Shown: positions 1 through 64,000 of the stretch, one piece after another
How positions within the stretch are numbered: position 1 is the first letter of the stretch
How the letters are laid out: each line of letters starts with the position of its first letter
Assembly (NCBI GenBank): GCA_010405405.1
Contig: MU004233.1
Location: 1,005,122 to 1,069,121 of the forward strand
From: Microthyrium microscopicum
Taxonomy: Eukaryota; Ascomycota; Dothideomycetes; Microthyriales; Microthyriaceae
Direction: 5' to 3'
DNA: 64,000 bases
Position numbers and translations under genes: made by a program
Notes under the pieces: model-generated
Seen by the model: the letters and a program-made list of their open reading frames with translations, nothing else
Database searches by the model: none
Told to the model about the DNA's origin: nothing

Positions 1-476
1 GAGGTCGAAGAAGAAGAAGGGTGGAAAGTTGCATGTGAAGTTGGATGACGACCAGCCACCCCGGCACCTTCCAATCAACCACCAACAACATCACGACATT
101 CAGCACCTCAAGCATCGTCCAATCTCTACTACAATAACTTACTTTTCATGACCATTTATCAAAACATGGAAAGCAAAAAGTCTGTCCGGTAAACACCAAT
201 ATTCTCTTAAGGCGCAGCGCTACTCTACTCAGGCTTCGCTAAGAAATGCTCCGACAAACAGCAATTCTCTGCAACGTCCAGTGAGTTACGAAACGGAGAC
301 TTTTCGACAGAAGATGGAAAAGGCCGCTCTTGCTTCCTGTGACGATACACGCTCGTGTAACTTTGCACATCAACATTAGCCTGACGCAAGAGACCACGAA
401 CCGGAACCGCCTGGAATACATCAACGAATCCCGCAACTAGAAACATTTCCGGATTTTTCAAGACAGTCTCTCCGTC
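1..476. other. Upstream stretch; possible 3' end of a gene cut by the window edge
   Basis: The first ~55 bases are rich in AAG/GAA and could be the last codons of a lysine-rich (RSKKKKGGKLHVKLDD) or acidic C-terminus on the plus strand. Two frames are open there and I cannot choose between them. The rest is the ordinary leader and promoter of the NAA30 gene. No other feature is visible. Confidence 0.25.
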
Positions 477-1124
477 ATGGAACCAAACAAGAGCGACGCA
501 ATGAGTATCACAGCCACACCAGCTGTCGGGGGTCCTCAATCAGATGCTACTGTCCAGTACATGCAGTATACCAATGAGATGGAGCCACAATACCTTGAAG
601 CCATCCGCAAACTCATCGGCCGCGACCTTTCAGAGCCATATAGCATCTACGTGTATCGCTATTTCCTCTTCAACTGGCCGGATCTCTGCTGGCTAGCCTT
701 GGACGACAATACCAAGGAGCTGCTCGGCGTCATCATCTGCAAGCTCGAACATCATCGCAGTGGGACATATCGGGGCTACATCGCAATGCTTGCTGTTGAG
801 ACGGTGTGTCGCGGACGCGGACTAGGCTCGACATTGGCCAAGCACGCGATCGACAGCATGAGTGATAAAGGCGCCGACGAGATCGTGTTGGAAACGGAGA
901 CGAACAACACGGCTTCGCTGAAGCTGTATGAGAAGCTTGGGTTTTTGTGCACCAAGCAGCTTCATCGATACTATCTGAATGGCAATAATGCGTTCAGGCT
1001 GGCGCTGTACTTATCAGATTTGAGGACACGGGCGGATCAGGATGGGAGGCCCATGGTGCCTGCGCCCAGTATTAGTAGGCCGTGGGACGAGAGCCAGGAA
1101 TACGATGATGAACTTTACGGCTGA
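477..1124 (+). CDS. NAA30: N-alpha-acetyltransferase 30 (NatC catalytic subunit, Mak3 homologue)
   Basis: This is a single-exon gene of 215 residues. It is the GNAT-fold catalytic subunit of the NatC complex, which acetylates the N-terminal methionine of proteins beginning Met-Leu/Ile/Phe/Trp on the ribosome. The sequence shows the family signature throughout: YLEAIRKLIGRDLSEPYSIY (about 39-58), the acetyl-CoA loop CRGRGLGS (111-118, the R-x-x-G-x-G type), then LETETNNTASLKLYEKLGF (138-156) and RYYLNGNNAFRLALYL (164-179). The roughly 35-residue tail is variable and acidic at its very end. A second in-frame ATG at codon 9 is an alternative start; the conserved region begins only after residue 28, so either would work. 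The family assignment is secure. I infer the NatC partners from knowledge of the complex and not from this window. Confidence 0.93.
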   Translation: MEPNKSDAMSITATPAVGGPQSDATVQYMQYTNEMEPQYLEAIRKLIGRDLSEPYSIYVYRYFLFNWPDLCWLALDDNTKELLGVIICKLEHHRSGTYRGYIAMLAVETVCRGRGLGSTLAKHAIDSMSDKGADEIVLETETNNTASLKLYEKLGFLCTKQLHRYYLNGNNAFRLALYLSDLRTRADQDGRPMVPAPSISRPWDESQEYDDELYG

Positions 1125-1933
1125 AGGGCAGACGGTCCACATGACGAGACCAAGAATTGCTGGGATTGAATGCAGGGAACATCCAACTGCAGTAGAGGTA
1201 TGTACAAAGACTCTAATCCTGGAAAAATGGGCTAAGCTAACGGCCATGTGAGAATATATATCCTGACGTCCATGCTATGCCGTGCCTCACGCTCAAGTTT
1301 TTGATGGTAGTTACACTGACACTCCGGGAGCATATACTCTCCTAGTAATGAAAGTATTCCCTAAGCGTAATTCTTTTGGTGCAACTCCAGTCATGAGAAA
1401 CCCATCATTACCATCAAGCTGACTCCGTTCTATCAAACTTTGGCTTTCCCAATTTCAGTTGAATCTATATCGATGCGATCATGAACCGAGATTCGCTCGC
1501 CGCAGTACTGGGTTATATTATCCTACAAAAAATGTTCTTACAGAGTTGATTGAAAGCCTTCAGCTAATAAAAATCATGTACACTGCCTGACAACAAGTTG
1601 CTCCGGTTAATCTATCGCTTTATGTAAACGTTATCATGAGCTCAAGTGGAGTAATGCCGAGCACAATACTATGCCGAGAAGGGCCAAACACTGAGATCTC
1701 TTCCTATGTAGCCATTCTCATCGCGTACAAACGCATTATGGTAATTGGATCTGACCACTCCATGAGGTCAGACCGCGCAGTTAGTATAAATTATGCCAGA
1801 CTTCCAGATAGTTCAGCTATGAGCGTTCAACATCGCCGACTTCTCGTATACTTCCTTTCGACTGGGCCAATTTGACACGGCATGATATAAGCACTCAAAT
1901 TTAAGACTGGTCTATCTATAAACAAGGCCAGGA
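1125..1933. other. Intergenic, no gene seen
   Basis: About 0.8 kb lies between two genes on the same strand. The only open frame of note (1636-1875, plus) encodes a 79-residue peptide with no family resemblance and no visible codon bias. I see terminator/3' UTR sequence of NAA30 and the promoter of the next gene, nothing more. Confidence 0.6.
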
Positions 1934-3706
1934 ATGACGCAGAATCACAGAAGAGGTAAAAGTCTCGACGACAAATCTATCTGGGGCGATGCTCCCAAAG
2001 TGATCGATAAAGATAGATTCTATGCAATGGCCCGGTTTTTGAACAAAGCAAAACAGCATCCTTTTTGGACTGTACACATACCCCTAGACGATAGCAGATC
2101 TGCAAATGAACCTAACTACGAGCAAAGCCTTACTCCAGAGATAAGCCAACTACACGAGCTCGAGCTCATGCAGAAACCTGAACAGACACAAGGACTTCAA
2201 CAGATCGATGATCCTCAATGGACACATGAGCCAGAAGATAACGAAGGCTCAAAATCACCTCATGGTCAATTTCTTGATCAGCTTGCTTTAATATTTGCAC
2301 GCGCCAAACTTGCCAGTAGTGCCGAATTTACCCTGTATCTTAACAAGAATAACTTGCCTAAAATCGATACATGTGCAGGTGAGGCGAGAGACAATGTCAC
2401 GGCAACAGCTTTGATGGAGCCCACAGTTTCTGATCATGTTGCCTGTCCAAATGTCATGCAAGTGTTCATTGCGAAGAACAGTGGACCGCAGAGGTTTGAT
2501 GATTTAGATGACCGCAAATTTGCTTCTAAACTTGAGGAGTGGTATAACCATTTGAATGTTCGTAATCTGCCGCCAGATCCTACTACGATCATGTGGAAAC
2601 GCTTGCTAAGCTTCTGGCGGTGGCGACACAGGTACTATGTGTTGAAGATCAAGGCCGCCTGGGACGAATTGCAGCGAAGTAGCCTTTTCCTATCGGGTAG
2701 TCTGGTTGACTTGGGGCCGAGTCCTGAACTGGATTACATAGCCCTGCAAGATGATTGTGAGCACATTCAAAAGCTCATATCTTGGCTTGAAGCGGAGACA
2801 CTGGAACATATACTGTCTCGCGACAGTGCACTAAACAGGTTCGTATACAGAGTTTGCTGGGAAGATCGGAACGCCTGGAGTACATTCAAGATTGATAGGA
2901 ATCAAGAAGCACCAGAAGGCCTATCGAACAAACAATGGGGTCGAATAAAGACCTTGCTTAAGATCGTGACGAACTTCAAGCTTCTCAAAACACTCAAGCT
3001 ATTCTGGAAAGCCTGCATATCGCTAAGTCGTGCATATCCAAAGTACAAAATAGCGATGAAGTTCCTGCCTAAATATCGGATTGACCAGATTGATAATGAG
3101 CCCTTTCTACGATATATGGAACAATGTTCTATCGACCACCCAGAATCCAAAAAGGATTTGGACAAGATCAAAGGTGGAGTTGACAAGAGATATTTCGATC
3201 GTCTATTTCACTGCGAACTTCAAGTTCTCCGTCTCCATGGAACGGTGGCCCTAGACTCTGTAGATGGCCTGACAAGGGTATCTGAAGACGGCGTATGGAA
3301 GCTTTTGCGATATGTCGGTTGCAGTAAGCTCTCGTGCTTCTTTTGCTGGGAAGTGCTTCGATCCTGCGGATTCTATACCAGAAACACACATGGAAAACTG
3401 TGCGCCAATTGTGCATTTCCACTTCAGAACTTGCCAGAGGGGTCTACCCAGAAGGTGGTTAATTGTCTAGCACGGCTAAACTCCGAAATGGAAGTAGTTT
3501 GTGCCAAGGTATTCCGAGAAGGACTTCATTCACGTAGAGACCGTGGCAAGCCAGACACCGCACCGGCATCTAGAGCATCGAGTCTCTCTCGCCATAGTGT
3601 ATGGGGTAGTCCAAAATCGTCGAGTACATTTGGAAGTCCACGACTTCAAGAATTGCCTGAAAGCGAGGAGGAATTAGACGATTCTTTTGATAGTAATCAT
3701 TGGTAA
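1934..3706 (+). CDS. Fungal protein with C-terminal OTT_1508-like deaminase domain
   Basis: This is a single-exon gene of 590 residues. The first ~400 residues are helical and of no known domain. Around 415-500 the protein carries what looks like the zinc-binding core of the OTT_1508-like branch of the cytidine-deaminase fold: FHCELQVLRLHG, which gives an H-x-E pair at His426/Glu428, followed by GCSKLSCFFCW with Cys463, Cys468 and Cys471, then NTHGKLCANC. H-x-E plus a downstream cysteine pair is the catalytic/metal pattern of this superfamily. Filamentous fungi carry many such proteins, usually unplaced in any pathway; the substrate is unknown. The C-terminal ~60 residues are Ser/Arg-rich and disordered. 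The domain call rests on motif recognition only, so an alternative is a degenerate, non-catalytic relative. Confidence 0.72.
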   Translation: MTQNHRRGKSLDDKSIWGDAPKVIDKDRFYAMARFLNKAKQHPFWTVHIPLDDSRSANEPNYEQSLTPEISQLHELELMQKPEQTQGLQQIDDPQWTHEPEDNEGSKSPHGQFLDQLALIFARAKLASSAEFTLYLNKNNLPKIDTCAGEARDNVTATALMEPTVSDHVACPNVMQVFIAKNSGPQRFDDLDDRKFASKLEEWYNHLNVRNLPPDPTTIMWKRLLSFWRWRHRYYVLKIKAAWDELQRSSLFLSGSLVDLGPSPELDYIALQDDCEHIQKLISWLEAETLEHILSRDSALNRFVYRVCWEDRNAWSTFKIDRNQEAPEGLSNKQWGRIKTLLKIVTNFKLLKTLKLFWKACISLSRAYPKYKIAMKFLPKYRIDQIDNEPFLRYMEQCSIDHPESKKDLDKIKGGVDKRYFDRLFHCELQVLRLHGTVALDSVDGLTRVSEDGVWKLLRYVGCSKLSCFFCWEVLRSCGFYTRNTHGKLCANCAFPLQNLPEGSTQKVVNCLARLNSEMEVVCAKVFREGLHSRRDRGKPDTAPASRASSLSRHSVWGSPKSSSTFGSPRLQELPESEEELDDSFDSNHW

Positions 3707-4251
3707 CTTCAATGTGAATGTTTTGGATCTGAGCATAAGTATGGACCTTCAATTTGCCATATCAAATGCTCTTCGATGTAGGTACGTGCCGTAATACCTG
3801 TGTGTCAGTGGTTCCCAAGTCGTGACTCCAAGTCTGACGATAGAATCGTTAAATTGGATTACGGAGACAGCTGTAGTTCCATGGGAACAGCAGTCTGAAG
3901 TGAGATTTGGAGAAGATTACATGAGCAAATATCATGATATAGCTTGGAAGATGTTGGATAACCTCAAAGGCTGAAGCGTCGAAGTAACTTTATAGGAGAG
4001 CGTGCACGGACGATAAACTTCACGCTAAACTAGAGCTTAGTTCACTAGGGACCCCTGTCAGAATTTTGGGCCAGATTGCATCAAAGATCCATATCTACCT
4101 ACTACCAAACTACCAATCTTCAAATAACTGGCCACATCAACATCTACTCACATATTTCTCTCGAGTCCCATAGCTGCCATCGCAGCGCCCATCTTCGCCT
4201 GTCCATAGGCTTATCCTTCGCTCGCGGACGCGTCCGCAAACCATCCTCAGA
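3707..4251. other. Intergenic, no gene seen
   Basis: This contains the 3' flank of the deaminase-like gene and the promoter of SCJ1. It holds short pyrimidine-rich tracts just before the SCJ1 start but no recognisable element or conserved ORF. Confidence 0.6.
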
Positions 4252-5541
4252 ATGCTCGCTCCCCTTTCCTGGCAGCTTCTCTTCCTCGTCTTCGCCGTCC
4301 TCGCCCTCTGCGCCGAAGACTACTACAAACTCCTCGAAATAAAAAAAGATGCCACAGACCGCGAACTCAAAAAAGCATACCGTATGCTCAGTAAAAAATA
4401 CCACCCAGACAAGAACCAGTACATCCGCCCCCCTTCGGCCTTTCGCAACTACATTTAGCTAACACTGAAATCTAGGGGCGATCAAACCGCACACGACAAA
4501 TTCGTCGCCATCGCTGAAGCCTACGACATCCTCTCCGACGAAGAAACACGCCGCATCTACGACCAATACGGGCACGACGGCGTAAAGCAACACAAAGCTG
4601 GCGGCGGACCAGGACGAGGCCACGATCCATTTGATTTGTTCAGCCGCTTCTTTGGTGGGTCAGGCCATTTTGGACATGGTCAACGGGAGCAGAGGGGGCC
4701 GGATAAGACGGCGACGATTCAGCTTCCATTGCGCGACTTTTATAATGGCGTGGAGAGAGATTTTAGCATCGAGAAGCAGGTTGTTTGCTCAGCGTGCGAA
4801 GGATCTGGCAGTGAAGATGGTCAACGGGATCAGTGTACGACGTGTCAGGGGCATGGTGTGGTTATTCAGAAACATCAGATTGCGCCGGGCTTTATTCAGC
4901 AGATGCAGATGCAGTGTCCGAAGTGTAAAGGGAAGGGCCATACTGTGCGGCACGTCTGTCCTGTGTGCCAGGGCAATCGCGTCACGCGCGAGAAAGAGGA
5001 ATATAAGCTTGTGGTTGAGCGAGGTCTTCCACGAGGCATGCGGATCACGTACGAAAATGAGGCGGATGAAAGCCCGGATTGGCAGGCTGGCGATTTAGTG
5101 CTGGAAGTACATGAGGCGCCACCGGAGATCGCGACGAAAGGCGAGTCGGATAAGACGAAGACGGCTGATGGCACGTTTTTCAGACGCAAGGGACGCGATT
5201 TGTTCTGGCGCGAGGTGCTCAGTCTACGGGAAGCGTGGATGGGCGACTGGACACGCAACATTACGCATCTGGATGGGCATATCGTTTCGCTCAAGCGGGA
5301 GCGCGGACATGTGGTACAGCCAGGGCAGGTGGAGGTGCTTGATGGCGAAGGCATGCCGGTGTGGTATGAGGATAAGGCGACTGATGAGTTTGGGAGACTG
5401 TTTGTCGAGTACTTTGTGGTGCTTCCTGATCAGATGGAGGGCGGCATGGAGAAAGACTTTTGGGCGCTTTGGGAAAAGTGGCGGTTAAAGCAGGGCGTAC
5501 ATTTGGATAAGGAGGCCGGACGGGTCAAGGATGAGTTATAA
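4252..5541 (+). CDS. SCJ1: ER-lumenal Hsp40/DnaJ co-chaperone (Scj1 type) with KDEL retention signal
   Basis: Two exons, 4252-4418 and 4476-5541, give 410 residues; the 57-bp intron starts GTACAT, has a GCTAAC branch site and ends CTAG. The protein starts with a hydrophobic signal peptide (about 1-21). A J domain follows with the catalytic HPD at 51-53, which stimulates the ATPase of the ER Hsp70 Kar2/BiP. Next comes a Gly-rich stretch with [18 protein letters not shown], then four CxxC zinc-knuckle repeats ([32 protein letters not shown]) typical of type I DnaJ proteins. The C-terminal substrate-binding domains end in the tetrapeptide KDEL, as in yeast Scj1. Splicing joins HPDKNQ to GDQTAHDKF and restores the canonical J-domain sequence. 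It is expected to act in ER folding and ER-associated degradation. Confidence 0.95.
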
Positions 5542-5915
5542 TGGGCACTTTAGAACATGTACGATGGGGAGTTTTACGAGTTTTTGTGGTCACTTTTGAC
5601 AATGTTGTTGTATTAGTAGTATAGACGCATTAGACCGGAGTTCTAGAGTTGACTCCGACTTGCATTATATCCATCCGTTTTGACGCCCAACCTCATTTTC
5701 CTCATGTCCTGCTTTATCCGTGGTATCATGCTCCGTTGCGCCGTTGCTGTTAGGAATACATCCTTCGTTGTGATTTCTTTTGATTACCAGGCTGTGCCTT
5801 TCATGCCATTTTGATGTTTCCACACTATGACTACAGATGTGACCGAACAGGGTCTATGTTACTCGAAGAAATTCGAGCTTCTATGCTGTAAGAAAATCGG
5901 AGATATGTTTAGAGA
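5542..5915. other. Convergent 3' intergenic region
   Basis: This is the tail-to-tail spacer between SCJ1 (plus) and CDC7 (minus). It should hold both 3' UTRs and polyadenylation sites. No gene or repeat is visible. Confidence 0.6.
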
Positions 5916-7361
5916 TCATGAAAATAGTGCCACATCGTCCTCATCAGCATCAGCCATGCCGGCACGGGTGATGAACGGATGCCGTAACGCTTGCTCAGCA
6001 GTAATGCGTTTGAACGGGTCCAGCTCCAAGCAGCGTCCTAGAAACTCGACAGCCTCTTCCTCGTCAGCGGGCATGCGTTGGCGGTTGCCATCCTTGTCCT
6101 TGCGAGAGCGGTCGGTGGACCACATGACAATCTTCTCCAGACTATGGCCATTCTCGCTGTAAGATGGAATGTTGGTCTCCATGATAGTGCCGTGCATAAC
6201 AGCAGCTTGGGCCATGCGCTTTTTGCCAAAGATGTGTGTAAGCTCAAGGAGGGCCTCGATATCGTCGGCGCTGTGGAAGAAGGGAAATCGACGAGCCAGA
6301 AGGGTCAGAAGAATAACACCAGCACTCCAGATGTCAATGGAAGTTGTCTGGGCAGTGCATTTGTATAGGACCTCAGGGGCTCGAAAGCCACGCGTACCAG
6401 CACGATTGGCGCGGCGAGAGGGTCGAGTGTCCCTGTCAGACTTTGGATATGAGTTGGCAGGAAGGTGATCGAAGTGGCCTTGGTGGATGGCAGACATTTC
6501 TAGGCGCCATTGCCGTGCGCTCGGAGACAATTCACAATTACAGGCTATGTAATCGGTGCCTTGACGCTCGGCAAGACCAAAATCGACTAATACGCCATAA
6601 TTTTGGGCCGGATTGTAGAGAAAGTTGGTGGGCTTGATGTCGCGATGAATAATGCCTCGCTTGTGCACGGCAGCTAAGCTAGTGAACAAGCACTGAAAAT
6701 ATGGACGCATATCCGCTATGGTCATTTCTCGGAAATACTCGCGAAAATCTTGGTGCTGAAAGTAGGGAAGGATGGCGATGACTTGATCTTGATGTCGAAG
6801 GGCGGTGATGAGGGGGCAGACTGCGTCGTGTTCTCGAAGATCTCGTAATAAATCGAGCTCATTGAATATGCGCATCGGACTGCTCGTAACGTAGATTTTT
6901 TTGATTGCAACATATCGTGGTTCTCGGCGGCTTTTGCTTGGTTTACGTGTGTGTTGTCTCCATGGCGAGTTATTCTTATTTGTGATATCCCAATTGTTTT
7001 GGTACTGATCATATTGTAGATCTTCTGCTTTGTATACTGTAGAAAAAGTCCCTGGAAGAGTTAGACTTGGTAAGCATACAAATCAAAACAACATACCCTC
7101 TCCAATACGGTTGATCAATCTATATCGATCTTCGAGTCCTTTGAAAGAACTTAAGAAATGGCCCATTTCGTCGGCTACATCTTCGTCAATCTCCTCGTCC
7201 TCTGTAGATTGACCCTCTTGACTAGAGTTGTCCTCGACAGAATCAGTGTCGTCGGCTTCCATGTCAGATGCTTGAGTGTTGTCGACGTTATCAGACGTGT
7301 CTTCGCGAATTGGAAACTGGGTGAGAGTGACCGCGGCAGTCTTGGTTCGCGGCATGGTCAT
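5916..7361 (-). CDS. CDC7: Cell-cycle serine/threonine kinase Cdc7 (Hsk1), catalytic subunit of DDK
   Basis: Two exons on the minus strand, 7361-7097 and 7051-5916, give 466 residues. The 45-bp intron (7052-7096) has GTATGT, a CTAAC branch site and CCAG; splicing creates the ATP loop GEGTFSTVYK (87-96). Cdc7 with Dbf4 phosphorylates the MCM helicase to fire replication origins. Visible kinase landmarks are the VAIK-type lysine in RYVAIKKIY, the catalytic loop HRDIKPTNFL, VDFGLAE in place of the canonical DFG segment, the activation/P+1 segment GTRGFRAPEVL and DIWSAGVILL. Between DFG and APE lies the kinase insert (CELSPSARQW onward) that marks the Cdc7 family. The N-terminal 75 residues are acidic and disordered. 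It is divergently transcribed from condensin CND1. The second ATG, at codon 3, is an equally possible start. Confidence 0.93.
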
Positions 7362-7709
7362 TTATGTTAGCTCAAGCCTGGAGGGGTGTTGGCAGGCGAT
7401 TTCAAGGAATTGAGTTCTAAGGGCGGGGATACGTGCAAGCTGTCTCGGACTGTTGGAATGGTCTTGCAATTGGTGTTGGTACTTCTTACGAAGTGAACCA
7501 CAGAACCATGTTTGGGACGGAAGTGGCCATGGACGACGATCAGCCGCGGCACTAAGCCTATTTGGGCAAAACGTAAACACCGCGTCGCTCCCGCGTTCAA
7601 GCGCTGCCCGCAAAACACTCTGAAGTCCTCAACACCAACAACATCTCACTCTTTTGAGAAGAAAACAACACAAACTCATCCAGCTGTTTACTCTTTTTCA
7701 GCGCCCAAA
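7362..7709. promoter_or_regulatory. Divergent promoter of CDC7 and CND1, with paired CGCGT cores
   Basis: A 348-bp region separates the two start codons. Two CGCGT cores lie at 7581-7585 and 7592-7596, 11 bp apart. The CGCG core is what MBF-type G1/S factors bind (MCB element ACGCGN in yeasts). The flanks here are CCGCGT rather than the perfect ACGCGT, so the call is tentative. The 5' leader of CND1 near 7680-7709 is pyrimidine-rich. Confidence 0.35.
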
Positions 7710-10700
7710 ATGGATGACCGAATCGAATTCGACGTCAACGATGCCCTCAAACATTACCTTTCCGACCCTCTCTCGGTCTCTACTCCCGAGGCGCCATCCG
7801 AACTCGTCGATTGCGAAAACGACCCCGAAGCCTTCACTCCAGCTCTCATCAACAGTACTTTGAACCCCGTGGTCGAGTCTGTCGCTGAGAATCCCGAAGC
7901 CATCACGCGTCGCATAAACTTTGATACCATACAATTCCTTCTCAAGTGCGCACCCACCCGCGCCGAAATAGATGCCGACGGAGCTCAGGCACCGCTGTAT
8001 GAACATTCACTAGGCCCCAGCGAAACATCTCGCAAGGCCAAAGGAAAACAGCGGCGACGGAGCTCAGTAGCATACCCAGAAATACTAAGAAGCGGTGATT
8101 CTAACTGTCCCCTTTTCGTTCTATCTAGATGCAGTTCTATAATTCCTGCTAGTACCCTCAGCAAGGTCCTAGATCTTCTCGTTTCGAGTCTGAGCGCGGC
8201 GGCCGATGTTGCGCATGCGGATATCGAAGCCGAGGAGCAAGAAGCTCTCGCTCATCACAAACAACTTCTCGAAGTGTATGCTTTTTTGCTGCAATGGACC
8301 ATTGCCGCAGTCGAAACAAAGGCTACCGAAAAGCAAGCCTCTGCACCGGCAAGGGCACGCAAAGGTGCAAAAGCCAAGGGTAAAGATGGAGCATGGGATG
8401 CTTCAGGCCAGCTCACCACAGCCATGGACGTCATGAGCAAGGTAATGAAACTGAAGCTTGTCCGAATTTTTGTTACAACCTCCGAGAGGGATACCTTCAT
8501 TTCGCTCTTCACACGGCCGGTCTATCTCATTTTGGAAAATGAGCAGAGAATCAAGAGCACCGTCATCAAAATGCATGCTTTCAAGGCTCTCTGTATGGCA
8601 GTTAAGCATCATGGACACGCCATTGGTAGGCCCATTTCATTTCATTTCTCTTACAAACGCTGACCAAATCAGCCGCTCAAACTTCCATTGTCCAAAGTTT
8701 GACCTACTTTGAGCATCTTTCGGAGCCCATGGCCGAGTTCTTGCAAATTCTGTCGGAGCAATACGATCACATGCAACTCGCTGAAGAAGTTCTACGAGAA
8801 CTCAGCAACAAGGAATTCAATGCCAACGACACCAAAGGACCCAAATCCGTCTCAACTTTCATTGCGAAGCTATCGGAACTCGCTCCTCGTCTCGTTCTCA
8901 AGCAAATGACACTGCTAGCCCGATTCATGGATAGCGAGTCATATACGCTACGGTGCGCTATCATCGAAGTCTGTGGCAACCTTGTCGCTATGCTCAGCAA
9001 GGAGCAAGAAGGTGAACGAAGTGAACAAGCCGAAGCTCAAATCGATGTTTTTTGTAATGTTTTGGAAGAGCGATTCCTTGATCTGAACCCATACTGCCGG
9101 TGCCGCACAATTCAAGTCATTGTGAAGCTTTGCGACCTCGATTCCAAGTTTCCCCCAGAGCGAAGACAAGCAGCAGCAGCGTTAGCCACCCGGAGCCTGG
9201 AGGACAAGAGCAGCAACGTTCGAAGAAACGCAATCAAACTACTTGCCAAACTTGTATCCAGCCACCGATATGCTGCTATGCATGGGGGATTGCTCTCTCA
9301 TACCGTTTGGGCGCAGGGCTTGGCAGAGGTAGAGGAAGAGATGAACAGACTACAACCACCAAAGGAACTAGAAGAGAACAAGGACGGTGAAGCTGCAGTC
9401 GATACAGCCCTTCTTGATGACGAGACCCGCATCGACAGTCCCAAGAAAAATCCGACTGAAATGACGGAGGAAGAAAAGATGGCTATTATCGAGAAAGCAC
9501 AAGCAGAAGCGAAGACAGCCGATGAGCTCAACATCCTGAATCTCAAGAAGCGTTATTACACTGATGCTATTGAGTTTATTGAAACGCTACATGCGGCGTC
9601 AAACACCGTATGCCAGCTGCTCTCATCAAAGAACAAGAGCGAAGTTATTGAAGCCATGGACTTTTTCGTCATGTTGGACGCCTACAAGATCGAGACCGCT
9701 AGAACCGGAATTCGACGTATGCTAAGACTTATCTGGACTAAAGGCAACAGTGACGAAGGAAAAGGAGTTCAGGCTCATTTGATTGAATCCTACAAAGGCC
9801 TCTTCTTCCAGGCTCCAGACACATTCAATCTCAACGACGCTGCGAATTATGTTGCTCGGAACATGATCAGTCTCACCTACGGTGCTACTCCAGCCGAACT
9901 CACATCTCTAGAGCAATTACTCAGCGTCATGATGAAAGAGCGAATGGTCGGCGAAATGGTCATCCAAAAGCTATGGCAAGTCTACGGCGTTCAACGCCAA
10001 ACTTCCAAGACTCAGCGGCGCGGCGCAATCATCGTCCTTGGAATGCTTGTGCTTGCAGATCCAGAGATCGTCGTCAAAGAGATGGAGACTTGTCTACGAA
10101 TTGGTCTTGGTGATCATGGTCGTCAGGATCTCAACCTCGCTCGGTATACATGCATTGCTCTTCGGAGAGTCAACCATGTTTCCAAACAAATCGTCAAAGA
10201 TGCACAAAAGGCCCCTGCCGTGGGCCGACTTCCAAATGATCATGCTGTACTCACCCGATTAGCTGGTATGGTAGAGCTCGTGTCTGATAATGTTGAGTGG
10301 TTCGGGGTTGCCGAACAAGCCATCGGTGCCATTTACGCGCTGTCAAAGCATCCAGATATCCTTTGCACTGACATCATTCGACGGAAGACGAAGCAGGTGT
10401 TTGGCCGCAAAGCTCAACCTGCAGAGCGCGATCCAGACGCTATGGAAGTTGATGATGACAATGAGCGACCGGCCAGTCCATCACCAGTAGTCGATGTCCA
10501 CGGCAAGCCCATCAAATCATCTGCTCTACTGTCTCAACTCCTCTTTACTGTCGGACATGTCGCCATTAAGCAAATAGTTCATCTTGAACTCTGCGAACAG
10601 GATTTCAAGCGCCGTAAAGCTCAGAAAGAAGGCACAGCTGGGGCCAAAACGCCACAAAAGGAAAATACACCAGCGGCCAAAGGTCGACGCAAGGCTTCAA

Positions 10701-11613
10701 CCAAGGCCGAGCCAGCCGAAGAGCAAGACGATCTAGATCTTATCGGTGGAACCACAGAAGACGACTTTACCGAAGCCATGGCTCACATCCGGGAGCGCGA
10801 ACTCCTTTATGGGGAGACCTCTCTCCTTGCGCGGTTCGGAACTCTTGTTGGCCAAATCTGCTCACAGCCAAAGGTGTACGCGGACATCACATTGCAATCT
10901 CAAGCAGCTTTGTGTATGGCCAAACTCATGTGCGTCTCCAGTGAATACTGCGCCACCCATCTCGATCTCCTCCTGTCCATTCTCGACACCTCCCCCAACG
11001 CGACCGTCCGCAGCAACTTGGTTCTCGCCCTCGGTGATATGGCCGTCTGCTTCAACCACCTCATTGACGAAGATACTGGTGCTCTCTATCGCCGTCTGAA
11101 CGATGATGATGCCAGTGTCAAACGCACGTGTCTGATGACTCTGACCTTCCTGATCTTGGCTGGCCAAGTCAAGGTCAAGGGCCAGTTGGGCGAGATGGCC
11201 AAATGTACAGAGGATGAGGATGTGCGGATACGCGATATGAGTCGCATGTTCTTCACAGAGCTAGCGACCAAGGACAATGCGGTGTATAACCACTTTGTCG
11301 ACATGTTTAGTCTGCTAAGTGCGGATGGAGAAGTCAGTGAGGAGGCTTTCAGACGGATTGTCAAATTTTTGGCTGGATTTATCGAGAAGGTATGTTTGAT
11401 ATCCCGCCGCACTGACCTGTACTTTTCTAACGTCCGTGATAGGATAAACACGCTCGACAACTGGCCGCCAAGTTGGCCGCTAGATTACAAGGCTGCGAAA
11501 ACGAGCGGCAATGGAACGACGTCTCGTACGTTCTCGGGTTACTACCGCATAAAAACGAAGAGATCCAGACATTGGTGGCAGAAGGATTCAAACTCATCCA
11601 AGCAGAAGCATAA
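7710..11613 (+). CDS. CND1: Condensin complex subunit 1 (Cnd1/Ycs4/NCAPD2)
   Basis: This is the HEAT-repeat non-SMC subunit of condensin, needed for mitotic chromosome compaction. Coding exons run from 7710 to 8625, 8673 to 11389 and 11443 to 11613; the two clear introns (47 and 53 bp) are GT-AG. The second junction gives IEKDKHARQLAAKLAARLQG and the conserved C-terminus. A further 183-bp in-phase intron, 7946-8128, is likely: it has TTCTAAC, a pyrimidine tract and CTAG, and its removal joins QFLLK to CSSIIPASTLSKVLDLL. Length is then 1206 residues, otherwise 1267. Family blocks visible include KEFNANDTKGPKSVSTFI, LRCAIIEVCGNLVA and NVRRNAIKLLAKLV. ATG 7710 is chosen over an upstream in-frame ATG at 7512, because the 66 extra residues show no resemblance and lie in the shared promoter. 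Confidence 0.94.
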
Positions 11614-11733
11614 TGTTTTTCTACGTATTCTAATGACAGCGGCGTTTCGTTTGATGTCATATTGACTTTTACGCAGTCAAAGCCAGCGATTGAATTAACG
11701 TTAAATCATCTACATTTTCTAACCATGCCTCAT

Positions 11734-13091
11734 CTACTGCTGTATCAAAGCGCTCGACTTGACGACCAACTGCTCCATCGGTTTGTCCGAGGCAGCGAAA
11801 TTTAGGAAAAACACACCCATCTCATCCGCCTCGAGCTTTTTGCCTGTCTGGTCCTGCGTTGGACGTGGTGGGTGCTTTTCGCCGTCGTAGTAGCTGACCA
11901 TTTGTAGCTTGTCGCCCTTCTTTACGGGAATTGGTTTGGTGCATTGCGTCATTTCTGTGATTACGTCCCAGTCTTCTTGGGGTGCTTGGGCATCGAGAGT
12001 GTCGCGCTTGTGGTGGTGCCCACCGCCGCCAGCGCCGGAGGATTTGGTGTAGATGGCTTTGGAGTCGCAGACGACGTTGCCGTTGACTGTGAGGACGATG
12101 TGGTCGCCGCCGTCGTGGAGATGGCCTCTGACAGGTGTGTTAGCCCCGGTCTTCTTGTAAGATACGGATAGACTTACTTGGCGTTTATGATGTAGCCGTT
12201 ACTTGGGCTGGGAACTGCCGCACTGCTAATGTTATAGACTCGAGTCTTGGGGTGGTAATCTGGGAAATCACACCCAGTGACTGAAAACATGGAAACACTA
12301 GCATCTGCAGCCGTATCCGCGCTGCCCTTCATGTATTCGTACTCCATGGCGATGAAAACCTTCTGGTCTTCCTCACGATAGTTCACCAATTCACTGGTCA
12401 TTGCCAGCATTGGCTTATTCTTGATGCCATAACCACTGTTGAACTTGCCATCAGGCGTCGTAAACCAATTAGGCGCTTCGTCGTTCCCGCTTATGATGAA
12501 GCCGACCCCTGGAAATGTTCCAAGGAAACCTTTCTGGCCGTCACATAAATAGACCGGGAATGTGCGTTTGGCGGTGTCGACGACGACAATGTGGTGCACG
12601 TAGACGCCGCTGCTGGCGGTCGCGCGCGTGCCGTTTTCGAAGAAGAGGTTGGCTTTGCCGTAGAGGACGGTACAGTTCGAGCAGAAGCCTGTGAGGGGGC
12701 GGGTGATTTGGACGCCGCTTGGGTCCATTTGTAGAGGCATGCCGGTCATGTGGAAAGCCTGGAAGGTATTAGTTCCCGGGCCTAAGGGTATGGGTTTTCG
12801 AAAGTCACACTGACCTTGACGGATGGCAGTGTGTATGGTCCGAACCACATGCGTTCTCTGCTTGCATCTTTGCGAATGAGTGGATTGAGTCGCTCTACTT
12901 TCGCTGCTGGCGGCGCAAAAGCACTCATCAAATCGCCCAACTGTCGGCGAGCTAACATGATCCATTTAGCAAGATATTCCTTATTCACTGAAACATTTCA
13001 TCCTACCCAACTTGTTGGTAACATCGTTTAAAGACCCAGCAGTGGCTTGTTGGACCGCCACTAACGACGCAAATATTGATGTGATTTTCAT
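11734..13091 (-). CDS. Secreted SURNod19-domain protein
   Basis: Four exons on the minus strand, 13091-13007, 12951-12815, 12758-12178 and 12127-11734, give 398 residues. The first exon encodes a signal peptide, MKITSIFASLVAVQQATAG, that no long ORF reveals. It joins via a 55-bp intron to LARRQLGDLMSAF, and the next intron joins MWFGPYTLPSVK to AFHMTGMPLQ. The last join restores GHLHDGGDHIVLTVNG. Landmarks are GVYVHHIVVVD, the GHLHDGGDH histidine motif and VVCDSKAIY, all typical of the stress-up-regulated Nod19 family (PF07712) of plants and fungi. The spaced histidines suggest metal binding, and the fold may resemble copper monooxygenase domains, but that is inference. Several N-x-S/T sites (NCT, NGT, NIS) fit passage through the secretory pathway. 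Function is unknown. Confidence 0.8.
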
Positions 13092-14690
13092 GATGGTAGA
13101 AAATGGCAGTATACCTCCTTGCGTAACGCAAGTGAAATCAACCTGGTGGAGGACGTATATAAGATGTCCTCACAGAGCCCTTTCACAGACCTCCGGGGGA
13201 AGCATATTAGAGCTCGTACGTCTATTATTCCCCACAGCAAACGTTCAAGTCAGTCCCCCTCCACATGATTTGGTAAAAATTGGGGTATAGACACAATGGA
13301 ATGGCTCGAGTTGCGTACACGCGCGGTTGGGAAGCGTTTCAATTTGATAGTAATGAATCAATATTACTTTTATAGGAGGCCCTGTTTCGGCATGATTGCT
13401 TGTGACAACGCCGATCTATTAACCAAAGTAACGAAGCTTAGAGAATCAGCCCTAAGATAGTACCGTCTTGCGCTTAGTTCGCAGAGATAATACAGTCTTT
13501 GGTGGAAGTGGTACCGCGCACATAGAGGGCTATATACAGCTTAAGGTTGCTTGTTCTTCAATGGGCGAACCCTGCTCCGGTTCTGGTCCACTTTGTCCGC
13601 CAATGTATACGCCGATAGCTCTCCATCCTTTTGCTTTTACCTGTCAGTCAGGTCCATGGATCGATTCTATGGGCGTGGGACAGACCACCCTAAACAGGTA
13701 CGTAGGGTGCTAAACTTTATAGATCGATAATAAGCATTAGTATATACATATGTAGACTGGCTACGGTTTCGAGCTTCTCTGATATCGTATCCTAAATCCA
13801 AGAGACGCACATGAAATCTCATAAATATGGGTATCAAATATCCCAAGCGATTGCATTGAGACAGTAGGTAGGTAAGATGCCCAGTCATTTCTGGCCCCCC
13901 CTTTCAACTCGAGAATTGTCGTCAACCACCTGCGAATCGAGGCACAGATGTCTTTTTTTTAAGTCAAGCTGCCGCAATGTAAGGCTCGAGTGATTTAGTC
14001 AGGTCCATTCAGCTCGACCGGCGGGCATTTGCTGCAGTGTCATGAAATGAGAGGTTCTTCCGGGTTGTCTTTCATTCCGCGTATGAACGAGTATTTGCTG
14101 CTATAATGTGGGATTATATGGTGCTGGCTTCGGCTTGCTGTATATTTCTCTTTTAGTCGGTACTTTTGTTGACAAGTATCAGGCTAGGTGTATACAGCTA
14201 AAGCTGAGAAAAGTTGCAGTCGCAAATCAATACATTTACCATCAATGTGCATATCAAACAGGAACTTGATTCAGATGTCCTAGCGTATAAGACTTGAGCT
14301 TGCGGTGTTCAACGATACCAACAATATAGGTTATTGTTCGAAGTTCAAACTTCACAATACAGCTCTTGTGTGAAGACTCGGGCCCCCTTAATTTTCTATG
14401 ATTTCCGACAAAAGATCTTTACAACATCCATACCACTGCACTTCCACACCATTGATCGTTGCTACTCAGACCTGGCATGATGGAGACTTGTCGGTATGGC
14501 ACTTTCCATACAAACATGGCAAAGATTGATACCCCTTGCCTCACTCATCCTGAACGATTGAATTCCTTCCGTTACTTTCCTACCTGGTAGCTTCAACACC
14601 GATCATTATCCCAAACCAGACTAGGAACATGGCTGGGACCACGACAATGCTAGACGCTAGAGCTACGAAATGATATCGAACTATTTCTAC
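13092..14690. other. Intergenic flank of the repeat island, no gene seen
   Basis: This is 1.6 kb of normal base composition between the secreted-protein gene and the retroelement. It contains the promoter of the former. Short frames at 13468-13713 and elsewhere show no family resemblance. The boundary with the AT-rich island is abrupt at 14691. Confidence 0.6.
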
Positions 14691-14695
14691 AACCA

Positions 14696-14835
14696 TGAAA
14701 AGGCATAATATAAATCGTGTAGTAGTAGTAAGATAGTATTATTAAAGTTCTCCCTTTAAGGGAGAATATATAAGCTAAGACTACCTACTAAAAATACTTT
14801 AACGCCTTACTCTTTTAAGAAGATATCTTATATTA
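14696..14835. repeat. Left LTR of the outer fossil element
   Basis: 140 bp in direct orientation with 33028-33167. It is preceded by the target duplication AACCA. It is more heavily decayed than its partner except at its outermost bases. Confidence 0.85.
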
Positions 14836-16379
14836 TATACTCTTATTTAAGAAAATAACTTATCGTCTTTAATAATATATAAATAACTATAGTCTAATAG
14901 AATACTAAGTAGAAGAGTTTAAGATTTCTAATTAATTAAAAATAAATATATAATAACTTAGTTTTCTTTATTTTTCTATATTAAGGTAATTTTATATCTC
15001 TTCTTAAAGGCTTAGATTAGTTTTTTCTTAAGATTATATATAAGTTCTTAAGTTATATTACTTAATAAGTATTCTATCTATTTAATAAGGTATTTTTTAT
15101 ACTATTTAGTATTATATTCTTAGCTATAGACTTATTAGTATTTAAGTAACTTCTTAATATTCTACTACTTTTTATTATTATCTTTAATAACTAATAATAA
15201 TCATAATAGAGAAAAGTATTAAAAAGAATTTATAATATAGTTAGAAGCTAGCTTAATATATTTAATAAAAATAATTAAGTATATTTTTAAAAACTTAGAA
15301 AGATCTAATTTTATAATATTACTAAATCTTAAGACTCTTTTAATAATATATAGACTAATTCTTTTTATACTAAACTTACCTTATTTACTTAGTACTTTAT
15401 ATTCTTTATATAAACCTAGCTTAGCTAAGATAATATAAGCTTTCTTTTTTTATCTTAAATTAAGAGCCTTAAGTTACTAGTTATTTAATACCTTTATTTA
15501 AAGTCTTATAAAGGCTAAAGTATTAGTAGCTTCTCTTTACTATTCTTTTCTTTATTAAAGAACCTCTTCTTTAAAGAGATTATTAGAGTTTAAAGCCTCT
15601 ATAGTAAACTCTACTCTAGTACTATAATTCTTTCTATATATTATTTTATATAGTAAGTATCTTATAGCTAATATAAGTAAGAAGTTTATTTATTTTACTA
15701 AGATTAGTAACTAATCTACTTAGCTTTTAATTCTATTAGTAAGTTAGAAATATATAGTAATCTCTACTATTTAATTTATTTATTTAGATTAGCTATTAGT
15801 TTATAAATAATACGCTATTAATACTATATATACTATTTTTTATATAGTAAATAATACTTACTAAAAACCTTTAAGAAACTTTAAATTTCTATTAGAAATT
15901 ATAGCTTAAAGAAATAGCTAGTTTATATACTTAACGTAGTATATATAAGCCTATTACTCTATAGTTTAGTTATCTTAATTAAGAACTAAGAAGATTACTT
16001 TAGTATATTTATTAGTAATAGTAAATAGTATATTAAATCTATTATTCTTAGAAAGTCCTATAATAAAATTAAAAGTCTATATATAGAATATATATAATAC
16101 GCTATATATAGGTTTAGTATTTCTATAAAGCCTATACTATTATATCTATACCTAATTATAATAAGAATAATATTTAATATAGTTTCTAAGTAATTAAGGA
16201 AGTTCTTTAATATAGAAGTTTTAATTAATATAATAATAGTATTTATAGTAGTCTATATAACTTTATTTATTATATATTACTAGTAGGTAAAGTATCTCTA
16301 GTACTACTTTACGTAGTAGTATTAGATAATACTAGTAATTAAAAGTATTAAGATTCTAGATAAGTCTATTATTATTCTT

Positions 16380-16601
16380 TATAATGATTCCTTATAGTAC
16401 TAAGTGTTAAGAGAGATCTTAGTATTGCAAGATTACGCGCTAGACCTAAAAGGATTAGCGCGTCTAAGGTTCTGCTAAGTAGACTTACTTCCCTTGTAGA
16501 TCTGTAGTAGTTCTAGATCTTCTTCCTCTCTTCCTTATACGTAGATTCTTAAATACTAGCTAATTATCTACTTAACTCTTTAAGTTCTACTACTTATTAT
16601 A
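16380..16601. repeat. 5' LTR of the inner Gypsy fossil
   Basis: 222 bp in direct orientation with 24054-24275. The two copies still align over their whole length and retain several GC-containing blocks, such as the one around 16430-16500. Confidence 0.88.
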
Positions 16602-19600
16602 TAATCTACGTACTACAAAATTGTTACGCGCTTATACTACGTATTAAAAGCATTGTTTAACGTAGGTAATATCCTATTACTCTCTATATAGATAATATTC
16701 TATTATACTTTACGCGTAGGGCTTTAAAATTTTAAGTTACTATACTAAAATCTAATAATACTAAAACTAATTAGTACGTTAGGATTTCCTAACGCTAGTT
16801 GTCTTAGTTAGTATTAGACTAATAAAAGGTCTAAGCTTTAATTACCTCTTAATTGCTTATATATAGAAATACTAAATTTGTCTTCCTTACTATAATCCCT
16901 CTAAATATTATCTTTAAACTAAAATTATTCTTAACTCTAAATCTCTTTTATAGCGTTTGTTAATTAAAGACTCTAAAAAGCTAGTAAGAATTTATCGCTA
17001 TTATGAGTAATTAAAATCCTTTATTACTATAGGGTAGACGTAGAATAGATAGTTGTCTATATTAATCCTTATTACCTTAACGTAAGGCTAACTAGCCTAA
17101 TTATTATTAATCTCTATCTTCTTCGCGTTACCTATTAATTTTAGGTTGCTCTTTTACTATGCTAAATATTAGCTAGTTAGATACTTAGAATACTATATAG
17201 GTATTATAATTTATAGAGAAGCTACCTATATACAACTAGGAACTATAGAAATTATTAGTAAACTTTAATAAAGATAATAATAACTAGCTACTTAGGTTAT
17301 TATAAAAAGAGAGTAAGGGAAAAGCTCTAATTCGTAATAATAAAGGAGTAGGATCCTTAAAATAGTATATTAAAGGTACTACTTATAAAGAAGATAAGGA
17401 ATCTAGAAGTAAAGGAAAAGGTAATGTTACTAAAATCTATAGAACCTTTAAAGACAATATAGGTTTACTATAAAAAATTATTAAATAGTTAGTAGTTATA
17501 TAAAAGAATCTAGAATTAGTAGATATCTCTCTAATATTTAAGAGCTACTATATAGTTACTATAGACTTAAACTATATTATTAATTTCTTAGTAGATTATA
17601 AACTATTATAATTCTAAGCTATAGTGTGCTAAGCGTTACCTAGTAAAGAAGGTTAGAAGTTAGAGCTTACTCTACTAATAGTATAAAAGACTCTAGAAGA
17701 CTTAGAGCTATTATATCGTAATTACTTTGTTATCTAATCTAGCTAAGGCCTTACTTGTACTCTAAAAGGTGGCCTAGACTTAGATAAATTTATTATTATG
17801 TTATTTAACTACTACTTAAAGATATAGGCTATGTTCTACCTTTATAATGTAGAGTAAGATATAAACATCTTCTAAGCTAAGTAGTTAAATGAAGAGAAAG
17901 CCTATAATGCCTAACTAGAGGAGGACGCTAAATAAAACTAGAACCTAGTAGATAATCTTATAAAAGTAAATAAAGATTGTTAAGTAGAGATCTTATAGCT
18001 AAATGTTAGACTCTAAGATAGTAATATCTTTTTTAATAAGAGAGTTGTTACTTATAAAACTATAAATAACCTCTAGTATAATAATGCTTTCTTAAAAGAT
18101 ACTATTACGTTTTAATTCTCTAAACTAGATTAGTTCTAAATTATACTTTAGTAGAAGGTTAATAAAGTTATAGTACTTTAGGTATAAGTTAAAGCCCTCT
18201 AAAAGTTAAAGGCACTTAAGAAGATAAATAACCCTTACGTTAATCTTAATAAGAATATAGATAACGACTTGCTACGCTCTATATTAGTTAGTTCTAATTT
18301 AAACTTAAATTACTAGTCTTTGCTTAAAAGTTTAGCATCTTGCTAATTTACTTCTAATTCTTTAATATACGCTATAAGTAAAAGTTTTAGAGAATGAGGA
18401 AAAAAGCTTACTAAGTTTAATAGAAAGAATAAAGATAAGTACTATGTATAAAAAGCTAAAGTACTTAATTACCTTAATAAGAACGTACTTATATATAATA
18501 TAGAGTTATCTAAGATTTATTTAATTTAGAGATAGATAGATAAATAGGTCTTTATTACTATTAAGGAGTAAAGTAAGTAAGACTCTTATAACCTCTACCT
18601 TTACTTAAAAGAGGTATAAGTAGACTTAGACTATAAATATACTACTAAGGATAGTTTTGTAAAAGCTAAAGCTTAGCTAAAAATACTAGAAGCTTAAATA
18701 AAGGCATTAGAAAAGGTAGAAGAATACCTTACTTATTTCTTCTCTAATTCCTATAAAGTAAGATTATTAGACAAAGAAAAGATTATTAAATTATATAACC
18801 TACTACTAAAATATTTTATTAATTACTTGCTATTTATTAAACTAGACTCTTACTCTAAATTTATTAATAACCTTTACGAGGTATCTTGCTAAATAAAATA
18901 TTAGCCTTCTATAGAAGCTAATAATAATAGCTACTCTAACTCTAATAGCTCTTATGAAGGCTATAGAGGTAGAGGGCGTAGAAACTATAATAGTAGTAGT
19001 AGTACTTATAATAATACTATTAATAATAATAGTAAAATTATATATTTATAAGAAGTCTTCTACGCTCTATAAAAGAATAATTATTATATCTAGTATAGAG
19101 AATAAGAATATAGCTATTAGAAAGTAAATGCTCTATACGTAGGTAAAGATCTTCTTTCTAATACTAAAATTTGTACTAAAGTTACTTATATAGCTACTAC
19201 CTTTGCTATAGTATTTATATAACTTAACTCTAACTCTTTATGTATTAATAGCGACTTAGAAAACTAAAAGCTTTTTTGTATAGACGTATAAAGAAGCTAA
19301 ATAAGTAAGAAGTGTATAACTATTAAAAAAAGAAGAAATACTAAGTATACGTATTAGATCTAGAGAATAAGCTAGAGACCGTCCTAGTTACTAATAAAAT
19401 ATTAAAATATTAAGCTTATATATCTAACCTAGACTTAGATAATAAGGAAGGGAATAAAGACGCACTAAATTATAACTTTAACTTTAACCTAGAGCTAAAT
19501 CTAGAGCTTAAAGAGAAGACTTAGTCTAAATATTTAACTATAGAGGAATAAACGTTTAATAAAGAACTTATTTTTACTAAGGAATAAATTTAGAGTATAG

Positions 19601-22600
19601 TCTAAGATACTATTAAATAACTATAAAAGCTAGTAGAGTAGAAGTTTATAGTAATCTAAATCTCTTTAGCATCTATTGCTAATAGTTTTTGTCTAAGAGA
19701 TGTTTTAGAGATATTTATAGTTAGTAATTAATAGACTACTAAAAGTATAGCTTATTTACTAAAAGTAGAATACTACGTCTAAATTAACGTATTAATTAAT
19801 ATAGGAAGTAAAGTAATAAATATTATGTATCTAAGCTTTATTTATTAATATAATATTCTTATAATAAACCTATCTACTCCTTAAGTAATACAACTTACTA
19901 ATAGTAAAGTAGTTATTAGAGTAGATAAAGCTACTATAGTAAATATATACCTTAGTAAGTATATTAAGCAAATCTACTACTTTATTATAGACGTTACTAG
20001 TTATAATATTATTCTTAGAAATCTATAAGTAAATCTCTATAAGGTTACTCTTAAAGGAGGTAAGAAGGAAATCTACTTTAACTCTACTTATTGCTTAGTA
20101 AATTACTTACTCTATAGTTACCTAATATTAGTAGATTATAAAGGCTATTTTTATAACCTTACTAACCCTTTATTAGATAAGAAAGACGTTGTTATAGTTA
20201 GTATAGTAGCTTTTATAAAAATGCTAGAATAAGGATAAGAATTTAGTAAAGTATAGCTAGAAGATTTAGATAAAGATAAAGATAAAGCGTTACTAGATTT
20301 TTTTATATTAGAAATATTAAAAGAGAATATTATAATTAATCTTTTTAAGATATTTTTAGAAGATTACGAAAAATAGCGTAAGAAGTATAATTAGCCTTTA
20401 TTAAGCTAGGAAGAAATCTTAAAGAAATTGCTAAAGGAATTTTATTACTATATTAACGTCTTTAACTTAAAGCTAAGTAATAATTTAGTATTATATTATA
20501 GTAAATAGGACTACTTTATTAATATTATCTTTAACGCTACTATTTCTAAGTAAAGATATAATATCCTCTTATATTAAGAATTGCTAGTTATTAAGTAGTA
20601 TATTAATTAAATACTTAGCTATAATTAAGTTTAAGCTAGTAAATCCTACTTTGCTGCCCTAATATTATGTATATATAAACCTAGAGGTAGTATTTACGTC
20701 TATATTAATTATTAAGGCCTAAACGAAATTACTTAGAAGAATTATAACGTCTCTCTATAACTACTAAAAACCTTAGCTAGAATATACTATATAAAATTCT
20801 TCTTAAAATTTAACGTTATTATAGCCTTTACTTATATCTAAATTAAACTAGAGGATAAATATAAAACTATATTCCTTACTTATTATAGTCTTTATAAATT
20901 TAAGGTTATACTATTTAGCCTTACTAAAGCTTTAGGCACTTTTTAAGTATACTTAAATTATGTCCTTATGGAATACCTTAATAACTTCGTTATAAGCTAT
21001 ATAGATAACTTCTTAGTCTTTAGTAAGAGCTAAGATTAATATATTATATATATCTATCTTGTCCTAGAAGCTATAGATAAGGTAGGCCTCTATCTTAATA
21101 TTAATAAGTATAATTTCTTTACTAAATAAATTAAATACCTTAGCTTTATTATTACTACTACTAGTATTAAAATAGATCTAGATAAAGTTAAAAGCGTTAC
21201 TAAATAGGCTTAACCTTTATTAATTAAAGATATATAGGCATTCTTAGGCTTTACTAATTTTTACTACTATTTTATTTATAGTTACTTCTAAATTGCCACC
21301 TCTTTTATCACTTTTACTAAAAAAGATATAATAATAATCTTTCTATAGGATCTAGATAGACCTAAGGACTATATATTTAAAAAGCTAAAAAAGGACTTTA
21401 CTACTATACCTATTCTTTACTACTTTAACTATATAAAAGAAATATAGCTAAAGATAGATGCCTCTAATTAGGTATACGTTATAGTACTCTTCTAGAAAGA
21501 TAAAGAAGGCAAGTTATAACTTATTATATTTCTATTAAAAAAGATAAGTTTTACTAAGTATAATTATAATATTTATAATAAAGAGTTACTAGTAATTATT
21601 TGCGCCTTTAAAGAATAGGAACTAGAGCTATTCTCTATAGTAGATATAGTTAAGGTGTTCTTAGATTACTAGAACTTATAAACCTTTATGACGACTAAAA
21701 AGCTATCTTGCTAATAGGTAAGATAGGCTAAATTCTTATCCTAATTCTACTTCTAAGTTTAGTATTGCTTTAGTCTATTTAATAGTAAAGCTAATATACT
21801 TACTTGCTAATTGTAAGATCTACTTTAGGATAATAATGACTTATAGGTCTCTTAATAAGTCTAATTGCTATTATTCTCTTACTAATTTAATATTCTCTAC
21901 GTTATTAAGCTAGCTTTACTATTAGTTAAACTAGTAATACTATTAATTATGTACTTAGCTACTATTATTTAGAATAAGTTAGATATCTTAACCTCTATAG
22001 AGGAGTTAATAGATCTTATAAAGAGGTTAGCTAGTAATAGAAGACTATCTAGGAAGGAGTTAATAGAACTCTTAGGAGATAATAAATCTCTAGATTTTAA
22101 TAGCGATTAGTTTATATAGGATATAGTTTAAGAGTCTATTAGTAATAAAACTATAGAAGTAATCTAATAGGCTAAAGTAAACTACTAGATGTATTTACTC
22201 TTTAATATATCTAAGTAAGAAAGCATTGAGTTAGGTAACTATGTAGTTACTATAGATAATATAATTCTATATTATAATTATATCTTTATTCTTTGTAGTA
22301 AATTGTGTTGCTAAGCTTTATTCTTTGCTTATAGCTATAAAGTTATAGGCTATAGAGGAGTAGCTATAACTTATTATTATTTATAAGAGACCTATTAATA
22401 GCTTAGAATATTATAAGATATAAAGATATATATAAAGGGTTATAAATATATCTTTATTAAACTAGTATAATAAAAGAAGTAAGGATTCTTAAGAAGCTTT
22501 CCTTTACTAGAACGCGCTTAGTTAGATATCTCTATTAACTTTGCTATTTTATTACTATATTGCTACTACTAGGGAGTAATCTACTACTATGTTATAGTTA

Positions 22601-23927
22601 TTATAGATCGTTATATAAGAATGTGTCGCTTTATTCTATTGCTAGACTTCTCTATAGAATCTATAGTTTTGGTATTTATTAACTATATTTAGAGATTAGT
22701 AGGTTAGCCTAAAAGTATCCTCTTAGATTGTAGTAGTTAATTTACCTTAGCCTTTTAGAAACGTTTATATAAGCGTATAGGTACTATTCTTTATCTTAGT
22801 ATAGCTTTCTATCTAGAAATAGATAGTATTACTAAGATCTTTATAGCCGCCCTAAAGTAGTATTTATAAGCCTTTGTTAATTAGGATTAAGATAACTAGG
22901 TAGCTTTACTACCTTTTGTAGAATTTATAGTTAACTTGGTAGTTAATGCTATAATTAGAATTATACTCTTTTAGGCTTAGAATAGCTTTAATCCTTAATT
23001 AGGCCTTAAAGCTATTTATACTATTCTTTACTTATTCTATACCTTAGCTACTACTAATAAAGAAGAAGCTAACGCTAATATTATATAGTAAGGCTAGATA
23101 GATATATATAAATACCTTATAAAGTAACTTACTTAGGCTTAGGTATAGTAAGCTAAGTATGCTAACCGTTATTATTAAGCTGTACTAGATCTATAGCTAG
23201 GTAATTAGGTACGATTAGATACTTATAATTACTCTACTTCTTGCCTCTCTAAAATACTTAATAGTAAGAGCTTAGGCCTTTTTTATATTATTAAAAAGAT
23301 TAATGCTATTATATATAAGCTAAATCTACTCTCTTTAATAAAAATATATAATATCTTCTATGCTTAGGTCCTCTACTATATTATAGATAACGCTAAACTC
23401 TTAAAATATTTAAATCCTTCTTTTGTAATTACTAGTAAAACTAAAGAAACTATAGAATGGTAGGTAGATATAATTATTAATAGCTATTATAAGCCCTAGA
23501 CTAAGAAGAAAACGTTATAGTATATAATTAAATTTATAGGCTATAACGTAGTAGAATAGCATAATTAGTATAACGCTAAAAACGCTCTAAATCTAATTAC
23601 GAAGTTCTATACTTATTACCTTAATAAGCTAGGTCTTTATCCCTCTTAGATCCCACTATAGCTAGAGCTTACTAAAGATAATAATGTCGTATATAACTCT
23701 AATAGTATCCTTACTAATTAGCGCTAAAAAGTTTGCTTTCTTTATATTACTAATACTCCTATTTAGTATAGATACGCTAGCCCTTAAACTACTAGGACTT
23801 AAGAACTAGAGTATTCTAGAGATATCTTAAAGTTTATTAATACCTCTTAATAGTTGCTTTAGTAGGCTAGAGGTTAAGATACTTTAAACGTTTAATTATT
23901 AGCGTTATATTATAGAAGGAATTTATT

Positions 23928-24000
23928 AGACTAGACTAAATTAGACTAGACTAGACTAGACTAGACTAGACTAGACTAGACTAGACTAGAATGGACTAGA
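23928..24000. repeat. Pentanucleotide GACTA/CTAGA microsatellite near the 3' end of the inner Gypsy fossil
   Basis: About thirteen near-perfect tandem units of CTAGA lie between the coding remnant and the polypurine tract. It is probably a slippage expansion inside the element; the array survives RIP-type change since it has no CpA or TpG. Confidence 0.85.
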
Positions 24001-24053
24001 AGAGTAATAGCAAGCTAAGATAGCCTAAAGAGCTATTCTAAAGGGGAGGGTTA

Positions 24054-24275
24054 TATAATAATTCCTTATAGTGCTAAGTATTAAGAGAGATCTTAGTATT
24101 GTAAGATTATATGCTAGACCTAAAAGGGTTAGTGCGTCTAAGGTTCTGCTAAGTAGACTTACTTCCTTCGTAGATCTATAGTAGTTCTAGATTTTTTTCC
24201 TTTCTTCCTCGTACGTAGATTCTTAAATACTAGCTAATTATCTACTTAACTCTTTAAGTCCTACTACTCGTTATA
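24054..24275. repeat. 3' LTR of the inner Gypsy fossil
   Basis: 222-bp direct repeat of 16380-16601. It is preceded by the polypurine tract and followed by the target duplication TTCTT. Confidence 0.88.
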
Positions 24276-26599
24276 TTCTTAAAGAAATGTAATTTAAGAG
24301 ACTCTTTTATAGGTAATATATTAATTAATAATTTCTAGTATATATTATTCTTATAGCCTTTAATAATTATTATTTTCTAGGCTTCTTTTATATATATAAG
24401 GGTAATATTATAAATATAGGTATTACTTAGTCTCTCTAAGTCTAGTTCTAAATTTAAATCTAGTTTTATAATTAGTAATCTTAAGAGTATATTAGAAATA
24501 GTATTTTATTTACCTAGTTTATATTAAATATTAACTCTAAATTACTATATAAATATACTTACCTTTATTAAGTTTAAATTATTTCTTTTTAGTAATATTA
24601 ATTTAAGAGAAGTTTATTTTAAAATCTAAGTTATAGTAATATAGTCTATAAAAACTATTATCTAAAGATTAGAAGCTTAAATCTAAGTCTTAACCTTACT
24701 AATTAACTAAATTAGACTTAATACCTTAAGCTAGGTTAAGTAGTATTATAATTTAATTAAAGTAAATATATATAAAAGAAAAGCTAATAATAAGATCTTT
24801 AATTACTTAATCTCTTTACTATCTATTAAATCTTCTTTAATATAGTACTAAACGCTACTATAGCCTTTTTTACTTAAATTAACGTCTCTATAAAGGTACC
24901 TATTAGTATTAAAATAATATAGAATATTTAAAGCCTTACTTTTTAAGTAAGTTTATAAGGTATTAAATATAAGCCTTAGCTTTAGTATCTTTTTAATATA
25001 AATATAATATATAAATACTATATATCCTAACTTACTCTTAAATATATCTTTAAGAAGCTTAGTCTTTTTAAGTTTAAGAAGCGTAGCTATTTATATATAT
25101 TAATAAATTATAATTCTTAGCTATTTTATTACGCTATTAAAGTATTCTAACTATACTAAAGTCTTTAAAAAAATAAGAATAGTTAAAGTAGAGATTTACT
25201 CCTCTATATAGCCTATACTAGTTCTTATAATTTACTTTCTTAGAATTATTACTATAAGGAATCTAATTATTACTTTTTCTACTACTAGCGTAATATTATT
25301 CTTATTATACTTATTAAGAAAAGTTTTAATATATAAATAATACTCTTTAAATAAAATACTCCTAATAATATAGTTATTAATATAAGCTCTTAGCTAGATT
25401 TAGTAAAAGTAGAAGAGTTAGTTATTATAATATTATATATAAAGTAGAGAGTTATAATAGCCTATTAGTACTATATTTATATACTCTATACTATAATATA
25501 TAATTACTATAAAAAAGTAATAATAATCTTTATTAACTATAAACTAGTTAAAAAAACTTTTTTTATTAAAATACGTAATATAAGTTTTTTCTTTTAATAT
25601 TTCGTAAATATCTAATATATCTAGGATTAGATAGTTATTATAAATTATAAGTCTATTTAATCCTCTTATATCTTAAACTAGTCTACCTTTATAAGTAATA
25701 GTTCTATTAGCCTAGTAGAAATTCTTTTAAATAATAAATATTAGCTAAGTAAATAATATAAAGTCCTTCTACTAGTTTATTTTTCTATCTTTATAAGCTT
25801 AGTTATAGATTTTATTAATTAAAGCCTCTCTTATAAGTTCTACTAAATATAGTTTATTTCTTAGCTTTTAATCTATAGCTATACGCTAGTTAATAATTAA
25901 AGGAATTTTTAATTAGTCTTTTTCTTCTTACTTAACTAGCCTAATATTCTTTAAAAATACTTTTAAATATTATTATAAAATTTTATTATATACTTTATAT
26001 TATATATTATTTTTAAAAGCTATTATACTAAATAATAGTTTTCTAATATTTTTTAGATCTATATTAAAATATAGTTCTACTTTCTTTACTAGAGTTTATA
26101 AACTAGCTAAGTACTAAGAATTAATTTACTTTATATTATTTTCTTTAGCTTTTTCTAGCGTAGTTTAATTTAGATTTTTCTATCTAAATTTTAGCTATTT
26201 CTCTCTTAGTAATATAATATACTTATTATAAACTTCTAACTATAATAATATATTCTACGTAGTATCTAATATATTTTATTTATTTATACTCTTAAGTTAT
26301 AATCTTTTATAAATAAAAACTAGTAGTAGGATTTTTTAGTTACTTAAAGTTTTTAGTAATATTAGTAACTTTTTTAAAATAGCTATATAGTCTACTAGAG
26401 CTAAACTTTTTAGTAAAGTTTTAAAAGCTTTAGAAATTTCTTAATATATAAGAATAGCTTAAATAAAGATTATAAGAGCCTATTATAAAGCTATAAGAGC
26501 TAAGCTTATTTAAGAAATATTTTTATTACTTATTTTAGATCTATGAATTTTTTACTAAAGTATAAGAATTAGCTTAAGTAAAGCTAGGATTAGCTACTA

Positions 26600-26880
26600 C
26601 TACTTTACTAAAGCTAAGCTTAAAGAAGAATTTAATTATAGCTTAATTAAAGCTTACTAAAATTTTTACTATAAAGTAAAGTAGCTTTTAAGTAAAGATA
26701 AAATAAACTCTTTAGCTATAACTAGAACTAAGCTTAAAGAAGTATTTAATTATAACTTAATTAGAGCTTACTAAAAATTCTACTATAAAGTAAAGTAGCT
26801 TTTAAGTAAAGATAGGATAAGCTTCTTAGCTATAACTAGAACTAAGCTTAAAGAAGAATTTAATTATAACTATAACGCAT
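26600..26880. repeat. Tandem repeat, 114-bp unit, about 2.5 copies
   Basis: The block beginning AGCTTAAAGAAG recurs at 26617, 26731 and 26845, exactly 114 bp apart, with most intervening sequence shared (GTAAAGTAGCTTTTAAGTAAAG in each of the two full units). It lies inside the outer fossil element, upstream of its reverse-transcriptase remnant. The unit length is a multiple of three. Confidence 0.8.
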
Positions 26881-27149
26881 AGCTTAAGTCTAAAACTCTT
26901 AATATAGAAATAGCTTAAAAGTCTTTTAAATTTCTATATAATTTTTATATAGTAGGATTATATATAATAAGTATATATATTTTAGATTAAGCTTAGGCTA
27001 TACTAGTAGAAATCTTTACTATATTTAAAGTAAGTTATAAAATTAATAATAAAATAAGTAGCTTAAAAAGAACTAGTTAATTTAATATATTTACTATAAT
27101 ATTTAATACTTATTAAGTTATATCTATTAAAGGCGTAATCTTATAAGTA

Positions 27150-27941
27150 TATTAGTAAAAGTTAAGCTCTGCTAGCAGTCCTAGTAAGTGCCTACTAGGA
27201 CGTTAGTCCGTTAGTCTATGTCTAATATATTAGGTTAACTTGTTACCTAAGGACTAGTAGGATAGGAGCCAAATTTTGGTAGGAGAATAGGGATCTTAGC
27301 TTGGCAAGGAATATTAAAACTAACAACGAGATTCTCTAAGTCTAACCTTCCTTTCTAATAGATTACTAGCTAACTAGCCTAATACGGATACTGTTCTTTT
27401 GCCTATAGGTAAAAATAATGAGTTTAATAGGTATTTTAAAAGAACTAGCTAAATCCGTTAAGGTTTCATAGAGTTAGTAAGGGTAGAAGATATAAAACGC
27501 TACTTAAACTTTAGGTTGTTAAGCTATACTTTTTATATCTAGGCTGCACTTAGTAATAAGGCTTTAATAATCTATAACCTATATATAATAATACTCGTCT
27601 TAACGAGCTCTATCTAATGGTGTTACTTATATTATTATAGCTAGCCTAATTAGGAAGTTATTCTAAAAGTCATTTTTAGTAAAATAATAATTGCTGCATC
27701 TCAATGGCTATTAGGGTTAGGGTAATATAAATTACATAATAATATAGCCCTAATCTAGGGCTACAAAATAGTATATAAATTATACGCTAGGCCCTACTAG
27801 GAAGTAAAATAATAATAGAAACGTTTTTAATCTAATAATAGTAAACTTATAGAACCTGCCAAGACCTGCCAGGACTTATAGAATTCCTTAGGACTATTAG
27901 GATATCTTCTCTTCCTAAGCTGAGCTTAACTTTTGCCAATG
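27150..27941. mobile_element. Non-autonomous TIR DNA transposon, about 0.79 kb, probable TA target site
   Basis: The ends are inverted repeats: AAAAGTTAAGCTC near 27157-27169 and GAGCTTAACTTTT at 27922-27934. The match extends outward to about 20 bp if a few transition differences are allowed. TA dinucleotides sit just outside both ends (27148-27149, 27942-27943), as in Tc1/mariner and pogo/Fot1 insertions. No transposase frame is present. Unlike everything around it, the interior keeps many CpA and TpG dinucleotides and has clearly higher GC. It therefore probably landed after most of the RIP of the surrounding fossil. Superfamily is inferred from the TA site only. Confidence 0.65.
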
Positions 27942-30900
27942 TAATAATATATCTATTTTAAGGTATATAAGAATAATTTTTTATAATAGAAACTTTTACT
28001 ATAGTATTTATACTTATAATTAAGTTTCTTTTAGTATTAAGTTCTATAAAGCTTTTAATAGCTATAGAGCTTACTACTATAAGTATAGGGTTATTTATAT
28101 ATAGCTTCTTAAGACTTTAAACTAATATATTAAGTTTTTAAATATTAGGATTATTATTTAGTTCTTAATAAAAATAGGCGCCCTTTAATATAATAAAAGC
28201 TATAAAGAAATAAATAGTAAGTAGTTTATAAGCTTTATAATTTATAAAGTTCTAAATAAACCTAAGCTTAGAGTTTTAAAAAATAATTATAAGTTACTAC
28301 GTAGTATTATAAATTTCTAAGAAGTAAGTATCTAAGTTAATAATATTTAATATTATACCTCCTTACTTACTAAGAGAAGGAAACTAGTAAGGAATAAATA
28401 AAAAAGATTTATTAAGAAGTAAATATTTTCTAGCTATAGTAATTTTAATTATAACTACTATATAAGGAGAGATTATAATATTAGTTATAGCTTTTATAAG
28501 TTATTTAACTTCTACTTATTCTATAGTAAATATAGTAAAAAGGGTCTAGAAGAATTCTAAGTTTTTTAATCCTTTAAATAAATCTAGTCTTTTTTTAAGC
28601 TCTTTAGTTAAGTATAGTAATCTTTTTATCTTAAAATTTAATAAAGCTCTAATTAGTTCTAATATATTTATTATAATTAAAAATAGTTTATTTAAATTCT
28701 TTATAACTTAGAACTTTACTTTAAAATAAAGTAAAGCCTTATCTTCTTAATAATTATATTTATAAATATAGATTAATAGTTTAATATATAACTTTACCTA
28801 TATTAGCTTATTATATATATAGAAAATTAATAGAGAACCTTATATTATAATAATAGCTTTTAGTACTATCTACTTTAAAGTAATTACTCTAATATAACTA
28901 AGTATAGTACTATTATCTACTATAAGCTTATAAAGAGTAGTATTATATTTAAAAGAGACTAATATAGTAATATAATAATAGTACTTAAAGTTTTTACCTT
29001 TTATTAATACTAGTTTTTAAGTTAACTTAATAATTTTAACTTTAATATTAGTTATTATATAGTTAACTTTTATTATTATCTACTACGTATTTATTATAGT
29101 AAACTTTACTACTCTAAGCTTACTTTCTTTATACTAGTATAATTTACCTAAGTAATAAAATAAAGTATTATATAAATTAAAAATTATATAGTAGCTTTAG
29201 TATTTATAAACTTATAAAGTATCTATATTTATTATTTAAGATATTAAGTTTATATAGTAGCTTTCTTCTTTAAATTTATAGATATCCTCTAAGTCTAAGA
29301 CCTTATTATTATTTTTATAGTCTAAGTACTAATCTTAATCTTAGCTATATTACTCCTAATTTATAAAGTTTTGTTTTTTAGATTAATTTTTATCTATTTT
29401 TATATAGCCTTAGCTCTTATTCTATATTCTTAGCTCTTAAGTATTACTTATATAGAAAACCTATAAATATTTATTAAATAGCTTACTATTAGGAGTAGTA
29501 TATTTTTAAGAGTTCCTAATAGACTCTCTTAATAAATTTATATTACTAAGATATTTCTATATTTACTAATTTAAGTTCTTCTAATTGTTTATTATATTTC
29601 TACTTTTTTAATATAGTATTTATACTTACTAGTAGTCTTAGTTAAAGTTTTAATTTGCCTTATTATAATAATATATATATTAATTATTACTTAATTAATT
29701 ATTCTAGTTATAGTATAAGGAAGAATTTACGCCTTTAGAATTTAAATAATTAAAACTTATATAAGGTTTTATAAATAACTTATAGTATAGTATAGAGTTT
29801 AAAGATTTATACTTTAACTTTTTAAAATAGCGTATAGCTAATTCTTACTATATATCTTTTCTACTTATTAGAATCTATATTTAATTACTAATATTAGTAT
29901 TATAAACTAGCTCTAATATTTTACGTTATAATTTAATATCTAGTTTATTTTAAGCCTAATATAACTAATTATAATTTTTAAAATTAGTATTACTTACTTT
30001 TTAATAAACCTATCTAAACTATCTAATAAGTTCTTATTTCTCTACTACGTCTTATAAAAAGTAAATTAAAGCTATATCTAAGGTAAGTTCTTTTATAGCC
30101 TAATTTTAGTTAGATATAAAGTTTTATAATAACTAGTCCTCCTAGTTATTAATTACTAAGCCTTTTTAAAGTTTTAATTATTATATTAAACTTAATAATA
30201 TATAAAGTTTAAATATAATACTATATAAGTACTTAAAAACTCTTATATATATAATATAAGAAGGACTTTATAAAGTAGTATCTTAAAGTCAATCTATAAA
30301 TATATAAATATTTTAAAATATAACTTTACCTTTAATTATAAGAAGGTCTAACTTACTAAAGCTTTAAAGATAATTAAGCTAAAAGCTTTTAACCTATCTA
30401 GCCTTAAACTTTTTATAATAGCTTTTCTTCTTATTATCTTTAGAATTACTTTAAGATTATATATTTTAATTATAATTCCTAGTTTTAAGCTTATTTAATA
30501 GAACTTTAATTAAGTATAGAATTATTAAAAAGAAATTAAGATTATTATTTACTAGCTATAAAAGTATATTATTACTATATTCTAAAAATATACTTCTTAA
30601 TATACTTTTTATATAGGCTATCTCTACTTATATCTCTACGTAAAGAACTTATACTCCTTTAACTTATAATATAAAGGTTAGCTAAGAAGGAAATTGCTTA
30701 GTAACTCTTAGCTAAGACTATAATTAATTTATTCTAAAGGCTTAACCTTTAAAAGAATAAGAAAGAATATTTATATAGAATAAAGTTAATAAGCCTATAA
30801 CTCTCTCTATAAGTTTTACTTTTAACTTTATATTCTTTTATTTTAATGCTTCTATATATTACTATATTTACTTAATTAAGGTTTATAGCTTTTCTCTATT

Positions 30901-33027
30901 ATTAGTATTAAAGAATAATATTACGTTTAATATAAGCTAAAGAAAACTTTACTTATTCTTAAGCTTAGTTTCTAACTATACTAGTTAGCTTAGAGAAAAC
31001 TTTAGCATTAGGATATATTTAGTATATAATAAATTTAAAAATAGTCTACTTACTAATATTAAAAATAATATAGTTTCTAACTCTATAGTAATTAATATAA
31101 AATTTATTAAATTAATCTACTAATATAGAGTAAAAGCTATAAATACTAATTACTCTATTATATATTATAGTATTATATTTTTAATAATAAGCTAAGACGT
31201 TAAGACTTAATCCTTTACTTAGTCCTTTATATTTACTAATAAGATTAAAGAATTAACTTATATTATTAATCTAGCTCTTATTTTTCTTAGATTAGAAATT
31301 AGTCTTTAAAGTAAATAGACTAAAGCTTATATAAGTAATAGTAATTAAACTTATAGTTCTAAAAGATACTAGACTTCTTTTACCTAATTATTAATCTCTT
31401 TTTTCTCTACCTTAAAATTCTACTCTAGAACTATAAAGCTAATAGTATTTATATTAATAAGCTAAAGATTATTAAAATTCTTAAATAGCTTTTTATATTT
31501 TTTATAGCTATTAATTAAAGCTTAATTATAAATCTAGTATCTTTATACTTTTTATTTTTTACTTAATAGTAGAAGTATAGAGGCTAAAAACTCTTTCTTT
31601 TTTTAGAACTTTTTAAGTTAACTTTATAATTCTTTTCTATATAGATTTTATAGCTTTTAATAAGAAAGCTAAAAGTTTTTAAAGTAATTTTTTCTTAGAT
31701 TATTTATTACTAGCTCTTTTAGGCTAATAAGATTTAGCTTATTTCTTAATAAGCTAACGTTTCTACTATAAATAATAAACTATACTTCTATTAATCTAGG
31801 GATATTATTTATATTTAGGTTATTAATAATAATAAGAGAAAATTCTTTACTAGTTAAAAATTTTTAGGGCTAGACTTAGAAATTTAAAAACTTTAAATAG
31901 TACTTTAGCTACTTATAGTAAGTAACTTTACTTATATTTATAAGAGTTAAAAGAAATTCTTTACTAATAATAGACTTTTAGTTACTAGTTAGATAAGTCT
32001 ACTATAGATTTATAAGCTTATAATTTTTTATAGCTAAAAGTTTTATTATACTTTTAAGGTACTAAAAAAATATTTTTACTAGTAGTTCTTTATTAGAAAA
32101 AAGTTAAAAGTAGTAACTATAGCTAAACTAGTAGAAAGTTTTAATAAGGAAATATTTTAGTAGTTATTTAGTATTAATAAAAGATCTACTAGTATAGTAA
32201 ATAGTTTTTAAGTATAGTTAAAAATTATAGCTAAGTAACTACTATATTAACACTATAAAAAGAATCTTATTATATCTACTAATATACTAATAACTATTAA
32301 ATTTTTAAAGAAGTTAGAATTTAAAAGCTAAGAAGATTTTATTAAAGTCTAGTTAAGAAATAGTATAAAAAGAAGAAATATTATAATAGTAGTATAAATA
32401 AGAGAGTTATATAAAAAGGTAAATAAAAGGTTATTATAATAAGAGATAATAAAAAGTAGTTATTAGAAATAATAATAAGAGAGTAATAGTCTAAGAGAAT
32501 AATAGAAGTTAAAGTAAAAGTAACTTATTAAGAATTAAGCTACCTATTCTAAAAGTTATTACTAGAATAATTATACTATAGTTAAAAGTTTAGTAGAGTA
32601 ATTAGTCTTATACTATAAGAACTTTATAAACTTAGTAAATATATATACTAATTTATAAAGAGTATAGTAGTTTTAAAAGAAGAGTTAGTAATAATATATT
32701 AGTAATATTTTAGATACGCTATAGATATCTTTAATACTTATAAAGTAAGTAGTTATATATTATATTATTCTTATAGTAGATAAAAGGAATATAAGTAAAG
32801 GAAATAAGATTATTAAGAAGAATATAGAATATTTAGTTAATCTAAACTATTATACTCTTTAGAAAACTAAATTTTATAATAATGCTCTTATAGAGAGAAG
32901 AGAGAGTTATATCTAGTAATTAATTATTAATTCTTTAGTACGTATATCTTTAAGGTTAGATTTAATCTTTTAATAGTTAAAATAATAACTAATATCCTAA
33001 TATTTAGAATAACTTATTACTACTATT

Positions 33028-33167
33028 TAAAAAGGCATAATATAAATTATATAGTAGTAGTAAGATAGTATTATTAGAGTCCTCCCTCTAAGAGAGGATA
33101 TACAAGCTAAGACTACCTACTAAAGATACCCCAACGCCTTACCCTTTTGGGAAGGCATCCCGTATCA
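33028..33167. repeat. Right LTR of the outer fossil element
   Basis: 140-bp direct repeat of 14696-14835, followed by the target duplication AACCA. Its outer half (about 33080-33167) keeps normal GC while the inner half is decayed, so the RIP boundary lies inside this LTR. Confidence 0.87.
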
Positions 33168-33172
33168 AACCA

Positions 33173-34059
33173 CCATCCTGGCGAAGCGGCCACGCCCCTG
33201 AATGATACTGGTCATCAAAGTGCAGGTATCATCGTTCTAGGAGCCTGCGCGATGCTACTCCCACAATTCCGTATGGATATGGGACTTATGCGACTAGTGG
33301 ATAGTGAACTAACGAAAGCCGGCTTTAGATCCTCGAGCGCATCACCATGTCTAGTTAATAGAGGGCAATGTCACTGCTTTCAAGTATGAAAACGTTGGCC
33401 TGCAGATCAACATCGCAAGGAACGTCTACACAAACATGTACCAAACTACCATATAGATCCCAACCAAACGCCGCAGCTCATTGAGATGCCGTTGGTCAGA
33501 GAGGAGAGGAAAGAGTTTCTAGGTGGAATCATGCATGGCTTTTACAATCCAGGTAAGCTCTCTGCAGTGTTGAGCAGTACCATGATACTGAGACATTTAG
33601 GTTGCAGCAATGCCCAACTAGCCTCTGGCCTTTCTCACCATGATCCGAAAACAGTAATTGCGCCCAGAAGGACCCATTGCATCCTGGTATGGTTGATCCA
33701 AATTTTCTCGGATTCTCAGGTGTCGAGTTCATCACGGAGGGAAATCTTCTACCGAAAATCAGTAAGGAAATCAAATTGTGGACGAAGGATTGTTTAGAAA
33801 AGTGCGGAATTGACCGGCGTCACTATGAAGATAGGTTAGACTTGTACAGTGACAACTGGATGGATAGCATTTTGAAGGCTATGGGAGTTGATCACAGTTT
33901 TTGGACCATGCCCCGGATTGAGTGTGGAAGATAAACATTATACATTGTAATAAAAACTGTCGTGGTATCTGGCTATAAACGGCCGTTCGTTGCTAAATTG
34001 TAAAAGTCCAGCACTCTATGGTGCTCTCTTGTTGCAGTCGAGATGGCTTCATCGCTTTC
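33173..34059 (+). pseudogene. Unrecognised gene remnant beside the repeat island, and spacer
   Basis: Open stretches on the plus strand look like real coding sequence in pieces. About 33390-33552 reads ...NQTPQLIEMPLVREERKEFL and ends at a possible donor (GGTAAGC at 33552). About 33660-33934 reads PNFLGFSGVEFITEGNLLPK and ends with DNWMDSILKAMGVDHSFW before a stop at 33932-33934. The two could be exons of one gene, but no single donor/acceptor pair I tried joins them cleanly. No start region is convincing and the outer retroelement begins only ~220 bp upstream of the first piece. I do not recognise the family. Best read as the 3' part of a gene whose 5' part is missing or decayed. Confidence 0.4.
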
Positions 34060-35232
34060 TCATAAGTCTGTTTTGGCGATCAATATTCCGTAGGGATCGC
34101 GATCCCGTTCGCTGACTTCAATGTTAACGTAGCCATCGTCCCATGCTTCAGCCAAGTCTTCGTCCTGTCCATTTGCTTGCTGTCCTTCCTCTTTTCGGAG
34201 TGCTTCCCATTCTTTCGCAACCTCTTCTTGTAATTGAAGTTTCAGCACGCTGTGTAAGAACCCTCGCTCAGTATTGCTGTGAAACAGCGCAACCACCACT
34301 TGTCCTCGTTCGATCGCTCCCAATGCCTCATGATGCGATAATTCGCCCGTAAACAGCAGATCCACGTCCTGGAGCGGAGTGAGCAAACTTCCACCAGATC
34401 CCGCACATATCCCGACAGACTGAATACTGATGTCCTCCAGCCTCTTGTCCTGCGGTATAGCGATTGGGAATCCTTTTGGATTACCCACTCCCCTCCCAAT
34501 CCGGTCTATCAGCGATGATAGAGATTGCTTCTCCTTGAATCGCACCACCCTTCCCTGCCCAGCACCCGGATGCGTCTCCGAATCAAATGCCTTGATCGGC
34601 TCTCTCGAATGTTCCACTGCATTAAGCTTCAGATCCGCATTCTCATGCAGTGACGCCGTCGACGGATGATGCGCGAGCAGATATGTAGGCCTCTTGCCCT
34701 TGAACGGATCCGGATGCGCTTCAAACGGGAAGCCATCCTCTTCTCCTCCTGTCTCGCCTGCATTACTCTCAGCCTCGATATGATCCGGCACTGTCGCCGG
34801 TTGGCCAGTCACTATATCCGCCAACCAGTCATTGATACCGCCCGGCGCTGAGTCTAGCGCTGTATGTGGACTGTATACACTAATCCCCTCCGCCGCTAAT
34901 CTTAACAGTGAACGCTGTTGGGTATCTGCCAGTGTCAGAGCTTTCAGTCCTCTGAAGATGATAGGGTGGTACGCAATAACGACGCTGTCCTTGCGCTCAA
35001 TAGCTTCGTCGGCTACCGCGCGGGTCAGATCGACTGTGAGGAGAACGGAGTTCATTTGCCGACGTAACGGGTCAAATGGAGCTTCAAGAAGGAGGCCAGT
35101 GTTGTCCCAACTTTTGTCGGCGAGAGATTCGGGGTAGAGCTTGCGCATGGCACGTACGACGGCCTTGGAGAAGGGCGCAGAGCCCAGGGTGTTGGACATC
35201 CTGAAAGCGTTTTGCACCGTGGGCCTGAACAT
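34060..35232 (-). CDS. NIF3: NIF3-family protein (NGG1-interacting factor 3 / GTP cyclohydrolase 1 type 2-like)
   Basis: A single-exon gene of 390 residues on the minus strand. It belongs to the widespread NIF3/DUF34 family of di-metal proteins. Visible family blocks are SWDNTGLLLE near the N-terminus, LLTVDLTRAVADEA, the first metal motif IAYHPIIFRG, VYSPHTALDSAPGGINDWLA, and at the C-terminus the second metal motif DLLFTGELSHHEALGA followed by ALFHSNTERGFL. The biochemical role of the family is unsettled; the cyclohydrolase name is historical. The middle section (about 150-240) is a low-conservation insert usual in fungi. Two ATGs 11 codons apart are possible starts; the short FRPTVQNAFR leader after the first could be a weak mitochondrial presequence. 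It is head-to-head with the BolA gene. Confidence 0.93.
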   Translation of the reverse strand: MFRPTVQNAFRMSNTLGSAPFSKAVVRAMRKLYPESLADKSWDNTGLLLEAPFDPLRRQMNSVLLTVDLTRAVADEAIERKDSVVIAYHPIIFRGLKALTLADTQQRSLLRLAAEGISVYSPHTALDSAPGGINDWLADIVTGQPATVPDHIEAESNAGETGGEEDGFPFEAHPDPFKGKRPTYLLAHHPSTASLHENADLKLNAVEHSREPIKAFDSETHPGAGQGRVVRFKEKQSLSSLIDRIGRGVGNPKGFPIAIPQDKRLEDISIQSVGICAGSGGSLLTPLQDVDLLFTGELSHHEALGAIERGQVVVALFHSNTERGFLHSVLKLQLQEEVAKEWEALRKEEGQQANGQDEDLAEAWDDGYVNIEVSERDRDPYGILIAKTDL

Positions 35233-35539
35233 TCAGAGAAAGAGCAGTTGAAAGCGAGGATCAGACCATGGTGAGTCTGGGGTCAAGATAGGAGATTGTT
35301 GTTCTGATTGTTGCTTCCCCTGTCGAGGGAGTTGGAGCTCAAGGATCTTGGGTTGTTGGAGCTCCCTGGTCTCAAGCTTGATTCAAATTGAACGCTTGTG
35401 CGCTAGTGCCTGAAGTGTGCTAGTGGATATCGTCATTCCATCAGATAACTTTTGTTGGAAAAGATCAAGATAACACTTTGTATCGCTCAAGCATCGGAAT
35501 TCCACAACTTGTCTGACAATACTACACGCCCTTTGTACA
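35233..35539. promoter_or_regulatory. Divergent promoter of NIF3 and the BolA gene
   Basis: 307 bp separate the two start codons. No specific transcription-factor site stands out. A short repeat-like stretch with GAGTTGGAGCTC and TTGGAGCTCCC occurs near 35330-35366. Confidence 0.45.
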
Positions 35540-35901
35540 ATGGCTGAAACAGAACCTGTTCCTACCAGTGGCGTCACAGAGCACACCATTACAACGCTGC
35601 TCCAAAAGCCTGCTACTGAGGGTGGTTTAGGAGAGGGTACAAAGGTCGTGAAATTTGGCGACGATTCCGGTAATTCTTTTAGGCTTTTGTATTTTAGATA
35701 AGACCTAATGAATCTACAGGAGGATGTGGACAAATGTTGAATGCAACTATCGTGTCCGAGTCGTTCCAGGGCAAACGAAGTCTGGCACGACACAAGCTCG
35801 TAAACTCAGCTCTCAAGACGGATATCGCAAAGATTCATGCTTGGACTGCTACATGCTACACTCCAGAAGAATGGGAAAAGAAGCAGACTGCAAGCTCTTG
35901 A
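35540..35901 (+). CDS. BolA-like protein
   Basis: Two exons, 35540-35669 and 35720-35901, give 103 residues; the 50-bp intron is GTAATT...CTACAG with a CCTAAT branch-like site. Only the spliced form shows the family, which is why it is easily missed. The first exon ends VVKFGDDSG, and the second begins GCGQMLNATIVSESFQGK and runs through RHKLVNSALKTDIAKIHAW to CYTPEEW. This includes the BolA/IbaG core, with the invariant HKLVN-type histidine that helps bind [2Fe-2S] together with a monothiol glutaredoxin. Eukaryotic BolA proteins assist iron-sulfur cluster delivery (mitochondrial Bol1/Bol3) or iron regulation (Fra2). The conserved CGQM cysteine fits the mitochondrial or cytosolic Bol1/Bol3 branch better than Fra2. 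No clear presequence is seen. Confidence 0.9.
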
Positions 35902-36067
35902 TAAGGTCACAGTGAGAAATAGATGGAGCACTAGAAGATACCCAAGATGACTCACGCGTCATCAACATTGAAGTCATGTAGCATGAGAAAATGAAAATCA
36001 TGTTCTAAAGCTATTACTATCATATACACAGTGTATTCCACATGTGGCCAAACTCCAATCATGAAAG

Positions 36068-37086
36068 TTAACCAGCCGCCTGCGTCCGATCTAACCTTAC
36101 CAGCTGTTGCGTTCCTCTATTACGAACTTCCAACTTAGGAGGTTTGCGCCTCGTTGGCTCCGTTTTTGACCATTTCATCCCTGGCCTCTGCTGGTTCTCA
36201 TTCTCCATCCCCGAATCAGCCTCAAGATGGATCCCGTTGACAAACCTAGCAACACTCATGGTATAGCCACCAAGCCATGATCCCCAGCCCTGTGTCTCTG
36301 CGTCGGATCGATGTATCTCTGCGTTCATAGTAAGCTTTCAGTTTTGTGATACCTCAATGATGTCTCACCAGTCCTTTGCCTGGCCGCCGAACCGTCAGCG
36401 CGAGACTCTGCCATGACCTTCCGCGCGATGTTCTGCACGCTACTCAAACCCTTCTGGACGGCAAGCACGTCGCCCTCTGAAACTGTCTCCGGTAATGCGA
36501 TCCGATAGCTGCCAGAGATAGCCACCGGCCGAGTGTCAGGGCGCACGCGAGGTGCATCGCGGGGAATTTCTTCCACCTCATCATCCTCAGAGGGTCTTGA
36601 TCTAGGCGCAGGCCGCTTCTTAGCAGCCGCTCGTCGTTCTCTCACAGAAGCAATCTCTTGCCGTGCGCGGGCAAGTTCAAGACGGAGGAGCTCCATTTCT
36701 TTGCTCTCCTTCTCATCAGAGTCATCTTTTGTAGTCTCGTCCTTGTTGGTGCCGGTTCCTGTGCGGGTGCGCCGACGTGCGGATTTGCCAGGCTGCGCGA
36801 GGGCGCGAACTTGTGCTTCAATGTCTAGGACGCGCTGCTTCAACTCTGCCAGTTCATCGTTAGAGGCGACGGGGGTGGGTATTGCTGATGCAGCTGCATC
36901 GCTTTGAGTGCGGAGCTTGCGTGGCCGGCGACGGCGGTTGGAAGAGGCAGCGGCAGGCGGGGATGGGGATTTCTGTTTTGAAGGAGAAGATATAGGTACG
37001 CCTCCATCATGAGGATTGGTGCTGGACCGGCGGGATGAAGGAGCTGGCGACGGAGGACTAGGTTTGGGACGACGGTTGGAGCTCAT
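36068..37086 (-). CDS. Fungal protein of unknown function with central coiled coil
   Basis: Two exons on the minus strand, 37086-36369 and 36318-36068, give 322 residues; the 50-bp intron starts GTGAGA and ends CGCAG, joining ARQRT to EIHRSDAETQGWGSWLGG. The first ~60 residues are Ser/Pro/Arg-rich and disordered. A coiled-coil heptad pattern is visible around NDELAELKQRVLDIEAQV and again in EMELLRLELARARQEIASV. The C-terminal third has a better-conserved look, with YRIALPETVSEGDVLAVQ and SWLGGYTMSVARFVNG. I do not recognise a named domain. An upstream in-frame ATG at 37146 would add 20 hydrophobic residues; I prefer 37086, since the extra stretch reads like 5' UTR. Convergent with BolA, about 170 bp between stops. 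Confidence 0.72.
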
Positions 37087-38339
37087 TGTGGAGTTTGCAA
37101 CGGAGGAAGACGTGAGGACCAGGGGAGGAAGAAAGATCTGGTACAATCCAAGCTACTGCTTCCCGTTACAAGGGCATTAAAGGAACCTAGTGCTAGATAC
37201 ATATACAAAAGTAATGTAGGGTGTGGACTCTGGGGGTTGGCAAAAGGGACGATCGCGTCGGAGGTTTTGTAGATCCCATTTCGAGTTGAGCTTAACTCCA
37301 CGTCATCTATCAGCTCCAACCTCCAATAAAGTCTCTACACATCCAAATCTGGCCGATATCTCGCAGCACGCATCGAGCTGCAATCTGAAGGTACAATCTA
37401 TGCTACCAAAACTCCAATGGCATCGCGTCAAAGGCCAGACGGGACGAGCAAGACGATTGGGGCTACCTGAGAGACCCACCGTGATACATCATGATACTGC
37501 AGCTCGAAGCTGTTGCATCAATTTCATAGTGCCATTGCTGACTTTGCCATGATTCTGCTTATGCCGATCAATCTTTCGCTGTTATGAAGCCTGCCGATCT
37601 TGAAGGTAATGGCTGCGTTGTCTGGCCTTGAAGAGATACCGTAGCTTTCGCATCATTTGCAAGTTTGATTAACCGCTTTTGGTAATCCCAAATTTGGGAT
37701 GACCAATATCTTTCACCAATGATAAGTAGAGGATTAATCTCACGTGTGAACAAAAGCTAGCGCTAGGTAGGGTCCCCTAAAATTACTGAGTAGTAAGCCC
37801 AAATTGGGATTACCAAAAGCGGTTAATCAAACTTGCAAATGATGCGAAAGCTACGGTACACCATCTACTGGCTTACACACTCTCCACAAGAAGATACCTG
37901 ATCACATTCTTGGAAGTCTAAGGAAAGATTGCGACGCTGGACCTTGAAATTCCATTACTATTGCCGACATCTCCATCGAAAGTTAAATCACCAATCTGTT
38001 CGAAGAGTGTTCTGCATGCGAACAACATCCATTCTTTCCGACAGGACACACTCCCTTATGACATACCAACCACACTAGCACTAAGTTGCATGGTTGTCTC
38101 TTGAACCCGTGAAATCTCGCATGGAACAGCAACGCAGAAAACCAGTCTCTTGCCTGCTGATATGAAGCTTCATGCTGCTAGAGCTGCTTGCATGAGGGCC
38201 GCCAATGAGATAGACGCTGAGGCTGTGTAGCATCTGAGATGAGGCAGACTTCTACTGAGCACTACTAGAGTAGTATCGAGGGAGTTTTTAACAGCCGAAT
38301 CAGTGGAGCTTCTTATCTTCACTAAGTGCAATGGTGAGC
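37087..38339. other. Intergenic region carrying a MITE
   Basis: Apart from the 218-bp hairpin element at 37639-37856 I see no feature. Short frames here have no resemblance to known families. The part after 38000 may contain decayed sequence of the HET gene whose 3' end follows. Confidence 0.5.
37639..37856. mobile_element. MITE with 60-bp near-perfect terminal inverted repeats
   Basis: The left arm starts CCGTAGCTTTCGCATCATTT at 37639 and runs about 60 bp. The right arm (37798-37856) is its reverse complement with a single one-base gap. TA dinucleotides flank both ends (37637-37638, 37857-37858), as for Tc1/mariner-type elements. The ~100-bp middle is unique and codes for nothing. The arm identity of about 98 percent and the absence of RIP-type change indicate a recent insertion, or an element too short to be recognised by RIP. 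Confidence 0.88.
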
Positions 38340-38721
38340 CCCGTACGTAGTAAAGAACAGACCAGCAGAATTACTTAGATATGCAAACGCTTTTAAAGGG
38401 CTTATGAGTGCTAATATCTCGCACACTCATTCAGAACCTTGGAACGCCTTCTGGACTAGTTACACGGAGAACTACTACAGCCAAAATCAAGGTCCCACAA
38501 TAATGCGAAAGCGCAGTGTTTCGGAGTCCGCTAAACGCAACATAATGAGAGATGTCCGATCGCTTCGAGGAAAACATCTGTTCATTACTGAGCGCGGGCT
38601 TCTAGGCGTCCTTCCGGCAGACCTTTTGCGAGAGGGCATAATTGTCATCTTATGTGGTGCCCGCGTCCCTTTGCTGCTACGTAGAAGTATTCTACCAAGA
38701 GGAACAGGACTTAGGTTGTAG
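38340..38721 (+). pseudogene. 3' fragment of a HET (heterokaryon incompatibility) domain-type gene
   Basis: An open frame from about 38343 ends at 38719-38721. It contains HLFITERGLLGVLPADLLRE followed by GIIVILCGARVPLLLR. This resembles the C-terminal module common to fungal HET-domain proteins, in which a G-x-L/G-L-G/V-P-x-D-x-R-x-G-D-like block precedes a V-x-I/L-x-G-G/A-R-V-P-x-x-L-R block. The N-terminal HET domain itself is absent upstream: the ~480 bp between the MITE and this fragment show no continuing frame. It is therefore a decayed remnant, not a working incompatibility gene. The assignment rests on this short motif alone. Confidence 0.55.
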
Positions 38722-39798
38722 ATCATGTTTCTTGCATGGTATGATGCATAGCAAGGTAAATAAGATGGTAAGGAGAGAGAAAACTCATAGAGAGACCTAG
38801 ACTATATATTGAGTCGATTAGCATTGTAGTGGGTGTCGAGAAAAGCCAAACCATACGCTTTAACCGGGACGATGTGTAATAGCACTGAAGCTACTAAGAA
38901 AAAGAGTACTACTTGAGACAAAAGTCACAATGAAGAGTTATTAGAGTCTGAACCGTCGTTATATCACGTCTGACATCTATTAGATTATGACTTGCAAGTG
39001 CATGTTGATTTGCGGTTTATAAGTAAATCTAATGGTAATTAAGAAGATAGAAGGAAAAAGTAGTTCATTTCGGAAAATGCAAAAGTAACAGGAACCGCAA
39101 TCGAACCTGTGACCTTTGATTTTAGTAGTCATCCAAAAGCGGAAACTCACGATGTAACAAAAAAGTGAAACAAAAAATACACTCCTAGCCCAACGGGCTA
39201 GAAGTGTAATAAAAGCCTATTACGGCTTTTTCGTCAACTGTGTCTGGAGTTACCTAGGTATTGTCGCTATTTTGCTCTGTCGTTATCACTGTATGCTTCG
39301 TCACGCATTGTGGAGCTATACCTAGGTATGTTGTTATTCTCCCTTCATCATTATCCGTTTGACTTCGATAATGACTGATGGAACCCTGCATTAGTCATCC
39401 ACATGTTTTGTGGTGCGTAATGCATTGATTGGTCCAGCTGCTGACAAAGATGAGTGAGAATATCAGCTCAATTCTTTGACCCGCTGGACCACCTATTTCG
39501 TTAGTTAACAATAAATGGCACTAACTGAGTATATAGCCTACAACATGGCTCCAGTACTTCTTTGCGTTACAAGTCATTAGCCACTCTATATCTCTAGAAT
39601 TTTGCCAATCCAGTCGAACCGCAAATACATGAAATTCAGTTATATTAGGTCATCATGCGATTTATAGGGAAATCGACTCCTTGGATTCCAATCTGACCTC
39701 CTGGAGCTCTTCACAGACTTCCCATACCACACGATACACAGCAGTAAGTAGACTGAGACGGGATATTATTACTATGAAAACATATAAACCTATGCCTA
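38722..39798. other. Intergenic; tRNA-like relic and paired stem-loops
   Basis: On the minus strand the sequence around 39085-39165 has a B-box-like GGTTCGATTGC and part of a tRNA-like shape, suggestive of a tRNA pseudogene or tRNA-derived SINE. Beside it are two compact stem-loops: 39185-39201 (CTAGCCC/GGGCTAG with a 3-base loop) and 39211-39230 (AAAAGCC/GGCTTTT with a 6-base loop) followed by T. No gene is seen. The last bases (39799 onward) belong to the cut-off end of the NmrA-like gene. Confidence 0.4.
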
Positions 39799-39853
39799 CT
39801 AATGCTTAAGGCTTTTATCTTCTTTCAGGATCAATAATTTCTCCCCGGTATAG
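39799..39853 (-). pseudogene. Stranded former 3' end of the NmrA-like gene
   Basis: Read on the minus strand from the left target duplication, the sequence continues the NmrA frame as YTGEKLLILKEDKSLKH and then a stop at 39799-39801. This is a natural ending for the family. It is now separated from the gene by the 830-bp transposon and so should no longer be translated. Confidence 0.8.
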
Positions 39854-39862
39854 TTCACCTTA

Positions 39863-40692
39863 GGCCAATGTTAATCCGCCACCCTAAAATCACTATCCCG
39901 CCACCCTGAAATCACTATCCCGCCTCCATAGTAATATAAAGATCTAGGCTAGTCCTAAATAGGAAAATACGATAGAGATTAATAGTTATAAAGACTAAGT
40001 ACCTCTCACCTTAAAAAGAGTAGTTACTATCTATTAAAGCTATAAATTAACTCTATAATTTAAAAGATTATTCTAGTAAATAACGAAATTAGAATATATT
40101 TAATATGACTATCTTATTATTCGTAATAGAGGTATTAGTTTATAGTTATAAAGATAGGTTAGTAATATATAAAAATAAAATAAATAGAGAATAGTTAGTA
40201 AAGTTATATTCTATAAATATTTTCTACTTTTAAATTAGTTTAAAGTAGTTAAAATAGCTATTATAATAGTAGCTTATAACTATAAGTTTCTCTTAGAATA
40301 TTTAAGTAAAGTAGCCTATAGTAGGTAAACTAATTAAATAAAAATAAACTCTAGCTACGTACTTATAATAAAGTACTAAACCTATTTAAAAAGTACTAAC
40401 TCTATTTAGAAAGAAAATATTAAGGTTATAGCGTTAGATCTTAGGTTTAGCGCTATAATCTAGATTTCTTCTTTTAGCTATTTTAGGTTAGTAAATACTA
40501 CTAAATAGAGAAGATATTTATAGAATTTTATTTACTAACTATCCCTATATAGCTAGATTATACTTACTTCTAGCCTAAACTATAGAAACCATAGCCTATT
40601 TAGATATAGCCTACTAATTAAAGCAATGGAGGCGGGATAGTAATTTCAGGGTGGCGGGATAGTGATTTTGGGGTGGCGGATTAACATTGGCC
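39863..40692. mobile_element. Mutator-like TIR element (non-autonomous), 830 bp, in the NmrA-like gene
   Basis: The ends are 67-bp inverted repeats, starting GGCCAATGTTAATCCGCCAC, at 39863-39929 and 40626-40692; they differ at only two or three positions. Each arm contains an internal direct repeat of about 23 bp (CGCCACCCT.AAATCACTATC). A perfect 9-bp target duplication TTCACCTTA flanks it (39854-39862, 40693-40701). Long TIRs and a 9-bp duplication are the marks of the Mutator (MULE) superfamily. The interior is AT-rich, poor in CpA/TpG, and codes for nothing, so it seems to have been hit by RIP while the TIRs were spared. No transposase is present. Confidence 0.85.
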
Positions 40693-41725
40693 TTCACCTT
40701 ACCCATCCATTCCTTCAAGCCCTTCGTTCGATCCGGCACAATCTTGTCCAAGAATTCGTAATCTCTTGTGATCAGACCCTTATTGTCAGCACTAGCCTTA
40801 TACAAGTTCCACCAGTTGGTAAAGTTCTCTCCATAAGTCATCGTCAAGGTGCTGTCATCTTTGGTACTTTGGAATCCAATCTTAGTTTCTGGTCCCTTGG
40901 GCAGATACTGCCAGGCTTCAGCGTTCCAGTATTGGGCGGGAATATCATTGTACTTTGCTGCCTTTTGAGAGTGAGCGGCAAAGGTCTCGGCAAGTTCGTT
41001 TCCAGAGACATGAGCGGTTGCAATACCGAAATCCAGGCCGGTTGACTGCGAAGGGTGGGAAAGTGCCCAGTGGACGTATTTGCCAAAGTCATCAAGGTCG
41101 ATGAAAGGAATTGCGCCGTCAGCTAAAGGCAGGTTGAAAGTAGCACTTCCATCCTCCTCCTTGGTTGGTGTCATGACCAAGGATAGCATCTGAAGATACG
41201 GTCCCGATCGGATGATAGTCCATGCCATCTTGGAGTCTTTCTGGGCATGCATCCATTCTAGATCTAACGTTAGTTGCAATCTCATAAAAAGTGGTTGTGA
41301 TACTCGCCTTGGACTCGAGCTTTGCCTTCATAATGTCCAGCATACAACTTAGGATCATAGTTTGATTTCTTGCCATTGTAGTCCAGACCACTGTAGATCA
41401 AGTGTTTTACTCCGGCTCTGGCAGCGAGCTCAAAGAGGCGAATGCCCCAGAATGTCTCTGCTTGTTCGCCAAGGGCAAATCCATCAGTGTTGACGAGGAC
41501 AAAATCGGCCTCTGAAGCAGCAGCCAGGAATGCGGTAGTGTCGTAACCACTTCCAACGGAGCTTACAGCGAGCTTCACATTTGGTAGGGCCGCGAGGGCT
41601 TCGGCGTGTGCTGAAGTTGCGCTTCTCGTCAGAGCTACGGTGTTATATTCGTTGGTTGTGGAGAGATATTGAGCGACAGCTCCGCCTTGTGCACCTGTGG
41701 CACCAACAATGAGGATTGTTTTCAT
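40614..41725 (-). CDS. NmrA-like NAD(P)-binding protein with transposon-derived C-terminus
   Basis: Two exons on the minus strand, 41725-41308 and 41257-40614, give 353 residues. The N-terminus has the Rossmann dinucleotide motif VGATGAQGGAV (7-17). Further family marks are HYEGKARV, WTIIRSGPYLQML and FIDLDDFGKYVHWAL. NmrA-like proteins are atypical short-chain dehydrogenases acting as redox sensors or oxidoreductases. The intron (41258-41307, 50 bp) needs a GC donor (AAG/GCGAGT) and a CTAG acceptor; this joins RVQ to EWMHAQKDSKMAW exactly as the family requires, and no GT donor keeps the frame. The last ~25 codons, after WMGKVK, run into the inverted repeat of the Mutator-like element (ANVNPPPQNHYPATL...), replacing about 18 native codons now stranded at 39799-39853. 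Confidence 0.88.
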
Positions 41726-42702
41726 ATTTGAAGAGTTTTAAAGATTAGTATAGATATTGAAGAAGCTGTTTCTGTTCGAAATGGTCTATTGCGATATGAT
41801 TGTTAAATATCGGCGCCCACGAGCTTCATATACATCTTCTTGTTTACTTGCAGGAAATATCTCGGTCACTGGCACAGTTGACAGGCAACACGATTGAAAT
41901 CCATGATATTGAGCTTCAGACATGCTGTTCGGCTACTTACTAACAAATCATCAGTAAGCTATTAGAAGAGATCAAGGTAGATAGCTCAGAACGTCGAGGT
42001 ACTGCTGCGTCGAGATACCTTGCTTTCGGCAGCTTGGGTGATTACTGATCAAATATTCGGCGTTCAATCGCGAACTCCAGGCAGCTTTAGAACTCGTAGC
42101 CCCTTGAAATCGCCGAACTGGAATAAGACTGGCATTTTTGTTCCAATACCGCATTCAATATCACTGATCATTCGTCATTCTGAACATATGGTTGATCAAC
42201 TCTGGCCGTGTTAAAAACTTGAAGAACAGCGCCCTTCAGAAATGCCTCTGGTGCGGCTCAAGGATTTTGACAACCATCAAAGTGCGGGCGAAACATATCG
42301 GGAGATATTATTCACAAAAGTTGTAATGTGTCCCAATGGACAAATACCTACCTTATACAAGGTGATTTTCCTTTGGTTGGGCTTTGTTCATGCTCTAACA
42401 CACACAAATCGGAGTGACGTCAAGTCAGTATTCTAGAGTAGGTAGTATTAAAACACTTCACTGCAAAGATATTGATCTAAATCCACGTATAAAGAACAAA
42501 AAAAAAGAAATAAAACTTCAAACATGTACTCTGTGAAGCATCGTTTCCACTCCCCGCTTTCATCCATTTCCGATGAGGATAACCGAGGGACGTCTTTCGT
42601 GACGCATTACCACTTCGCCTTACCTTTCGATTGTATACTTACATAACATGACTGCTTCAGTTGTATAGTACTTGTTATTCACATATACAGGAATAAAATA
42701 GC
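41726..42702. other. Divergent intergenic region between NmrA-like and acyl-CoA oxidase genes
   Basis: Nearly 1 kb separates two outward-facing starts. It holds both promoters. The one site I can point to is the CCGAGG at 42583-42588, listed separately. No ORF here resembles a known protein. Confidence 0.55.
42583..42588 (-). promoter_or_regulatory. CCTCGG candidate fatty-acid response site (FarA/CTF1 type)
   Basis: CCGAGG on the plus strand is CCTCGG on the minus strand. This hexamer is the core bound by the FarA/FarB/CTF1 zinc-cluster activators of peroxisomal beta-oxidation genes in filamentous ascomycetes. It lies about 115 bp before the acyl-CoA oxidase ATG, a plausible position, but a six-base match can occur by chance. 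Confidence 0.4.
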
Positions 42703-45016
42703 ATGCCAGACTTTACGGATTCTCTCAAGCCGCAATATGATGGGCAGGCTATATTGGAGGCCGAACGCAATCGCTCGCCCATACAAGTTCACGAGCTGTC
42801 CAAGCATCTATTATCGAGAAATAACTTCCTAGAACGTCAAAGCAAGATCGTCAGCATTTTACAAAATGATCCGCTGTTCTCGAAAAGAAATCAGCTCAAC
42901 ATGTCCAGACCAGATCGCTTCCATGTTGGACTGGCACGAAACAAGAAACTGCGAAGACTTGCCAAACAGTATGCCTGGGATCTAGAGGACTACAAAATGG
43001 CCGAATATCTCACAGATGAAATGTCCCCATATCACTTGCAACATGGCATGTTTGCAACAAGTGTGTTCCAGCAGAGCAGCGATGAGCAAAGAGCAGAATG
43101 GCTCCCAGCAGTTCGAGATTTCAAAGTCCTTGGGTGCTACGCGCAGACAGAACTAGGTCACGGAAGTAATGTCAGAGGTGTAGAGGCGACAGCAACATAC
43201 GACTTAAAAGCGCAACAGTGGGTGCTGCATAGTCCTACATTGACTGCGTCGAAGTGGTGGAACGGCGCACTGGGAAGAGTTGCAACTCATGCTGTTGTGA
43301 TAGCCCAGCTACAAATTCCAAAGAAAGAGGGGACTGGCTATGACTCTCATGGTCCACATCAGTTTCTATGTCGTATCAGAGACGAGAAGACCCACCAGCC
43401 TCTTGATGGCATTGTTATAGGTGACATCGGGCCAAAATATGGGTTCGTAATCTCCCAATGAGTATGACAGTGAAGCTTTACTGACGAGTATTCAGTTATG
43501 CCAGTATGGATAATGGCTACATGCTTTTCGATAACTTTCGAATACCTCATTCTGCTCTTCTCTGCAGATACAGCAAAGTTGATCCGAAGACTGGAGCCTT
43601 TCAACGTCAAGGACATCCTGCGATTGTGTATGGCACGCTCACAGCCACACGTGGTGCCATCATATTGAATGCTCGTTTGGTGCTGGCTCGAGCAGTGACT
43701 ATTGCAATAAGATATACCTCCATCAGACGCCAATTCCAGGACCGTGATGCAGAAACATCTAGTCAAGAGGTAGCAGTTCTGGATTATCCAACAGTTCAGA
43801 TCAGATTGTTACCTCTGTTGGCAACGTCTCTGGCCTTACACTATACTGGTGAAGCAGTTTCCGATCACTTCAAGAAGTCCGCAGCGAAGATAGAAAATGG
43901 CGACTTTTCAGCTTTGGCGGAAATGCATGCTTTGTCTTCTGGGCTAAAAAGCCTCTGTACACAATATGCCGCAGACGGAATTGGTAAGACTTACCCCTAT
44001 TCCCTCCATCATGTCGACCTAACAGATCTAGAAACATGTCGAAGATCAATGGGAGGTCATGGTTTTCACGGTGCTAGCGGACTGGTTGGAATCAACTCAG
44101 AGTATAAAAATCGTACAGCAACATGATACCAATCACTAACCTTCTAAGCTATCTTTCAAAACCAACTGTGGAAGGCGATAACTGGATGATCACGCAGCAA
44201 GTGGCAAGCTATTTGATCAAGAAAATGGACGAAGTTGTCACCAATACGGCTGGAAAGTCAAAAGACACTGTTGTCGGCCAATTTCAGAGCTTTCTCACAG
44301 CGAAAAAGCCGTTCTATACACTTTTTCAAGGATCCGAAATCAATGCAAAAGAAATATTGAACGCATTCGAATGGAGATCTGCTTATTTGGTCTGATTCCC
44401 TACACTAGTTCTATATCTGACGACATTCACTGACTATATTCTTTGTAGAGCCACGAAGCATACCAGGCAAGAATTGTGCAGAAGAAATCATGGACGAGTT
44501 TGCTTATCCAGCTTCACAAACTAAGCAGAGGTAAGTATCTCTGTTCTTTCCAAAGATTACTGAAAGAGTTTAACAGTTCTATTAGCCTATTCGGAAATGG
44601 TTTTAGTCACAAACTTCTTCAATGCCATACAGAGCTCAAATCTGTCTATCGAAACAGCAAAAGTGATTGAGCAATGCTTTTATCTCTACGCCTTATACAC
44701 CATCGACAACGACCCACGATCATTCAGCACCACCGGCGCCGTCGCCGATGCCTCAATGGATGCATTACCCGACCACATTCTCGACATCATGTCTCAGATT
44801 CGACCGCATGCTGTCAAATTAGTAGATGCATGGGCAATACCAGACTATCTGCTCAACAGCGCTCTAGGACGGTACGACGGCAAAGTCTACGAAGATCTAT
44901 TCCATCGAGCACACCATGAGAATCCATTGAACAAAACCACTTTCAATCCCCACTGGGAAGATGAAGAAATTGTTCTTGGAAGTGGAGATGGTGGCAAGAT
45001 CCTTTCGAAACTCTAG
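42703..45016 (+). CDS. Peroxisomal acyl-CoA oxidase
   Basis: Six exons, 42703-43442, 43496-43983, 44032-44101, 44149-44389, 44449-44530 and 44586-45016, give 683 residues; five GT-AG introns of 47-59 bp. It catalyses the first, H2O2-producing step of peroxisomal beta-oxidation with FAD. Visible blocks are the oxidase signature CYAQTELGHGSNVRGVEATA with TASKWWNGALGR, then SMDNGYMLFDNFRIPHSALL, SMGGHGFHGASG and VEGDNWMITQQVASYL. The splice joins GI/ETCRRSMGG and NSD/YLSKPTVEGDNW restore the family sequence. The C-terminus is the perfect PTS1 tripeptide SKL, directing import into peroxisomes. Length is normal for the POX/ACOX family (about 660-700). A candidate fatty-acid response site precedes the start. 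Confidence 0.94.
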
Positions 45017-48000
45017 ATGCATGTATGGAGAAATCTAGAATCCTTCAGCATGTTTGGTCCAGAGTTGCCGCGTAACGAATTGTTCCATGGCCACCTGAAA
45101 TATTCGCGCTTGCGATTCCCATCCAAAGATTGAACGCATGCTTGTCTCTCCCCTATGCGAAAAGAGTCACTAAACGCTCGTCATCGGTGGAATGAACAGC
45201 AATTACACAGGGGCGAAAGAAGCGGTGTTCTCTCAACGCCTTCATACATCAAATATGGGTTTCTGGCTGCTTCTCTTGATGCAGGTACGCCTTACCTGAA
45301 GAATCTTTTTGCCCGTTCGCCAATCTATGCAAGTCGGTCAGTAGCATTTGAGTCTTACGTATATTATAGGAAAGAAAATTTGTTGAGGCTTACGGCCCGT
45401 CCTGTACTGTATATGTACCATGTAGGATAAAAGAACGAGCGGTCAAATTGAGGTTCAATTTGGTCACTTCTGCATGCTAGTATGCAGAGCGTATGCAAGC
45501 CTTCGGAAGTTGTTCAATGGCCCAGTAACCTGGGCCTGGGTAAACTAAGCAAGGAGAAAATTGATACTCTCGGGCGTAACCATGGGATGATATGGATCAT
45601 GTATATTGAGAAGTGGAAGAGTTTAGAGCGTTAATGGTTGGAAAATGATAGTCAGGACTTTGGTCTAGTTCTAATCGACAGATGCATACTGCAAGGAGCT
45701 TTAAACACGTTTTTCAAAGGATTCAGAGGCGGGTAGAACCTTAAATCGGGCTACTTCACACCATCAAGATTCTGTCGGGTCCAGATAGTACCAGCTTGGT
45801 GGAGATAGGAGTGCTCAAGGAGAATAGAGTGTCCTCACGGCACAGGTTGATGCACCGACAAGAATAGAGAATATCAATAAGCGTCAGCCAACGAGAAGAG
45901 GGCGGAGGAAACAAATAGGTAGCGAAGTGCATAATGTCAACAGCCTATAGGCGCCTCTAGACGCCAAATCGCTTTGCTGTTCAAGAAAACTACAGCAAGC
46001 CAAGCTGCAGGAACAGGTGATTGCTGATGCAGATATGGGTGGGATATTCCACGGGTTAGATCTGCATTTGTGATGCATGTTGCTGTCGGGAAGTCCAAGT
46101 CGGGTTATATCGGCGCGCGCTTGAGGTTGTGCTTAGTAGCGCGGTCAATTGTAAAGGAGAAGTAAAAAAGCGTTCATCATACTTCCGAGAGTTGTTCTTT
46201 GGCATTGAGTTCTTTGGGTATTCTTGAGATATGGTGTCGTTTTTTGGATTGTAACGATGAGATCTCGGATGAAGAGAAGCAAGAGAGAAGAGAAAACACA
46301 TTTCCCCACGCTAGGTCTACGTTTTTTGTTTTTCTTTGTAGGCATTAATACCTTCTGATCTTGAAGCTATAGTGCCCCACAGTCCCCACGATGCAGTTTA
46401 GTGGTAGAGTAGTAACCCGATTTCATTGACAATTGCGAAAAGAATCCAGAATCGAATTCTCAATATTCTCATTGGCTTACGCTTTTTCGCACATATCAAA
46501 TTAGGCCTTACTTTCTGTCATGCAACTAAACAATTGTGATTTGCCAGTCTTACAATGTACAGGCAAGCTGGAGTCCTGGAGTCCTGGATCAGCAACAATC
46601 TGGCGATCTACAAAATTAGTTCAACTTTCACTGGATAACGGCGCTGGAAACCAGAATGTTTGTTGATCTTTTCTTCACCTCGAAGTTCGAACGCGTCTTT
46701 CAAGACTTTGGTTCAATTTCGCGCTACTCGAACGACTCAGGGACGGTGTGGCTGAACCAATTTGACGCGATCAAAATTCTGAAACCTTCCTATCTCAAGC
46801 AGATCAGTTCGCAACTCCACTCCTTCTTTCAACCTCAGGAGTCAGCTGCGTCCAGGAGACGTTGGAGCTTCTAGAAAGGGGCGGCGCTTTTGAGACTTTG
46901 GTTTCCCAACGGTCCCACCGTCAAGAGGGGGAAGGTTACACGCACGCGGAACAGACTGTTCGGGAATTCGGGACAATTGCGCACATGTGGCAATCTGCCG
47001 CGAACTATTTTAGGTTCCCAGCGAAAATGCGCACATGCGTATTTCCGAATTGTGACTTCATACGTGATCACGAAGTGGATGGTGATGGGGAGCACAAGAA
47101 CCTGTTGGGAAGGTTGAGATTGGTTCTTGCGTGAACTGCTATTTGCTCAGGTTGGTGACACGACTTTACATGCGCGTCGGCCCGCTTCCATGATTCCTTC
47201 GAAGGATTTGCTTTAATTGCTAGGCGCAGGCACGCAGGATGGAACGATCTAGTGAGCTGTCATCTGAAGTCAGTCCCTCGTAGACTGATCGAGCTTCAAG
47301 AAATGTCTCGTATCAAACTGGCCTATGGGCCCATATTTGGCCGCTTTCAAGGCCATCAGGTCAACCACGAGGCCGGCTAAGTCAGTCATGAATGTAGTGC
47401 GTTCTCGATATATCGCAATGCCATCGCGCGTGCGGGGTAAATGTGGTGATTGCTTGCGAGCATGATCGAGTCGATTCACAACAGCTCGAGATATGCAAGA
47501 TTATGGCTGATTCGTTGTTTGGAAGTGATTCCTGGCCTCATTCGAGCGGCCTGCTGCGAGGTTGCTGTCAGCTGGTAAGATTTGTGAGACGGCAGCACGT
47601 TACCTTTCGAATATGCGGACCAAGACTCTAGGAGAGGGGAAACATGAATGGACGTTGAACGGTAGGAATCGAGATGCAGCTCACTGTTTTCTGCCTTGTT
47701 CATATTGCCTGATTTGTCGAACGACATGAGCTGGCAATGCATCTGCGGGCTGACTGCCTGTCGAGGCGGTGGCAGAGATTTCCATGCAATGGGAATGGAG
47801 AATTCATAATTGCCGTTCTATTCTTCCAATGATATTGCAGTTTTTAAAAAATTGTACAATTAATCAATGGCAAATTTTCTCAAGAGAAAATTGCACGGAC
47901 GGGAGAAATCTCCAAGGCAAAGCTTGCCGTTTTAGAGCTCGAGTGAGAGGGTCCTGCCATTCTAACCTGCATCAATTTAATTGTGTCACAACTCCCTTGT

Positions 48001-51000
48001 TTTGAGTAGGAAATTGGCTTGGAATTCAATATCAAGTTGGTGGTGACAGGATGGTGCTTCTGCTCAATTGGGCTTCAATGCTTCATGGAAGAACAAGATA
48101 AGCCTGAACATGGAGATTACGATTTAGATTTAGAAGTGTGTAACATCCATGAAAGAACTTGTGTATCTTGGTCATACTCGCATTCATAATCCGAAGTCCG
48201 AGTCTATGGAGAATTCATGTTCGTAGTTGAAGAACTCAATGTTTGGAGAGTTCAAAACCTCACGCACCAATGACAACGTCTTATCTGATTGATATGCCCA
48301 TACATTATTAGTTACAGCAACTGCTCAAACTGAGCGAATGAGGATCAGATAAAATAAAATCCTGGGTGGTTTATGCAAATATTAACAGACCCCAGGGGTG
48401 ACCAGCAAGGAGAGCTTGTCCCAAGTTTCGTAACTTCCCAGTGACCTGGCTGATGGAGCGAACCATTAATTTAGCATTCATACATGCATTGAAGACCAGG
48501 CATTACATGTAAAGGAGAAAGAGTAGTTATTCCTTTCTCATGAAGCGAGGTGAGCCCGAAATCCGGAACGCTGTTGTTTCGTGATGTCATGTGTATCCAA
48601 AGTCTCTCCTGAGAAGAAGGCCGGAAAAGTGTGACCCGTTTGACAGAGCGAAACTGGGAGGTTTGGACCAACCTGGGAGACCAAAAAGCAAGAAATTCCA
48701 TCCATTCCCATTCGGGCTTTTCTGCACTTGCCAAGCCCTCCGGTCCCTGGTCGTCGGTTCAGTTCTTTGCTTTTTTCGACCCGCGACTTCGGAAAGCTTG
48801 CGCAGGCGGTTTGATTTTGAGGGATTCAATTGGCTCGCTTCAATAAGATCTGGATGGAGAGATGCAAGTTGTTTGCATGGGAGGCCTTTTTTGCGGCCTA
48901 AGAGGTTAGTGGTCACACAAATCTTGAGATCATTGGGAAAAAGTCCCGACAGGTGTCCAACCTCAGATGGGTGCCGTGGGGTTGGAGAGAGCTTGATCCA
49001 TATCCGATGGAGTACATTGGAGTTGGTATATTCTCTCTCTGCTTTTCTACAACACGTGGATTGGCTCCTCTTACAATACGAAAAGCTTAAAGTTCTTTCC
49101 TCATTCGGACCGACTACTAAGAATCCACATGGCAAGTACGGTAGTAGTTGAAAACTAAAAGTAGTGTTTTGACCCTTTAATCTCAGCAAGGAACAGAGAT
49201 TTCCTAGACCCATATATTTTGCTTTGGCTTTTTCCTTTGAGCCTTAGGAAAACTGGAAGGTTCTCTCGAGAACGCCATAAAAGCCAATTCTCGTTAGGCA
49301 CTCTTTTTTTCTCTCTCAACCACCGGGCGCGGTCCCGAGGATTGACAGACGCCACTTCAACCGCCGGATCAAGCGCTAGAGGAGCAGCACGTTGGCGGAA
49401 GAGAAGCCGATATGCCTATTTGTGTGTGAATGGGCCTGCATCGAACCCTTGCAGCAGGGATAGGCCCGCCCCAGGGACCTGCATGCCGATGGGATGCGAG
49501 CTGAGAATGGTGGGATACCAGAGAGTCTAGGGCGGCCAAGTCGTTGACAAGCAAAAATGACCATTTTTCTCTCTTTGGTGTTTGTGAGTTGTGATATCGT
49601 GGATTGGTTTCTTATGCGTACCGTAGGTAGGAATGGTAGAGATAGGGTTCATGGTGTACCATATCGATATCAAAATCCGCCGGCCCACGAGTTGTGGCGG
49701 TCTTAGGTAACCAAAAGAATTGTCCGTGGCGTTGATTGTGGCCGGCTTCAAAACAGCAAGTTGACTTATCGATAGGGGCTTTTAGATTTTTGAATCCGAC
49801 AGCCGTTGCGATTTTTAACCTGACTGTGAGCAAGACGTATCAATGCGCCTCTCAAGTATGGTTCGGATACTCGTACATCCTTCAAAGAGATCAGTGTCAC
49901 GTCCACAACTTGACAAAGTGAATCCTAAAGTACCTCAAGTAGATTATGATGGGGCAGCACGATATTTCTAGAGGATTCTTGTGCTACAGAAGACATCACA
50001 ATGGAAGACCTGAAGTAGGACAACATCTGTTGAGTAGTTAGCAGTTTGTAATCACCTTTGTGCGAGTCTCGAACCCTCCTAAGAGGTTGGCGAAAAGCAA
50101 ACATAATCGATACGTATCGATTAAATCTGTGGGGGTTTTCCATAGGCCTTGCAATATCCCCAACGCAAAATGCAAACATCAGTTTCCAATTGGGGACGTT
50201 CTATGTGATGGAGATATCTCCTGTTTCGACTTTTTACTACACTCGGCAGCTTGAGACACTGTGATAGAGGAGAATGAGTGTGATGTAGTCCTGAGATTTC
50301 CACCTTCCAATGATTTCATTGTGAAAATCTTGAATCCATGTCTAGTATCTCCTGGTTCGCGCGGTCCTCCAGCGGCCAGAAATACCCAGTGCGCCTCGCA
50401 CTCGCTATAATGATGAGGGATGAAAGCGTGGGACCGAATGCACTTTAGAGCGGGCGGGCGTGTTGTTCCCGTTGTAGACCATTCCATTGTAAGCAGACTA
50501 AGGCACGCGCAAACAGTTTCCATGGCTCCGACAGACGCGGGCTGTCAAAGCGGTCGTAACGGACAGTTTAATGGCTCTACCGCCTAGACGGCACTGCAGC
50601 GGCCAGGAGTTTTTTTGCGACCTCTCACGGAAATGCAAGCGCGAGCAGTCAAAAACGTAGACAATCAGTCGTCTCGCGCTTGTTGACTGTGAACCAGCTC
50701 GAGCATTGTGCGATGGTGCTTGCTCTGCTCGTAGAATGTGAAATAGCAGTAAGGCTTGCACTGGACGAGTTTGGCGCGGCTGCATTACGTGCCTTTTTGT
50801 GGTCAGCTTTCGCATATAGACTCCCTAGACCTGCTATTTTGCATAAGCTATCCGCCTACGCATATGCAGCTTGTTGAGCACGGAAGGTCAGAGTTTTGGT
50901 AGCTACTTTTTTGATAGCAAGACTGAAAGACGAAATATCATTAGTCCAAAGTCCCCTCTCCTGCTTCTTGCCTCTTTGGCTTCTGATCGTCCTTGAACAA

Positions 51001-52443
51001 AACCCGCATCATTCTCCTTGCTTCTCAATTTTCGTTGATACTTGCTGGGCTTTTTCAACCTTTCTTTCTGGATCCCACAGTCGTTAGCCGACCTGGTTTC
51101 GGATTTCTGGCACGTTTTCCAACATCACTGGTGTGATCGATAAAGGCTACGACCCAAAGAGCCGTTTAACCCGAAGGGTTTGGAACCGATACTCTCAACA
51201 TCCTCCCCATTGACGGAAACAAAGTCATTCTGACGTCGTAGATGACTATCGGACCCAGCGGATATATCATATAACAACTCTCCTAGGGTTTGGAGATCAG
51301 TTAGGCTTCCCAGTCATTCCTCGATCTGAGCCACAGGTGACAACCAACACGCCTTGATACACGATTTATGGCTCAACAAAACTGGTCTTCTGTTCAAGTC
51401 GTCTGCGCTTCATAACGCCATTTTATTTCTGGTCAATAGTCATTCTTTACTGCGGTCAAATTCTCTCCGACGACTTTTCTAGGTTGAAGCAGATATTTCA
51501 GCCACCATCGGCCAATATCCCCACAATTCTTGCCTTTCTCATCCCTTGCAAGGTTCGCTCGCCAGGCCAGCCTCTTTTTCCAGGATTATAGAGCCTAGTT
51601 TTTGGGTAATCCAGGCACAAGAGTCTTGCCAGTTTTCGCCGCACGCCGCGTATGTTTCAAGCTTCCCCTTGGACACTCTCAGGCTGCTGCTAGGCGTTCG
51701 TCAATTGTTTCCGGACGAGCTGAACTTGCAAGCCTGGTGTGGAGAGAACCAAAATATCGACTCAGTTACCGTACCGCACCTCGACCCTAGACGACAAGCT
51801 TGAACCAGGTTTTGCGTGCTAGATTTTTAGTAGCTCCCGGTTTGTCCACGCGCAAGTCAGCACGTTTTGGCTCTGCACAGTGTAAAAGCAGCTTGTTTGC
51901 CGCCGGGGACGGGAGGAACTCTGGATTGCAAGCTTTATCAAAGGTTGCTCGCAGACCACAAGTGACGGAGAATTAGTATCTAGGAACGGCATCACATCAG
52001 TCTATTGCATTTTGGTTGTGCATACAAGGACTCGACCAGGATTGCTGCAGCACGGCAGTATTTCGCACCCAAAGGTACCCTGCACCCACCAATCCCGCCT
52101 CGCGCCTTCCCGACCATCGATCCCTACCATCGATCCCTACCAGTCCATCAAAATATCGCGACCTTAGTTGTTGCGAGCCAGCATTAAACCCCAGTAATTC
52201 AGTAGTGTCCCAATCCAGCAAGGCTGCATAACATCAACACGTCCGCCGCCTTGTTCCTTCTCACTTCTCATCTTCCAATCGACACTACTCCCCAGGACCC
52301 CAAATATATCAAAATCAAATCCAGCAGGAACATCCAACACTTTTGGCAAGGACCACCCACCAGTTGGTAGTTGCGACCAACAATATCACCATTCGCACCT
52401 TCCCCGCCGCTGGCAGTCGCACCTGCCTCCCACCACCGCCATC
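45017..52443. other. Gene-poor 7.4-kb stretch of ordinary base composition
   Basis: I see no gene here that I can support. The longest open frames overlap each other on opposite strands (48591-49151 plus, 48587-49213 minus) and encode low-complexity, family-less peptides. A 20-bp perfect palindrome sits at 50104-50123. A 13-bp direct repeat, ATCGATCCCTACC, occurs twice near 52110-52135. The last ~1.5 kb is rich in pyrimidine tracts and probably contains a long promoter and leader for the gene at 52444. No AT-rich island, LTR or TIR element is visible, so the emptiness is not due to an obvious transposon. Confidence 0.5.
50104..50123. repeat. 20-bp perfect palindrome
   Basis: TAATCGATACGTATCGATTA is identical to its reverse complement over all 20 bases. 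It lies within the gene-poor stretch and is not associated with any gene I can see. Confidence 0.9.
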
Positions 52444-54066
52444 ATGTCCGTCGCCCATTCTCGAAATGTGTCAACAGACACCACATCATCACAAACATCC
52501 GCATATCAATTCATTCTCGAACATATTCTTTCCTATCCAGGCACTTACGGCGACGTTCCATTACGCTCAATGTATGCGCTCAATCTCCAGGCCATGAATC
52601 GTTCTCTTGGAAGTTCGGCTTCTACATCGGCCACAACCTCCCCCACCACTCCAGCCTTCCCACCACAGGACGAGACAGATGTTCTAAAGCGGTCGCTGCA
52701 AAACTGTTTGGTTAACCAGTATTCCAAATCTAACCCTCAAAAAACAAAATCACTGCCACCCTTTTTCATTATTGATTTTGCCAATAGAGTCTTTGTTGCG
52801 ACCTTGCACATGGTCAATTTCGACCAGGCCCTGACCGCATTAGACTATCTCAAGGATCTGGAAGTGCGCCGACACAAAGAATTGGAACATGCTCTGAAAG
52901 TTATCGCAATCGAGCCTGGCACTATTGGCAAAGAGATAGATGCTCAAACACTATCAAAATACGTCCCTGAAGTCGCCAACTATTTGGAAAGGCTCCCAAA
53001 AAACATAGAACGCGCCGATGTTCTCTATACCCAATTATACGTTGCCCTACGCCGTTGGGTAAGTTCCTCTACCACATGCCTTGATCTACGCTAACCCTAT
53101 CTATAGATAATGATCTACGAAATGTGGTTAGAGCCTTTCAATAAGGCCAGCTGCCATGCCATGCTCAACACACTTTATCCACCAGCACCTGCATCACAAG
53201 TTGCCCCAACTTCGAGATTAACAGTGACGATGCTTAATCAACAGCGAAATGGCTTCTTCAATTACATCAAAGCCGTTGAGAAAGGAGGTAAAGGTTGTTT
53301 ACAAAAGCTTATGATGCAAGGAGCAAAAACAGGCGAACAAGATGGCTGGTCTGCTGTCAGACGCACCCTTACCAACTACCTTAGATTGGCCGACACAATG
53401 ATCAAGGACGCTCAGCACATTGCTACACTCGATGTAGTTTCAATTATTCCAGAAATAGCCATGGAAGGCGAACAATCTAAACGATCAAGTGGCAAAACCG
53501 ACTCTGGAATCAGCTTCAACGGATCAGAAGGACGTCACAGCAAGAACCCATCGACGAGTAGTAGCAAGTCCAGCTTTAGCAATGCTAGTCATGCCAGCTT
53601 CACGTCTTCATCATCGGCCAAATCCCAAGGCAGTACCCTGGAGAGAATAGCAAGGGAGCTTAAGCGGATGCGACCCGGGCGCATCCAAGCAGACGAAATG
53701 ATCAACACCAAGGTTGTCGTTATGCCCCGGAAGCTGGAGTACGTCCCCGAAATTAGCAATTCGACTCCAACTAGTGCCACTTCAGAGGGATCATTCCCAC
53801 GCAATTATCCTTCATCCACCCCAATAACGCCAATAACGCCTATCAATCCTACATTACCAGTACCTTCTCTACCGACACAACAAGCTCCCCGCTCTCGCTT
53901 TGGTGCATTACGGAAAATGAAGTCTCTCACAGCCCTTGCGGAACTGAAGCACAGCAACATGAGCTCTTCTTCGTTACGAGCTGCAGAGCCTTTTGATGCT
54001 GCGGCCATGAAGCAACGCCGCCAAGCTTTTGAGCGCAGCCAGACGAGTAATGTTGGCATGTTCTGA
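52444..54066 (+). CDS. Conserved-looking fungal protein of unknown function
   Basis: Two exons, 52444-53058 and 53107-54066, give 524 residues; the 48-bp intron is GTAAGT...CTATAG with a GCTAAC branch site and joins ALRRW to IMIYEMW. The first ~270 residues are helical with an ordered look: a Ser/Thr-rich insert (SSASTSATTSPTTP), then FIIDFANRVFVATLHMVNFD, a helical LDYLKDLEVRRHKELEHAL and WLEPFNKASCHAML. The C-terminal ~200 residues are Ser/Pro/Thr-rich and disordered, with SSSKSSFSNASHASFTSSSS and a TPITPITPINP repeat, typical of phosphoregulated fungal scaffold or signalling proteins. I do not recognise a named domain. A long, pyrimidine-rich leader upstream suggests translational or uORF control, which is only inference. 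Confidence 0.8.
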
Positions 54067-55737
54067 TTGCAAGTCTCAAAGGTGCTGGCATTGGTCACAC
54101 ACAATCATCTGGTTCTCAGTTCGAGGTTTTTTGAAGCTCCTTTTTTCATCTGGGCCCAAGAGACAGTTTGATGAAGTTGCTTCTGAATGCAGCTTTCATG
54201 CAAGAGAAGCCTGTCGAGCTAGCAGCTCATTGGCGAATACGACCTTCGAAGCGAAATCCAATGCATGCGCTATCAGGAACGCTTTCTCTTTTCCGTGTGT
54301 AACAGCTTGTCAACGGCTTTGGCGCTATCAACCACAACGGCCATCAACTTCCAGCCGAGAAAAACCACAACTGCAAACATCAACACTTGCATGGGCTGCA
54401 TCCAAACAGCCCACATTCTCATCCTTAACTGCTTTCCTTCTTCTTTCCCAACATTGTCGTATACCCCACTTTGCGCGTTTCGGTTTTTCTTCTAGGAATG
54501 TAATTCAAGCGCAGCGAACCGCATTTTGCAGCAAACCAAAAACGGCATGGAAACTCAACCGAGTTCCAATAATTCTTCTTTTCCAACTCTCGACATAGAT
54601 ACCTCACTTGCAAACTACCATAGCATGGCGCTTCTCGGGAATTCCTCCGTATGCATCACAAGACGGCATTACCGCGCATTATACATATTTCCTTTCCGGT
54701 ATGTCAGCATCATGGATTATCACAAAACAAAACTTTTTATCAGACGGCCGGGTACATATTCTCCCACGAGAATCATCATTGTTTTTCCTTTACTACCACA
54801 ACCACCACAACCAAAAGTTAACCTTATACTTGCATGAACACAGACTATACCGGCTTTTCTTGCAAAAGACTAGCTGATTCTGTGTTCCTCTTTCTCTCTC
54901 TCTTGCCCCCTCACCATCCTGGAGGCTTATTTTTCCCCGTCTCAAACACAAGAACAAGGTCACAATTCCGTTGATTCACTTTCTTTTCGCTTTTGAATTT
55001 TCATGGCACGATGTACGATTATGATAGATGCAACATGACCCTCGCCAGAGTCATACCTCACGCTCTTTTTTTACTTATACCCCTTTGATGATTCACGCTT
55101 TGGTTCGGAATCCATCATCCATTCTTTTGGCATGAACTTTGACCTGCGCATTGGATGCGCGGTTTTTTGTATAACAGAAATGATCCGAAAAGACACATTC
55201 TCTTATTTGTTTTATAGTATCGGTACCATGTGTATGGTTGACGGTACAGAACGGTCCTTTTTTGGGAATTGACCTTGTCTTGTTGGGTGGGTGTAGGTGG
55301 TGGTGGTGTGGATTGTGTAGATTATTTGAAGAAATACACTTTATGAGACAATTATTGCTCCTTCCTTTTCGTGATACTTGAGTGATGAGGTGCTTTGATT
55401 GTTACTTCGCTATGAATTATGGTTCTTTCGACTGATTCGCAAAGACTGGCGGCATCAATTGGCTTTATCAGGTTTTGATTACACTTGATTACCTTGGACT
55501 CATCGCAGGGGAAGAAGCTGGCCTTGAGGAGATTGGATATTGTATATAGAAAGTATGACATTCTCATCAATGCCTGCGAGCAAAGCAGCGATGACTGGTA
55601 TCATGCGAATTACTGTACTTCACAGAATCCTTCAACTCTGCCTTGCTCTGCATCTATCGATATCTCACCAGGCGCACCATCTCATCGACATCCGCCGCTC
55701 AATACCATTACACGTCCACACCAGACATCTTCCCAAT
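54067..55737. other. Convergent 3' intergenic region, 1.7 kb
   Basis: This spacer separates two tail-to-tail genes. It is T-rich on the plus strand in long tracts, in keeping with 3' UTR sequence. Several short plus-strand frames run through it without any family resemblance. No repeat or RNA gene is seen. Confidence 0.5.
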
Positions 55738-58700
55738 CTACTCCTTGTCTTCAACACCCAGCGGTTCCGGCTGCGCCACCGAGCTCTCAACATCCACCGC
55801 ACTCTCACTAATCCCCCCCTCCGTCATAAGCCCATCACTGCCCCCCTTCTCCGCCTCATGCACCACCTTCCGCCAGCCAGTGCGCTCAGCGGAGTCTTTA
55901 ACAAATTCGATGGTTGGGAAGTAGTGTTCACACTTTTTCATGGTGGCGACCCATGGCACGTTATCGAATGTCATGACTTTCAGCCGGAAGTACGTGTTAT
56001 CTGGCACTTTCTTGACCTCTTTCAAAAAGTCATCTAATGTTAATGTCTCCACGCCATTGACCGCCATCACGAAATTTGTTGGACTAAGACCATATGCATA
56101 TGCCGGTGATCCGCGCTGTCGGCCACTGATGTATACATCGCTGTGTACTTTGGAGATTTGCTGGCGCACTGCGTGGTGGGGACGGTGTAGGACTGCGCCG
56201 CAGAAGATTACGGCGCGCGTGGTTTCGAGGGCGTCGGTGGGGACGGTGGGGACTGAGAGGGTGAGGGTGCGGCGTTTGCGGACGACGACGGCGGTGAGGG
56301 TGGGCGAGTGGTATTGGATGTCGAGGGCGGTGACGCGGGTGATTAGTTGGTCGTTGAGGGAGAGGATGATGTCGGATTCGAGGAGGGCGCCGGCGTAGCC
56401 AGAGTCTACTTTGCGGACCATGAAGAGTTGGTGGCGTTCGGGGTCTTCGCGTTCGACGCGCTCGATCCATTCTATCGGATAAGTTAGCTTGACTGGTTTT
56501 CAGGAATGAAAGGTGAGAGAGGGGTTGACTTACCTTCAGAGACGCCCATTATGCGCGCTTGGCTCATTTGGATGGTCTGTAGTTCAACGCTCATGATGCG
56601 CAGCTCGGGTTGTTTGCCTTCGCGGATTTGGTTGATGATGGGGAGGATCATGGGAGTTGCTAGGCCGAGATGGTACTCCATATCTTTTCCACTACTATTG
56701 GATCGTTCGCCGAGATATGTGAGCCAAAGGGCCTGGACAGTTCCCTCTTCATCGATGAGAACACCGCTGCCGCACTGTACGGCAAGACCGGTGTCGACAG
56801 TTACTGCATCGAGATTGATGGCGCGATATCGAGGAGTTGTGGCGCTTGCAGGAATTGCGACAGTCGTGATGTCTGTAATTACAGTCTTGGCAACGACAGG
56901 TCTGTAGTTGTGATTGAAGCCAAAGAAGATGGTATCATCACCTTGCTTGACATATTCGGTAGCAAGCTTGGCGGATTGTACTGGTGCTTGTACTAGAGAA
57001 GGATCGTACTTGATGATTGCGTAGTTTTGAAGAGGATGCATGAAGACCACTTCGCCATCTATGATGATAGAGTCGGCGATTGTGACAGTAATATCACACA
57101 AATCGTATGGCACGATTGCGCGTGATATGATGACCAAGCCTTTCTCGGCATCAATTACGAGGCCGTGACCTGTTTTACGTGCTCTGGGAAATCCATCTAG
57201 CTTGATTGGCATGCTTGCAGTGACACGAACAAAGCTTTTGATGATGTCGACTGCTTTTGGGTGACTCCGACTAGGAACGGTGATGAAGTTTGCGCGCTTA
57301 GGAGTGAGTGGTACGGGCTCAATTGCCTTGGCCAGTTCTGTCATGTCCCATAAACCAGTCTTGTCATTCCGGACAACTAGGCTCATTTTCGTTGACCAAT
57401 GCCGATCAACATTGATGATAGCAGTGTTGAGTGTATGAAGGTCACGAAGATGCTTGTATGCAACTACGACGCGGGAACGATCTGCAAAAGTTAGTTGTTG
57501 GATTTCCAGATTGACTAGAAGTGTGACTTACCGGGAATTTCGGCCATGACTTTGATGAATGCATCTAGGTTCGGGGTATCCTTATTATCCACAGAACTGA
57601 TCATCCATCCTGATTCGCTGCCGTCAAACCTAAAAGAACCTGAAGCTTCACAGACGAAGACACCATTACCGGTTGTAGAGATGGCAAAGAGACGCGCTTG
57701 CTGATAAGAAAGATCATGGAAAGAGGCACCAGAGACACTGACGAAGCGATCCGGCGTGATGGCATGTAGGTCGCCAACCGTCAACTCAACTTCGAGATTC
57801 TCTCCTCCACGTTGAACCAGAAGCTTGACCGGTTTATCCACGCTAGAGTCCAGTATATCATCAAGCCGGATGAATTGGGTCAATAGCTCGCCATTGACCT
57901 TGACCAAAATGTCACCTTCCTCAACCTTGTCATCTGCGGGGCCTTCTGGCAGGACCACTTCAGCTACCAGCATACCAGTCTCATTTGGAAACTTTTGTCG
58001 CATTTCAGCTTCCCAGTCCGCTGTGAGTCCTAGTCTGCGACACTCGTCAAATGGCTTTATCATCCATTGCGTTTGTATAGTGCCGCGAGTGATTGGAATG
58101 CCTTCCTGGATACACTTGAGTGCGCGAAGGGGTCGGTCCAGCGGGAGGAAGTAATCTGTAGCAGCGCCATCGGATCGACCACCGGCTTGAAGCGCAATGG
58201 CACAACCGTCGATGTTCACTACCGGACTGCCTGAACTGCCACCACTCGCAGAAGCAGCAGCTTGAATATAGTTGGTGTTGAAGTCGCAATAGCCATCGCC
58301 ATAATCTGGCGCATTTCGATCCAGTCGACTTATGACACCTGAAAGAATACTGAGTTTTTCGCCCGCATCGTTACCCACAACTCGAATTTCGGAACCAACT
58401 CGAGCCTGGTCTGGTCGTAGAGGTAGAGCGGCTAAGGGCATGTACTTGACTGCCTTTGGATCGAACTTGAGAATGCCGAAATCGTGCACAGGATCGCGAT
58501 AGACGGGGTAGACATCAACTTCCTCATGGTTGTCAAAAATGCAATGTCCCCAGAAAGGACCAGCTCCAACCACATGTCGATTTGTAAGAATATAACCTCG
58601 CTCAGCATCCACCACGAAACCTGTAGCTTCGCTGGCCGTTGCGCTTTCCGTGTCGAATGAGCATGTGAGGCACATGTGGATGGCGACAACCTTCTTGACT

Positions 58701-58933
58701 ACTTTTTCTATCGTCTCTTGCCACTCGGCGCTCTCCGCAGCGGTCGTCACCCGTGCCTGGGTCTTTGTCTCGTCGGCATCATGAGCCATGTCGCCGTTGA
58801 GAGGGCTGACAGAGTTTTCTCCGTTTGTAGAGCGAGTAGGCGGTTCCAAGTCAGGTCTCATCTGTTTCGAGGGTCTGTCGCTAGCGGAGGAAGGGTGCTT
58901 GCGTTTATAGCGAGCATCGATTGGGGCATCCAT
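55738..58933 (-). CDS. NMA111: HtrA-like serine protease Nma111 (pro-apoptotic)
   Basis: Three exons on the minus strand, 58933-57532, 57481-56534 and 56471-55738, give 1027 residues; both introns (50 and 62 bp) are GTAAGT...AG and their removal yields [15 protein letters not shown] and [14 protein letters not shown]. Nma111 is a nuclear HtrA protease promoting apoptosis-like death in fungi. The first trypsin-like domain carries the triad His120 ([10 protein letters not shown]), Asp151 (HDFGILKF) and Ser234 ([10 protein letters not shown]). PDZ-like domains follow ([16 protein letters not shown]), then a second, degenerate protease domain and further PDZ segments, the duplicated layout of this family. 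A bipartite basic signal near residues 9-26 (YKRKH...RPSKQMR) fits nuclear import. ATG 58933 is preferred; a longer in-frame start at 59188 would add 85 unconserved residues. Confidence 0.95.
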
Positions 58934-60029
58934 CTGATGAAGTAGTGCACGATACACTTGTGGGTACCTGGGATGTGTTGGGGTCGCTGTACGAATTGCG
59001 GCTGTGTACGGTGTGGTGGGTGAGGCGAGTCGAGGTAAATAGGCAGAATGGAAGGCTGCAGATGAAGAGTGGCGAATGGGAAGCTGTGAAGAAAAAGAGT
59101 CAGCATATGTAGCCACTAATTCAAGTCGCAACCAATAGACCAGATAATTGCTGTACTCCCAGAAGCTGCGATACCTACTGTCTAACACACGAGGTGCTAT
59201 GTCACCCGCCGAATGGGTTATGATAGCCTCAAGCTATCGAACAGTCCGATATAGAGGAGTATTGTTTTAGGAGGTGCCGTTGGCCGTAGTAAGGTAGTGA
59301 GAGGGTGATTTTCTCGAAGGTTGGAGGTTGTGATGACTTTACATTCATCCGGGTTTTCAACTCACAGAAAGGAAAGCCGATAGCTTGCAGAATTTTGTAG
59401 GAGAATATGATGTTGACAGAGAGCTGCAGTTGGCCGACAGCAAGTTCAAGTGTCGCATGCCCTCAATGGCAGATACTGCTCCTTTGTACGATTGCCCCTC
59501 CAAGCGTTACTTCTCCTTCCAGTATCCTTTGTGTTTTTGCGGTACAAGCTAGGATGATAGTATGTCGGCGGAATTGACTGATGACGGTCACCGGTTGGTT
59601 ATAGGAAGCGGCGCAAAAAAAGCGAGTTGGTGGTCGACTACGACAGGCGCATTTAGGAGTTGCGGCGAGATAGAGGCACAAGGAACAAGTCGGCCCATGA
59701 ACAACGATGGCCGCCAAAACAAGAGAAGCACAAACAAAGATGCAATGAAGAGAAAGACAATGCAAATAGACAAGTCGATTATGATGAAGTGAAGGCTTGT
59801 AGCTAACAGCACCGAGGAGCTTCTCGTTGACAAGGAAGGACTTGGTCCAAGCTCATATCGTATTCTCCCCTAAAATGCCTTCAGCCAACACCCATTGCAA
59901 TCCTGCAATATGTAAAGTCCCTATGGTCCCATTCCCTGTGAAAGCGCCTCCGAAACACCAAGCCAATTCAATGCTGAATGAAATAACCCGTCCAACGCCA
60001 AAACAGCTTTGAAAGCACCCGGGAGTTGC
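58934..60029. other. Intergenic, no gene seen
   Basis: This contains the NMA111 promoter and the 3' flank of the next minus-strand gene. Purine-rich tracts occur at 59690-59790. Frames at 59463-59833 show no family resemblance. Confidence 0.55.
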
Positions 60030-60535
60030 CTAGACCTCATTCTCGTTTGCGACATCTTCGTCACTCACCATTGGCTCCGACTTGACCTCTGCCTTTGGCT
60101 TGCGGGCACGAGGCTTCTTGGGAGTAGATGGACCTTCATCCTCACTAGCAGCGTTGTCTTTGTCCTTGACAGCTGCTTTGCGCTTGCGAGGAGCGGGCTT
60201 CTTCTTGGCGGCTACGGGAGCTGGAGTGCCAGAATTGTCGTCGCCTTCGCTTTTGTCCTCGTTGTCGTCATTGCCAGCATACTCCTTGAAGTGAGCATTC
60301 TTGAACTGCTGAAGGACGTGAGAGCAGGACTTGTAGGTGCGGCCCTCGGGAATTTTGACGCCCTTGAGAGATGGATTGGGACAGTTGGTGAAGAAGATGT
60401 TGGCAAGGAGAGCGAGCTATGGAGTTGTTAGTATTCCATGGTGGCCATTACAGTCGATGGGGATTAGAAGCTCACCTTGTCTTCCTCAGTCCAGCGGCCG
60501 CCGGAGGAGGATTTCTTGTCAGTAGTAGCAGACAT
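60030..60535 (-). CDS. Small basic protein with Myb/SANT-like N-terminus and lysine-rich tail
   Basis: Two exons on the minus strand, 60535-60476 and 60416-60030, give 148 residues; the 59-bp intron is GTGAGC...CATAG. The first exon ends GGRWTEEDK, a Myb/SANT-type first helix start, continuing LALLANIFFTNCPNPSLKGV and GRTYKSCSHVLQQFKN. This could be a one-repeat DNA-binding fold of roughly 55 residues. The tail has AAKKKPAPRKRKAAVK and TPKKPRARKPKAEVKSEP, AT-hook or histone-H1-like blocks. It is probably a nuclear chromatin protein. A similarly built gene lies 1.5 kb upstream on the same strand. Function is unknown. Confidence 0.8.
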
Positions 60536-62015
60536 GGTGATTGGTTGATTGGTGGTAAGAGCTGATAGAAAGCTGTCTTTGACGTTGACGGCAGAGTTGG
60601 AATTGTTTTGGGTTGGGCTGGCAAAATGTGTAAGTTTCTTGAACATGTGTGGAGAAGAAGTGGGAAGAAGTGGAAGAAGCTGGCAGAGATGGGGATGCTT
60701 TATACCTAACGGCCCGTCGAGTTCGTTTGGCCATCTGACTCGAAAGCTCAGAAGGTTGTCCGAATAGGGATGTTGCTACTTCTCAATTTGGTAATCGGCC
60801 TTCAATTGGGGCAGAGCAACAATAGCCTATTGATGGCGAGTGAGTTTTCGGTGAGTTTTCAGTTGGCCAAAACAAGTGAGGGACGCGGGACTATTGTCGA
60901 TAACGCTGAAGGATGATCAGAGTTTGGAAGAGCCTGGAGTTTTGAAATATTAGGACAGAGCGATTTGTGACCAGCGACTACGATGGGCATTTGCGACTGC
61001 TATGGGATTGGGTTTGAGTGTCAATTTGGAGGTGCGAGATGGGTGTCACTCCCTCCTGTCAACGCTCCCGCCAACATGTCATTCGCAAAATTCAAAAGGG
61101 AAGGAACTGGCCGCACCGCGCTCTGAGGCAGGTGCACCTAAAATTCTTCGACATCATGTTCAGGAAACGGTCCGGAGAGCTCAAAGTCGCGAAATGTGTT
61201 ATTTGATAGCAATACAGGCAAGCCAAGTCTATAATTCTAGAAGATAAGTCGAGCTTCCTCCACCACTGAATAAGACGAAGCACCATAATGAAGATGTCAT
61301 TTGATACCGCATCAGACTTCAGTGGTAAAGAAGAACCACGATATTAGCAAAGAGAAAAGTATCCGCAAGTGGCAGTAGAAACAAAGCAACAGTGTTAGTG
61401 TTAGCACCCTAATATCGACACGCCAAATTACATAGCAGCAACCTGCGGATATAACAAATGCCACTCTCCCTTCAACTCCAACGTGTGCCGTCCTCTCCCA
61501 TCCAAGACCCAATGCAATGCACTCCAGAGACAAGGCTATAGGCGTGTCAATCATCGAATATGCAGTAGAACGCGCAGGGTGGGCATGGCCACCAGCTTGT
61601 TACCATCAATCATTTCATCGATCATCCGCCCCGTTTTGTGGCCGAGTGTTTTGAGACTTATACCAGGCATTCAGTCTAAGTGAAATCCAAAGCAATATCA
61701 AGTAGTACAAAATTCTTCAGGGACGAGTGGCTGTAGTCAACATCCTGGCAGAACCGGCGAAAGTTTTGTCCGTTCATGAGATCCACAAACGATTTTTGCA
61801 TCATAGGAATCGGTGACCATAAAGTTCAATGGGCATGCTACGCAAGTCACAGGGAACATGAGGCAGGAAAGGAAAAACGGGATTTCCAAGTAATTTCATT
61901 GACCATACAAACATGAGGAAGAGCAGAATGTAGACAGCCAGTGATTCCGCACGCAAATAACATCAGGCTAAACTCGCCCTTTGCAATGAACAACACACGA
62001 CAGACAAGCCACCCC
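60536..62015. other. Intergenic, no gene seen
   Basis: About 1.5 kb lies between the two similar small-protein genes. It holds the promoter of the first and the 3' flank of the second. A GAGTTTTCGGTGAGTTTTC direct duplication is visible near 60843. No other feature stands out. Confidence 0.5.
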
Positions 62016-62538
62016 TCAAATCTCAGCAGCAACCTCCTCCTTCACCACCACCGGTGTGCCCTCCTTGATTTCGCGCTCTGGTGAGTCCATGTTGACCTCC
62101 ACCTCTTCAGCCTCAGGCTTCTTGACCTTTGGCTTTTTAGCACGAGGAGCTTTTGCCTTTTTGGCAGGGGGAGAAGCAGGCAAGTCAGCATCATCACCAG
62201 ACGCCTCGTCGGCGGTTTTGGTGGGAGCCTTGCGCTTGGAAGCAACAGCCTTGTTCTTGGGCTTGGGAGACTCGACGTCGCTTGTGGCTTTGGCGCCTGG
62301 AAGTGGCTTTCCATCCGGGCCGATTGGGAGAGCGTATTGTTTGCGCAATTTGGCGAACATCTGGTTGGTGGCGTGGAATGATCGGCCTGGATGGTCGTCG
62401 GCATTGATGCCGGTCACGTTGCCATGGCGAGTTGCGTGGCGGACGAGAAAGGCGATCTGGTTGAGTTAGTGAGGATTTGATGATAATTGACGGGTTGCGT
62501 ACCTTTTCCTCGTCGGACCAGGCTCCTACAGCTGGCAT
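62016..62538 (-). CDS. Small basic protein related in layout to the neighbour at 60030-60535
   Basis: Two exons on the minus strand, 62538-62503 and 62456-62016, give 158 residues; the 46-bp intron is GTACGC...ACCAG. It begins MPAVGAWSDEEKIAFLVRHA, matching the W-[ST]-[DE]-E-[ED]-K start of its neighbour with the intron at the same place, right after the lysine. RHGNVTGINADDHPGRSFHA and FAKLRKQYA complete the putative helical domain. The tail has PPAKKAKAPRAKKPKVKKPE (lysine/proline-rich) and ends acidic. The shared intron position and architecture suggest an old tandem duplication. It is probably nuclear and DNA-binding; no specific target can be given. Confidence 0.8.
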
Positions 62539-62818
62539 GATGACTTATGGTGGGGTTGTAGTGGATTGATGAGTGATGCTTTTGCAAGGTTTGTGTGAAT
62601 AAGTTTTGTGACGATGTGATGTCAAGGGAGATGTTCGATGAGAAGGATGGGGAAGAATTGTTGATGTGCAGAGGAAGAAGTGTTGCAGATGGAAGCGGGG
62701 CGGGAGACTTTATAGCACTCAATATTCGAGGATATCGTCACTCGTCGTTCCATCGGGTTCTCTCATATCTAGCGTGCAACTTCAAATGACCAGCGATTTC
62801 TTCATTGAGCAAGTGGGT

Positions 62819-63589
62819 TCATTCAAGTTTGTCCAGATGTTCTAGCCGGGTAAGAACTACTTGCTTGCTCGTCTCTTCAATTTCCCCAGCTAGAAAGACC
62901 TCGTCCAGAATAGCATAGACCTGATGGCTGTCAGTATTACTCACTATTGTGTATTATGAGGGAACATATAGCTTGCTCCAATCAAGTTTCGTGCCTGCCA
63001 CTGAATTGTCCAGCGCCACGATTGTGAAGCAGGGTGAGATAAATCTCATTTTCTTTGGCATGGATTGCAATGACAGATGTCATTTCAAGCACGACGGGCA
63101 CAGAACAGTCATACCTTGTAGAAATTGAACACCAAGTCCAGTTCACACACATTGCCGAAAAAAGCATCCAGAACCTCGACGAAAAAATGAATGGCCTCCA
63201 GGTACGCCAGTTCATTGTCGTTGGTATCCACACAAGCACAGAAGAAAAGTCCAGCATATCTCCGGTAGACAATTTTAGACGTGTTTCGAAATTCCACAAA
63301 GTTGGACTGGTGCTTTTGATCTCGGGGAGCAATCAATCTATGAACCTGAAATCGTCAGACATGGTAAAATTTTCCTCTTTGTGAACCTTACTTCGCCCTT
63401 GAGCTTGACCTTATCTTCATCCTACGGTTGTTAGTTGGCCTTACATAGAATAAATCGATGTCACTTACGCCATACGGCGCATACCACTTCGCGAGCCGAG
63501 TCTTTCCCCTGGTGATGGTTAGATCTATCTTGCGGCAACGACGGGCCAACTCACTGCCGATTTTGGATCAACACAAACGAGAGAACCAT
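62819..63589 (-). CDS. APS2: AP-2 complex subunit sigma (clathrin adaptor small chain)
   Basis: Five exons on the minus strand, 63589-63555, 63508-63469, 63421-63392, 63345-63115 and 62920-62819, give 145 residues, matching the family. Introns are 46, 47, 46 and 194 bp, all GT-AG. Splicing yields [40 protein letters not shown], then [60 protein letters not shown] and [20 protein letters not shown]. These are near-universal residues of sigma2, the small subunit of the AP-2 adaptor that links cargo and clathrin at the plasma membrane in endocytosis and binds dileucine signals. Exons of 30-40 bases hide the N-terminus from simple ORF finding. The last intron is about four times longer than the others. 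Confidence 0.96.
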
Positions 63590-64000
63590 GATGAAACTGG
63601 AAAGAAAGTTTCTTTCATATAGTTTCCGATGCGAGTGTTCAAAAGCGAGGCCGATACTAGACGACACAGAGGTGGTAGTTGAGCTCAACGCGTGGCATGC
63701 CGGGTGGGCCGTGCGTCGGGGCCGGTTTTGGAGTTGTAGCTTTCTACATGTATGTTTCTCAACTCCCTCTCGTTTTATCGATGTTCATGGTTTGCCTGCG
63801 ATGCCTCTTTTAAAGCTGTGGTCTGTCTAGTGGACAATACAGGACACATGATGTTGAAGGCTCTTGAGAATGTGTCGCTGACGCTAAATCTACAGCCTGG
63901 AGTTACGTTACACCACTTGAATCCCATCAGGCTGAAAGCTGGCCATTTGAGGCAATGCGTGCTCGCATTTCTGGGTGCCCAGCATGTGAGAGCAAGGGAA
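63590..64000. other. Upstream flank of the AP-2 sigma gene to the window end
   Basis: This should contain the APS2 promoter. No other gene, repeat or RNA is visible before the window ends. Confidence 0.5.

Follow-up and report, generated by a model that had tools for sequence, protein, structure and literature searches.

A recent Mutator-like insertion and a predicted transposon-derived C terminus in an NmrA-like gene of Microthyrium microscopicum

In the 64,000-nucleotide stretch of Microthyrium microscopicum DNA analyzed here (the window), a putative non-autonomous Mutator-like element (MULE) lies in the last exon of an NmrA-like gene and is predicted to give the encoded protein a new C terminus. 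Judging from sequence comparisons, we consider it reasonably probable that a decayed MULE inserted recently, and that the locus would now encode a 353-residue protein with a transposon-derived tail, its core kept and its transcript ending within the element. The case is a clean one, in that the terminal repeat of a transposon would act as the coding end of a host gene and the state before insertion can be read alongside it. Coordinates are collected in Table 1.

Table 1. Insertion, host gene and elements with related ends. Positions lacking a contig label are window positions; a slash within a motif marks a splice junction.
Feature	Position	Strand	Remarks
Inserted element, 830 bp	39863-40692	.	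non-autonomous MULE, without transposase
Target site duplication, copy 1	40693-40701	-	sense TAAGGTGAA; holds AAG/GTG, a possible splice donor
Target site duplication, copy 2	39854-39862	-	sense TAAGGTGAA; TAAG/, a possible splice acceptor
Terminal inverted repeat, right arm	40626-40692	-	two 22-bp subterminal repeats
Terminal inverted repeat, left arm	39863-39929	+	gene-sense end GGATTAACATTGGCC; TTAAC branch-like motif near possible acceptor
Exon 1, NmrA-like gene	41308-41725	-	start codon 41725-41723; 139 codons plus one base; Pfam PF05368 on joined protein
First intron, 50 nt, GC-AG	41258-41307	-	AAG/GCGAGT ... TTAGATCTAG; CTAAC branch-like site; from intron enumeration, inference from conservation
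Host part of exon 2	40702-41257	-	ends ...LKEWM plus first two bases of next codon
Element-encoded tail	40614-40692	-	last base of junction codon, 25 codons (ANVNPPPQNHYPATLKLLSRLHCFN), stop TAG 40616-40614
Stranded native 3' end of CDS	39799-39853	-	last base of N codon through end of NYTGEKLLILKEDKSLKH, stop TAG 39801-39799
AATAAA, possible poly(A) signal	40527-40532	- (gene sense)	inside element, about 80 nt after new stop
Element with related ends, twin of window element	C7:403153-403982		own 9-bp duplication GTTCAGAAT
Element with related ends, 7.7 kb	C5:875614-883297		9-bp duplication
Element with related ends	C14:228428-229071		9-bp duplication
Element with related ends	C5:433272-443471		9-bp duplication; PF10551 match C5:442271-442555
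Element with related ends	C8:845518-856081		9-bp duplication; PF10551 match C8:854109-854357
Element with related ends	C7:1240322-1243267		9-bp duplication; PF10551 match C7:1242088-1242333

The 830-bp element is flanked on both sides by perfect copies of the 9-bp duplication TTCACCTTA. An earlier note had described such a terminal inverted repeat (TIR) element in the last exon of the gene, and both its length and its duplication are confirmed. The inverted-repeat search returns arms of 68 nt that are 97% complementary, a figure that counts one matching base of the duplication; with a weaker inner part included, the arms reach about 98 to 101 bp at 86%. Each arm contains two 22-bp subterminal direct repeats. 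The insertion point falls in codons 325 to 328 of a 345-codon gene, in its last exon. The minus-strand NmrA-like gene had been recognized correctly, but its upstream end is at 41725, outside the interval previously given for it (39854-41257).

The predicted protein matches the Pfam NmrA family with an E value of 6.3e-32 (111.8 bits, where the curated cut-off is 27), and its relatives in the PDB are HSCARG/NmrAL1, CtdP, and NmrA. Identity to two paralogues over the matched parts is 41% (paralogue C1) and 37% (the other paralogue); the Pfam and identity queries used a 354-residue version, whereas the final model has 353 residues. Enumeration of possible first introns yielded 16 choices that keep the frame, among which the GC-AG intron at 41307-41258 fits the paralogues best, giving HYEGKARVQEWM aligned beside HYYGKGHVEQWM of C1. 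A GT-AG intron at 41303-41258 was rejected, as it breaks the frame and leaves 186 residues. The 16 choices include six with GT donors, and these were set aside too, each losing part of the stretch conserved in the paralogues. In general, GC-AG introns are known in which the donor is good in other respects. In the GC-AG model all 327 codons upstream of the insertion are open and align with the paralogues. The gene is thus likely to be otherwise undamaged, as had been claimed, but only under the GC-AG first intron.

One of the paralogues, C2 (C2:2284044-2285015), is 53 to 55% identical over 96% of its own length to NmrA proteins from Sphingomonas and Rhizobium plasmids, and is closer to these than to the same-genome paralogue C1 (36%). 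Gene transfer between bacteria and fungi is a possible origin of this likeness.

With the element in place, the reading frame ends at 40614-40616 after 353 residues; with the flanks joined, it ends at 39799-39801 after 345. The two products have 327 residues in common. After these, the joined form has its 18 native residues (NYTGEKLLILKEDKSLKH) and the interrupted form has 26 new residues (K plus ANVNPPPQNHYPATLKLLSRLHCFN), encoded by one junction codon and 25 codons inside the element. At the sequence level, the gene does read in frame into a new C terminus, and the last 18 or so native codons do lie intact across the element with their stop, as the earlier note had it. That note also had the frame running 25 codons into the TIR and stopping there; 25 codons are indeed inside the element, but the stop falls about 10 bp past the 68-nt arm, within the longer and weaker arm. 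Digestion of the predicted tail with trypsin would release, for example, ANVNPPPQNHYPATLK.

The end of paralogue C1, LKQWMERVGYDGDKMV..., resembles the stranded native sequence, LKEWMGKVNYTGEKLL.... Of 2000 shuffles, 33 reach the score that the 18-residue native end has against the final 20 residues of C1. For C2 and the bacterial homologues, two proteins on Sphingomonas and Rhizobium plasmids, the corresponding numbers are 1216, 512, and 1491. The likeness to one paralogue, found in one of four comparisons, lends modest backing to the view that this segment is the former C terminus. For the new tail, comparison with C1, C2, and the two bacterial proteins gives nothing better than chance (1547, 178, 657, and 1172 of 2000 shuffles), and these four comparisons with paralogues and bacterial homologues do not support the idea that it is a natural C terminus, a match that the earlier note had named as a refutation if seen in orthologues. 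Scans of prokaryote genomes for relatives confirmed none.

Conservation ends at about LKEWM-KV, beyond which C1, C2, and the two bacterial homologues vary in both length and sequence. By this alignment, the insertion comes directly after the last conserved motif, with the variable end replaced. Since the lost segment is variable and lies behind the last motif conserved in the paralogues, the Rossmann core is probably kept in the predicted tailed protein, which may be near-neutral in effect; folding of the 353-residue product is plausible. An AlphaFold model of paralogue C1 built from a four-row alignment (mean pLDDT of 55.0, last 16 residues below 50) is too poor to judge how the lost end packs.

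At least six further elements with similar ends are present among the best candidates scored in the 36.9-Mb genome. These ends read GGCCAATG or GGGCGATG, and 9-bp duplications, each of different sequence, flank all seven elements found with them. A decayed MULE transposase domain (PF10551) scores above the curated cut-off in three of the seven. Stop codons interrupt all 17 PF10551 matches listed for the genome, with no intact transposase among them, and no frame of 40 or more residues lies wholly within the 830-bp element. The duplications, the PF10551 relics in related elements, and the lack of a transposase in the window copy together support its assignment as a non-autonomous MULE; the label "Mutator-like," applied earlier, fits these data and the long inverted repeats.

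Two further features of the family were seen. About 175 bp of the element interior (window 40375-40549) resembles AT-rich repeats on contigs C12, C10, and C1 at 77 to 81%, and also sequence beside the C14 element; it is possibly a captured or nested fragment. Near 879700, TIR-like ends stand back to back in the interior of the 7.7-kb element C5:875614-883297, which is probably a composite of two elements.

A twin of the window element, on C7, is identical to it at 827 of 830 positions. Two of the three differences are of the CA versus TA type, one in each copy. Because the twin differs at so few bases and has a duplication of its own, the window insertion appears to be recent; origin of the twin by segmental duplication was rejected, since the duplications differ between the two sites. 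Since the two copies share the decayed interior, RIP-like decay is most likely older than the last transposition. The mobilizing transposase may have come in trans from a copy that has meanwhile disappeared, none of the listed matches in the assembly being intact. When the flanks of the twin are joined, a frame of 249 codons without a stop spans its site, a length that none of 500 Markov resamples reaches (maximum, 213). Interruption of a gene by the twin as well was nevertheless set aside, as this frame may be non-coding.

The decay spares the element ends. The interior of the window element has a GC content of 22.6%, with 4 CA+TG dinucleotides against 60 AC+GT. Across the 14 arms of the seven elements, CA+TG and AC+GT number 95 and 81 in the outermost 65 bp, 36 and 58 at 65 to 130 bp, 23 and 91 at 130 to 200 bp, 22 and 132 at 200 to 300 bp, 10 and 117 at 300 to 400 bp, and 38 and 132 at 400 to 600 bp; three of the arms were cut 1 to 2 bp off register, and the short elements, whose arms were truncated at 410 or 320 bp, contribute few if any counts to the last bins. 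Every one of the 14 arms has 5 to 8 CA+TG in its outermost 65 bp. Interior depletion is weakest in the element at C7:1240322 (left arm, 7/7 at 130 to 200 bp and 13/16 at 400 to 600 bp). These counts indicate that RIP-like mutation depleted the element interiors and left the outermost 65 bp or so largely intact. A TIR-like copy inside the C5:875614 element, near 879710, is mutated; this single case argues for position, rather than sequence, as the basis of the sparing.

Sparing of the outermost 65 bp or so would have helped to keep the tail frame open. Entering the element from the gene side, the three frames are open for 3, 25, and 14 codons; from the other end they are open for 3, 7, and 14. 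The NmrA-like gene enters in the longest of these, the 25-codon frame. A host frame that runs into a spared MULE end can thus continue for a number of codons, here 3, 14, or 25, before it meets a stop.

In the reading that we favor, a non-autonomous MULE that had already undergone RIP-like decay recently transposed into codons 325 to 328 with the usual 9-bp duplication, an order of events suggested by the decay that the two copies share. Its ends kept GC-rich sequence, one of the three frames at the entered end is open for 25 codons, and the gene enters in that frame. Given the GC-AG intron, the locus would encode 353 residues, 26 new ones at the C terminus standing in for 18, with loss of a variable segment, a core probably kept, and an effect that is perhaps near-neutral. 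Transcription probably ends within the AT-rich element, although the AATAAA found there is weak evidence for a poly(A) site, because this motif readily occurs by chance when the GC content is about 22%.

The strongest competing explanation, which we regard as possible but distinctly less likely, is that the insertion has produced a loss-of-function or knock-down allele. Here the locus would be silenced, its mRNA destabilized, or the protein spoiled by the tail, and the open frame would be incidental. The insert is RIP-like and AT-rich, and such DNA within the gene could silence it. The conserved residues are retained solely if the first intron is of the GC-AG type, a need that could itself be a sign of decay, and the function of the gene could be taken over by its two paralogues (41% and 37% identical where they match). 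Against this stand the 327 open upstream codons of the GC-AG model, in alignment with the paralogues; but the insertion, as its near-identical twin shows, is young, so decay of the gene would not yet be visible.

Much less probable is that the element serves as a newly formed intron. Splicing from AAG/GTGAAG in copy 1 of the duplication to CCTAAG/GTGAAC in copy 2, by way of the TTAAC branch-like motif, would cut out 839 nt, precisely the element and one copy of the duplication, and leave the native mRNA unaltered, as in transposon-derived introners. The earlier note had named splicing out of the element as a refutation, but not this exact route. In this improbable one-step origin, a fungal MULE with 9-bp duplications would have created an exactly excisable intron, with both splice sites coming from the duplicated AG/GT and the branch site from the RIP-spared terminal repeat. 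Of 34 splice combinations that reach the native stop, 25 were compared, and among these the 839-nt splice alone restores the native sequence unchanged. AGGT occurs in only 10 of the 975 9-mers of the interrupted CDS, so that AG/GT in the duplication is a coincidence of about 1%. Splice sites recruited from target site duplications are described for introners (PMC9860276).

The splice signals themselves speak against exact excision, which we rate as unlikely because each of the three, donor, branch, and acceptor, departs from the consensus seen in the window. Where a CTRAC branch motif follows, there are 18 GTRNGT donors against 3 in a control, and 0 of GTGAA against 2; where TTAAC follows, there are 7 GTRAG donors against 11, and 1 of GTGAA against 0 (the control is a downstream stretch, and is small). 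Among 31 candidate CTRAC introns in the window, AAG acceptors number 2 against 5.6 expected and TAG acceptors 18 against 7.1. Many of these candidates are due to chance, given that 20.8 appear per copy in a small null of 10 order-1 Markov resamples of the window. Eighteen of the 31 are 40 to 66 nt long and the rest 78 to 129 nt, in a scan that is blind above about 130 nt. In such fungi, introns are seldom long. A stronger-looking donor, TGG/GTAAGG, lies 5 nt upstream of AAG/GTG, and a rough score of the splice combinations puts two above the exact 839-nt route and two level with it, all four of which lose residues. Counted by eye, AGGT is present on either strand in one of the seven duplications, that of the window element alone. 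If the splice did occur, the host would make a mixture of native protein from spliced transcripts and transposon-tailed protein from unspliced ones, and the locus would offer an uncommon opportunity to test how a DNA transposon gives rise to an intron in a fungus. It would also represent a DNA-transposon route to introns in fungi, whose introners are so far reported to be without target site duplications and TIRs (PMC9860276).

An assembly chimera is the least credible alternative of all: a near-identical 830-bp copy elsewhere in the genome is something that assemblers could misplace, but the duplications are perfect, differ in sequence between the two sites, and enclose copies that differ at three bases.

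We return to the MULE insertion with a predicted new tail and compare it with known systems. MULEs in general have 8- to 11-bp duplications, long TIRs, and a propensity to insert in or near genes (PMC6446971). Like Hop of Fusarium oxysporum and VdMULE1-3 of Verticillium dahliae, the window element has long TIRs (68 to about 100 here, against 86, 82, and 53 bp in VdMULE), subterminal direct repeats, and PF10551 in its long relatives (PMC3441728, PMC6446971). Unlike them, it is without transposase, and the family members seen in the genome are decayed. It ends in GGCCAATG, whereas Hop1 and VdMULE have the terminal consensus GGNAA (PMC3441728); because this terminus is absent, we do not file the element as Hop.

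With introners, the insertion shares a target site duplication that could supply both splice sites, and terminal inverted repeats are present (PMC9860276). It differs from them in number and in signal: introners occur as many near-identical copies at intron positions, whereas two full-length copies are found here among the matches listed, and the splice signals are weak. A limited literature search found no fungal gene with a C terminus derived from a terminal repeat. The nearest parallel is VdMULE7, for which an in-frame fusion of host and MULE sequence, involving a nitrilase, is predicted; there, as here, a fungal host gene is joined in frame to a MULE (PMC3441728). In VdMULE7 the fused part is transposase coding sequence, whereas in the window it is the terminal repeat, with no sign of former coding (PMC3441728). 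The event is thus of a known kind, and the window holds a well-preserved, young example of it.
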